A DNA stretch of 64,000 bases, taken from positions 23,767,654 through 23,831,653 of the forward strand of contig NC_091931.1 of NCBI RefSeq assembly GCF_041260155.1. The letters run 5' to 3'. Positions 1 through 64,000 of this stretch are shown here, piece by piece. Each line of letters starts with the position of its first letter. Position 1 is the first letter of the stretch. Under the pieces are notes generated by a model. The model was given only the letters and a program-made list of their open reading frames with translations, made no database searches and was not told the origin of the DNA. Both the position numbers and the translations under genes were made by a program. The stretch is from Ptychodera flava (lineage: Eukaryota > Hemichordata > Enteropneusta > Ptychoderidae).

Positions 1-755
1 TGAGCGGATGAAAAAACAAGACTCTGTTCCAAAATAGAGTTTATTTCTAAAACTTCGACGTTTCGATTCCACACAGGGAATCTTCATCAGGAATCTAAAA
101 AACAACAAAATTACAGTGAATATGGGACTAGTAAAAACGAAAACGAGCAACACTGGCGTAAAACCATTTAAAAACTATTCGAAGAACTGAGTTGTTGGTT
201 TATAAAAGGAACTATAGCTAAAAATCTGTACAGACGGGAAGAAAAAAGTTTTGAACTTACAAACAGAAGACGAGTGAACACTCAGTCTAAAAGTAGCGAT
301 GTTGACCGGCCGGATCGTACAAAGCCAATGGCGCGAAATACAATGAAGGGAGGGCTCCCCAGAACAAACAACTTACAGACATGAGGAAAGGACTCCCTAG
401 CTGTAGGTGAAGCGGATTTGAAAACCTATAGGAACTGTAATTTATTTACCAGTCCTTTTTTATTGATGCCGTTGGGTGACAGAGTACCAAGCTTATGAAT
501 GAAATGAAGTTCAAGCTGCTTTCTTATTTTATCTGCTTTTGAATACACTTTACAAAGGCCAGAGAAACGAAAATTATTGATGTCGTGCCCGGGTTCATGA
601 AAATGGTGGGCTACTAGAGTATGTTTATGAGTTCTGATACTGTATAAATGTTCATTAATTCTAGTACGGAGTTCACGTTTCGTTTCGCCTATGTATAATT
701 TGTTACACTTATCACAGATAATGACGTAGATGATATTGCGTGTATTACATGTTAG
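1..755 (-). mobile_element. Penelope-like retroelement, 3' fragment (GIY-YIG end)
   Basis: Read on the minus strand, about 426-752 encodes a GIY-YIG endonuclease end, with the motif IIYVIICDKCNKLYIGETKR followed by a conserved arginine and EH. This is the C-terminal domain typical of Penelope-like elements. The 3' untranslated part follows towards position 1 and carries a hammerhead-ribozyme-like core. The reverse transcriptase part is absent, so this is a truncated fossil that also runs off the left edge. It stops at about 753, exactly where the sequence shared with the right-hand duplicate starts. Confidence 0.75.
55..92 (-). ncRNA. Hammerhead ribozyme-like core in Penelope-like element
   Basis: On the minus strand the order is CTGATGA, a perfect six-base stem (GATTCC with GGAATC around a CTGTGT loop), then GAAAC and GTC. 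These are the conserved elements of a hammerhead ribozyme with a minimal stem III. Hammerhead motifs are known from Penelope-like elements. Activity is inferred, not shown. Confidence 0.55.
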
Positions 756-1595
756 TTGGTTGGTTTATAGTTACAACTTAATGCGAAACCGCACGCTGAC
801 AAGAAATCAGAATATATATGCCAGTGCCACTACGACACAAAAAAATCGGGTCATCGGATTGTGCATACGATGGCCTCAGATGACCTTCAATACACATATC
901 TAACCATGGAGGCCGGTACGTCCTGATCTAATAAGTACAAAAGACTCCCTCTTTTTTCTCCTTTATCCCAACAGACTCGCAATCCTCACATGATGACTCA
1001 CTGAACTTGCCAAGAACAACCCTACTCTCTCCAAGATAAAGGGGTCACAACAATATTAGCGAAAGTCTGTGTAACACTTGAGAAGAGGACGGACGAAATG
1101 AGAGATGTTGCCGGCTGAACGTGTCACCGTATGCAGGTCCAAAATTGAACTGGCGAATGCTAAGTTGCTTTGCGATTCGCCTTATTACATGTAGTTTGTC
1201 TCTTCCAATACATAACTATAAACTTTGGCCATCTCTGTTGTCATACTTGATCATGTTACCGTAAGGTCAACTATATAATGATCAACAAAAGTTGCCTGTT
1301 GGTTAATGCCTCGCCGCCCCGTTTTACAAAAGTCTGGTCATATCAATCCCTGATATCATACTGAACATTATATGCAGTCATCGTTTAAAGATATTACAGT
1401 CCCACGAGTAGTTATTAAATCAATCGTGCCGTTCGATTCGTTCAAAGCGAAATAACACTCCTGTACGTACCAGCGTACCACAACAACGCCCATTGTATTG
1501 CTCAACTTTATCGTTCTGATGTGTAACATACCGGGTCAACGGAAGGACCGTGGTGAAACTCAGATGACAAAGCTCCACAAGCTAATCTGAGGGCA
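753..1595. repeat. Left copy of segmental duplication, block 1
   Basis: This stretch aligns over its whole length to about 57105-57920, with small indels and roughly nine bases in ten matching by eye. No gene is recognised in either copy. Homology stops near 1595, just after the shared stretch CAAAGCTCCACAA. Confidence 0.8.
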
Positions 1596-3857
1596 AGGAC
1601 GTTGAATATGAGTCAGTTGTTAGGAATGGGCGCTCCACTTTCGTACGGGCCATTTGCAGTCGTGTACGGTATCCAGGCCATGTCCTGGAAACGGGGCGAT
1701 AGAATACGTTACGGGGAACATACACTTATTATGACCGGGGTGAAAGTTAATATGTCTCCTTGTAGAATGATGAACCCTCCACACACCCAAATAATTACTA
1801 CCCCTCACTTTCAAAAGATAAAATTGACAATTAAAACTCCCTTGTCGAAATTTACCTTTAGCATCCATAGTACATAATTTACAAATATCAGTAAATTGTT
1901 GGGGTTTGCGTTGTAAGTTGCTTTCAAGGCGGTAATGATACGAACCACTCCCTCGAAAACGATCCACATGTGACATGAAACTTCAACATATATACACATT
2001 AGGTGGAGCTGCACGTTGTCAACACAGTTTTTTTTCTTCAAAAGAATATTTCTCATGTAAGATGACAAGGACATCCCCTCATACTATATATTTTCAAAAA
2101 GCAGAGACTCTAAAGTTTACTATGGTAGCTATAGTTTACTTGAAGAATGAAGGGGTGTATATTTTGGGTAAACTTCATACCATTCTCTGAAATGTAATAA
2201 TTCACTTGAAACAAGAATATGTGTAGGAAAGAAAGACTATTTTATTTTGCATTATCTATCCTCATTCTAAAATGCATGGGTTGAAAGACTGACACTCAAA
2301 AAAGTAATTAAAAACATGATTAGCAAAATTAAAATGCCTCTTATTCAAAATGTAAGAAATTTATCGCCAAAAAATAGTAATTTTGTTAAATTGCATTTAA
2401 AGAACATAATGCAAAAATTTAAGAAAATCTGACCCAGCCAGAGTTGAGTTAAATTCTTTGGATATCTTGAAATTGGAAGAAAAGAGAAGCCACAGGAAAT
2501 CGAATGATTTGCATACATATTTGCGTAAAGTAACACTTCTTTATCACTCAACTTACGACTGCTTATGGCTAAAAAGTGAACCCATTCAATATTCTAATCT
2601 TTGGTTAACAAATTAATAACAATTGAGTACAATATTTGTAAAAAAATGAGTTTGAGCAAAACACGCTGTGTTGGGAAAAGCGCCCTCATAAGTAAATATT
2701 GACGTACTGTCAGACCAGGCTGAGGCCACGAATGAGGGCGCGCTGTAATTTGAAAGCACTATTTCAGGTAGAATGTACCTCCAGGATAGACTTTCGGGAT
2801 CTCAATTTTTTTCAATACTTTTCTGATCTACCACTTGTAGGGGCTCTTGGAGTAAAAAAAATAATCATCTCATTTCTTCGAAAATCGAGAATTTATTTTT
2901 TTTCCCTATAGAGTCAATACAGAGGGATCTCACGGCTGCAATTTTTCGATTTCAAACATCGCTAAATATTAGGTAATTTGTTTCTCTGGTACCAAACTGA
3001 GTACATTGACCCCGATTTGTATTCTTGATATAGTAAGAGAAGGGTTGCTAATTTCATAAAGGAATGTTTGAGCAAAATTTGAAGTCTTTCACTTTTGTGG
3101 CGCTTACTGCCTGGAAGGAAATTTAAGTTTTACTACCTATTTTTCGCATTTTTACTTCTACTTACAATGTACGTTTTACTGAACACTATTTGAACTAATT
3201 TGGGAGAATTGGATCTTTCACTTTTTCAAATCTATCAAAACTGTTAGGTGCCCTATAGCTGAAAGTTGCAATATTAAAAACTACCCATCAAAACAAGTGT
3301 ATTGCAAAAAAAGAAAAAGCAGATGAGCTTACATTTGCAGATTAACCCTTTGAGCATGTTGAGTGCTGTTATTTTTCCCATCAAGATTTTGTTGCAACAT
3401 TTTCCCTAGTTTTGTTAATTTTCTATTATTTTTTGGATAATTGTGGACCAAATGGACATCACATTTCATTGGCTGCAGTTTTTTATCAATATTTAGGCAA
3501 AAATCTGAAAAAATTGAATAGGGAATATTTTTAAAGGTGACAAAAATTGACATTGGCGTTCAAAGGGTTAAAGCAACTTTACTTCACTATCCAATTACCC
3601 CCAATTAGTTCCAATATTGTTTCTCACAATACGGTGCCACAATTCTGTGTGTGAGAACATAGACATCGACAAGATATACACGATTAGTTTGGGTATAACT
3701 AGACTGTCGACAGTCCCTAGTCCCTTGTCTTATCTATTATTGATATGGTCTCTCGCACATACGGGGTAGGGGTGGGGGTCTGCAAGCATAGCGCAGATGG
3801 CGCGAGGTATCAATGCTGCAGGCATGACCCTGAGTGTCGAAGGCACGGGGTACTGTT
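1596..3857. other. No gene recognised; extra DNA in the left duplicate
   Basis: This stretch is absent from the right duplicate at the equivalent point (about 57920). It is AT-rich with only short frames and no recognisable protein motif. A sequence like the right copy (CCGCTGC...GGAAAACCCGGC) resumes at 3858-3905 and is then interrupted again. Confidence 0.5.
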
Positions 3858-4053
3858 CTGAGCCGCTGCCTTCTCGCTGACAACAGCAGGGAAACCCCGG
3901 CCTGTCAATCGTAACCTAACGCAGAGATAGCGGGAGTACGCGCGTTAGGGAGTTCTGTCATCTGGTTGCAAATATGTCATGTGGTTGCTGGCTATGACAC
4001 ACCCATATTTGGTTATGTTTCGATATCAAAGGTCAGAGTTGAAAGTCCAAGCA

Positions 4054-4628
4054 TGGGCACAGGCGACCCAATAAGTTCTGAGTTTTTCACACTGTTTTCT
4101 CTATCATTTTCTCTTCTTTCTCCATGCTCTGAATGATCGGAATAAATAAAATAAATGGTTTATATAACCTAACCTAGCCTCTGTGACTCTTTATTTATTT
4201 TACACTCCATTACAAGGACATATATCTCTCATACACACATGCTGTAATTAATTAGTCAACACAACTAATTATGCTAATCCGTGGACTTATCAGGGATTTT
4301 ACGGGTTGGTCAACATCGCGGAAGATAGGAATGGTTACTAAAACTCCTTTTTCATTAACATCACTATCTTTCCGATGTTGACCAACCTCTGATAAGTCCA
4401 CGGATTAGCATAATTAGTTGTGTTGACTAATTAATTACAGCATGTGTGTTTGAGAGATATACGTCCTTGTAATGGAGTGTAAAATAAATAAAGAGTCACA
4501 GAGGCTAGGTTAGGTTATATAAACCATTTATTTTATTTATTCCGATCATTCAGAGCATGAAGAAAGAAGAGAAAATGATAGAGAAAACAGTGTGAAAAAC
4601 CCAGAACTTATTGGGTCGCCTGTGGCAT
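4054..4628. mobile_element. Foldback element with ~260-bp inverted arms
   Basis: Positions 4054-4313 and 4371-4628 are near-perfect reverse complements around a loop of about 57 bases. Landmarks inside the arms are GAATGATCGGAATAAATAAA on the left and its complement on the right. There is no coding content. The close arm match suggests recent insertion or arm homogenisation. It lies inside the DNA that is extra in the left duplicate. Confidence 0.8.
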
Positions 4629-5340
4629 GGGTAATTCCTTGCAATATTCTTGGTACCTCGTGCTGCTCTGGTTACGTTTTCAATTGTGCCATTTCGAAGC
4701 AAGTGAGTACAAGTATAGTAGTCTGTTCGATTCTTGATCGTAGGCTTGTAACACAAGGATACGATTTCTCATATGTCTCTGGTGTTAGCATGCAGGCGGT
4801 TTTAAAATTCAGAGGTCTTTAAAATTCAGAGGTCAGACGAAACCAGGTCAACACGACAGTCCGCCTCTGACTGAGTCTACATACATCAGTCATCATGATC
4901 GACCTCGACAAATTCAGCACTTTAGTGCTTGATTGTTATGGTCAAAAGCCGTACAAAGCTACTGTGCTTGCTTTTGTATTCATGGCACTGCTAAATATCA
5001 ATAGCAAATCTCTTAGCAACATTTTTTATCCGTATTGAAACCAATGGAGGTTTGACTTTTTCAGTTTAAAAACAAACCAGTTCGAAGGACCATAGGTAAG
5101 ACAAAATGCCTGTATCAGACTGATCACTTTAACCTTAGGGGTGTAACACACAGCAGTATACACTCTTCTACAATCGTTAAGAGCAATGATTGTTATCGTA
5201 CGTGTCTCATAAAATTCGCCGGATGTTTCACAGTTGTGTCAAAAGAGTCAAAGAGATGTCTTGAAACACATCAAAGTCTACTTATTTACAAACATTAAGG
5301 TGGTTGGCCTTATTTTATATTATCACTTTTCTCTTGATAG

Positions 5341-5520
5341 GAATTAGGATGCATGCTTCAGTAACAACAATCACAAATGCTCAAAGCATTATAAACTGTG
5401 GGAAAGATGAGCTGATGTCATGCAAGCTGTGCCCAGTGAGGATGTTCAGTCCCACAAAATATAAGTGGAGGCAGAAAAGACACATTAAGGCTCACATAAA
5501 ATCCTCAGTACCTTGTGGAG
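5341..5520 (+). CDS. Candidate exon with C2H2-like zinc finger, gene not recognised
   Basis: An open stretch is bounded by a possible acceptor (CTCTTGATAG before 5341) and donor (GTAGGC from 5521), entering with two bases of a split codon and leaving with one. It encodes about 59 residues, including SCKLCPVRMF, then HIKAH: Cys-x2-Cys followed 17 residues later by His-x3-His, longer than the usual 12-residue loop. I do not recognise the protein. The 169-bp satellite lies just downstream and the candidate exons at 8823-9603 further on; splice phase does not let me join it directly to them. It may be a fragment of a host gene or of a DNA transposon gene. Confidence 0.3.
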
Positions 5521-5619
5521 GTAGGCTAAATATGTTCGTCTTTATTGCCAATGTGTTCTGCTGTATAAGCTTTTATAAATTAATTCATATGTATCCTGTA
5601 TAATTCCTGTGTATCTATT

Positions 5620-8115
5620 GGTTTTCAACTTTCTATGCTATCACAAACTGATTTAATTTGTCTAATCAAAACTTTTTGCAGAATCTGCATTTGGAGCATG
5701 CTGAGTCACAATGTGTCACCTGGTTGCACGGACACTCTGTTGCATCTCTCTTAGTGTGCTATGGCTGTTACTTCTAAGTTTTCTCATTGGTTTTCATCTT
5801 TCTATGCTATCACTAATTGATTTAAGTTGTCTAATCTAAATTTTTTGCAGCAACTGCATTTTTTGTATACTGAGTCACAATGTGTCACCTGGTTGCATGG
5901 ACACTCCGGCGCATAACTCTTAGTGTGCTATGGCTTTTACTTCTAAGTTTTCTCATTGGTTTTCATCTTTCTATGCTATCACTAATTGATTTAAGTTGCC
6001 TAATGTAAAGTTTTTCAAGGAACTGCATTTTTTGTATGCTGAGTCACAATGTGTCACCTGGTTGCACGGACACTCTGGTGCATCTCTGTTACTGTGCTAA
6101 GGCTGTGACTTCTAAGTTTTCTCATTAGTTTTCATCTTTTTATGCTATCACTAACTGATTTAAGTTGTCTAATCAACACTTTTTGCAGGAACTGCATTTT
6201 TCATATGCTGAGTCACAGTGTGTCACCTGGTTGCACGGTTACTCTGGTGCAGCTCTGTTACTGTGCTAAGGCTGTGACTGCTAAGTTTTCTCATTGGTTT
6301 TCATCTTGTTATGCTATAACTAACTGATTTAAGTTGTCTAATCAACACTTTTTGCAGGAACTGCATTTTTTGTATGCTGAGTCACAATGTGTCACCTGGT
6401 TGCACGGTTACTCTGGTGCATTTCTGTTACTGTGCTAAGGCTGTGACTTCTAAGTTTTCTCATTAGTTTTCATCTTTTTATGCTATCACTAATTGATTTA
6501 AGTTGTCTAATGTAAAGTTTTTCAAGGAACTGCATTTTTCGTATGCTGAGTCACAATGTGTCACCTGGTTGCACAGACACTCTGGTGCATCCCTCTTACT
6601 GTGCTAAGGCTGTGACTGCTAAGTTTTCTCATTGGTTTTCATCTTTTTATGCTATCACTAATTGATTTAAGTTGTCTAATCAACACTTTTTGCAGGAACT
6701 GCATTTTTTGTATGCTGAGTCACAATGTGTCACCTGGTTGCACGGTTACTCTGGTGCATTTCTGTTACTGTGCTAAGGCTGTGACTTCTAAGTTTTCTCA
6801 TTAGTTTTCATCTTTTTATGCTATCACTAATTGATTTAAGTTGTCTAATGTAAAGTTTTTCAAGGAACTGCATTTTTCGTATGCTGAGTCACAATGTGTC
6901 ACCTGGTTGCACAGACACTCTGGTGCATCTCTCTTACTGTGCTAAGGCTGTGACTTCTAAGTTTTCTCATTGGTTTTCATCTTTTTATGCTATCACTAAT
7001 TGATTTAAGTTGTCTAATCAACACTTTTTGCAGGAACTGCATTTTTTGCATGCTGAGTCACAGTGTGTCACCTGGTTGCACGGTTACTCTGGTGCATTTC
7101 TGTTACTGTGCTAAGGCTGTGACTTCTAAGTTTTCTCATTAGTTTTCATCTTTTTATGCTATCACTAATTGATTTAAGTTGTCTAATGTAAAGTTTTTCA
7201 AGGAACTGCATTTTTCGTATGCTGAGTCACAATGTGTCACCTGGTTGCACAGACACTCTGGTGCATCTCTCTTACTGTGCTAAGGCTGTGACTTCTAAGT
7301 TTTCTCATTGGTTTTCATCTTTTTATGCTATCACTAATTGATTTAAGTTGTCTGATCTAAAATTTTTGCAGGAACTGCATTTTTTGTATGCTGAGTCACA
7401 ATGTGTCACCTGGTTGCACGGTTACTCTGGTGCATCTCTGTTACTGTGCTAAGGCTGTGACTGCTAAGTTTTCTCATTGGTTTTCATCTTTTTATGCTAT
7501 CACTAATTGATTTAAGTTGTCTAATCAACACTTTTTGCAGGAACTGCATTTTTAATATGCTGAGTCACAACGTGTCACCTGGTTGCATGGACACTCAGGC
7601 GCATCTCTCTTAGTGTGCTATGGCTATGACCTCTAAGTTTTCTCAGTGGTTTTCATCTTTTTATGCTATCGCCAACTGATTTAAGTTGTCTAATCAAATG
7701 TTTTTGCAGAATCTGCATTTTTCATATGCTGAGTCACAATGTGTCATCTGGTTGCACTGACACTCTGGTGCATCTCTCCTAGTGTGCTATGGCTGTGACT
7801 GCTAAGTTTTCTCATTTGTTTTGCTCTTTTTATACTATTACAAAGTGATTCAAAATCAAAATTTAATGCAATCGTCTGCTTTAGGAGTATGCTGAGTCAC
7901 AATGTGTCATCTGGTTGCACGGAGTCATGTGGTACATCTCTCTTTCCCTTATAAGGCTTTGTCATCTACGTTTCTTCTTGGTTTTGCTCTTTTTGTGCTA
8001 TTAAAAAGTGATTCAAGTTTTCAAATCAAAATTTTATGCAGGAATCTGCTGTTAGATCATGCTGAGTCAGAATGTGTCACCTGGTTGCACAGAGACTTTG
8101 CAGTGGTATAAAACT
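5620..8115 (+). repeat. 169-bp tandem satellite, about 15 units
   Basis: The landmark CTGAGTCACAATGTGTCACC recurs at 5701, 5870, 6039, 6208, 6377, 6546, 6715, 6884, 7053, 7222, 7391, 7560 and 7729, always 169 bases apart, then more diverged at 7892 and 8062. The middle units alternate between two variants (TAATGTAAAGTTTTTCAAGG and TAATCAACACTTTTTGCAGG), giving a 338-base higher-order dimer. Each unit carries TTTTTGCAG or a relative, followed by a short open stretch containing AESQCVTWLHG. Confidence 0.95.
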
Positions 8116-8822
8116 TGCTAATTAGGGGGCGCTGCACCCAACACAGGGTATTTTGCACCAAAATCACTTTTTTGTAGACATTCATGTAATTTAATGAAAT
8201 TGTTAACCCAAGATTAAAAAATATTATTATTTGGGTTTATTTTCAAGGTTGTCAAGCAGTCGTAGGTTGCTTGATGAAGGAAGAAGTGTTAATTTTTGCA
8301 AATGTTTGCAAATCATCCAATTTCCTGGCTTCACTATTCTTCCAATTTCAAGATTTCCAAACAATTTAACTCCATACTGACTTGGTCAAACTTTCTTAAA
8401 TTTTCACATTACTTTTTTTTAAATGTTGTTAAACAAAACCTTTTTTGATTGGCAATAAAGTTCTTACATTTTGAATAAGATGCATTTAAATTTGTATGAG
8501 GATCATGTACTGTAAAATATGTTCAGATGTAACCTGCCAAAAGAAGGAAATGACGACCATGTTAAAAGTGATATTTTATTCAAATCATATGTGTCACTGC
8601 CCATTTAGGGCAACTGTTGTCAGCTCCACTTATATACAACCATTGCAAGACTGATATCATTTTTTATATGCAAAGTAAAACATAAACTGTGTCTTTTGAA
8701 GGTTTATGGCATGTCTGTTGAAAACAGAGAGTATTAAAAAAAGACTAATTTTTAATATGAAACGTCTGTGAACAGTGTCTATTCATTCTGATATAATAAT
8801 GGATTTTTGTTTGTTTTGACAG

Positions 8823-8904
8823 TATCTTTGAATGCTATGACACTGCCTTGACAACAGATGGTAAGAAGTTTGTTTTGGAAGAGGAATGTGAAAGAAACGT
8901 CAAT
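8823..8904 (+). CDS. Candidate exon a of an unrecognised gene
   Basis: It is bounded by TTTTGACAG and GTAAGTAGG. With one leading base, the frame gives 27 residues beginning IFECYDTALTTDGKKF and ending in phase 0. The next candidate exon fits that phase, but the intron between them would be only 56 bases. Reading on past the donor also stays open for some way, so the splice is not certain. No family is recognised. Confidence 0.3.
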
Positions 8905-8960
8905 GTAAGTAGGGTATTATGTTCATATGTTGCTTCTCACATTGGTGTACCATTTTGTAG

Positions 8961-9004
8961 TTACAACTTGAGCTGTATCCTGTGAATGGTTTGGGGATAA
9001 TTGT
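8961..9004 (+). CDS. Candidate exon b of an unrecognised gene
   Basis: A 44-base stretch lies between CATTTTGTAG and GTAAGTTA. In phase with exon a it reads LQLELYPVNGLGII and leaves two bases of a valine codon, which the first base of the exon at 9531 completes. The agreement of phases is the main support. The very short preceding intron is a reason for doubt. Confidence 0.25.
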
Positions 9005-9530
9005 GTAAGTTATTATATTACAACTCTCAAAAATTTAGAGGGCCTGTAATGCTTACTTTTGATATTTTTTTCATTATTTATATTTGCCCACTGTAAGTTG
9101 TTATTTTACTACAAAAAGATTGCTAAAAATCAATATTTAGCTTGTCAACATAGCACTTGTATGTGTGATTGCACTGGTATTGGAAAGCAGCCGTAAGGAC
9201 TTGTTTTAAACATCAGCATCCTAGTGCGCAGTATACTGGGTAATCAGACTCAACAAGGAGCCACATGCATAAACAGTGGAGGTCATCAACACCAGTGCTA
9301 AATAAGAGTATTTTAACAAATATTTTTTATTGCACACACAACTCATATAATTATTGAACTATTACATTCTATTGAATTACATTTCCAATGTTATTGTGCA
9401 CAAGTTTATGGGCTAGCCCTATCATGATATCATACATTTTATGACATTATCTACCACAGGTTTTCATTGGTGAAAGAAATATACAAAAATGTATTAATAG
9501 TATATCTATATTTCTATTTTTCTCACTCAG

Positions 9531-9603
9531 GTTTGTTGTAGATTACATCACAATTGTGTTGTTGGAGGAGGCTGAAGTTTACCTTATGTCAAGGAAAAGA
9601 ATG
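9531..9603 (+). CDS. Candidate exon c of an unrecognised gene
   Basis: It lies between TTTCTCACTCAG and GTATGC. Its first base completes the split codon from exon b, and the frame reads VVDYITIVLLEEAEVYLMSR with no stop up to the donor. I find no convincing next exon before 12940. The protein is not recognised. Confidence 0.28.
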
Positions 9604-12600
9604 GTATGCTTGAAGAAACAAATAAACTCTAGTATTGCCACAGAAATCTAAATATACTGTTTTGCAGGGATAACCTTATTGACATTTGTCCATATTGTTA
9701 TGAAATATTTTAAAACTTAAATTTTAAGGCAATTATTGTCATATTTAACCAAAAATATCATTCAAAAGTTCTGGTCAGACACATTAATATTGATTATACA
9801 TGTCCCATAGGATGACAGCAATAAGATTTTGTAAAATCGTGCCAAGAAATGCAACTTTGTATTTTTGAGATTATTTTTGTCATTGTAGATCTATTTTTTT
9901 CTTCAAAACTCCTTGTCAGACTTTTTGATATTTAATGTACAGGTCCTTAGGATGACTTAAGTCAGATATTTTTATACAGTGAGAAAATGCAAAATTTTAT
10001 ATTTTTGGAGCAATTTTTGTCAATTTTGGTCAAAAAGTGCTTTTGTCTAATTGGTGTTTATCTGATAGCTTTGCATTTTCTTATAAAAATCCCTGGAGAC
10101 TACCTAAGCCAGATCATTTTTCAAACTGAGGGAACCCATGATTTTTTATTTTTGGAGCCAATATATTAGTCTGCAAGCTTGAATGACCTATTCAAACCCT
10201 GAATACCTTGTAAATCAATTTTGAAGACACTGAAAATAATGTAGTTTTATTTGGTGCCAATTTGTAGTGAAATATGATCTATATAAAAGTTGTGAGGCTA
10301 TGTTTATGTAGTGGATCAACTATAGCAAATATTTCATGGAGGAAACCCCATACACCGATAAGGGATTTCAATCCACAAGAAGGCATATGGCAAGATGCAC
10401 CATACCATTAAAACAGACTCCAGTTTATTTGTATCAGTTCCAATCATTTTGTTACATAAACAAAAAAACCTGTCATGGTATCACTTAATTAAGTAAATCT
10501 TCACAAAGATGAAGGCAGCCGAGTGAAATCATGTGTAGTTTGAATAAGATGAGTGATGAATGATAATATCAGTTCACTTCACCACACAAACAGAATAAAC
10601 AACGATATTAATGTTGACGACCTATCCCTCTGACACCATATTGTTTTTTGATCAGTACACTGCATATATTTACTCTTTCCAAGGTTCGAATTTATCAGTT
10701 ATCATCGACCAATTACCAGTGGTTGCCTGCTTTTGATTACAACTTTGAACTTGCAGTAGACAATGTTGACTTACAATATATCTTGCTTGCAGTAATTGTC
10801 AAAATATAATTGCTCATTTTTATCTGAAACCAAGAAGTTTTCACATTTAATGTTACACATACTACTCATACAACTAGGAAGTTATTGAAATCTTTCAATT
10901 TTTCTCTGACGTCCAACATTTGAAAGTTAATTGAGCTGTTGTAAGTTTCCTTCTCACCAGTTTATCACCAGGTTATTTGGTGTGTATATTGCACATTGTA
11001 TTCTTGGCTCATCTGTGTATAACTTAACTCTGAGTAAATCTTAACATTTCAAGCAAGGACCATCAAATTTTTACTGTTGATCTACAAAATTGAAAAGTGG
11101 GTGTTAAAACGGAATTCTGCCGATGAAAATTGAAAGTTCAAACTCTTTGCAAACACAATAGCATTTTGAGTGAATAAGTGGAAAAAGGAATACCTCTTTT
11201 TGTTTGTCAGATAGGAGCAATACTGTGCCCTTGGTGGTATATTTTTAAATGACTTGCAGAAATTGATATTTATTATTATTGCTTTTATTGCTAATTGTTG
11301 TTTGCCTGATTGAGGCACACACCTAGCTATCCTATGGATTATCTTGAATATTATCACAGTACAGCTCTATGAGGCACCAGGCCGCTGCTAGTTGAAACGC
11401 CTATTTGTAGGGGTTTTAACTGACTGCTAAGCTAGGCGAATTAGTATGTAGATATTGTGAGTTCAAGCCCCATAAAAATGCATCAGCAAGACTGCATCAA
11501 AGTTGACCACTTCTACTGTACATGTTGTTCACAAATTTAGTTCTAAGGCCATCAAGAATATTTTTATGGGTCTTTTAGTGTAATTTAACATAAGGGCCTG
11601 GGGGGGGGTCAGAGGAATGTGAGGGTAGTCACTCAAAAAATTGAAAGCTACAAGGGGGTTGTTCAAAATTGGAGAGAAAGAAGGGGGTTGCTCAATTTTT
11701 GGTACAAAATGAATTGAAATACCTCTCAGATTGTACCATTTCATCAATTTCTCAAAATTCTTAATGCGGCCCCCTGTCACTTCCTCTCCCCCTGGGGTGT
11801 TCTAACAGTTTTACTTAGTAAAAACAAATAGAAAACACCTAATATTGCACCAGACTGCATCATTGAACTCATTAATTTCTCAAAATTTCCGACGTGGCAG
11901 AGGGGACACGCCTCTCACACTTTTCCCCTGTAGGGTGTTCTAACAGTTTTACACAAATTGATAACATCTCTCATATTGCACCAGACTGCATTATTGTACA
12001 CATCAATCTCTCAAATTTTCAACACGAGAGGGTACAACTCCTCTGACACTGCCCCCCCCCCCCAGCCTCCTGACTGTTCTCCTGTACTTTCAAATTCTGC
12101 CCTGTCAGATATCTTAGTGAAAACCTTGTCATGATACCCATCCAAAGTAAACAATACTATATGGTTGGATAGTGGTTACAGCATGAGCTTTTGTATCTAC
12201 ATTTTAGTGTGACTTTGAATTTCCTTTTGCTGGTTTCCTCTTTTTCAACTGTCATGAGGTAACCGATGATATTCTAGCAGGATGTGAAAGGTCTGTACTA
12301 TTGCTGTAGTTTTGTAAATGTTACAAATACATGTCTTGGTATTTAACTGGTCTAAGTGGGGGGGGGGGGGAAGGAGGGATCAGTCAAAATTTCTGTGTTA
12401 GAGACTGGGTTACTCAAATGCATTGGGGTTGGCAGGGGGTTTACTCGAAATTTCAGAATACCATGAAATTCCCCAGACTTCCCCCAGGTCGTAAATAATG
12501 ACGACTCCCTAAGTAAGATTTTTACCACAGGAAAACGTTAATTTTATTCACTCTTCATCCTTTGTCAACCTTAGAAAGTTTGATTATGTAAAATTGTGTT

Positions 12601-12939
12601 GTTACTTGTTGTAATCTTGAATTGTTGAAATGAATAAAATCTTGGAAAGTAAAACATGATGCTGTGTCACTGTTGTTCCTGTTTTGTTTCACCATCAGAG
12701 AAAAAAAAGATTCTAATAAATTCACACCCCATTGTTCTACCAAAACAGAAAAATTATTGACATTTTTCAGGCAAAACACGCGACGTCTCACCAGTAATAC
12801 TTGTAAGTTCAAAGCAACTCTGCATAACATGTTCGGACGAGAGAGTTGACCATAGAGGGCGTACGTCCTACTGGTACTTGTGTGACAGGCTTGCAACCAC
12901 ATGACATACTCCGGGTGCGCGCGTACTGGTGTACAGAAC
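9604..12939. other. No gene recognised; AT-rich with G/C homopolymer tracts
   Basis: This is part of the roughly 11-kb excess in the left duplicate. It has no supportable coding exon. Between about 11590 and 12500 there are repeated short phrases around poly-G or poly-C tracts (for example TGGGGGGGGG, CCCCCCCCCC) and three copies of a phrase like CACCAGACTGCAT near CTCAAAATTT. These suggest old, diverged tandem or mobile DNA. Confidence 0.45.
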
Positions 12940-13250
12940 GCAGAGGAAATGATTGTGAAGCGGGTCGTAGGTCAGACGGTCATTGCATGGCTAGCTGGAA
13001 AAAACGGGTCAGCCAAAACAACGGCGCTAAGTAAGGGCCAGAACAACTGACGTCCAAGTAGGAAAATAAATTACTGTCGCTTGGATAAGCGCTGGATCGA
13101 ACCTGCGCGATCTTGCGCTGTGTTTGTCTGAAAGAAGTTGAAAGGTCGTTTCTGAATTATATGCATACATTTCTGGATACAGCGCGCATTTTACAGCCGC
13201 AGCCCGAGTAGAGCCTATGTTCTCAAACTCAAGAGAATCCACACATTATA
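12940..13250. repeat. Left copy of segmental duplication, block 2
   Basis: This aligns to about 57965-58280 (shared landmarks GGGTCGTAGGTCAGACGGTC and AAGTAAGGGCCAGAACAACT). It ends in TTATA, the target site of the following insertion. Confidence 0.8.
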
Positions 13251-13865
13251 CCCCCTGGGTGAGACTACCCACAATTCCCCTCGATTTGTGTGCTCAGACA
13301 TCATTTGCTAAAGGCTTCTTCATTCTTATCAGTTTCTGAACAATTTGAAACTTAGAATTTAATTTAAGGATTATTGGTTAAAAGTATGTTCCAAAATTAT
13401 TGATCATGTTTAAAATGCAAGAGTAAATTGAATAAGTATTCGATGTTTGAAGGTGCTAAAAATTGTACAATTGTCAAAGCAAAGTTATCAGCAACTAAGA
13501 TGGTCTCATATACCACCTGTCAGACATGCAAATTTCTTTTGTTACAAACATTTAAAAAAATCAATACCCTTTCTCGCCAACACAGATGCAACTTATTCCC
13601 TTAGTTTTCTTGAAAATATTGCATATGGCTGTCAAAAATCTATGTTGACAAAATCACAAAATTGCTATCTCCTCTGCGGAAAAGGGGTTGATCTTCTCAT
13701 TATTCACAGTGAGAAATTAGAGAACTATGATTATCAAAACTATGGTCGCAGAATTTTGAAATATGGACCGAGCTATTCTGTGTACAGAAGAAATTTGCTT
13801 CAATTCAGTGAGTGATCTCCGTGTGTACGGATCATGGAGAATTGTGGGTAGCCTCACTTACTGTG
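13251..13865. mobile_element. 615-bp inverted-repeat DNA element with TTATA target duplication
   Basis: It starts CCCCCTGGGTGAGACTACCC and ends with the complement of CACAGTAAGTGAGGCTACCC; the terminal match runs about 29 bases with a few mismatches. TTATA precedes it (13246-13250) and follows it (13866-13870). The right duplicate has a single TTATA there with no insertion (about 58278-58282). It contains one 122-codon open frame (13447-13815) with no recognisable domain. It is probably non-autonomous; the superfamily is not assigned. Confidence 0.8.
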
Positions 13866-14795
13866 TTATATGACCTCACTTGCACTTATGAACTCTATGC
13901 AAATTTCTTCCTTGACCTCCACCCTGTTCTCGGCGTCATATCTCATGAATATTAATATCAAGGCAAACCATGCAAAACAGTCCCTCGTGCCTTCGGACTC
14001 ACAGTTATGCCTGCGGCATCCCCCATCCCGTGTGTACGAGAGGCTATACCAATAATAGAAAAGAAAAGGCACAAGGGACTTTCGACAGTTACATTTCAAA
14101 GTCACTGACTCATTGATTAGTCACAGAAAACCGGCACTGGACAACTCTGTCTGATAGCAAAATAGTTTTTTAAACTGACGGTGTATCTGTTTATAGTAAA
14201 AACTTCGGCTTAGAGTTAGGAGCTGAAGCTAAAACTGTCTCACACACAGAGTTGATGCACCGAACTGAAACCCGGTGTACGTTATAAACTTGCCAAAACT
14301 TTTATTGGCTTTTTTATATTGCCTTTATGTTACGACTGCTGCGCCATCACCCCGAGGAGGCCAAATGCCCCTTTTGCCATGGAGTGTACAGTATCTGCGG
14401 TACACCGGTTTGAATAGAATACTGCCAAACAAAGTGTGAAATGAGAGTTGCACATGCACAACATGTACAGCATGGGCCGTTGACCAAATGGCAATTTGTT
14501 ATCATGGCAGCTGGACATTTACTTTCGTCCTAATTATTATACTCTAGTAAGAAAAGAACTCCTTAACAAAAGCGCGGGCTTTACTATTCATGTAGCTTCA
14601 TTAAAGTGTCCAACTTATACATCTGCCACATACCTATCATGGTATTTCCTCCGGAACGTCTGTCAAAAAGAAATCATGGTGGATATTGTGGACGATTTCA
14701 GGCGGGATGAATTCGACCTGAGTTTGAGAGAACAGGACTTTCACTTTCGAGGCGTATATGCCTTAACAACAGTTCATTATCTACAATATTCAATG
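13866..14795. repeat. Left copy of segmental duplication, block 3
   Basis: This aligns to about 58278-59365. It includes a short shared sub-element bounded by CAGTCCCTCGTGCCTT and AGGCACAAGGGACTTT (about 13977-14092), itself an inverted-repeat remnant older than the duplication. A conserved stretch near 14680-14760 (GGACGATTTCAGGCGGGATG) is open in both copies, but I do not recognise it. Confidence 0.75.
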
Positions 14796-15346
14796 TTATC
14801 ATATACCCATGCCCATATTGCTACATCCTAGTGACGTTCACCGTAAAATATCAGCCGTGATATTTCACGGTAAACGTCGAGATATGCACGATGAACGTCA
14901 TCAGTTTTAGAGTTTTCCCGAACTACATTAGCAGTTTGTTGGTAAACAACGTAAACAACAAAATGGCTGCCGCTCCCCGCCTGCGAAGCGATGTCGACGA
15001 CGATATTGTCGCGAGCTCCGTGCCGTACGACGATCGAAATCAGGATAGATTTAAAGCTGAGCACAGTTTTTGATCGGTTACAATTGTAATAGCATATTGC
15101 ACCTTAAAAAGTTCCTTCTGTATGACGATTTTTGTATCCAAGTGTCTTTCTTCATGGGTTTCATTTAGATATGGACGACTTGCAGCGATGTCGCGCGTGA
15201 TGTTGACAGCTTCGTCGTACACTTTATGAATGAAGCCTGTTCACATAAACATTCTGATATTTATGCGCAAGGCGTAATAAAGTAAAGCCTCAAAATTTAA
15301 GGTTTTTCGTTCTATTAGTAAAATTATGGGCATGGGTATATGATAA
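14796..15346. mobile_element. 551-bp inverted-repeat element
   Basis: The termini are exact reverse complements over about 22 bases (TTATCATATACCCATGCCCA at the left, complement at 15325-15346). It is absent from the right duplicate, where flanking sequence is continuous near 59365. No domain is recognised inside. It abuts a second palindromic element, so individual target duplications cannot be resolved. Confidence 0.75.
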
Positions 15347-15349
15347 ATC

Positions 15350-15501
15350 GGTTATTACCCAATATCGCCTGTTCCTTGTGTCGTATCAGCATTCGTGTCA
15401 TTTGTGCTGCGTCAGACATTCGACTTCGTCTCGTGTCTGACGCAGCACAAATGACACTCATGCTGATACGACACAGGAACAGGCGATATTGGGTAATAAC
15501 C
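15350..15501. mobile_element. Long hairpin element, ~70-bp arms
   Basis: It begins GGTTATTACCCAATATCGCC and ends with the exact complement. The arms pair over roughly 70 bases with about two mismatches and almost no loop. It is absent from the right duplicate. It may be an independent miniature element, or one nested next to the 14796-15346 insertion. Confidence 0.8.
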
Positions 15502-15719
15502 TCTAATTATTCTTTGCAAATGAATTTCAGTCCGAATGAGAATAAGAGAAAACCTGTTCGTAAATTTTGTCCCGTTTGAAGTCTAAAAAATAAGATCTGT
15601 TGCCAGTAGCGTAGAGATTTTTTTACGGGTAGCCAGCAACATAGAGGAGATCTTAAAGTGTTGATAGGTGTAAGAAATTTATATATTGCCGTACCAATTA
15701 ATCATGTGCATTTCTTGCC
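15502..15719. repeat. Left copy of segmental duplication, block 4
   Basis: This aligns to about 59375-59600 (shared CAGTCCGAAT and TATATTGCC). It ends at the insertion point of the 4.6-kb element. Confidence 0.7.
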
Positions 15720-15722
15720 AGA

Positions 15723-18700
15723 TAGTGGTGCGGCATGGCAAACCCATTGTGCATTTTGTGATAAAAGCACCAAACTTGGCTTAAATGTGTCTTAATATGT
15801 GCTGAACAAATTCAGATACCGAGCCACTGAAAATCTACCGAAGCGTTGCCATGGCAACCATTTTTTCAAAATGGCTGCCAGACAGGTATTTCTCACCTAG
15901 TAAATGTCAACTGCAGAAGTTTTTGGGTAGCTTTAGGTTGGATATTTTCAATAAGCAACTGTGAAAAGAGTTATTTGAAAATTCTTTTTAATTTTCTTCA
16001 CCTCCTGACTTGTTAAACGGGGAAATACAGACAAAAAACACAGTCTTATGCATAAAATGCAGGGTATTAGATCCTATAAAAGGATGACGCTATGTCAGCA
16101 GTCAAGATATGTTAGGCCGTGGGCGCGCTAGAAGGGTCTACTTGCACCCTTAGAATAAAAAACCTGTCTTTGTAGAAGCCATGGGATCCCTAGAATACGA
16201 AATAGAATTTTGACAGAAAAAATATAGGGATGCAATAACTGTTATGGTCGACTTTTGAACGGTACTGCAAAATAACCATTTTGCTCCCCACGTGCATTTT
16301 TCTTGTAGTACTTGTAAGTCATCTGCTAAAGTTTTTTTAATATTACCTGACTTGTCGGATACCATTAGAATGGAAATTTATTCCTCTTTAAAATGACATA
16401 TGTAGTATGCAATATCTTCGATAGCTTTTTATGAAATGGGACAAAAACTTACCCAATACCCCAAAAAATCTGAAATTCTACCACTTTTTTACCTTGGCAT
16501 AACACAAAAGGCAATGCTTTGTATGACATCTGTTTATTCGCTACAGGGACATGTAAATTATGAAATAGACTTTTGATAGGAAAAATATTGGAATGCTATA
16601 GGTCTACCGGTCATACTTTGAAGGGTACCGCAAAATTACAGTATTGCCAACTCGCATGCATTTTCGTTAAACCTGTCTTCTTGTAAGTCATCTGCTGAGC
16701 TTATTTTTTGACATAACCTAGCTTGTGGGCTAACATTGGTAACGGATTTATTCTTCTTTTAGATGACATATTTTAATATGCAATATTTTCCATAGCTTTT
16801 ATAAAATATGACAAACTTACCCTATACCCAAAACTTTATATTGCAAATCACTGTCACTGCTTATCTCAAATTCTACCAATTTTTACCTAAACATATTAAA
16901 AGGGCAATTCTCTGTGTGCAATCTGTTTTATTTGCTAAGGAGACATATGAAAATATGAAAGAGACTTTTAACAGAAAAAATATTGGAAAAGGAAACTGTA
17001 AAGTCAAAGTATTGCGAATCGCACCTTGTTAAACGTCAAATTTTACCATTTTTTAACCTAGACATATAATAAAGGGTAATGCCTTGTATGAAGTCTGTTT
17101 TGTTTGCTATAAGGACCTGTCACAAATACGAAATAGACTTTTGGGCAATGCCTTGTGTGAAATTTGTTTTATTTGCTAGAAGGCCATGTCACAAATATGA
17201 AATAGACTTTTAACTGAAAAAATATTGGGACGCAACAGCTGTCACAGTCATGTGTTGAAGGGTACCGCAAAATCACGATTTTGAGCTGAGACCAACGAAA
17301 ATTTTTATTAACCATGTCTTTGTTTAAGTCATATGCCGAGCCTAACTTATACATAGCCTGGTTGTGGGGTATCATTAGCAAAGCGATTTATTTTCTTTAA
17401 GGTGAACTTTTGTAATATACAAATATCCTTTACAGTTTTCATGAAATAGGACCAAGACTTACCTAATACCCCAAAGGACTACATTTCAAATTACGGCTTA
17501 TCTAACGTTTTACCATTTGCTTTTGCTCCCACAATACAGAAGGCAATATAATGCTTATATGAAATCCGTTTTGATTGTAACAGACGTATGTCAAAATATG
17601 AAGTGAACTTAATATAATTTAGTCGCCACTGGGATCATATTTAGGGGTACACAGATACGGCAAATTTCCTGAAACATATAAATTTTTATCAAACACGTCT
17701 TTATGAAAGAATTCAGCCAAAATCATAGTCACGGATGATCTCAAAATATTATCAGCATCGTATATTAAATTATTTTGTTTCAGGTTTGTTTTGTAAACTG
17801 TATCAATGAGCACAGCTAATTCAACAGTTGAGCTGATCCAATAATCGTTTCTAAACATTATACATTACATCAAAATTACCTGGGCGTTCCTGAAGAAAAA
17901 CTTGTATAGATATATCAGAAAGCTGGACTTTCTTCATAAACAAAATATTATGGAATAGATATACCTGATATTTAGCTGCTCTAATTATCGTTTCCAAACT
18001 TCATAAATTAGCACAAGTGTCTAAAGATATGTCATATAGCTTGGCTTTCTTCAATAACAAAAATAGGGATATGTCCAATATTTAGCTGCTCTAATGATAA
18101 TTTCTAAACTTCATAAATAAGCAGAAATTTAGCTAGCCATTCTTAGGTACTTTATTCCTGGATATATCCGATATTTGGTCGATTTCATTATCGTTTCTAA
18201 ACTTTATAAATTGGCTCAAGTTTAGCTGGCATTCTTCAGTAAAATATTTTCAGGATATATCCCATATTGAACCGATCTAATTATCGTTTCTAATCTTTAC
18301 GAATTAAATCAAATGATGTTCAATAGTTTAAAAGCATGTATCTGATACTTGATCGACCTCATTATTGCTTATACACTCAGTATACTTTATAAAGTAGTTC
18401 AGATTTAGCTGGGCTGACATGTTCAAAACGTTCAAAATTTGGTAATAGCTTTTCTGTAATTGTATGTCACTGAATGTGCAAATGATTTATTGTGAATACA
18501 AAACTGCGTAAATTCTCTGAGATTTATGTTTCAATCTGGACTACAGTGTCACTGTTTGTATAGGAAGGTTCCCATTTGATCAGATAATTGGCCAGCCAAC
18601 ACTACCTTGCTTAGGTCTTGGGTGTATGTGTCAAGTGGATAACAAGAAAATGATTGGCAAATATTTAGGATTGTCGTTTAAACTTCTTGTCTTAGCCTAT

Positions 18701-20365
18701 GTAAACACCATGGAAAGGAATAAAATACTGGCAAGCTGACTAGCTATGCAAAAGCAAGCAGAGATCCGGGGAGAAAGCAAGCAGAGATCCGGGGAGTGCC
18801 AAGCCCGGACGTGACGGACAAAAGTGCAGGATTGTGTTTTAGCTTTACTTTCCCTACCTTCCATGTTGTTAAAACAAAAGAAAGTGGAGTAATACAATCT
18901 AATTTATGGTACCATGTTTTTGCATTTCAACAACAAGTTATGTACGACCAAGAAATTAGTACCAAAATATACGATGTTCAAAATATTATAGGCATGAATC
19001 CATATATTTATTTATGCAATAGACCATCGACATTGAAATAACTCTAAAAACCAATATCTAAATCATGAAATAGATATCAAATTACAGAAGATAAGTTTCA
19101 TGTGAAATGAATTATGAAAAGTTATGTATAAAATATAGTACATATAGCCGAAAAATAATATAAAAAATAGATCGTGTTCTCCACGTGGTCAAATTTTAAA
19201 CGGCTGCACTTATGTACTAATTGTAGTTACATGATAAATCTCTAACATTGACAATTATGGGATTATATAAGAGATTTCCCCCAAATGTTATTGTTTTTAA
19301 CGTTAAAACTAGAAGGGTTGTTATACAGTAAATATTATTGTACTTTTTGTATGTAGGCCTACGCGTGAATGTAGATGAACAAGAGTGAGAGATAGGGTTA
19401 AATTCCCCGCACAATTTCCATGTCAGGCCTTGTGATTTAACACCCTGCAAAACTTGTCAATGGCTGACTTATAACAATTAGAAAAGATAATTAGTCTATG
19501 TCAAAATATTGCACATATTCAACATTTCTACTCAAGAACACTCAATCCATTGGAAGAACATGGAACATGGAACTGGCTGTTTTTACACTCGGACGCATCA
19601 TACCCTCCCCACCACAGCCATGGGCCAATCTAGGCCTATTTGCAAAACCTGGTGAGTGTCGCCGCACGCACCAGCTACAACTCTAAAAATGCTTAAAACT
19701 GGTGCACCAACGATTAAAAATAAGAATAAAATAAATAAACTCTTAACATACCTTCTGATAGTCTAACTACACAGAACAGCTGACAGCTGATCATCGTATA
19801 AAACATTCAATTTGACAATTTTGAATCTTCCACTTTTGCCTTGTTTCAACCATATTGTCAATAATTTTATTAAGAGAACCCGTTTTTCTAGTAAAATGAA
19901 ATTATAAAACAATAAAAATGCAAATAGTAATCTTAATATGCATTTATGATGGTAATACATCCACTATTCACCACAGAATCATCTGTAGAGCAGCAACTAT
20001 GGGATTGATTGTCATCATATTTGAAAATGGCCGCCACACCAGAACGAGGCTCTACCTGTAAGGGATCGGTATTCAAATTGATTTTTAAACAATAAATATG
20101 CAAAGGTAATCTTAAAAGGCATTTATGATGGAAATACGTCCTCTATTCACCACAGAATCATCTGTAGAGCAGCAACTATGGGATTTTATAGTGACTGATG
20201 GTCGCCATATTTAAAAATGGCCGCCACACCAGAACGAGGCTCAACCTGTGGTGGCTCGGTATCCAAATTGATTTATATTATGATAATCTACATTCGTACC
20301 AAATTTCATGCTTTTATCACAAAATGCACAATTGTTATGAAAATTTTGGTTATGCCGCACCACTA
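15723..20365. mobile_element. 4.6-kb non-coding inverted-repeat element with AGA target duplication
   Basis: The left end TAGTGGTGCGGCATGGC and the reverse complement of the right end TAGTGGTGCGGCATAAC match. Similarity continues imperfectly for about 60 bases, through TTGTGCATTTTGTGATAAAAGCA. AGA flanks both sides (15720-15722, 20366-20368), and the right duplicate has an unoccupied site near 59598 (TTGCCGGACACTC, one base different). The interior has no recognised gene. About 16100-17500 holds several diverged copies of a phrase resembling TACGAAATAGACTTTTGACAG...GGTACCGCAAAAT. It is probably a large non-autonomous element; superfamily not assigned. Confidence 0.75.
19906..20275. repeat. 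Two ~185-bp tandem units inside the 4.6-kb element
   Basis: Units at 19906-20085 and 20086-20275 share AACAATAAATATGCAAA, CACCACAGAATCATCTGTAG and TGGCCGCCACACCAGAACGA in the same order. Confidence 0.9.
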
Positions 20366-21512
20366 AGACACTCAACCGGCCCCTCTAGGCAGGAAATCAG
20401 TCGTCGACAATGACATTGGGTCTCAAACACCCTACAGGCTGTGTTGATAAGTTAAACATCGACCGTTTAGACTTGACTTTGCAGTAGTTTATTTCAGAAC
20501 ACAGTTATAAATTTGTGTTTTTATACTACGATTCTTTTTCCGGTCACACGCCCTCTGGCGGCAATTAGTGATAGATCTTGCTCTGAATGGCAACATGTGT
20601 ACTCGTCACGGTACAAATACGGGAGCTTAGAGAAATAGTATAATTGCACACATCAAATTCACCAAACCTTGACTTCTCATAATAAACAGTAATTGTACAT
20701 TTATTTTATTTTCCTGATGTTATACAGAATATGGTTGTTAGAACCGTTTACATGTAGTAAACCTTTATTAGTACGTATCGAGAATAAATCTATGATGTGA
20801 ACAACAAACAGAGAGGGGAATAAAAGCATAAATGCAAACACAAAGTTTGAGGGCGGTCTACAGTACACCTTCAATAATATCGAACACAGTGTACTTTACC
20901 ACTATACCAACGGTATTAGCAATCGTGGTTATCAAAAGTAGTATTAATGTCGGAAGCATTTAGATAACATGTACAAGATTGACCCCTTGTTAAAGTGTCG
21001 CAAGAATAAACGTAGAGCGTTCAGTATCACAAAGGGCAAAATCAGTGTTGGAGGCACACCTGTCGCCAGCTCGATAAAGGTACCGTTACAGACGTTTGAT
21101 GTTTTCGAAAATCAGAACATACCACGGAAAATGTAATCAACGACCACCGCATAGTGCAAAAACACGCAGCATAAAAACAGGGTTCCTTTTCGTGCACGTA
21201 AAAGATTAATCGTACTGCTGCAGATACTAACTATATGAATTCTGATTACGCTTGCACAGGGCCCTCCATGTAGAGACCAATTAGAGCCCAATGCCCTAAC
21301 TTGAATAACATCCGCAAGCAATCTGACTGATGACGATATTCAAATCACCACACGCCCTCAACGGCTAAGTATAAGCGTACTGAAGTCAAAGTCATTGGAG
21401 CGAGAGTTTCGTTATAGGAGGAGCTACTTTGACTCTAACGTCTGGTGTAGAAGATGTTAACGCTCCTGGTAGCCGCTCGGTCAATGTAAATTCTTAATCG
21501 AGTCCTTGACCG

Positions 21513-21556
21513 TTAAAATCCTACCACTGCAGCCAAAACCATGATCGCCACCAAAA
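21513..21556 (-). CDS. Copy A exon 5: hydrophobic C-terminus
   Basis: It follows the acceptor TTTTTTCTCGTCTGCAG, completes a split valine codon and reads LVAIMVLAAVVGF then stop. A second possible acceptor 45 bases upstream (TTTTTTCAG before 21601) would add 15 residues in frame. The internal site is preferred because it is kept in all three paralogues. Confidence 0.65.
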
Positions 21557-21834
21557 CTGCAGACGAGAAAAAATATAACATCAATGATATCAGTGATACG
21601 ACTGAAAAAATGGGTCCTCAGAATTCTAGAAACGCAATGAGCCTTATTTTCTTCAAGCCCTTGCACCAAAAACTTTGCAGCGAAGATTTTCATTCTAAAT
21701 GCTTCTCATATTTTCAATCAGTGGTATATATGTGCCGTAACATTGTTGCCTTATTTGTGCAGTGTACATTCGTTTATTTATACATCCATGAATTCATTAA
21801 TTCTTTAATGTATTTATTAATGCATTTATGCACT

Positions 21835-21838
<4 letters not shown>

Positions 21839-21906
<68 letters not shown>
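21839..21906. repeat. (CT)n microsatellite
   Basis: Uninterrupted CT dinucleotides in intron 4 of copy A. The same repeat sits at the equivalent place in copy C (60990-61066). Confidence 0.98.
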
Positions 21907-21908
<2 letters not shown>

Positions 21909-22049
21909 GTAAACTCTTCATTTTTGCCCTGTTCTTGTAACTGGTTTCTCTCTCTCTCTCTTTCTGGTCTGAAATCACACGTTACTAGTCATTTCTTCTC
22001 AGAAGCAAAAAGATCACTCTTTAGTCTTCGTGACGGTCACAGTATCTGT

Positions 22050-22086
22050 ACGCGGGCACCGTCCCTCCACGGGACTGTGACGCGGG
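22050..22086. mobile_element. 23-bp palindromic micro-insertion with 7-bp target duplication
   Basis: The insert is 22057-22079, with arms CACCGTCCC and GGGACTGTG around TCCAC. ACGCGGG stands immediately before (22050-22056) and after (22080-22086). The equivalent place in copy C reads GCGTGCGGGTTT with no insert. Confidence 0.75.
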
Positions 22087-22204
22087 TTTAAAAACCTGAT
22101 CGCTTTCGTCGATTTTCTTTCTCCTCAAATATAAAACAAGGATTATTTTTTTCTTGTAGAATCGGCAAAGATATACCCATGAAACTTTTTTCAATAATCC
22201 CTAC

Positions 22205-22474
22205 CTGAAAGTTTATCAGATACGTTGATTGTGGCGCCTGCGCCAACGCCGTGATCTTCATGCGACTCGGATGACGAATGTTCGTGTGACTCGGATGACG
22301 AATGGTCGTACTCGTGTGACTCGGACGACGAATGTTCGTGTGACTCGGACGACGAATGTTCATGTGACTCGGACGAAGAATGGTCTGGTTCACCGGCGAT
22401 GATGTCATCAGTGCTGCTGAAATCAACTTTTGTTGTTGAGGCCCTTGGCAGATCCGCGTGTTCAGTGCACGTTC
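22205..22474 (-). CDS. Copy A exon 4: SSSESHE-repeat linker
   Basis: A 270-base exon, acceptor CACCACAG and donor GTAGGG, entering with two bases of a split codon and leaving with one. It encodes TCTEHADLPRAS, then VDFSSTDDIIAGEPD, then five units of the type HSSSESHE (one with YD inserted), then GVGAGATINVSDKLS. The Ser/Glu/His repeats are likely extracellular, flexible and possibly metal-binding. GAGA followed by about ten polar residues and the hydrophobic exon 5 resembles a GPI attachment signal. A second frame is also open across the repeat but does not fit the splice phase. Confidence 0.7.
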
Positions 22475-22713
22475 CTGTGGTGAAAAACGATAGATCGTAT
22501 ATTGTTTTGAACAAATCTTATGGAAAAGGTTTCCTGACAGGTAGCTCCTCAAAATGTTAAGGACTATGTGTAATTAGTCATGCATTACTAGTTATATTTT
22601 CATACAAAAGAAATTAAACTACATGGTACGACATTTTGATTTGTGTCGTTGCAGTCACTGCACAGGCATGCCACTTATTGTTCACGACAGAAAAGATTGG
22701 TCGACGTGGCAGT

Positions 22714-22715
<2 letters not shown>

Positions 22716-22777
<62 letters not shown>
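22716..22777. repeat. (CT)n microsatellite
   Basis: CT dinucleotide run upstream of exon 4 of copy A, shared in position with 61885-61936 in copy C. Confidence 0.98.
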
Positions 22778-22780
<3 letters not shown>

Positions 22781-23085
22781 ATTGATAGAAAAGGGCGAAC
22801 TATATCGTCATTTAGCGTTGCCGTGAAGATCACATCGCGGGTACCGGCTGGCGCTCTCGCTCTCCTATTCGTTACTGCTGCTTTACTGTTTTGATGGTGT
22901 CGTAATACGTACAACCGTTCAAACTAAGATGCGTTCGGGTCATAATAAAGTCGAGAACGAAACCACAAACGGAAGAGACGTAATCGGCAACGCTAACATA
23001 TTTGCAAATGAAGTTGCGCGCAACTTATATCTTGAACGTTCCCCGGTGAAGATTCAAGCCATTGACAAATTATCAATCTGGTACA

Positions 23086-24854
23086 CCGTCTGCAAATTCT
23101 TCTGGCTTGAAATATAACCACTTGGTTTGTAGGTGGCTTGCGGGTGAACCAGTGTGTATATGTTTGAAATATTTCGGTTTGCCCGAAATCCACTAAGGTT
23201 CTTATGGTTTGAAGTCACGCCACCACACAGAGTATGGATGGCGTGTATTCATACCAATACATTGACGGCTTATTATCAAGCCCGTCATGGTATAAATTTA
23301 AGCCGAATGGCTTCTTTTTAAGCCAGTGACAATATAATTTATCGGTTTAAATTTGAGCCACTGGCATCGTTGGTTTGTTTATATACCGACAAATTCATTG
23401 GCTCATCTTTAAGCCAACCAGAAGTGGTAACTTTGTGGGCATGGTTTGAGTTTAAACCATTCAAGTTTATGAAATTAAACGGCCTGTTTTCAAGCCATTG
23501 TCATCATCAGTCACTGGTTAATTTCTAAACCAGAATTTCTAAACCGGCGAGATTCAAAATGGCGATCTCCATGGGTAAACAACTTGTCGAGTACGTTATG
23601 TTTCAGAAAACGAGCTGTTTTGGACGTTAGGAGAAGTTAATCGCATCTTTAATGGGGTCGGTTAGGAGGTAAAGGTAGGCAGGGAAAGGATTTTGCCCCG
23701 ATAGAGAGGAATTTCGGCCAAAAAGACTTTTTTTCGTTGCGGTCCTGATCCGGACCGTTGAGTCGCCAGTTATCTCGTTAGACCGTTGCAGGGCTGTGGT
23801 GGAGGCCGTTTAACGCCGGAAACACACAGACCTGTACGCAGGACTAATTTAAACCGGGCTTGTTTTTTCCTCAAAGCATATCGGTTAGCTTGAACCATTC
23901 TTAAGTAACATACATGCGTTTGAGTATTGTCGGAAAAAGGGAAAATTTCCTTGTCACAACTATTCGCCATTGTCTTCGACATACCGCTACACCATAGACT
24001 GGTGCACCACCGAAAATTGATAGCACTGCTTGCTACTCATAGACATTATCAATGATCATTGCCAAGGATGTATCAAATTAGCCTTCAATTTCCTTTTATC
24101 AGGCTGAACTGATGTGTGTTTGTCCCTTTTGTATGTTTATCGTGTTTGTATGGCTTTTCACGACCGCGAATGAATGAGTTTCCCCGAAATCGTCCGTGGT
24201 CGGTGAATAATAATGCGTTTTCTTAGCTCCACTGTGTCAGATGGTCAGCGACGAGGAGCTTTCTAAGAGTAGCCCTGAGTACAGGTCTGTGTGTTCCCGG
24301 CGTTATACGGCCTCCACCACTAGCTAGCCCTGCAACGGTCTATGGAGATAACGGGGGTTGTTGCAGCGAGATTCAAAATGGCGATCCCCGTGGGTAAACA
24401 ACTTGTCGGGTAAGTTATGTTTCAGAAAACGAGCGGTTTTGGATGTTAGGAGAAGTTAATCGCATCTTTCCTTGGGTCGGTAAGGAGGTTAAGGTAGGCA
24501 GGGAAAGGATTTTGTCCCGATAGAGCAGAATTTCGGCCAAAAAGACAGCGTTTTTGTTGCAGTCCTCATCCGGACCGCAGAGACCCAAGTTATCTCCATA
24601 GACCGTTGCAGGGCTGTGGCGGAGGCCGTATAAATAAGTTATAATGCCGGGAACACACAGACCTGTATGCAGGGCTATTCTAAGAGGTGGATCATTGATG
24701 CGTCGTCCGGTGTACGTAGTCCGTAGTTCGCTGTACATTTAATAACCCCTTGCCATTGTCCATCCTGAACGGAAAGATGGCAATCATTTAAAATTTGTCA
24801 TCCATCAGTTCACAGGAAAATTGCATTTAATAACCCTTTGTCATTATTGTATAG
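23086..24854. repeat. Three-copy repeat region (two direct, one inverted)
   Basis: About 23541-23850 and 24366-24681 are direct copies (shared GATTCAAAATGGCGATC and AGGAGAAGTTAATCGCATCT). About 24270-24355 is an inverted copy of their right part (ACAGGTCTGTGTGTTCC, CTGCAACGGTCTA). Between 23180 and 23540 are many short phrases built on TTTAAGCCA. No gene is recognised. This DNA sits where middle exons of copy A would be expected. Confidence 0.75.
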
Positions 24855-24927
24855 GACGGAGACACCAACAAATAGCTGCAACAAGAGCTATTGCCACAGT
24901 AAAGAGATGCCTATTTTACCAGAAAAA
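24855..24927 (+). CDS. Candidate exon of an unrecognised gene
   Basis: It lies between TTGTATAG and GTGAGTAAAA. With one leading base it reads 24 residues beginning TETPTNSCNKSY and ending MPILPEK, in phase 0. The next candidate exon (25353) continues open from that phase to a stop. Not recognised; it could be a fragment of a host or transposon gene. Confidence 0.28.
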
Positions 24928-25352
24928 GTGAGTAAAACTGCAAATTTGTTTCACGCTACCTTTCTGTGTGATTTTCAGGCAAACTGACTTGCCACAGCTT
25001 ATTAGCAGGTATCCTCATGCCATTCTTTCAATAACAAACATACTGTTTCATGGATGATATTTCTTGTTTATGTTGATTATAACCTCAAACTGGCAACTTA
25101 GATGATTTAATACACAAACATACCAAAACGATGTAATGGTTGATTCTGTTATTCAAAGCAAATTTATATTTCCACAGCATGATTTGAACTTGGGTCCTTC
25201 AACATTGCTTACACAAATTTTGTGAGCCATCTTGTCACTCAAGACGGGTAAATATTAAAGTGATTCATTTCCAGCAAATAACTTCCTGTACAAATGTGAC
25301 TATTGACTTCCACTTACCGGTAATAGATAATTATTTGTTTCTTTTTCAACAG

Positions 25353-25436
25353 ATTGTCCAGGACATAACATACTTGATACAGAAAATGCCTTCAGCTCCA
25401 CAAATTAACAATGGATTCTCTGAGTACAATGTGTAA
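25353..25436 (+). CDS. Candidate terminal exon of the same unrecognised gene
   Basis: It follows a good acceptor (TTTCTTTTTCAACAG) and reads IVQDITYLIQKMPSAPQINN and seven more residues to TAA. The phase agrees with the donor at 24928. There is no recognisable domain. Confidence 0.28.
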   Translation: MVQDITYLIQKMPSAPQINNGFSEYNV

Positions 25437-26265
25437 GCAGAATGAAGACTCTGCCCTCAGATATGGAATTCAAAGAGCGAATATAAAAGGTGATCAAGTA
25501 TCGTTATGTGCAGTGATAATAATTACATCAGGCATGAATGTTCCTCATATTTCCACATATTACACTTACACTTTGGTTTTTGTTTAAATTTCAGCTGTTA
25601 TTACATATCTGTGACATATTATCTTTGTCGTGGTCACACAACAGACAGACATGTTTAAACTTTTTATTGTTATAATCAAAAAATGCAATGTGCGAAACAA
25701 AAATAAGCACACTAATTTGCACCGGAAGTAATACAAATTCCCTGTCCCCTTTCCTTACACCGAACGCCCGTAATATATACTCTAGTCACGTTCTCCAAAA
25801 ATTAATATATTCAGAAATTACCAGCATATACCCAGTTTTCGCACTGCTAGCTACACTCATATTAATGACACATGTTATTATAGCTTGTTGCAACTAAATT
25901 TTTATATTATTCGGGCATAAGGTAAACCACTTTGAAATACTAGATTGAGACAGTCTTTTATGTTATGAAATAATACTTAATTTTGCGACTGTTGATAACA
26001 AAAGATTTTTGCTGTACATATAGATGCTCGCTTTTCATATGGTAAAAAATTAAAGCAACAAAAGTACCGCATATAATAATGCCAATTGTTCAAGTCTTTA
26101 ACCCACGAGCTTGTCGATTGTTCGGATTTCAAGATTTTAATCATGAAAACTCGGCATACATTGCGCATAGATATGTATGCAAGGGGTGTTTATGGTTAGA
26201 AACGGTGGAACCCCCCCCCCCCCTCCACCATGATTTCATGTAAGTTGCAAACGACAGCGCCTCAC
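25437..26265. other. No gene recognised
   Basis: AT-rich sequence with short frames only, ending in a poly-C tract near 26210 just downstream of the copy A exon 1 donor. Confidence 0.5.
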
Positions 26266-26532
26266 CATTTTCCTATCACCAGAAAAACAAAGAGATACCC
26301 AACCCTGACCGTTGGCGGCGTTCCTAGATCCGAGCATCTCGAATTTGTGAGCCTCGCCGTACTCTTCATAGGAAAGAAATAGTTCGCAGTCAACTCCTCG
26401 CTCACAGCCTCCCGGATGTTGGAAGCAAGCTTTTGTAACATTACAGCCTACTGTTGTCATAGTTATTCCGTATGCTGTGGCATGAAGGCACAGCAAAAGA
26501 AGTCCAGTGATGTAGAGCATGCCTTTTAACAT
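26266..26532 (-). CDS. Copy A exon 1: signal peptide and start of DOMON domain
   Basis: The start codon at 26532 opens MLKGMLYITGLLLLCLHATA, a clear signal peptide; a second ATG four codons in is an alternative. The mature part starts near ITMTTVGCNVTKACFQ and continues CELFLSYEEYGEAHKFEML to SGDRKM, the first half of an FRRS1-like DOMON domain. The exon ends at ATG|GTGAGG in phase 0, as in copy B (KKM). The cysteine pattern is shared with copy B. Confidence 0.75.
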
Positions 26533-26739
26533 AGATTCAACAGCGACTGTCTGCAACTTTCGGTGTTCACTGAAAATTGAAATAGGGTTAATAAGCACCT
26601 GCTCACGAATTTTCGGGGTCCTCTTTTCTCCAAAAGAGGATGCTCGACCCAAAGATATATTTTACTACTGGGGCATTTCAATGATATTGTGAAAATGGAC
26701 ACTCCTGGTCCTAAGATTGCTACTTTACAATTCGTCTCA

Positions 26740-26896
26740 CTCATTCATTCATTCATTCATTCATTCGTTCGTTCGTTCATTCATTCATTCATTCATTCAT
26801 TCATTCATTCATTCATTCATTCATTCATTCATTCATTCATTCATTCGTTCATTCGTTTATTCGTTCATTAATTCATTCACCCGTTTATTCGTTCAC
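26740..26896. repeat. (ATTC)n microsatellite
   Basis: Mostly ATTC tetranucleotides with occasional GTTC and TTAT variants. It creates spurious HSFIHSFI reading frames. Confidence 0.97.
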
Positions 26897-29783
26897 GTTT
26901 CATAATCTTAAATTCCCACGAAGGCACAGAAAACATTCTGCAGGGTGTTACAACTTCTTTCAAGATCGTGACTGAAGAGTTTATCAAAATTTCCAGTCTC
27001 GCTGGTGAGAATCTGTTATCACACTTGATTCTCATCAAGGAGTGCATTTCTCACTGCTCACCAGTGAGAATCAGAGTAATATCCTAGACAGAGTGGCAAC
27101 AGCTATTGTTTAAGGCGTGAAGCGGTTACGTAAGCAATCCATGTTTGCCTCGCCTCACGAAGCTCTTGGCTCTCTTTTCCGAAGAGTGCCGACCATGCAT
27201 CCTTCGGTAATTTCGGATTTTCACCAATTGTTAAGCGAAAGTATGTTCGACAAAGCTTGTGTTGTAGTTGTCGTGTGGTGCTGATCGGAATTGATGTGCT
27301 GGCGAAAACGCGAGTGTTTTGAGCTTCAGGAAAGTGGGTTTTACCGTTTTAAAATTCCTCTCATATTTTCATGAATATATAATGAGTGTGTTTGAACCAA
27401 ATTTGAAAGTCTTTTATCGATACTGTCTGGTTTTACTCAATGGTTTACGGTCAGTCACACCGTCTTTTACACGTGCGCCAAGAAAGGACATGTTTATGAA
27501 ACTGCTGGCGTGTTATGTTTTGATTGGCGTGAGGCAGTGTTTCTGGCCTGAGAGCTCACAAAGTAACTATGGTTGCTACGCGACTGGCAGTACGATGCCG
27601 TCTCGTCGTATGTTTCGCATAATCTCGTGTAATTATCAACCACAAACCAAGCCTCCAAAAAGTTTAACACCTTTGAAGCTCATTTTAATATGAAAAGCCA
27701 ATAGTCTTCCGAGACGACCATGGAAACAAAAGGCATGCAAGTGTCCATGATATACTCTGTGCCAGTGAGAATTAAAAAAAAATTCTCTCTGATAGCAGTG
27801 AGAATAGCAAGAGATTCTCACCAATTGCGAGAAAGCGTCACCTTCTCGCTCCAGCCTCGCAATTTTTTTCCTATAGTGTTGTCCTGAAGCAGAAGCGGCG
27901 ACTCGAAGTTGATTTGGTTCATCGTTTGTGTAGTGCTCCTCATTGAGATGCTAATTCGTTTCTAAAATCTGACATACGATAGTTAGTAATGGACTGTTCA
28001 AACTGCCATGCATGCCAAACGTTTCTTCAAACAAGTTGTTATGCAAAAAATGTACCTATCTGCGTGGTAGTACTCAAAGAATTCTCAAAAATATACGATG
28101 ACAAGTCTGTAAGTCATCTATACTCATTATAAATGTTGTCTATCGTCTACCGTTTTATGCGGTAAATTGATAGTGAAAGTTCAGAGATTGGATCGGGCGT
28201 GAGGCAAACCCAACTGTTACTGTACTGTATTTGCAATATGCCACAGTCCAAAGATGTTCTGCGTGTGAATTACTTTTCTACTGAGTAACTTCGGAATAAA
28301 AAAAATGTATTATTTTATCCATGATGGGAATGTATAGTAATTTTTTATCTTGAAATAAATGAATGAAATGAGAAACAATGCATATTTCGTAAGTAGTGAT
28401 CAATGTGACCGACAGTAACTGAAAACTTGTCGGTCATTTCACATATTTCGGGTTCAATTCGCAACGTTTATTAGATTTTTCTTTCAAAGAAAATTCACTG
28501 TTTCAAACGTTTGAAAATTTTCTGCGCACAGGCTTATATTTAATACAGGTACCAGCAATATTCAAGCAAACCAAGGCCGTGTGTACCACAAGTTTCACCG
28601 GCTAATTAATACAATATGCATTTGCTGTCATTCGTGTGCATAAGTTGTGAACTGGTATTATACCTTACAAGTAACTCGGGAGTGGTGTAATGCCATTATT
28701 GTCTAGTGCCGGTGATGACAAAACAGAAATGACGATGTCGAGAATGCCTCATCGAAAATTTGAATCGTCGTTCATTTTTCTATTTTGTCAAATGAATTTT
28801 GACCCAGACGGCTTTTGATAATAATTAATAGCCCTCATTTTAAATGATGTCTATCCATTGTTCAGAGTCAATGCAGTAACTGAACGGTCAAGTTGACGCC
28901 AAAGTGCACGATCATCTGGGACATGATAGCCAGCTGACTAGGGGGACGCCGAACACCATATCTATACCCTCTGAAGCTCGTGGCAATGTGAAATGATAAG
29001 CCATGTTGCATCGCCACGTGGTTGCTCTGGTTGTTGGTACTCCCCAAATTGCACGGGAATGAGACGGACTTTTGTCATTGAATGACCGTTAGACTAGTGT
29101 GAAAGAGCGATGAAAGGTTAAGCCTTCAGGGATATCAAAACTTACATGTTGAGATGTGCAGCGGCTGTGTCTGATGAGTCTAACTTTAAGGAAGCAGCTG
29201 TTGGGATCCAGAACTTTGATAAATCTCCTATATAGTACTGTCGATGAGTGCTGGCTAGCTAGCCTCCCGGCTTTCCTCGACCGAATCAGCCTATAATGTG
29301 CACCGGGCACGCGCCATCTGCGCGCGAATGAGTCTGCGCAAAAGTTAGGCTACCACTCATTCAGCTTTTAACGGTCAAGGTACTGTAAAGGAAGCAATGG
29401 TTAATTATGCAAAGATTTGCAGGCAAGTCTTTTTTTTCTAGACATCAGCTGTCCTTTCTATTGTATGATGCTTTGCAGGGCCTTTATACGCCTCCAGACT
29501 TTATCACAATAGACGACAGAATTGAAAATGACGTAATATTACCCAATGCACTCTTCCAAAGCAGATAATCTGCCCTTGAGACTTTGAATTCTGATTAGTT
29601 CATCACAGCCCAAACACAAGTGGCGGATACAATGGGCATTTTTAAGTCCCTAAAAGTTTTGTTTTCGCTCAAACAATCACTTACCTAAAATGTCTACTTG
29701 CCTGAGCCATATACGGCTAGCTGTCTCCACAAAAATGAGGAGCGTAGCCATACAGTATATTTTATTGCAAGATCCGAGAGATT

Positions 29784-29786
<3 letters not shown>
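26897..29786. other. No gene recognised
   Basis: Only short frames without known motifs. Around 26990-27090 and 27770-27870 there are repeated phrases based on CAGTGAGAAT in both orientations, possibly the worn ends of an inverted-repeat element. Nothing else is supportable. Confidence 0.45.

Positions 29787-29872
<86 letters not shown>
29787..29872. repeat. (TA)n microsatellite
   Basis: Pure TA run directly upstream of the Penelope-like element. A second TA run begins directly at its other end. Confidence 0.98.
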
Positions 29873-29874
<2 letters not shown>

Positions 29875-30230
29875 ATATGCAAATGTCTTTCAAGTATAAA
29901 TAAGCCTTGACGTTGTTTTGAAACAATACCCACACTTTGACCATTCGACTCCTGGGTTTGAAGGAAAGCGGAGCAGTTTTCTGCTCGGCTTTTTTGTAAG
30001 TTGGCGCCAATTTTTATTTTTAACTTTTACACGTTTTCCAGTCTCTGTATGATTCAATCTTTTTTAGCATGTGTATTTTACTTTAAGTTTGTCGTTGTTA
30101 TTTTATTTCAGATTGTTTTAACCTTGATAAAGTGGGATTACTCCCACGAAACGTCGGTGTAATAAATTTTATAAATGAAGAGCTTGGTGTCCTGAGTTGG
30201 TGCGTCTTGACCTGCTTTGTTCTACATTAT
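29873..30230 (+). repeat. Pseudo-LTR, left copy
   Basis: Direct repeat of 33558-33913, starting TAATATGCAAATGTCTTTC and ending TTCTACATTAT. It contains a hammerhead-like motif near its 3' part. Confidence 0.9.
30122..30157 (+). ncRNA. Hammerhead-like motif, left pseudo-LTR
   Basis: CTTGATAA, a perfect stem GTGGGA/TCCCAC around TTAC, then GAAACGTCGG. The overall order matches a hammerhead core, but the first box departs from the consensus CTGATGA, so activity is doubtful. Confidence 0.4.
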
Positions 30231-33200
30231 TACGGCTTCTGCCTATATCAAGACAGCCCTGTGAATCCACTGGATCCTTATGGACATATTTCCACCCTAA
30301 GCTAGAGCTTATCTTGTTGGTGGTTCATCGGCTTCGTGCTACACTATTCCATATTGATGATCGGAACCCCTGTGAATCTCTTCAGATCCAAGGTAAATCT
30401 TCTAGCTAACTGTTGAACTCTGACCATGCAGTTGAACAAGCTCTATAGCAATCTGAGAAATACAACAGATAGACTTATTCGTTACAAATCGCATTTAAAT
30501 TATTTGCAACAATGCCGCTCGGAAGAGAAAGTACCATCAGGTCTCGTTATATTCAAAAAGCCGCCTATGCAGAATTCGAATTTGAACTATAAATGGCATT
30601 GCACTTTACGTGAAACATCGACAAAGTTACAAGATATGCTTATTTCATTCTACAAACACGAACTAGAACCAAAACTTCAAACAAGAACACAAAACTTACA
30701 GAAAGAAACTCAAAGAGAATACAGGTAACCGCACTTATCGTCGCTTGAATAAACAGCTACAGAATCAAGTGAGAAACACTGAGATAAAACTTAACAGAAC
30801 ACACAAAAACAAGTTTGCGTCTCTGGCATCTGTTGTGTCCCACAAGAAGACTACGCCAAGAACGGCTCAACAACTACCCGATCAGAAATCCATACAGAGA
30901 AGTAATACATCTGCCAAGAAGAAAAATCGTAGATATGACAAGAACATTAGAAAACAGAAGAAACGAGCAAGAAAAAATATGGTCAAGAAGGCAATAATAG
31001 CAACAAATGAAAACTCGATCGTCAACATCAGCGGTAAGGAACTTTCTACAGCAACTAGATCACTATTAAGTAATGGGTTGGGATTCATACCAGTGCCCAA
31101 ACATGGGATAAATGGAAGTTCATAAACGACACACAGCTATATCATCGTCGCTTACGACTTAGAGAATTCTTCTTTGATCGTGAAAATAACTCTGACACTG
31201 CCTCACGAGAGCTACCAAAAGAACTGAGAATTGAAAGTAAATGGACACCACCTACGGGCAGAGATCCCATGCTGGACAAATACTGTGAAATTCAATTGGA
31301 TGAGATTTTACAGTATGATCCCACAGGTAAAAGTAAATATTCTAAACGCAATGACAATATCACAACTGAACAAAGAAAAGAAATCAATAAGCTTAGAAAT
31401 GATCAGTCCATATATATCAGTAAGATAGATAGGGTGGTTCAGTTATTGTATGGAATAGACAGAATTACATTGAAGTCATGAAGGAACACCTATCAGATAC
31501 AAAATTTTACAAAAAGATGAGTACAGATTTTACACCCACAGTTCATGCGAAAATATTCAACAAGCAGATAAAATGCATCACAATTCTACAATTTCAGATA
31601 CAGAGAAGTTAGCTATTTGCCACAATGATAACATTAAAACTCCTTATATTCATGGGCTTGCTAAATGGCATAAATTGAAAAATCCAGACATCACGGTTGA
31701 CGTTAAACCACCCGTACGAGCAATAATCTCACAGATCAATAGTCCCACTCGTAGAGCCTCGCTCTGGCTTCACTATCAACTCATGAATATCGTGCCAATA
31801 TACTGTGTAGAGTTGGTCAAAGATTCCACCGATTTTCTGAATCATTTGCACCATTATAATGCATCACAGCTGTCAAACTTGCCAGACAATACCATTCTTT
31901 TTAGTCTTGACGTGGTGAGCCTCTATCCTAATATTCCCCGTAAAGAAGGATTAGAAGCTTAAAACATGCTTTCAAAACCTGCTCTAATTTAAATGACAAA
32001 AACATCAATGATATCATTGATCTAGCAGATATCATCCTTCAAAATAACTACTTTGAATTCTGTGAAGAGTACTACCTTCAAACACATGGTACAGCCATGG
32101 GTACTCCCTTTGCACCCATGTATGCTAACATATTTATGAGCTGGTTTTGGAGAAAAACAAGTGTTTATAAAGATCAAGCAGACTTTCTTAAACGTTTCAT
32201 TGATGATTTGTACGGTATTTGGACACTTGGTGAAAATAGACTCCAAACTTATCACACTTTCCTCAATAGCATTCACCCGTCAATCAAATTTACTTTAGAA
32301 TACGGAACAAAAATGCAACATTTTCTGGATATGTCCACCAGCCTAATTAATTCAAGAGTAGAGACAGATCTATATATTAAACCAACCGATAGCGGTAGAT
32401 ATCTGCCTCCATCCTCTTTTCACCCCAAGCATATATTCAACAGCATTATCTACAGTGGTACCATAAGACTGAGACGCATTTGTTCCCTAGACAAATGGTT
32501 TGATCAGCGAATAGAAGAGTTTCAAGATAAATTGGTTAAATCAGGATATAATAAAAATAAGATAATTGAAATCATAGAGAAGGTTCGTAATAAACCTAGG
32601 ACACATTTTCTTCAATATAACAAACCTAAGACAACAAAGAGAGTAGCATGGGTCAGTGACTTTCATCCTCTGCGCCCAAATATAAAAGAAATGGCCAAAA
32701 AACACCAAGATATATTAAAAATTTCCAAAAGAATGCGTGAAGTCGTGCCCCACCCACCTCTTATTTCACAAAGAGTGTGCGCAAACCTTGGTCAACTCAT
32801 TGTTAGACATAAATTAACATTGAAACGTAGTGACAATATAAATTATGGTTCAGGACCATGTGGAGATAGTAAATGTAAAATAATGTGTTCACATATGGTA
32901 AAAACGGACAAAATACTAATATCCATAATGGAAAATATTTCAAATAAAAGGGAATTATAATTGTAACACTGAGAATGTTATATACTGTATCTACTGTGAT
33001 AAATGCATATGTCAATATGTTGGACAAACCAAGAATAAAATCAGATATAGAATGGCTGGACACAGGAGTATGATTAAATCTAATAAGTCTGACCCTAATA
33101 ATCCTGCAATGTTCGTGAGCCAACATTTTAATTCATCTAACCACTCCGTCAAAAATATGAAAGTTGTAATTCTTGAAAAGGTACACAAAGATGACAAATT

Positions 33201-33557
33201 CTCCAGAGATTTCACAGAGTCCAAGTGGATATTTCAACTCAACACAATGTATCCTCAGGGTTTGAACAGAGAGACACCACAAAAATTCTAGATGTGTAAG
33301 CAGATTTTACAGCTCTTTCTTCATTTCATTTGGACGATTTTTAGTAGGCATCACTCTTTCAGCAGTATTCTTTTTTAGTTTTCTTTGTAACTGTTCTAGT
33401 TTGATGTATTGTAGAATTTCAGTTGTTACATAAGTGTCCTTGGATGTACGCTATTGTCCACGGTTCATAATTTCACCTGTTTGAGCTGTATTTTTAGAGT
33501 CGGATATTTTTAGTACGTCATTTCTGTGTGGTTTGCACTGCCACCTTTCCTACACTT

Positions 33558-33910
33558 TAATATGCAAATGTCTTTCAAGTATAAATAAGCCTTGACGTTG
33601 TTTTGAAACAATACCCACACTTTGACCATTCGACTCCTGGGTTTGAAGGAAAGCGGAGCAGTTTTCTGCTCGGCTTTTTGTAAGTTGGCGCCAATTTTTA
33701 TTTTTAACTTTACACGTTTTCCAGTCTCTGTATGATTCAATCTATTTTAGCATGTGTATTTTACTTTAAGTTTGTCGTTGTTATTTTATTTCAGATTGTT
33801 TTAACCTTGATAAAGTGGGATTACTCCCACGAAACGTCGGTGTAATAAATTTTATAAATGAAGAGCTTGGTGTCCTGAGTTGGTGCGTCTTGACCTGCTT
33901 TGTTCTACAT

Positions 33911-33913
<3 letters not shown>
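33558..33913 (+). repeat. Pseudo-LTR, right copy
   Basis: Near-identical to 29873-30230, including the hammerhead-like motif at about 33805-33840. It ends where the next TA run begins. Confidence 0.9.
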
Positions 33914-33989
<76 letters not shown>

Positions 33990-34114
33990 ACACAAAATTA
34001 CTTCAAGTACAAAGTAACAGATATCATTACTTTGTACTTGAAGTAGTTTTGTGTTATTATTTATATAGCTCTGATTTAGCATCGAGCAGTGTAATTTCCC
34101 CCGAGGACATCTGC

Positions 34115-34190
<76 letters not shown>

Positions 34191-34193
34191 TAA

Positions 34194-34236
<43 letters not shown>

Positions 34237-34272
34237 AGATATAGATATAGATAGATAGATATATATAGATAT
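33914..34272. repeat. (TA)n runs flanking a 70-bp hairpin
   Basis: TA runs at about 33914-33986 and 34117-34230, the second grading into GATA-type repeats. Between them 33987-34057 is a palindrome with arms AACACAAAATTACTTCAAGT and its complement, followed by a short unique segment. Confidence 0.9.
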
Positions 34273-34495
34273 GAGTTACCAAAAATACAACGCTCTTCCG
34301 AGAGGCTGAAGGCCGAGGGGTCACGTTATAGTGATGTGTTTCTCGTAACGCAAGGTTGCGAAGGGTAGCCTAGGGGTGATAATGCCCGAATTAAGACCAG
34401 GGTACCGGGTACAGATGCTTTGTAACACACCACATGCTCATGCTCTTCCACGCTCTTGCTTATATTGCTTATATTGCTTATATTAAGATGTACTT
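34273..34495. other. No gene recognised
   Basis: Short unique stretch. The only structure seen is a threefold repeat of GCTTATATT near 34458-34485. Confidence 0.5.
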
Positions 34496-35006
34496 TGCTG
34501 TATGGGCGCTGAAACAACTTTAAGAGAAGTTTGCAGGGCGATTCTCCACAGTGGGAATAGTTGTGTCAGTTTCTTCTTCATAAAAAGAGGCAAAGTGTCC
34601 TTAGTATACCGTGTAATTAGTACATATGTACCTACAAGAAATCTTCGTTCAGCGGAAAAGCTGCTTTTAGTCAGACCCACTGGTATTTTCAATAAGACTT
34701 ACGGTCAGAGAGCATTTTCAGTCTGTGCACCCTCTCTCTGGAATTCACTTCCATTAGATATTAGAAATTCAAAGACCATTGTCAATTTTAAGTCCGCACT
34801 CAAAACTTACCTTTTTAAACAACATTTTTATTAAATTTTCCGGGTTTGTGTGTGTGTGTGTTGGTGTGTGTTTTGCTTTGTTTTTATATCTTCCTTAAAC
34901 AACTGTACTTTTTAATCAAATCTGTGTATTGTTATGGAAAGCGCACTGAGACGCAGTGTAGTGCGCTCTTTTACAAGAAATAAATTATTATTATTATTAT
35001 TATATT
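34496..35006 (+). mobile_element. LINE 3' fragment (CR1/L2-type), 5'-truncated
   Basis: About 34620-34834 encodes the C-terminal tail seen after reverse transcriptase in CR1/L2/Rex1-like elements: RNLRSAEKLLLVRPTG, YGQRAFSVCAPSLWNSLP, then FKSALKTYLFKQHF and stop. The 3' UTR ends GCGCACTGAGACGCAG...GTGCGCTCTTTTAC, then (ATT)n. This terminal block resembles the tail of the SINE at 48328-48669. Nothing of the endonuclease or the RT core remains. Confidence 0.8.
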
Positions 35007-35841
35007 AGTATACCGTGTAACGTCCTTGATTGCACTTGAATCTTTGTTGTCAATGAGCTGTTCAAGTTCCTACGGTACGATGTTGAAACGTGCCGTTTTA
35101 GTCATTGACTGGTTGCTTCTCCCGGGCGGTAATCGGTAATCACTCGCCATTGTTTCGAAGCTTGGGACGACACTGATGATCACCTGACCGCTAAAATATT
35201 TCCCAAGGGAAATAGTGTTTGGAAAAATAATCTCTGACGTCACTTTTTTCGAACCATTAGGGACAAGTCGTATCTATTTCTTGTCACGTGACGTGTTCTG
35301 ACGAATTGCAACACGGTATGAGCATTTGTGGCATGTTATAGATAATGTGCCTCACTCATCCTAACATTTTAAATTTCCAGGCTTTTTAAACCAAAATATC
35401 AAGATTTTCGACCATGTCATATACAAATGTCGTTCATCTGGCTATTTTAAGCCATAGTGTTACTTATAATAGTGTTACTTATAAAGGCATTCCGAAGGTC
35501 GTTTCTGCAACATGAGGGTAACATTGCCCAGGCGATTGACAAACTGAAAGCGTTGTCTGTGAGTTGAAATATTTCCAGTAGTCACGCAAATTTGACCCTG
35601 GAGATTTATATGAACCGTTAAATTTAGCACTTGCATTTCGATTCACACAAAGACTGCAGGTCTCGAGAGTATAAAAGAACAAGAAACGCATAGTAACGCT
35701 GTTTTTAAAATGAAATTTAAAATGAAACCGAAACATCAATTATTGTGACGTTGTAGATAGTTACAAGTAAATTTATTCGTTGCTGGGAAGTTCCAATCTT
35801 GATAAGATCGTTACGGTAGAATCTACGCCACGTGCTCTCTG

Positions 35842-35878
<37 letters not shown>

Positions 35879-35882
35879 GTCT

Positions 35883-35979
<97 letters not shown>

Positions 35980-36826
35980 GTCGAAAACGAAGAAGACATA
36001 TATACAAGCCTCACACCCACGTGTTACGAAGTATGAAAGCAGCCTTACATTTTTCATAATAAGCTCAGAATTCCTCTTGGCTTCATGGCAAATTTGACTC
36101 GAAATGAAACAAGTATGCAAATTGGCAGCCCCAGCACTTATTTACTACAAGCAGTTAACAATTATGTTTTTGAGTTTAATTTATTTTTCGAATAGTATGT
36201 ACAATTTAGAAGAGTCAGACAATAATTGTTGAACCACAAGTTAGTAAGTCTGTATCAGTACACATTGGGGATGCATTGTGAATACGAAAAACAGTAAAGG
36301 TAGCATGTTGAATCGAAGAACAGACTCAACCAAACTTACAGGCTCGTCAACATGTTTGTAATTGAACTTGACCGAAAAGACAAGCAATAATGAGTACCAA
36401 AAATAGTAAGTTAGAAACTCTTGGATATTATTTACAACTTTTAAGATTTACTGAATTAAAGTCTGTTTTTTCTTTGTATCATACGAGAAAAAGTCTAAAC
36501 TAAAATACCTAATCTCGCACGCACGGTGAAGATCAAACATGTCGTATTTCCCCCAGCAGGTCAGCATACGGCCGACAGTTTGAGGGCGCGCTCATAAATC
36601 AACAAGTCATCAGCATGCACTAAAAAGGTAATCTACGGCTCTGCCATACTAGTAGTAGGAATTTTGAATTCTTTGCAAAAAGCATCTGTGCAGAAAAAAA
36701 AATCGCATATCCTAAAGTTCAAAGTGAGTCTGCCGAAGCCATCGGAGGGCTGCGTAAGGCCACAGCAAGGATTATCACGAAGCTCCATCGTCGGTCAATG
36801 TCATCTGTTTATCGTGTCCTCGATAG
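35007..36826. other. No gene recognised; contains (CT)n at 35835-35976
   Basis: Downstream flank of DOMON copy B. Apart from an imperfect-to-perfect CT repeat at 35835-35976, I see only short frames. The minus-strand stretch next to 36827 would be the 3' UTR of copy B. Confidence 0.5.
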
Positions 36827-36870
36827 TTACAATCCTATTACTGTAGCCAAGACCATGACCGCAACCAAAA
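36827..36870 (-). CDS. Copy B exon 5: hydrophobic C-terminus
   Basis: Acceptor TTTCTTGTTTGCAG; 44 bases completing a split valine codon, then LVAVMVLATVIGL and stop. With SATIDVSSTFS before it, this fits a GPI-attachment signal better than a transmembrane anchor, because no cytoplasmic tail follows. An upstream in-frame acceptor near 36947 would add about 26 mostly hydrophobic residues. Confidence 0.7.
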
Positions 36871-39800
36871 CTGCAAACAAGAAATAATGCAATATCAGCA
36901 ATTTTGATAACATGAATGAAAAAGAATTCATACTCAGAAACACTAAGACATTCAAATTCCTCTGGCCCGTCTGCCGAAAACTTTGTCCAGCCAAGGTCTG
37001 CCGATACCGGATACACCTCATCCATTGTAAAAGGCGCTTAAATAAAATTCTTTCTTTACCGCCCGCGTGCTGGTAGGTTTTCAGAGAAATTAAGGAAAAA
37101 AAACACAATGTCAATACTATTACAAAAAATATTTTTTACCAAGAGAAACCAAATCAAACATGAGCTTATCTTAATACACTTGTGATTTTTGTCCATGTTT
37201 TCTTTAACCTGCCTGGCTGGTAGGTTTCTCGAAATCCAAGGACGGCAAACAAAGAATTTTCTTTAGATGGCCTAAGTGTAAATGTGCTGTTACCGTTTGC
37301 CTTCTTATTTATTTTTATTTATTTATTTATTTATTTGAATCAGGCTCTAGGCCCATAGAAAAATACCATAAAATAAAGAAAAATAACAGATACACACAAA
37401 AAATCATCTATACAGAAAAAAAACTTCAGTATAAAATAGTTCGCCAGTGCCTGCACTGTAGTGAGTCAATATATGTACAAGCATAAATAGTCTTAATATA
37501 AGAATTCTGAGATCTCTTAATTCTGTTCATAAAGTTAAAAATGTTTTTACGCAGTAACTCGCCAAAAGACAAAACATCATAGACAACAAACATGGTACTA
37601 ATACTACAACGTCTTGACAGATTAAAAAGTCGTCTGAAACAATTATTATACGCCACTCGAATTTTCGTTAGAGAGCGCTTTGTAAAGGTGGACCAAAGCT
37701 GGCAGCAGTATAAATTTGAGCAAAATGATTTAAATAATCTGGTTTTCACCTGTATAGAACAGTAAGCAAACTTCCTGAAAAGAAAGTTACCACGAATATA
37801 CAATAGCCGCATTTGTCTGTTAATGTCATCGTCATCGTTGAAAGAGCTAATTATAAAACACCCAAATACTTGTACGAGTGGACAAAAGAAAGCTTCATAC
37901 CACTAAGACAGATTTCAGGCATATTGATAAGTTTAAAACTATTGGGCATTACAATCATACATACAGTTTTCTTTTGATTATAAATGATATCATGTTCAGC
38001 ACCGTAAACCTCACAAATAAGAATAAGTTTTTGCAGGCCCTTGCTTGTCGGGCAAAAGATAACTAAATCATCAGCGTAACAAATATGATTAAGTCTTCTA
38101 CCACCAAAAAGACAGCCAACATTACAACTGGATAAACTATAGCTAAGTTCATCAATGTAAACATTGAAGAAAAGTGGCGAGAGAATGCCCCCTTGACGAA
38201 CACCGTTTAAAACATTAAATGCAGTAGATAGTGTAGATCCCCACCTGACGCACACTTGTTGAGATCTATACCAAAAAACAATCAGTCGTACGAATATTTC
38301 AGGAACTCCTCTCGATAAAAGCTTCTGAAAAAGTGTCCAATGATTGACACGGTCGAACGCCTTAGAGGCATCCATAAAACATAAAAACATGGGAGTTTTA
38401 TGTGTCTTATAAAACTGAATAACTTCCTTTAAGAGATAAATACATTGATCTGTAGAATGTTTAGCCTTAAAACCGAACTGGTTATCTGATGTATATAAAT
38501 ATGACTCGATATAAGTTAACAAGACATTTTCAAAAATCTTAGAAAATACAGATGACAACGCAATGGGTCGATAATTGCCCTTATCAGCTATATCACCGGC
38601 CTTATCTTTGATAATAGGCACCAAAACAGTAGAAATCATACTAGAAGGTAAATAACCATGTAACAAACAAGCATTGAAAATAATGGTCAGAAGTACAGCA
38701 AGTCTATGACTAGAATACAGTATATGTTCAGATGAAATACCATCAGGACCGCAAGCTTTACTCTTTTCCAACTTACTGACAGCATTCCTAATATCATTAA
38801 CAGAAAACATTTTATGGGAGCCATTGAGCTGAATATTCGACAATTGTTCTTCAACAAATGACTTATTACTCTCTGTCTTAACAGAAGAGTACAAATCTTT
38901 AAAATGGCTATACCACATGTTAGCTATGTCTTTATGTCCCGTAGCTCCCCCGACTGTATTGGCAAGAGGCACCCGACTAGACGCTTGTTGTTCTACATGT
39001 TTCCAGAATTGAATGTCGTTCTTATTGATTAAATCTGAAGCAAGAGCATCTGCTCTAGTTGTACGCTCATTGTTTTTACACCAACGCAGAGCATATTTAA
39101 AATGGGCTCTGGTAGTCTGCATCCTGCGAATATATGACCTTGCTTAGGCTTTGAAAAGCTCATCCAGAGTTTAAAAGCAAATCTAGCTTCATCATGGGCA
39201 GTCTTAACAAATTCATTCCATCCAGGAATATTAAAATTTCTCTTTGTTTTCGAATGAGGAATATTCATCTCAGCTGCCTGAGCGAGACTCTGTACAACAT
39301 TGCTATACAGCAAATCAATATCATTATGATGGTTGGTATTGTTACAATTAACATCAGTACAATGTAAAAGATGGGAAGGTATGACAAGTTCGTTAAGCAA
39401 ATCATCACAATTTAAGCGATATGCTTCAATATGGTGTTCGTTGGCAAGATGCCATTTACAGCAACTTACATGATTGTCAGAATCAAGATCAAAATGCGGG
39501 AGGCTACCAGTATTGATAGAAATACACAGAGGAAAATGGTCCGAAGTATGAAAATCATGAAGAATGGAAATATAGAAATGGCATTGTGACCCTGAAAAGT
39601 TGATAAACAGTGATCAAGCCAGGATGTGGTGGCATGAGAATCACTGAAATAAGTGAAATGGTCTCCAACATCTAAAAGCTTAACATCTGAGAGTACATAA
39701 TTATGATCAGTACAAAAAGACTTGAGTTCATTACCAAAAGAGCTGTTTTTGTTAACACAAGCATTCCAGTCTCCCACAATATATGCACATGGGGTATTAC

Positions 39801-42800
39801 ATTCAGTAACTATAGAATGCACAAGTCCAAGATGACTTAAAAGCATTCATAGTTTTCATTATTACTTCTATCATCACATGGCATGTATACATTAAGAATA
39901 ATTAATTTTTGATCATTGCATTCAAACAGCACACCCATAATCCTATCAGTTTCATTATCAAATTTCAAAATTTTAATAGCATTTCCAAAATCCTTTCTCC
40001 ACAAGATACCAAGGCCGCCATGGGGGCGTCCAATAAGAATTTCTTTATCAACAGGCATGGCTGAAATACCATCAGCATAAAAAGAGTCATTAATATTCCT
40101 AAGAAAACTGAGTTCATCGGCAGCTAACCAAGTCTCTTGAAGTAAAACAATATCATTAGAATTACATAATAAATTGATTTCGTTAACAGACGTTTTCACA
40201 TTTTTACAATTAAAACTTGCAATATTAAGGCCTCCGATCATGACTGTAGTAGGAAAACGTAATCGAGCACAGACAAAAAGACACTAGAAGCTACTCAATC
40301 AAAATAACGTCGAGCCAACACATGTTGAGGCCAGAGGGAAGGCACTAACAATTTACTTACATGATTATCATCCACAAGAATTCTAAAAGATTTCACACGG
40401 ATATTAATCTTGTTAAACAAATACTCTTGCAGACAAGCAGTGCTAGTAGTTGGCTGCAGTCGACTGATGAACACGCCTCCTTTATCGCGCGCAGGTCTGC
40501 TCAAGTTTCGACGAACACCAACAACTTATCAGTGAGATGTGCTAGCGATATCATCCACACATTCATTCGTTCATTTATTCGGTTATTACCCATCTACCCC
40601 TATCTGTATTCCCCCTCCCCCTTCGCTCCCATCCTGTCGTCTGCACTCACACGGAATCAGTCGTACGCAGTGTACGAATCGCGTTGGGTCCACAGTCACA
40701 GAATCTCTACGTGGATTTCAAATTGTTTGCATCGAACTTCTCTCCTAACGTATCGAAGAGGAAGACTATTCTGGCCTGAAGAGTGAAAAAAGTCTTGAGC
40801 TCCCCCCACCCATGCACTTTTCTTAAACTACTGGCAGTCTGCAATGCCGGCATCAATAGAAACGGTCCCTACCTGAAAATGTACTAGATACGTCGATGGT
40901 GGCGCTGTCGCTAGTTTCGTGCGATTCGGACGAAGAACTTGAATGCGAATGGTCCGGGTCACCGGCATTGATGTCATCGGTACTGCTGAAATCGACTTTC
41001 ATTAAAGAGGCTTTCGGCAAACTTTCGTGTTGAGAGCATCTTCCTGTGATGAAAAATATAGTAAAGACTTTATTTCACTCTTCAAAACAAACATATATTT
41101 CTTGCAGCAGTATCAAATACTTGCTTTGCTCAAAACGTTCAACGTATTTTACATGCACTCATAGCAGACACACGCACATACTCAGACTGAAAGATCCGTC
41201 GCTCGAGGGCGCTCTCTACGCTCCCCCTTTTGAGAGGAGGGGAGTGTACGGCGCTTATTTGACAAAACGTGATTATCTGACTAAACTCTTTTTAGCAATA
41301 CCCTGGGGAGTCACTTTAGCCAGCGCACTTCATGCGCGCGGTAATATGTCGCTTCGCGCTTCGTACGATATTTTGAACACGGAGTGTGCCAATTTAACGT
41401 AAATACGAAGTGAGCGTAATTCAATAAAATGATCTATACCTGCCTGAACTCTGACTATTGCTCATTCCCTAACTCCTTTAGTGAACAAAATTTCTGGTTC
41501 GTTTGTGAAACGTAATTCGACTGATTTTCCAAGGAGTACTCAAGATTTTCACTCCTGCAGGCAACTTTGACTTCTATTGATATGCTCATGAGGATCTGAC
41601 CGGCCGTCACGCTATTCACGTTCGAACGAGCGACATCCTTATTAGCATATCAGGTATAGGTCATTTTATTGAATTACGCTCACTTTTGTTGATTTTGCCG
41701 TTCAAAGTTCCGATACATGTTGTGTCGTCGTAATAGACCCACTTTCGATGGCAGTTGGCCCGCAGCTATCCGTGGCGGAGTTGAGCTTTGACCGGCATAG
41801 CGATCCCCCCTACCCCGCCAACAGATAGCTGCGTTACTGGGTTGACCTTTGACCCGCATAGCGATCCCCGCTACCCCGCCAACAGATAGCTGCGTTTCCA
41901 CAGCTAAGTCACTGACTGTAGATCACTCTGGACAGTCATGAACATGCGATGCACTTCACACTTGAACTGGTAATAAAGATGAAATGATTACCGCCACTGC
42001 AGGGCCCGGTTCCCATCAGCAAGTAGAAGTCCATCGTCAAGTCGAAAAATTTAGAATCATTCGGCCGAGACGTGCTCCGCGAGAACGAGCATGATATAAT
42101 TCCATTGTTGGCGGCGATCGACATGTCTGACAGCCCATTCTGCAAATGAAGAGACCAGATATGAACTGAAAATGCTCACGTGCTTCATTATATATTGAAG
42201 TTATGTGTAAATTTGAACCTTTGCCACTTTTATTAAACTTCGTTGAAATTATTATGATCAACATAATGAACAATAATCACCGGCGATTAATTCGAAAAGG
42301 TCATTAAGTATACAAATATGTAATTAGCTGAAATAAAAATATTAAAGTTATTTGACTGCTCTTATTGTATCATCACTTTATATAGCAAGTGTAATTAACG
42401 TTGGCCAAGTCTTCCAAGCCATATATGCCGAGCTGTGAAAGCTCATTAGATATGCAAATTATAAATTAGCTGACATGAAAATGTGAAATGACTTTCGATA
42501 TTGTTTTAACCTAGTACCTGGTATAATCATCAATGTACATAGCATGTTTTGCCAACATTGATCAAGTAAATCCCGGTGAGTCCCTAATAAGCAAAGTTCA
42601 TTAAATATGTAAATTAGGAATTGGCTTAAGTAAAAATGCTTAATGTTGTATCATGGTATCTGCAATATGTGTAGCAAATTTTGTCAACTTTGGTCATAAA
42701 TTCAGATATATATCTCTAATTAGGAAAGATCATTAAATATGCAAATTAGGAATTGGCTGAAGAGAAAATGCTTAATGACGTTCAATAATATTGTATTATA

Positions 42801-45800
42801 GTGTCTTTAATGTACATAGCAAGTTTCATCAGTTTTGATCAAGTCAATTCAGATAAATATCCCTAATTAATATTCAAATTAGGTTTTGGCTGAAGTAAAA
42901 ATGTCTTTTGACTTTAAATAATGTTATGTCACAGTATCTTTGATGTATATAGCAAATTTCAACAACTACAATCAAGTTAATTCAGATCTATATCCCTAAT
43001 TGGGAAAGTTCATTAAATATGCAAATTTGGAATTGGCTGAAGTAAAAATGCTTAATGACTTTCAAAAACGTTGTATCATAGCGGCTTTAATACATGTAGC
43101 AAGTTTCATCAACTTTGGTCCAGTCATTTCAAATATATATCCCTAATTAACAAAGTTCATGAAATATGCAAATTAGGAATTGGCTGAAGTTAAAACGCCT
43201 AATGACTTCAATAATGTTAAATCATAGTATCTTTAATATACATACCAAGTTTGGTTAATTTTGATCGAGTCAAATCATTAAATTTGCAAATTAGCATTTA
43301 TCTTTCATGTCACCCCTTAATGGTTCCCACTGCTGATATATCTTGGTGTGATCAACATTTGTAGCAAATCTCATCAAATTGTTTGTAGTCGTTTTTAATG
43401 TATATCCGTTTTTTCTAAAATCATTAATTATGCAAATGAGCAAAAAGTGTGCAAGCCACACCCACCAAAAACTAATCAGTTCTTGCCATTTGCTAACTGA
43501 ATATATGTACCAGATTTGATTCTGATACTGATAAGCCGTTTTTGAGATATCGGACTAACAGACAGACAGACACACAGACGGACAGACAGACAGACAGACA
43601 TCGCTGCGACATATGCTCACGTGTGTAAACACGTGAGCAAAAATCGGCCGTAGGTGCATGTACTGTATGTTACCAACTGCAACAAATTTATTCACAAGTA
43701 CAAACATAAACATAACTTGACACGTGCACCTAGAATATGTAAAGTGACCATGTTACATGTTTTTAGGGACATGTATAATTAGGTACTGCTGTAGCGTGGA
43801 GGCTATTGCAAGTGCACATGATGGTTGATTTAAACTTTTGTCTTGTCTTTTGGCATCCCATTATCATTAATATGCCTCTTGCCAAATTAACACTGATTAC
43901 GATACGAACAAAGATAATGTAGCTATTTTCATTGAGGGGTGCGGGTAAGCGTGTGTTGAGATTGTGTAATGTAAACACAGTGTACTGCCACTGATCGGAC
44001 GTCGACACTAGGTGGCGTGCTGACAAGGAGACAGCCTGCCGAGACGCGACACGAAACAATCTCGCAACTGTGGGTCTTACTGATTGAATAGTCTCCTTGT
44101 AACTGCAATTTCGGTAAGGGAGCCTTCAGTAATTACAGGGGGGTGGGCCGGGGAATTTCGCGAACACCTGTACCGTAAAATGTGACCCTCCCCCCAATCC
44201 TCCTGTCTAAAATGTGACCCTCCCCCTTGTCCGACATTCTAAAACTTGACCCTCCCCCCACCCGCTGCGGTATTCTCCCCGGGAATAACTAAAACAGTAT
44301 CAGCTAATTTACATAACAATTGGTTCAATTGTTATGTTAGGGACAAATTACAGAGGGGAGGGCTGGTGTTTTTGGAGGGACAGTCGCAATTTATAACGCA
44401 AGAATTTTTGAAGAGATATGGTATTTCATATAGTTTAGGGAGGGTCACCATATTTTGTGCAACTATAAGAAGGCAAGATGTAGCTGATTTAGTGCTTCAT
44501 CCAAAAATATCAAATCATAATACATGGAGTCTATCAGGCAAATTATTGACAATTTACCCCTACAAAACATGCTATATCTGTATTTTATATATGTTTGATA
44601 ATGTATTTAAATGTACTTTGCTTGAATAGGGAAGTAAAATGAGCATTTGTGTAAAAGAAATTTATTTCTGAATTTCATCTAAAAAGTTGGTTCACTATCC
44701 ATGGTGTTTATGATGAAACTATGAATAATTTTTTTTCAGTAAAAAATTAGATAAATCTGTGCATTTATGCATGCCTGATTATTCACATTGATAAGACTAG
44801 AGTGGTTACAAGTCCATGGTATGCAAGAAATTTGATTTTGGAATTTCACCAAAATGTCGATTCACTATGCATTGGGGTCTATGATGAAACTATGAATAAT
44901 TTTTTTTTCAGTACAAAATTAGATAAATCTGTGCATTTATGTATGCTTGATTATTAAGATTATTGTTCTTGATTAGACTAGAGTTGTTACAAGTCTATGG
45001 TTGTGTAAGAAATTTAATTTTGGAATCTCACCAAATGTCAATTCACTATGCATGGCCGTCTATAAGTGTGTGCGTATTTTGTTGGTGATTTCCTATTCAG
45101 GAAATATCACACGGACAATCAAAGTTTTGGCCATAATATCAGCTTCTGTCAAAAGTGACCCTCCCCCCCCCCAAGATAGGTTTCTAAAAAGTGACCCTCC
45201 CCCAATTTCCCCGACCCACCCCCCTGTAATTACTGAAGGCTCCCTAATCGTTACGACCCTGGTATTAGTTTTTCGGACCGATATCGATCGTACAGCGGCA
45301 GGGCCCTCCCAAGGGTCGGGCCAGTACGCCTCATGACTGAGCTCCGTAAAACTCGTATCATGGCTGCATGGGTTTAAAATTAATTTCCTGCAGAGATTTT
45401 GAGATAACGATTCAAGCAACAGGTTTTTTTTCTCAAATATTAAAACGCATCCGCATCCGGCCATGGATTGATCTAGATATGACGTCATTGGTTTAACTGT
45501 AGAACTATAAAGAATAAGCTGAAATCAAAGTGTAAGGCGGCTAACTGCATGTCATATAATATAGTCTTCAACAGACAGCAAGATCCGAGCTTGCAGATGG
45601 ACATCAAAGGTGATACCATTCGGTAAAGTTTGTAACCATTTCATTGTCGAAATACAGTACCAACTGTGCGACGGTTAATGGCTTTGCTCATGTAGCATTG
45701 AATGATGACCGTACTCAGCTCAATGCCTCATCTTTTCAAAACAAACGGCGATAACCACGACTTACGCTCTAATTTTACACTTGCTTTGAACAGTTAAAAA

Positions 45801-46850
45801 TTATCAACCGATGTCGATCGACCGCTCACTACTGTTGCCACCACGACGTTTTGACATGGACCGAATCTGGGCGCTGGTTTGAGTTGTACAAATGGGGACA
45901 TTTTTGTAAAGTGATGCTGTTCAAGTAGATACTACTAGAATGGAAGTAGTTCAGAAATGCAGGCGAATGCCTTTTTTCGTGAGCAGAGCAGCCAGCTGTA
46001 GAAATGGAGCAGGGGACCAGACTAGTTCGAAGGTTACTGTATCTCGGACATATGTCAGATGCGTGAAGTTCTATATAAGCTAGCGGTTCACTTACACTGT
46101 CACCGGGCATGTTCATTTTACCTTGGTTGTAAAACGTCTTAACGGACGTGGAGAACCCATCATTGATACACATCACCCCGTTGTCGGTGCCCTGCGTCAA
46201 AAATGGAAAGACATTTCAAAAGAAAAGTACTTTTATTTGACACAGACAAACAAGTCTACGTGTTACAGAGACGATACGGCAGGTGATAAGCTCATAATTG
46301 TGTATTAGCGTAAGGGAAATTTAAACAAGAAAAATGCACAATTACGATAATTGCAATATCATGATCATGCAGGCACCATGAACTGATTATAATGATATGT
46401 GGTTACGGGCATGATTCAGCATTTCATTTTTAAATTATCACGGACTAATTCCTAAACTGAAGCTTGCGATTGACACGTATGACTTACTGTCAATTTTCGG
46501 TTTGTTATGCAGATATCGTGCAAATTGTCACTTTAATAATATCTCAACGGATGAACGATTTTCATTTCCAGGGCGGCTGATCAAACTCTCACCATCTTTT
46601 TGTCGTAAGAAAACGCGACGGCTATCCAGCCTTCGCTATTTGTTCGTTCCCCAACGATCTCAAAGTCAACGTTGCCACCATTCTCCTTGTACGAGAGGAA
46701 AAAGTCGCACGCTTCTGCGCTCGGGTCGCAGTGCTCCGGGTCCGAGTAGCATGCTTTGCTGGTTCCACAACCAGTCCTGTTGATCGCAGTGCCGTTGGCC
46801 ATCACGGCAAAACATATCATCAAGCAGACACTTTGTAGACTAGACTCCAT
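36827..46850 (-). CDS. DOMON-domain protein, probably GPI-anchored, copy B (complete)
   Basis: Five exons on the minus strand: 46593-46850, 46096-46191, 41992-42139, 40873-41043 and 36827-36870. Together they give 717 bases, 238 residues plus stop, with every splice GT-AG and in phase. A signal peptide (MESSLQSVCLMICFAVMANG) leads into an FRRS1-like DOMON domain (exons 1-3: GCGTSKACYSDPEHC, then KM-GTDNGVMCINDG, then KFFDLTMDFYLLMGTGPCSGG). An acidic/Ser/His linker with SSSSSESHE follows, then LVAVMVLATVIGL at the very C-terminus. DOMON domains bind haem or sugars. FRRS1 also has reeler and cytochrome b561 regions, which are absent here, so this is a DOMON-only surface protein and reductase activity is not expected. 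Intron 4 carries a LINE; intron 3 carries two repeat arrays or elements. Paralogues lie at 21513-26532 and 60663 onwards. Confidence 0.8.
37851..39122 (-). pseudogene. LINE ORF2 reverse transcriptase segment
   Basis: A 423-codon open stretch with reverse transcriptase blocks in order: KACGPDGIS, YRPIALSS, FLCFMDASKAFDRVNH, NGVRQGGILSPLFF, ICYADDLVIF (catalytic YADD) and YKYLGVL. It begins and ends at frameshifts. Continuation after the last one (37426-37812, another frame) encodes a CR1-like C-terminal region with KIRVAYNNCFRRLF. Confidence 0.9.
39466..40241 (-). pseudogene. LINE ORF2 APE-type endonuclease segment
   Basis: Starts MIGGLNIASFNCKNV, with IVLLQETWL, HGGLGILWRK and IILNVYMPCD, then, after a one-base shift near 39840, YIVGDWNACV and a TSWLDHC block. 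These are the endonuclease/exonuclease/phosphatase motifs of CR1-type LINEs. The shifts show the copy is dead. Confidence 0.85.
40873..41043 (-). CDS. Copy B exon 4: short Ser/His linker
   Basis: 171 bases with acceptor CATCACAG and donor GTAGGG. Encodes RCSQHESLPKAS, VDFSSTDDINAGDPD, HSHSSSSSESHE and SATIDVSSTFS. It is 99 bases shorter than the equivalent exon in A and C, because the SSSESHE unit is present only once here. Confidence 0.78.
41188..41407. repeat. Fragment of a short element also seen at 59111
   Basis: ACTGAAAGATCCGTCGCTCG followed by AGGGCGCTC is shared with the 59111-59195 insertion. Here only the left end is recognisable. Confidence 0.5.
41408..41685. mobile_element. 278-bp miniature inverted-repeat element
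   Basis: The left terminus AAGTGAGCGTAATTCAATAA and the reverse complement of the right terminus match over about 34 bases with one or two differences. No coding content; a target duplication is not evident. It lies in intron 3 of copy B. Confidence 0.8.
41746..41896. repeat. Two ~70-bp tandem units
   Basis: GCATAGCGATCCCC, TACCCCGCCAACAGATAGCT and GCGTT recur in the same order at an interval of about 70 bases in intron 3 of copy B. Confidence 0.8.
41992..42139 (-). CDS. Copy B exon 3: end of DOMON domain
   Basis: 148 bases, acceptor CATTTGCAG and donor GTAATC, phase 0 in and 1 out. Encodes NGLSDMSIAANNGIISCSF, then FFDLTMDFYLLMGTGPCSGG, matching the C-terminal strands of FRRS1-like DOMON domains (ISCSFTR and DL...YYL). 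Same length and borders as copy C exon 3. Confidence 0.82.
42300..43645. repeat. Diverged ~140-bp tandem array ending in ACAG repeat and hairpin
   Basis: AATATGCAAATTAGGAATTGGCT-type phrases recur about eight times at roughly 140-base spacing, with ATCCCTAATTA and AGCAAGTTTCATCAACTTTG between. The array ends with GAGATATCGGACTAACAGAC, an ACAG/ACGG repeat and the palindrome GCTCACGTGTGTAAACACGTGAGC-like stem near 43616-43640. No gene. Confidence 0.85.
44118..45244. mobile_element. 1.1-kb inverted-repeat element with TAA target duplication
   Basis: The left end GGGAGCCTTCAGTAATTACA and the reverse complement of the right end are identical for 30 bases, continuing with G-rich similarity. TAA flanks both sides (44115-44117, 45245-45247). 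A 3-base TAA duplication is typical of PIF/Harbinger elements. The interior has no transposase but holds about two and a half ~180-bp tandem units (44640-45060) and C-tracts. Non-autonomous. In intron 2 of copy B... more exactly between its exons 2 and 3. Confidence 0.85.
45248..46095. other. Intron 2 remainder of copy B; nothing recognised
   Basis: No repeat or exon is recognised between the TAA-flanked element and exon 2. Confidence 0.5.
46096..46191 (-). CDS. Copy B exon 2: DOMON core
   Basis: 96 bases, acceptor GACGCAG and donor GTAAGTG, phase 0 to 0. Encodes GTDNGVMCINDGFSTSVKTF then YNQGKMNMPGDS. Joined to KKM from exon 1 it gives the KMGxDxVxxC motif characteristic of DOMON domains. 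Confidence 0.82.
46593..46850 (-). CDS. Copy B exon 1: signal peptide and first half of DOMON domain
   Basis: Start at 46850; MESSLQSVCLMICFAVMANG is a signal peptide. The mature part has NRTGCGTSKACYSDPEHCDP, FFLSYKENGGNVDFEI and IAVAFSYDKKM, then the donor GTGAGAG in phase 0. An upstream in-frame ATG at 46988 would put about 46 residues before the signal peptide and is therefore unlikely. Confidence 0.82.
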
Positions 46851-47384
46851 GGTAGACGCTGCTGTTGGATTCTGTTGAGAAAGCAAATGACACGTCACAC
46901 ACGTCAAGTTTGCAGCCGAAATTTTGCCATCGTCACGAGCACTGTACGCTCGCCACCGGACAGCAGCGTCCAAATCTAGGAAAAGCAAAGCACATTATGG
47001 TCTCGTAATCAGCAAGCGACGGTGTTTCGAAACAGGGGCTATTTTTTAAATTTATAATTTTATTTCAGTATACTAATACTTATAAAGGGAGATGTAGTCG
47101 GAACTGTGCTTAAAGGTCTTGTGGACCCATATGACCAATTTAAACACTGTATGCAATTGAGGTACGTTTGGATCCACAATGGCCAAATTAATGTCCATAA
47201 TGTGCATCGTAAAATGTCGCTGCTATGCTGACTTGCATCTAGATATCGTGCAACGAAGAAGTATATAATTGTTGTCAACAAGAGAGCCACACAAGTGAAG
47301 TTCCGACGACCCCTTTCCTTTAAATGCAATCCGCCCTTACGGTAGAGATGTCGACATTGTGAGATATACAAAGCAAAAACATTG
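46851..47384. other. 5' flank of copy B, no clear promoter motif
   Basis: Would hold the 5' UTR and promoter of copy B. It contains an AT-rich stretch near 47040-47070, but nothing I would call a TATA box with confidence. Confidence 0.4.
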
Positions 47385-48327
47385 CATACATACATACATA
47401 CATACATACATACATACATACATACATACATACATACATACATACATACATACATACATACATACATACATACATACATACATACATACATACATACATA
47501 CATACATACATACAATACATACAAATACATACATACATACATACATACATACATACATACATACATACATACATACATACATACATAATACATACATACA
47601 AATACATACAAATACATACATACATACATACATACATACATACATACATACATACATACATACATACAAATACATACAAATACATACATACATACATACA
47701 TACATACATACATACATACATACATACATACATACATACATACATACATACATACATACATACATACATACATACATACATACATACAATACATACATAC
47801 ATACATACATACATACATACATACATACATACATACATACATACATACATACATACATACATACATACATACATACATACATACATACATACATACATAC
47901 ATACATACATACATACAAATACATACAAATACATACAAATACATAAATACATACATACATACATACATACATACATACATACATACATACATACATACAT
48001 ACATACATACATACATACATACATACATACATACATACATACATACATACATACATACATACATACATACATACATACATACAAATACATACAAATACAT
48101 ACATACATACATACATACATACATACATACATACATACATACATACATACATACATACATACATACATACATACATGCATACATACATGCATGCATGCAT
48201 GCATGCATGCATGCATGCATGCATGCATGCATGCATGCATGCATACATACATACATACATACATACATACATACATACATACATACATACATACATACAT
48301 ACATACATACATACATACATACATGCA
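47385..48327. repeat. (TACA)n microsatellite, ~940 bp
   Basis: Tetranucleotide TACA with scattered AAATACA and single-base slips, and an internal (TGCA)n block at about 48176-48243. It creates very long but meaningless MYVCMYVC/HTYIHTYI frames on both strands. Confidence 0.98.
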
Positions 48328-48669
48328 TCATGGGCCAGTGGCTAGAGCAGTGGACTCACGATCACAGGATGGTGAGTTCGAGCCCCGGCATGGCCATGGT
48401 GTTGTGTCCTTGAGCAAGGCACTTTATTCCTCATTGCTCCTCCCCCACCAGAGGAGTGATGGGTACCTGGTAGGACAGTGGTTGTAATGTGTGTGTTTAG
48501 CTCTGCTGCGCTTATTGGCTGCACATGTGAGCTGTAGTTTGCTCCCCAGGGAGTTGAGTGGTATCATATTAGGTCCAGTGACCAGGGGTAATAATAATTG
48601 TAAAGCGCCTTGAGCACATGTACTTGTGGATATGTGCGCTAAAGAAGAACCCAATATTATTATTATTAT
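48328..48669 (+). mobile_element. tRNA-derived SINE with L2/CR1-like tail
   Basis: The head has a tRNA-like A box (GTGGCTAGAGCAGTGG, 48338-48353) and B box (GGTGAGTTCGAGCCCC, 48371-48386). The body has TGTGTCCTTGAGCAAGGCAC, a stretch common in animal SINEs. The tail AAAGCGCCTTGAGCACATG...GTGCGCTAAAG followed by (ATT)n resembles the 3' end of the LINE at 34496-35006. It is inserted within a TACA repeat, which resumes at 48669. Confidence 0.85.
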
Positions 48670-48732
48670 ACATACATACATACATACATACATACATACA
48701 TACATACATACATACATACATACATACATACA
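48670..48732. repeat. (TACA)n, right of the SINE
   Basis: Continuation of the TACA repeat interrupted by the SINE. Confidence 0.95.
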
Positions 48733-49001
48733 AGAAATTAATTTAAAGTTTCGTTGGAGAAGTTTGAGCCACTTAAGAGTTTAAAAATTCGTTTTTCAAA
48801 GCGTATAGTTCCTTCTAGAGTATAATGTCGCCTTACTCACTAAACAAAAGGCGTCGCTGTACAGAAGCTAACTGTGTAGAGACATGTTAAATAGTGTGGT
48901 ACAAGGGGTTAACGAACTACTGTTATACGAAGGGTCATTGATGCGCCGAGGTAACTGCACCTACTTTCCGAATGTTAAGAAAGCGACCGCGGTTGATTTT
49001 G

Positions 49002-49040
49002 TCCTAATCACAGTCCCTCGTGGAGGGACCGTGTCCTAAT
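49002..49040. mobile_element. 25-bp palindromic micro-insertion with 7-bp target duplication
   Basis: The insert is 49009-49033, with arms CACAGTCCCTC and GAGGGACCGTG around GTG. TCCTAAT stands immediately on both sides (49002-49008, 49034-49040). Confidence 0.75.
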
Positions 49041-49383
49041 TCAGTTAGCGTAGCGTGTCGGTAAATCATGCGATCCTCGATAATCTGACGCCGACCACTT
49101 TGCAAGGCTGCATTGGTACCGTGTGTTGCGAGTTCGAGTCCAATGAAAAACATACCGACTTTATTTCCTTCCATTTCACATGTGACCATAAACTTGTATT
49201 TTAAAGTATCATTTTTTTAGTTTGATGATGAACCCTATATAAGTTGTCACGATGGAGAATTACCGCAACATTGAAGTCTGGAATGCCTGAGAATTAGAAC
49301 TTTTTCTGTCAACACACAAATATTGTCATCAATGTATTATGGGCAAATGACGTGTGTAAATTTCCGGCACGTTCATCTAATAA

Positions 49384-50318
49384 GGGACCGTTCAGTTTTT
49401 AAGGCCTGGGGGGCGGAAAAATCTTGTCGCCGGTGTTCAAAAAAGTATAGACCCCCCTGCATTTTTCGTGATTAAAAGATGACCCCCCTTTGTCAAACAA
49501 AAAAATTTGATGACCCCCCCCCCCCCGACTGAAAATAACCAAAATATGTCAAATTTACCCGCACGGTTTGGATTTGAACTCCGGCGCGCGGTGCACTTTA
49601 TCCGTGTAGCAGAGATGCCAGTGCACAAACTTCTCAGCCACATCCATGCAAACGTCTGTTAATTAGGACAACTGTAAGGCAATTTTTAACTTCATTTCCA
49701 TAGACAACTTATGTCCATCACACTTTTATGCAAATCCCCCTTTTTGTCTCAGTGCTACCATTCAGGGTCGCGAGCATGTAAATGGTCTTTCAAAGATGAG
49801 ATAGGCACTTAACCAGATACTACTGTAATATGAGTTGGCCGCCGAAGGCAGCCCGCTGCTTAATGTAGTTGATTGGGAAAGTCTGGGCCTGCCAGTAAAG
49901 AGGGTCATGGGCCACGACGTCGATCATGGCCATTGCATGAAGTAAACCTATTTATTGTAGTTGGCCGCCGAAGGCGGCCCGCCGGTAAAGAGGGTCGATC
50001 ATGGCCATTGCATGAAGTAAACCTAATTGGAGTGGGCCACCAAAGGCGTCCGCCCGTTAAGAGGGTCATGGGCCATTACATAAAGTCAATTTATTGTAGT
50101 GGGCCGCCGAAGGCGGCCCGCCGGTAAAGAGGGTTGATCATGGCCATGGCATAAAGTGAACTTTATTGTAGGTATTATGTTTTTGAAAATGTGGTGACCC
50201 CCCCCCCCCTTTCCTACCAGTGAAAAAGCGATGACCCCCCCCTTTTCGGATTCCAAATTACAATGACACCCGTTGGATTTTGCCCGCCCCTCCCCGGCCG
50301 TAAAAACTGAACGGTCCC
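49384..50318. mobile_element. 935-bp inverted-repeat element with TAA target duplication
   Basis: The left end GGGACCGTTCAGTTTTTAAG and the reverse complement of the right end match over about 20 bases with one difference, then G-rich. TAA flanks both sides (49381-49383, 50319-50321). It shares the GGGA-C TIR start and TAA target with the element at 44118, and the C-tract phrase TGACCC(C)n. No transposase. About 49830-50165 is an internal tandem array. Confidence 0.85.
49830..50165. repeat. GC-rich ~75-bp tandem array inside the TAA element
   Basis: About four units carrying GGCCGCCGAAGGCGGCCCGC, AAAGAGGGT and GATCATGGCCATTGCAT. Each unit contains a strong GC hairpin. Confidence 0.85.
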
Positions 50319-50321
50319 TAA

Positions 50322-53300
50322 ACTTCTCCGAGTTATCGACTACACGACAAAATCGGCGGAATTATAAAAATTAAGACACCTATTTCCAACATTTTGATGG
50401 GAGTCTTCGCCGTAAAAACTGTTCATTTTCTACGAAAGAAAGTTTCGGATTTTCAATTTAATTTGCGAATAGTACACAATGGGGTACGGCACGGATCGAT
50501 CCCTGCGCAGTTGGTTGAATGTCCACTCTTGTTCGGACTGATTTTAAAGTATACCGTACCATCGCCTTTATCTCCGCCGCATCATTCACAAATAGTTGGG
50601 CCCATTTATTACTAGCAAAGTACCGGTTTTGCAGCCCCCTCGGTCGCAGTCCATTGATTCTTTATGTACAGAGTCAGGATTTGGTTTCGTGGGCACATTA
50701 GAAACAAGATGATTTTCACGCTTTCGTGCATGTAGTAGTCCGACGATGGAGACCTCGTTCTATTTATCTGACATATCATGCGTGGTGAGAACCATAGTTA
50801 TCCGTAATCACACGGTCACTGGCAGCAAAAGAAGAATTTTCGAAAATTGAAAACTCAAAATAAAACTGGCCAACAGTTTTAATATGTGTACTTTCCTTTC
50901 CAGCCACTTAGAAAAAGATATTACGCGCATGTTTTAAAGTTACATGGCTGCGATGAGCAGAAACATGTTTTTGCCGAATCCTAACACAGGTACTATCGAT
51001 GCTTGCCCACTTGTACTCACTTCAAGCTTGTTACATCATGACTGGTCGGTATTTTTGTTGTCCGTCTGTGCGCAAAATTGTTTTTGAGCCACAACAATCT
51101 TACGGAATAATATACATAGGAACACCAATAAAACTGCCACAGCTCATCTAACACCTGAACACGAACGATCACATTCTCGCCACACCTCTACGAGTATTTA
51201 TTTTATTTGTTCACATGAAAGAATAATCAATTTACAGACACCAATTGAGTGAAAGTTTCCCAATTGGACCGTCATCTTCCAAAGGCTCCTTGAAAATTCA
51301 TAAAATAGCTGTACATATCAGAAAAATCAATAACATTTAAAACAATAATAAGTAAGGGGAAAAATCATGACATATTATAATGAGCATCAACAAAATAAAA
51401 ATTATAATTAAAAACAATTAGAGTACGTTACAATGACACTTTGATCCCTCGAGTCTCCCCTATCATTGTTTCTGAAGGCCCAACGAATTATTTCACCCAA
51501 CCTTGGAACAATGTAGGAATTGAGGGAAGTTCATGGCGACATCATTGCGTACAATAACTCGAGTTCAAGGTCACAACGCGCCAAAAACTCTTTAGACCAC
51601 ATCTGTACCGACTTCATTTTTTTTCTGGTGTTAAGAGTGAACCGTCTGAGTCAGCATTGCTTATTCTGTGAACCTATTTGCAATGGTACTCTAAAACCAT
51701 GCCTGATTAAAATCAAGTGACACTTTCCACATATAAAATTTCGTACCCCGTATAGACGTATGTGTACATGTGATCTTTAATTGATTGAAAATGTTCACGA
51801 TATCCGGTAGATATGAAAGCTAAAGTAAGATTAATTGGAGTCAGCAGTGCTTGTTCTGTGACCTAATTATGTTACTCTAAAACCATACCTGATTTAAATC
51901 ACGATACTTCCCAAACATTACCCCATAGACGTATGTCTATGAAAACTCAAGAGGAATTCTCCGTCTTTCGGTACACCATACGGGGTAGTTCACATGTCCG
52001 TCCCCAGGGATGGGGGCGGGGGAGGGTTGTCGTGGTCCCAGCACAGGTTTCTTGCTGTTATTGTTTATCTTATTTTAATACGTTGGAGTATGATACTGCC
52101 AATGAAGATTTATACTGCCAGCAAAATATGTCTTGGTCTTATGGAACTGGCAAATATCTTAAACTGCAGCAACGTCGGCTGGTTGCTTGTTTATGTCTTT
52201 CATAAAGCTTGCATTGGATATCCGTAGCAGTATCGTCGGTATCAAATGGTTTTGATCCACAAACATTCTCCGAGAAACCGTATTTGGTTAAGGCCCATAA
52301 TTCTCTCCCCCTCCCTTCCCCCCCCCCTCTCCCCGTACGTACCTGTACCGATCGCTCATCACTTGCATTGAATTCAAAGCTCTCGGTGCATTTCTTTGGT
52401 GTTATTCTCTTAGTCTTATTGTTGACTCCGTGAATACGAAACACTATAGCTATACAAGTAAACCTACATGCGTTTCGAGCGCCCACAGGAATCTAAATGA
52501 GTATAAGCTTTTGTTTTACCTATGATGTAATGCTCTGCCACACAATGTTTGTTTTGTTCGCGTAAGTCTAGCCGACTGTCCTCAAAATTGTCACAAAACT
52601 GCACAGGGGTTAGGTCAGGGCATAGACGTACCACATGATGTCATATCCGTTCTGAAACGTCGTCTCACAATAAGATTATAATTGAAGGCGGCAAGTTCAT
52701 CGTCGCTCAATGTCAATGTCAATGTCAAGTGTAAATATCGCCGACCAGTAAAGATCAAAGCGAATCGACAAATTTTCAACGTTGTTTATAACTACTCGTT
52801 CAAGCACGGGGCGACGTTTTTCGAGAGCTCGTATAAGCAGAATTTACATTCCGTCACGTCTTCACGTGACGTCGGAATGGTGACATCATCAGCTGTCGAA
52901 AAACATTACGACAAGGACACTATTTTCAGCAACGAAAGCTTTGTAATACACCCATTCACCTTTAAGCTGTCTATAGCTACACATCCCTAACACTGACAAC
53001 AATAATTTGCATTTGTACGCGAACGGTTATGGCGACGGGGTTTTTGAGTCTAAAGGCATGCAAACTCCAATCCCCTAGCCACGCCTTGAGATTTGAAACA
53101 TAAACAAAATTATCCATGCTAATTGAAAGTGTCCGCTGCAGCGCTTGCGTTTTTATATGTCAAACGTTGCTACAGTATGGTCATTCTTTCGCCAGTGATC
53201 GAAACTACACCGTAACCAAATTCAGTGCATAACATACTACGGTGCTCTCAAATACGATATGGACATAGTTGGGCACAGTAGAATAGTTGCGAAGGACTAT

Positions 53301-56133
53301 CCTGTTGCTCGAGTACGCAGGGGTCATCTATCGCACCCTTTCTTTGTCGGTGCAATCAATGGACACGGTCTGTCAGTTTCAATCATGGGTCTCGAAGAGT
53401 ACTTACCTGTCGATATTGTCCAAACCATTCAGCTACAACGTAACATACTGAACATAACGAGTGCTGATTTCTGCGTGCAATTTACAAAATAAAATGGAAG
53501 GTCTCTTAAAATGCACTTTCAAGGACAGTCAGCGTATCAGTGTTGAGGACAACGATTTGGTCGCAGAAAACTACCACTGACAAAACACTTTGAAATCCTT
53601 GAACTTACACTAGTTTGAAATATGCGAGTGTACTGTATGTCCACTTGGATGGTTCGAGTGCTGGTATGTAAGTGAATTTTTCACCACTGAAAATATTATC
53701 TCACCTCAATCAGAAGTCGCCGGCAGCAGAGCTTACCAATGTTCTATGGAACTTTTTGTGCAGGAAAAATTATGTTGTGTACTTTCACCTCAGACGGGGT
53801 GCCACTCCGAACCGCTCCAAATCGATTCTTTCAACGACGCTGAAAGATGTATTTGCCACGTGCAAATACATCTCTCTGTGATTCGTCTATAGACGATGAA
53901 TAACGATAGGATATACCTTTCATCATCAGAACTTTCAGAACGCGAGTCGGAGACTCAGAATTTTGTAAACGGTTTCCACCGACGCACTGTGGCATCCCCG
54001 AGATTGTCCTGTATACACAATGGCCTGATCACAAGCAATGCCGTTTTCTGTATGGGTGGAGTTGATTGAGAAAGACAAGTATATTTAGTCGTTTTCACTG
54101 AGGATCAACGACCGTGTCAAGGAGTAGCCACAGCTATCATACATATTTGTAGATATGTGCATACATCTCCAAATGGCTCGGACTTCGGCATTTCAATGAA
54201 CATCCCTGAGCGTTTGTGAGGATTTTGCCCACACGCGATGGTGCTACATCGCCTATGTGAGACGAACAGACAAGAAAAAACAGCCTTGCGATGATGTCCA
54301 GCGTATATGCACTAATAACACACACAATCAATTTTTCGAGGAGCATTTATTCTATGCGCCAGACTTTTAATTAAAATTTTACATGTTGCTCTCATAGGTT
54401 CAGTCCCTCCACACACATGAGTTGAATAGAAATCGAAAATATAATTTTAAAAAATTCCTTAATAGATTCAAAGGTTTCAGAAATACTTAAAATCTTTGAA
54501 AGATATTTTTTCATGCGCTATTACTTTTTATTCCCGTTGATAAAACTCATTGGTACCAAATGGGCGTTTTACAATTAAGTCACCACATGCTCGCGCTAAA
54601 TTCATTGGTTACCTGGACTGAGCGTTATCCCCTCTTCCAGAACACCAAGCAAAATATTTTTGCATTTGCGTCGCCCCTGTGCGACGACTATTAGGTATAG
54701 TATAGTATGCGCCTCGAAATGTAAATACTTAACCTTTCGCTCAAACTTTCCGTAAAGATAACGCTAAACCGTTCTATTCGGAAACCAAATAATAAAAATC
54801 TAATTATCTAATATTTCCCGACCCTTGAAATTCGAAATGACGCCATTCATGTATTAACTCTTTGGGGAAAAATTAAATTTTCGATTTTCATTTTCATAAT
54901 TTAATCCAAGAACTCCAAAATGAGCCCCCTCCCCCTTTCAAGTGGTATACCAAAAAGATATAATGAAAGTTTGAGAGTCCGAATATCTGTCCCGGAGGCG
55001 CTTTCTTTATTGCATCTTCTGAAATTTACATATATTTCGGGTCAGTTTCTAACGGTACGCATATTTTAGTATACCTGTTCGAAATGTTACGAAATGAATA
55101 TTCGCGTATGGTCGAGGTTACTATTTCAAGGAGTGACATTAAAGTGTCATTGTCTACAAAGGCTCTTTCACGATTTATTCCTGTGCCCTGATGACCTGCC
55201 CATTTGCAAACCGACGCCATAAAATTCCGTCCATGACCTGAAGCAGAGAGATGGTGGTCGTACGCAAAGGGTAACAATTCGTCATGTTGTCACAAGTCAA
55301 CTTAAAAGTATAGACAAGGACTTAATATTTGGTTCATACCGGTCGGAGCGCTTCTGCTGTCCAGGACCTGACCGAACAAAGACAGACAAACAGATTAAAC
55401 ACACGAACATGGGGCCGACAGACTAACACACTCACGTCATAGACACAGTGAGGCATGGTGGTTTTGACAGTGTAACTGCCGAGGCTAAGAGCGAGAGAGA
55501 GTTGAAGATTTGTGTGTCTGCATGCTTGCAATAAATTTCTGAAACGGTTTTGATCATTAGGAAAGCAGTGAACCCGTAAGGTTAAGTAGGGGCCACGTGT
55601 TTCATGCTGTAGACAGAGGACGAAGAGAATAGTGGGCGCAGTCTCAGCGGAGACATCGCCTACTGATGAACGGACTGTCATGTGATATTTCTATATTTCC
55701 TTCTTGCTATTGTTTCTTCACTTTCTAAAATTACAACGGTTCTCGCAACATTATTGTCCACTCGATTCGGGCTATGATACCAGTGGCACGTGATCTAGAA
55801 ATACAAGCACGGTATCAAAAATTTGGTGGAACTACAGTTAAAAATCTACAAAGTAACTAATTCTCACCATGAAGGAAGTCTGCGTACCACCTTTTTTTGG
55901 TGGGGCTAAAGCCCCACTCAATTATCAGATTTATCTAATATAAATATTAGTTACTTGATAAAATATTCAATGGAAAACAAAAGAATGACAAACTGTTAAT
56001 GGGGTGTTTACACTTTCACTAATGCGAGAACCTGGGATTGAGAAGGGCGCCTTTTTAACACACTGAGCTGTGAAAATCGATTTTAATTTATTCATGGCAC
56101 TGGGGCATACCTTACAGGGACAACTGTAAATTT
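50322..56133. other. No gene recognised over 5.8 kb
   Basis: Many short frames, none with a recognisable motif. Structures seen: a ~190-bp tandem duplication (51648-51765 and 51839-51942, sharing GAGTCAGCA and TACTCTAAAACCATACCTGA-like phrases); a possible retroelement 3' tail on the minus strand near 51190-51300 ending in AAATAAAATAAATA; and the small hairpin TGGGGCTAAAGCCCCA near 55902. Confidence 0.45.
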
Positions 56134-56640
56134 TATTTTTATTTGTTCTTTAATTCGAGAACGTGCTCATAAAACCAGAGAAAACATAAACAAGACACAA
56201 AACATGCTCGGCAAGAAAATAAAAAAGCTAGACATAGTATCTTCACTCAGGACACAAGTACAGAAAAAATCTTGCGCCAAAAGTTGCTGTGTCGAATTAT
56301 ATCACAGGAAAAAGCTGCTTCGATCAGATAATTTTTGCTTTCCATCAAACGAACGTAGAAATTAGAACGGGTCATCCGTTGTTTACTTTGAAATATCAAG
56401 ATGCAATGTGACTGACAAAGGTTTCTGATATACTCAATCGGTGTCTAATACCCAACAATATTCTAAAAGCGTTATTGCATGAAACTCTTATGATCATTGA
56501 TACATTTCTCAGTGTATGTACTCCAAAGATGTGAACTGTACAGAGCAGAACAATATGCCTGAAAAAGGCACAGTATAACATCAATGATAAAGTCGAATGG
56601 GTCTAATTCAAAGTAGCACCGTTGTTTCTGCGGCTTCTGT
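56134..56640 (-). mobile_element. LINE 3' remnant (reverse transcriptase C-terminal region)
   Basis: Minus-strand 56396-56584 encodes a worn version of the region after the RT core of CR1-type LINEs (RVSCNNAFRILLGIRH, compare RVAYNNCFRRLF in the LINE at 37426-37812). Several frame breaks; 5'-truncated and old. Confidence 0.55.
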
Positions 56641-57104
56641 GTCAGCACAGCGACGAATCATACAGGTAGCTTGACATTTCCACCATTCGACTTTATAATT
56701 GATGTTACCGTTAATTTTTTACACATTATTCTCACTTCATGGCTGATACGGAGTTACACGCAATGGGTGTTAGGCCGAAGCATACAGACCCGACTCGGGT
56801 ACACCCGATGCATTGAAGGCATACATTGACCACAGAAATGAAGTATTCTCCAATGTGCTAAGTGAAAAATGTCAACCTAGAAATGAAGAAAGCTTTGAAT
56901 ACTCTCATTTGCCGTTTTATTTCAAATTTTCATTTTCCGGTGATTACCATGCAGCAATAATAATTTTGCAAACCATTATATGTGTTACATGACATCTACG
57001 TGCAGTATACACAAAACCTTTCAAAAAGTTAGGCGGAAAAAAATGAAAAGAAGAACATTACATCAGCGCATAACCTTTGCCAAATGTCATAGACCAGAAA
57101 CAAA
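56641..57104. other. No gene recognised
   Basis: An inverted repeat of about 26 bases (TAACATCAATGATAAAGTCG at 56575 and its near complement at 56682) spans the edge of the LINE remnant. Otherwise unremarkable. Confidence 0.4.
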
Positions 57105-59110
57105 TGTAAAGTTGATTGGTTTATAGTTACAACTTCAAGCGAAACCGTATGCTGACAAGTATGTCAGTGCGACTACTAAACAACTTGCAAAATCAGGTCA
57201 TCGCATTGTACATATGATGGCCTCAGATGACCTTTGATGGCCTCAATGACGTTTGATACATGTATCTAACCATGGAGATACGTCCTGATCTAACTAAGTA
57301 AAAAAGATCCCCTTTTTTCTCCTTTATCCAAACAAACTCTCAATCCTCACAGAACTCACTGAACTTGCCATGAACAGTCCTATGCACGATAAAGGGGTCA
57401 CAACAATATTAACGAACGTCTGTGTAACAGAAGGGAACGAACGGATTGGGAGATGTTTCCGGCTGAACGTGTCACCCTATGTAGGTCAAAGTTGAACTAG
57501 GGAATGCATAAGTTGCTTCACTGGTTTGTCTCATGCCCTAACCAAACTTTCAATAGTTAGGCCATCTCTGTTGTCATACTTGATCGTGTTACCGTAAATA
57601 GGTCAACCATATAATGATCAACAAAAGTTGCCTGGTGGTTTAATGCCCCGCCCCGTTTTACAAAAGTCAGGTCAAATCCATCCCCGATATCATGCTGAAC
57701 ATTATATGCTGTCATCGTTTAATGATATTACAGTCCCACGACGAGAAGTTAAATCAATCGTGCCGTTCGATTTGTTCAGAGCGAAATATCACTCCTGCAC
57801 CATTGTACCACAACAACGCCCATTGTGTTGCTCAACTTTGTCATTCTGATGTGTAACATACCGTATATATATCCAGGTCAACGGAAGGACCATGGTGAAA
57901 ATCAGAGGACAAAGCTCCACAAAGCCGCTGCGCCCTCGCCGTCAACATCAGGGAAAACCCGGCATGTCGGAAGCAGAGGAAATGATTGACAGGTGAATCG
58001 GGTCGTAGGTCAGACGGTCATTGCATGGCCAGCTGGAAAAAACGGGCCAGCCAAAACAACGGCCCTATAAGTAAGGGCCAGAACAACTGACGTCAAAGTC
58101 GGAAAGTAAATTGCCGTCGCTTGGATAAGCGCGTTTTCGAACCTGCGCGATCTGGCGCTGTGTTTGTCTGAAAGAAGCTGAAAAGTCGTTACTGGATTGA
58201 ATGCATACATTTCTGGATACAGCGCGCATTTTACAGCTCTAGCCCGATCCGCTTTTCTCAAACTCAAGAGAAATCAACATATTATATGACCTCCCTTGCA
58301 CTTATGAACCCTGTGCAAATTTCTTTCTTTTATCTCCACCCTGTTTGAGACGTCATATCTCATGAATAATTAATATCAAGGCACACCAAGCAATTAAGAA
58401 CAGTCCCTCGTGCCTTCGGACTCACAGTTATGCCTGCGGCATCCCCCACCCCGTGTATACGAGAGACTATACCAATGAAAGAAAAGAAAAGGCACAAGGG
58501 ACTTTCGACAGTCTATAGGTATCACCACACATTTCAAAGTCACTGACTCATTGATTAGTCACAGAAAGCCGGCACTGGACAACTCTGTCCGATAGCAAAA
58601 TAGTTTATTTCACTTGCATACAATGTAGCTGTTTATAGTAAAAAATTTCGGCTCAGAGTTAGGAGATATGATTTTTGCTGAAGCTAAAACTGTCTCACAC
58701 AGAGTTGTGGCACCGAACTGAAACCCGATGTACCTTATAAACCTGTCAAAACTTTTATTTGCTTTTTTCTATTGCCTTTAAGTTACGATTGCCGCTCCCT
58801 CGCCCCGAAGAGGCCAAATGCCCCCTTGCCATAAAGTGACTTATATACTGCAGTTGGTCATTGTATTCCCGGTATATAGGTTTGAATAGAATACTGCCGG
58901 ACAGCGGATAAAAATGAGAGTTGCACATGCACAACATATACAGTGTTGGCTCTAACCGTTGACCGATGGCAATTTGTTATCATGGCAACTAGACATTTAT
59001 TATCGTCCCAATTATTGTGCCAGCAAGAAAAGAACGAAAGAACATCTTCACAATGCCGGCTTTACTATTCACATAACTTCATCAAAGAGTCCAACTTATA
59101 CATCGGTCAC

Positions 59111-59195
59111 TAGACTGAAAGATCCGTCGCTCGAGGGCGCTCGTAGAGCCAGAGCGTCTGTCCTCAACTTGAAAGGGCGGATCTTTCAGTGTAAT
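59111..59195. mobile_element. Small inverted-repeat insertion, right copy only
   Basis: Ends AGACTGAAAGATCCG and CGGATCTTTCAGT are reverse complements. It is absent from the left copy near 14620. GTCAC occurs just outside both ends (TCGGTCAC, TTTGTCAC) and may be the target duplication. A related left end lies at 41188. Confidence 0.65.
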
Positions 59196-60662
59196 TTGTC
59201 ACATACCTATCATCGTATCTCCTGACCGACATTCCGAGATTTTTATCAAAAGGAATTGGTGGACATAGTGGACGATTTCAGGCGGGATGAATTCGACCTG
59301 GGTTTGAGAGAGCAGGACTTTCACTTTCGAGGCGCATATGCCTTACAGTTCATTATCTACAATATGTAATGTTATTCTTGGCAAATTACAGTCCGAATCA
59401 GATTAAGAGAAAAACTATTCCTAAATTTTGTCTCTTTGGAAGTCGAAAAAAATAGCATCAGTTGCCAGGTATTTGTAGTCTAGAGATTTTCTTAGTGGAG
59501 CCAGCTGTATAGGTGTTGGATCGATAGGTTCAAGAAATTTGTATATTGCCATACCGAGATTAATCATTATGTACGTAGATTGTGCGTTTCTTGCCGGACA
59601 CTCAACCGGACCCTCTAGGCAGGAAATCAGTCGTCAACAATGACATTGGGACATTGATAACTTAAACATCGACCATTCAGACGTGCCTTTTCTGTAGTTT
59701 ATTTCAAGAACAGAACACAGTTATAAATTTGCGGGGTTTTTTTTCCATAAAGATTCTTTTTCCGGTCACACGCCCTCTGGCGGCAAGTAGTGATAGATCT
59801 TGTTGTGAATGCCATCATGTGTCCTCATACGAATACGGGAGCTCAGAGAGGTAGTATAATAACACATATTCAACTCACAAAACTTTGATTTCTCATAACA
59901 AACAGTAATTGTACATTATTTTATTTTCCTGATGTTATACACAATATGGTTATTAGAACCGTTAGTTACATGTAGTAAACCTGTATCAGTACGTATCGAG
60001 AATAAATCTATGATGTGAACAGAGAGGGGAATCACATCATGAATGCAAACACAAAGTTTTAGAGCGGTCTACAGTACATCTTCAATAATATCGAACACAC
60101 AGTGCACTGTACCAACAGTATTAGCAATAGTGACAAGATTGACCCCTAGTTAAAGTGTTTCAAGAATAAAAGTATAGCGTTCTGTATCACACAGGGCAAA
60201 ATCAGCCTTGGAGGCACACCTCTCGCCAGCTCGATAAAGGTTCAGACGTATGATGTTTTCCAAAATCAGAACATACCATGGCACAGAAAATCTAATCAAT
60301 AACTACCGTATAGTGCCAAACATGGCGCATAGAAAGAGGGTTCGTGCACGTAAAAGTTTGATCGTACTGTTTCAGGTACTAACTATGAATTCTGATTATG
60401 CTTGCACATGACCCTCCACGTAGAGAACAATTGGAGTCCAATGCCCTAACTTGAATAACATACGCAAGCAATCTGACTGATGACAATATCAAAATCACCA
60501 CGCGACCTCAACGGCTAAGTATAAGCGTACTGAAGTCAAAGTCATTGGAGCGAGAGTTTCGTTATAGGAGGAGCTACTTTGACTCTAACGTCTGGTGTAG
60601 AAGATGTTAACGCTCCTGGTAGCCGGTCGGTCAATGTAAACTGTTTATCGAGTCCTTTACCG

Positions 60663-60706
60663 TTAAAATCCTACCACTGCAGCCAAAACCATGATCGCCA
60701 CCAAAA
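60663..60706 (-). CDS. Copy C exon 5
   Basis: Acceptor TTTTTTCTCGTCTGCAG; 44 bases completing a valine codon, LVAIMVLAAVVGF, stop. Identical in protein to copy A. Confidence 0.72.
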
Positions 60707-60986
60707 CTGCAGACGAGAAAAAATATAACATCAATGATATCAGTGATACGATTAAAAAAAATGGGTCCTCAGAATTCTAGAAACGCAATGAGCCTTGTTT
60801 TCTTCAAGCCCTTGCACCAAAAACTTTGCAGCGAAAATCTCCATTCTAAATGCTTATCATACTTTCAATCAGTTGTATATATGTGCCGTAACATTGTTGC
60901 CTTATTTGTGCAGTGTACATTCGTTCATTTATACATCCATGAATTCATTAATTCTTTAATATATTTATTAATGCATTTATGCACTA

Positions 60987-61069
<83 letters not shown>

Positions 61070-61882
61070 GTAAACTCTTCATTTTTGCCCTGTTCTTGTA
61101 ACTGGTTTCTCTCTCTCTCTATCTTTCTGGTCTGAAATCACATGTTACTAGTCATTTCTTCTCAGAGGCAAAAAGATCCCTCTTTAGTCTTCGTGACGGT
61201 CACAGAAGCTGTACGGCGTGCGGGTTTAAAAACCTGATCGCTTTCGTCGATTTTCTTTCTCCTCAAATATAAAACAAGGCACCGTCCTGGAGGGACGGTG
61301 AACAAGGATTATTTTTTTCTTGTAGAATCGGCAAAGATATACCCATGAAGCTTTTTTCAATAATCCCTACCTGAAAGTTTATCAGATACGTTGATTGTGG
61401 CGCCTGCGCCAACGCCTTGATCTTCATGCGACTCGGATGACGAACGTTCGTGTGACTCGGATGACGAATGGTCGTACTCGTGTGACTCGGACGACGAATG
61501 TTCGTGTGACTCGGATGATGAATGTTCGTGTGACTCGGACGAAGATTGGTCTGGTTCACCGGCGATGATGTCATCAGTGCTGCTGAAATCAACTTTTGTT
61601 GTTGAGGCCCTTGGCAGATCCGCGTGTTCAGTGCATGTTCCTGTGGTGAAAAACAATAGTTCGTCTTATATTGTTTTGAACAAATCTTATGGAAAAGGTT
61701 TCCTGACAGGTAGCTCCTCAAAATGTTAAGGACTATGTGTAATTAGTCATGCATTACTGGTTATATTTTCATACAAAAGAAATAAAACTACATGGTATGA
61801 CATTTTGATTTGTGTCGTTGCAGTCACTGCACAGGCATGCCATTTATTGTTCACTACTGAAAAGATTGGTCGATATAGCAGT

Positions 61883-61939
<57 letters not shown>

Positions 61940-63696
61940 ATTGATAGAAAAGGGCGAACAATATCGTCATTTAGCGTCGCCGTGAAGATCACATCGCGGG
62001 TACCGGCTGGCGCTCTCGCTCTCCTATTCGTTACTGATGCTTTACTGTTTTGATGGTGTCGTAATACGTACAACTGTTCAAACTAAGATGCGTTCGGGTC
62101 ATAATAAAGTCGAGAACGAAACCACAAACGCTAACATATTTGCAAAAGAAGTTGCGCGCAACTTATATCTTGAACGTGCTCCGGTGAAGATTCAAGCCAT
62201 TGATAAATTATCAACCTGGTACCGTCATTATGAGATTTCTAAACTCATGAGGACTAAATGAAAATGCCGCATCAGTCACTTATTAAAGTATATAAACTAA
62301 ATTGGCGCTGAAAACAAAATCATCAGTAGAAATAACGCCGTTCGACTTTTTACCGTGAATGAATTTGTTTATCTTTTTTTCCTATAGCGCCGCGTCGTTT
62401 CAGATGATGGCTGTCACGTTTGAAGAATATTACTTAGTTGCTGTTGCAATTTCTGTGGTGGTTTAGTAGTGGTTCGAAGTACCGTGAATTGCAGAGAAAG
62501 GCATCAAAACGTTTGCCTTAGATAATCACATATTGTAATATGCTAGCTCGGTGTTCAAACAGGCTGTATGGACATTCAAGGACATGTGATGTACGTAATA
62601 TGTGACTTTAAAACCTGAAGCGAAATGGGAAATGATTACCGCCGCTGCAGGGCCCGGTTCCCATCAGCAAATAGAAGTCCATAGCCAAGTCGAAGAATCG
62701 AGGGTCGCCCGGCAGAGACTTGTCGCGCGTGAAGGAGCACGAAATGGTTTCATCTTCGACAGTGGACGAAACGTCCGACAATCCATCCTGCAAACAAAAC
62801 AAACAGTCGCGCTGAGTCAATGTACAATCATTAAGAGCGAGTTTTTAAAGGCAAGAAACACACCAAGGTAAAGACATACATGTACCTTAACGCATAGCAT
62901 ATGTCAAACGACTCTGTCACATTTTGAGATGAGGGTTGTACATGTACCGCTTGGATCATCTTAAATCATATCAAATGCGCACAATAGCACGGCTTTACTT
63001 CATTCTACCGTTGTTCACTGAAAGGTATTTTCCCTTTAATCATCTGTTTATATGTTTTGACTGTCTATTTTTAAGTCATTAATATGCCTCATACCAAAAG
63101 GTGCTGTAATACGAGGACATTTGTCCGTCATTCAAATAGGTGATCAGGTAAAGCGTAGACTGGGTTTAGTTCACTGTAGACACAGTCCCACAGTCCCTCA
63201 GCGTACAGCAGTCTACTGCTGTAGATAACTATTGATATTAGTCATTCAGACGCTTATGCCGGGGTAGCAGCATGCAAATTAGATACGGCTTGGTGGACAC
63301 TACCTTGTCTCTCTCTATACAGTGGCTGGCGCTTGCCAAACTTACTGATCATCAATGAGTGTATAGGATTTCACACGATGACCGAATGTCATACTGAGTA
63401 TGCAGTGGGTGTAGCATAGACCCTCGAGGATCTACGGTTTAAGCGTCAGTTCTCAACCCCTGGTTCTCGCACCAGTGCTTGCTGACATTGACCATGTACG
63501 TGATTTTCGTCCTTTCTTCTCCGTCGAAAGTTGTCTCCAGTTAATTATAAAGCTGGTAAAAAAACCTGCCTCTTTAAGAGGGCGGCTCACTTACCGTACC
63601 ACCAAGAATGCTGACGTGACCGTCGTTGTAAAAGGTCCGAACGGATCCGGACATACCCGACCCATCGCTGATACACATAACCCCACTGTCGTTGCC
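60663..63696 (-). CDS. DOMON-domain GPI-type protein, copy C (exons 2-5, exon 1 outside window)
   Basis: Exons 63595-63696, 62640-62787, 61371-61640 and 60663-60706 on the minus strand total 564 bases, 188 codons with stop, in phase throughout. Exon 2 reads GNDSGVMCISDG...RTFYNDGHVSILGGT. Exon 3 ends FFDLAMDFYLLMGTGPCSGG. Exon 4 carries five SSSESHE-type units. Exon 5 reads LVAIMVLAAVVGF then stop. The signal-peptide exon would lie to the right of the window. This copy looks functional in what can be seen. The optional upstream acceptor of exon 5 present in copy A has lost its AG here, leaving the conserved internal one. The role is presumably that of copy B: an extracellular, membrane-tethered haem- or sugar-binding protein. 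Confidence 0.78.
60990..61066. repeat. (CT)n microsatellite
   Basis: CT run in intron 4 of copy C, orthologous in position to 21839-21906. Confidence 0.98.
61273..61307. mobile_element. 21-bp palindromic micro-insertion with 7-bp target duplication
   Basis: The insert is 61280-61300, with arms CACCGTCC and GGACGGTG (perfect) around TGGAG. AACAAGG stands on both sides (61273-61279, 61301-61307). The left duplicate has one AACAAGG and no insert at the same point (near 22135). Confidence 0.8.
61371..61640 (-). CDS. Copy C exon 4: SSSESHE-repeat linker
   Basis: 270 bases, same length and borders as copy A exon 4. Encodes TCTEHADLPRAS, VDFSSTDDIIAGEPD, five SSSESHE-type units and GVGAGATINVSDKLS. 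Confidence 0.78.
61885..61936. repeat. (CT)n microsatellite
   Basis: CT run upstream of exon 4 of copy C. Confidence 0.98.
62640..62787 (-). CDS. Copy C exon 3: end of DOMON domain
   Basis: 148 bases, acceptor TTTGCAG and donor GTAATC. Encodes DGLSDVSSTVEDETISCSF then FFDLAMDFYLLMGTGPCSGG, about 60% like copy B exon 3 with the last 14 residues identical. Confidence 0.82.
63595..63696 (-). CDS. Copy C exon 2: DOMON core
   Basis: 102 bases, acceptor AATGCAG and donor GTAAGTG, phase 0 to 0. Encodes GNDSGVMCISDGSGMSGSVR then TFYNDGHVSILGGT; two codons longer than copy B exon 2. Confidence 0.82.
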
Positions 63697-64000
63697 CTGC
63701 ATTCAAGAAATTAAAAAGAATTTATATCTAAAACTTTGAAGGTGGAATGCACCTCGGCGGGAGATATTCGGATTCTATAACTTTTACAATACTCTTTGGT
63801 ATACAGCTTGTGGGGGCTTATTTTGATGCTCGTGAACTAAATAAAATTTTCATCAGCTGATTTTTCTGAACTCGAAAATTCTGATTATTCCCAAGAGAGT
63901 TGACGCATGAATGGTGGCCATTTTGAATTTCGAAGATCGATATTAGATACTTTGTTTCAGAATCTCTAGTAACAAACTTTTTAGGTTGACGCCCTAATTT
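63697..64000. other. Intron 1 of copy C (start), nothing recognised
   Basis: No exon 1 is visible before the right edge. Confidence 0.5.

Follow-up and report, generated by a model that had tools for sequence, protein, structure and literature searches.

Three short palindromic inserts of one sequence family, 21-25 bp long and each set between exact copies of a different 7-bp direct repeat, are present in the window, by which we mean the whole stretch of 64,000 nucleotides analysed here. We consider it probable, at roughly 75%, that each palindrome is the excision scar of a DNA transposon that was moved by a P-type transposase. In the scheme that we propose, a longer element with CACNGTCCCTCCAC... 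ends would have inserted at each site and produced a 7-bp target duplication. The P-type transposase would subsequently have excised the element by cutting 14 nt or more inside either terminus (the fly P transposase cuts at 17 nt), so that a long stretch of each end remained on the chromosome; end joining would then have united both remnants back to back, with a trimming of 0 to 6 nt per end. The anatomy probably reflects a known mechanism at work in a new transposon family. The parts of the three putative scars are as follows.

61273..61279, no strand assigned: left target duplication of scar 1, AACAAGG, 7 bp, with a single copy at 22135-22141 in the duplicate
61280..61300, no strand assigned: putative scar 1, CACCGTCC (8 nt, one end) followed by TGGAGGGACGGTG (13 nt, the other end)
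61301..61307, no strand assigned: right target duplication of scar 1, AACAAGG, 7 bp
22050..22056, no strand assigned: left target duplication of scar 2, ACGCGGG, 7 bp
22057..22079, no strand assigned: putative scar 2, CACCGTCCCTCCAC (14 nt) followed by GGGACTGTG (9 nt)
22080..22086, no strand assigned: right target duplication of scar 2, ACGCGGG, 7 bp
49002..49008, no strand assigned: left target duplication of scar 3, TCCTAAT, 7 bp
49009..49033, no strand assigned: putative scar 3, CACAGTCCCTC (11 nt) followed by GTGGAGGGACCGTG (14 nt)
49034..49040, no strand assigned: right target duplication of scar 3, TCCTAAT, 7 bp
22135..22141, plus strand: empty site of scar 1, the unoccupied single AACAAGG

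The insert at 61280-61300, whose full sequence is CACCGTCCTGGAGGGACGGTG, reads exactly as the original prediction had claimed, with a copy of AACAAGG abutting it on either side. The term perfect palindrome used there is slightly loose, since the 8+8 arms are indeed an inverted repeat but the 5-base spacer between them is not palindromic. Related inserts had been announced at 22057 and 49009, and both are present: CACCGTCCCTCCACGGGACTGTG occupies 22057-22079 between two ACGCGGG, within the left copy of a large duplication, and CACAGTCCCTCGTGGAGGGACCGTG occupies 49009-49033 between two TCCTAAT, outside that duplication. With a sequence common to all three and 7-bp duplications that differ from site to site, the inserts form a family, as had been proposed.

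This three-insert feature is real and statistically secure; the sequence shared among the inserts played no part in either of the two chance tests. A model-free scan for palindromes of 16-60 bp with abutting direct repeats of at least 5 bp, controlled by 30 block-Markov shuffles, returned five matches, and the three that carry a 7-bp repeat are exactly the three inserts. Repeats of 7, 6 and 5 bp were observed 3, 1 and 1 times, against shuffle means of 0.17, 0.43 and 2.13, respectively. The second control relied on the 735 palindromes of 16-40 bp that the real sequence of the window yields when nested placements are scored separately: an abutting repeat of at least 6 bp accompanies three of them and measures 7 bp in all three, whereas the longest repeat reached 6 bp when the flanks were displaced by 3, 5, 8, 11 or 15 bases. 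A chance origin is rejected on both counts, and the target duplications, claimed beforehand to be 7 bp long, are exactly so in three inserts out of three. The window contains 11 copies of the motif CACNGTCC itself, where 100 shuffles average 3.64. A less strict search, which accepted any CA...TG insert flanked by identical 7-mers, yielded nine matches (1.9 expected, 6 in the largest shuffle), namely the three scars, an insert at 63181 that is described below, and five others (4262, 4383, 43365, 57224, 57271) that do not look like members of the scar family; with 8-mers instead of 7-mers, one match was obtained (25563).

All 69 inserted bases are accounted for, with 0 mismatches, by two trimmed copies per insert of a single 14-nt end, CACNGTCCCTCCAC, in which N at position 4 is free; the idea that the inserts consist solely of two ends back to back is thereby upheld. 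Insert 1 is made of the first 8 bases of this end and then its first 13 in reverse complement; with a single best split in each case, the joints lie at 8+13 in insert 1, 14+9 in insert 2 and 11+14 in insert 3. The end was deduced from these same three inserts and the fit alone is not independent proof; the argument draws its weight from the sufficiency of one end, from joints that are different in three cases out of three and from arms that never exceed 14 nt. The six arms range from 8 to 14 nt, and all three joints are blunt. One arm is nearly whole in each insert (13 or 14 nt) and the other measures 8, 9 or 11 nt, which suggests that one end stayed nearly whole each time and that the other was trimmed. 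Because the three joints differ in place and in side, the events look independent of one another, and the bound of 14 nt on arm length, from which a long staggered cut may be proposed, is as expected of a fixed stagger. The arms differ from each other at position 4 in two of the three scars, a difference that the two distinct ends of a longer element could show.

A stretch present twice in the window, at 20973-23084 and 60133-62222 (BLAST pieces 90% and 93% identical, 300-base blocks 94-98% identical), makes it possible to look at sites with and without an insert. Scar 1 is found only in the right duplicate, and the alignment confirms the claim that the left duplicate, about 39 kb away, holds a single, unoccupied AACAAGG at 22135-22141; with no other gaps in the alignment around it, this is a clean empty site. 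Scar 2 is found only in the left duplicate. The right duplicate has no insert there, but its site (61205-61220) is not a clean empty one because five extra bases, GCGTG, stand inside the target between ACG and CGGG (ACG-GCGTG-CGGG, 5 bases more than a single ACGCGGG). Another repair event, or a change of unrelated origin, could have left them there. Each of the two scars being absent from the other duplicate, the notion that they are parts of a longer, fixed ancestral sequence is rejected. More broadly, a block at the right end of the window (57236-62222) matches 869-1580, 12936-13250, 13866-14623 and 20367-23084, in conserved order, with the pieces separated and at 81-93% identity, so that its matches are spread across the left third of the window.

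The insert at 63181 is likely a fourth, complex scar, for which the evidence is weaker than for the other three.

63181..63218, plus strand: candidate complex scar, 38 bp, between CTGTAGA at 63174-63180 and at 63219-63225

It consists of CACAGTCC and CACAGTCCCTC, that is one end twice in tandem, together with 19 nt of filler. The filler holds CAGTCTAC, an inverted copy of positions 63155-63162 in the left flank, and when the filler was shuffled 2000 times, 3% of the shuffles reached a match of this length. An end that is repeated and a filler that is partly copied from the flank recall the insertion class of fly P joints.

A longer element that could have given rise to the scars was sought through CACNGTCC...GGACNGTG ends, allowing at most 2 mismatches per 8-nt end, a length of at most 4 kb and at most 1 mismatch in the 7-bp duplication. 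The 64-kb window yielded no intact copy, complete with both ends and its 7-bp duplication, and the three scars were the only perfect matches. The five other matches are near chance: one has a total end mismatch of 2 and one duplication mismatch (0.25 expected) and the remaining four have a total end mismatch of 4 (1.5 expected). One of the four is a true element from a different family, a 567-bp foldback at 4058-4624 with 241-bp inverted arms that are 98% complementary, an 85-nt loop, a GCATGGG duplication of 7 bp and ends CACAGGCGACCC/GGGTCGCCTGTG, of which no second copy was detected in the window at E 0.01. We rejected it as the source of the scars because, compared by eye over its first 11 bases, it agrees with the scar end at 7 positions, whereas the Repbase rule given in PMC4455052 tolerates no more than 1 mismatch in 11 end bases. 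It does attest to the past movement, in this genome, of elements that have CAC...GTG ends and make 7-bp duplications. A repeat of 120-190 bp with inverted ends AGTCCCTCGTGCCTT/AAGGCACAAGGGACT, found at 13976-14090, 58399-58512 and, inverted, at 3703-3860, was likewise set aside as a relative: this repeat, with ends AACAGTCCCTCGTGCC, has 13 letters in common with scar 3 (BLAST E 0.25), no clear target duplication was seen around its copies, and the likeness is probably a coincidence.

Pfam gave no transposase domain, and in particular no THAP-domain DDE transposase of the kind that marks the P superfamily, among the 20 ORFs covered, out of 88 in the window (ORFs of at least 85 aa). The exact 11+3+11 form, a pattern that fits the spacing of scar 3 only, had 0 occurrences in viral_contigs and genome_contigs, both of which are poor in eukaryotes. 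Within titles and abstract openings of the papers listed by literature searches, we found no description of ultra-short palindromes as elements or as scars in a nuclear genome. Other features of the window include a tandem array at 5617-8100 (169-bp unit, about 13-15 copies), microsatellites, and a retroelement reverse transcriptase ORF of 423 aa at 37851-39122 on the minus strand, whose best relatives among the matches listed are 43-79% identical, the best of those listed being 60% identical over 95%. Also on the minus strand, a GIY-YIG endonuclease domain at 429-764 (Pfam E 9e-10) possibly comes from a Penelope-like element, and a weak match to the DOMON domain at 46584-46994, below the Pfam cut-off (E 0.0011), possibly marks an exon of a cellular gene. 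The microsatellites, the reverse transcriptase ORF and the GIY-YIG domain suggest that the DNA comes from a eukaryote, probably an animal.

Could the palindromes have travelled by themselves? The original prediction had named a transposase acting on bare ends as one possibility, and one may picture a palindrome of up to about 28 bp, made of two bare 14-nt ends, moved by a transposase acting in trans and self-limited by deletion of its centre during or after insertion. The different 7-bp duplications at three sites, the common sequence and the lack of a longer relative in the window all speak in favour of it, and an ancestral 28-bp perfect palindrome followed by asymmetric central deletions gives the same letters. 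If true, these would probably be the smallest transposable units in any nuclear genome. We nevertheless hold this to be unlikely. Every round of excision and end joining creates its own centre, whereas a mobile 25-mer should carry one centre everywhere; the centres found here are three different joints, as from separate excisions, and a separate deletion would have to be invoked for each. The difference between arms at position 4 in two of the three inserts tells against mobility as well, and, according to PMC7776569, terminal repeats are not enough for fly P transposase, which must also bind sites further inside the element. Less likely still is an extreme internal deletion of a longer element, with no staggered-cut excision, in which replication slipped, or gap repair was aborted, between the two inverted ends. 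Such a deletion leaves the same anatomy, and PMC2895639 presents repair synthesis that stops short and is completed by end joining as the usual outcome at a fly P break, but it does not predict that six arms should all be 14 nt or shorter, an outcome with a chance of about 2e-7 if arm length were uniform between 8 and 100 nt, which is an arbitrary assumption.

We give even less credit to the idea that some superfamily other than P, likewise making 7-bp duplications and cutting deep within its ends, left the inserts on excision; hAT7, Kyakuja and an undescribed superfamily are the candidates. Excision of hAT elements leaves hairpins on the flanks and is not known to leave a long end remnant, which tells against this reading. 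Both hAT7 and Kyakuja make 7-bp duplications and Kyakuja termini are CA..TG, as portrayed in the accessible text of PMC12730594; however, that text describes Kyakuja (KDZ) as devoid of terminal inverted repeats, and the ends of the scars are inverted repeats, so that Kyakuja is disfavoured despite its fit in duplication and termini. PMC7776569 describes so deep a cut as atypical for P itself, which weighs against invoking it for another superfamily. A Dada-type transposase, suggested beforehand alongside a P-type one, resembles the present case in its duplications of 6-7 bp, but it loses ground because Dada, in the part of PMC3706591 that describes it, is without terminal inverted repeats and inserts in small RNA genes; the window has no RNA gene matching Rfam at the gathering threshold. 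As for the capture of a hairpin at a break, it does not account for one sequence common to three sites.

Excision by a P-type transposase accordingly stands as our preferred explanation, although several observations run against it. Position 4 is variable beside arms that are otherwise invariant, which excision does not explain. The unoccupied counterpart of scar 2 is not a clean site, and joints are blunt in three cases out of three, against the use of microhomology in 21 of 22 comparable fly isolates without inserted bases. To find three or four scars in 64 kb and not a single intact copy is unexpected, and mildly unfavourable to the model, although such a ratio would fit a family that has died out. 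If they are scars, the palindromes would be readable fossils of a P-like transposon family: they would give its end sequence and suggest both the depth at which the enzyme cut inside the end (at least 14 nt) and the way the host joined the breaks, and they would be informative in a window from which the element itself is absent. The scar pattern could be used genome-wide to find such families even after the loss of all intact copies, and short palindromes with exact 7-bp flanks are otherwise open to being misread as miniature transposons.

The closest parallel comes from Drosophila. Fly P transposase is described in parts of PMC7776569 as making its cut in one strand at 17 bp into the terminal repeat of 31 bp, so that the broken chromosome retains 17-nt tails of both ends. 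Among 66 repair isolates from Rad51-deficient spn-A flies (PMC2895639 Table 1), 37 retained the 8-bp duplication on either side together with 8 nt or more of each end; 22 of these 37 had no inserted bases, and all but one of the 22 used short microhomology. One blunt fly joint is 12+13, the same layout as in the present inserts (PMC2895639 Table 1). P-element joints are thus built alike, from a duplication, at most 17 nt of each end back to back and the other duplication, and some hold inserts seemingly copied from the ends (PMC2895639). They differ from the present scars in having 8-bp duplications and 17-nt arms (7 bp and at most 14 nt here), in resorting mostly to microhomology where the scars are blunt, and in their end sequence (CATGATGAA... 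in Drosophila P, CACNGTCCC... in the scars). Galileo, a member of the P superfamily in Drosophila, has 7-bp target duplications in the portions available of PMC4168063 and PMC2775673, and copies with two TIRs in that of PMC3573991; it departs from the scars, as far as these partial accounts go, by its long terminal repeats and its preferred GTANTAC-like target, a motif that the three duplications here do not show. Excision scars of Galileo do not figure in these accounts. Zebrafish Pdre2 / THAP9 is P-type and active in excision, with short 13-bp terminal repeats but 8-bp duplications, according to excerpts of PMC10983969 and PMC7776569. A P-type transposase, one of the candidates named at the outset, is the best one on this evidence: duplication length and end-to-end product fit a source enzyme that may belong to the P superfamily or act like P. 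By analogy with these systems, the inserts most likely work like P-type excision scars, with duplications on both sides in three cases out of three, exactly 7 bp long as in Galileo (7-8 bp in P excision scars), with nothing but two outer ends between them, in arms of 8-14 nt (up to about 17 nt in P excision scars) on an end deduced from the inserts themselves, and with a joint that varies from one event to the next.
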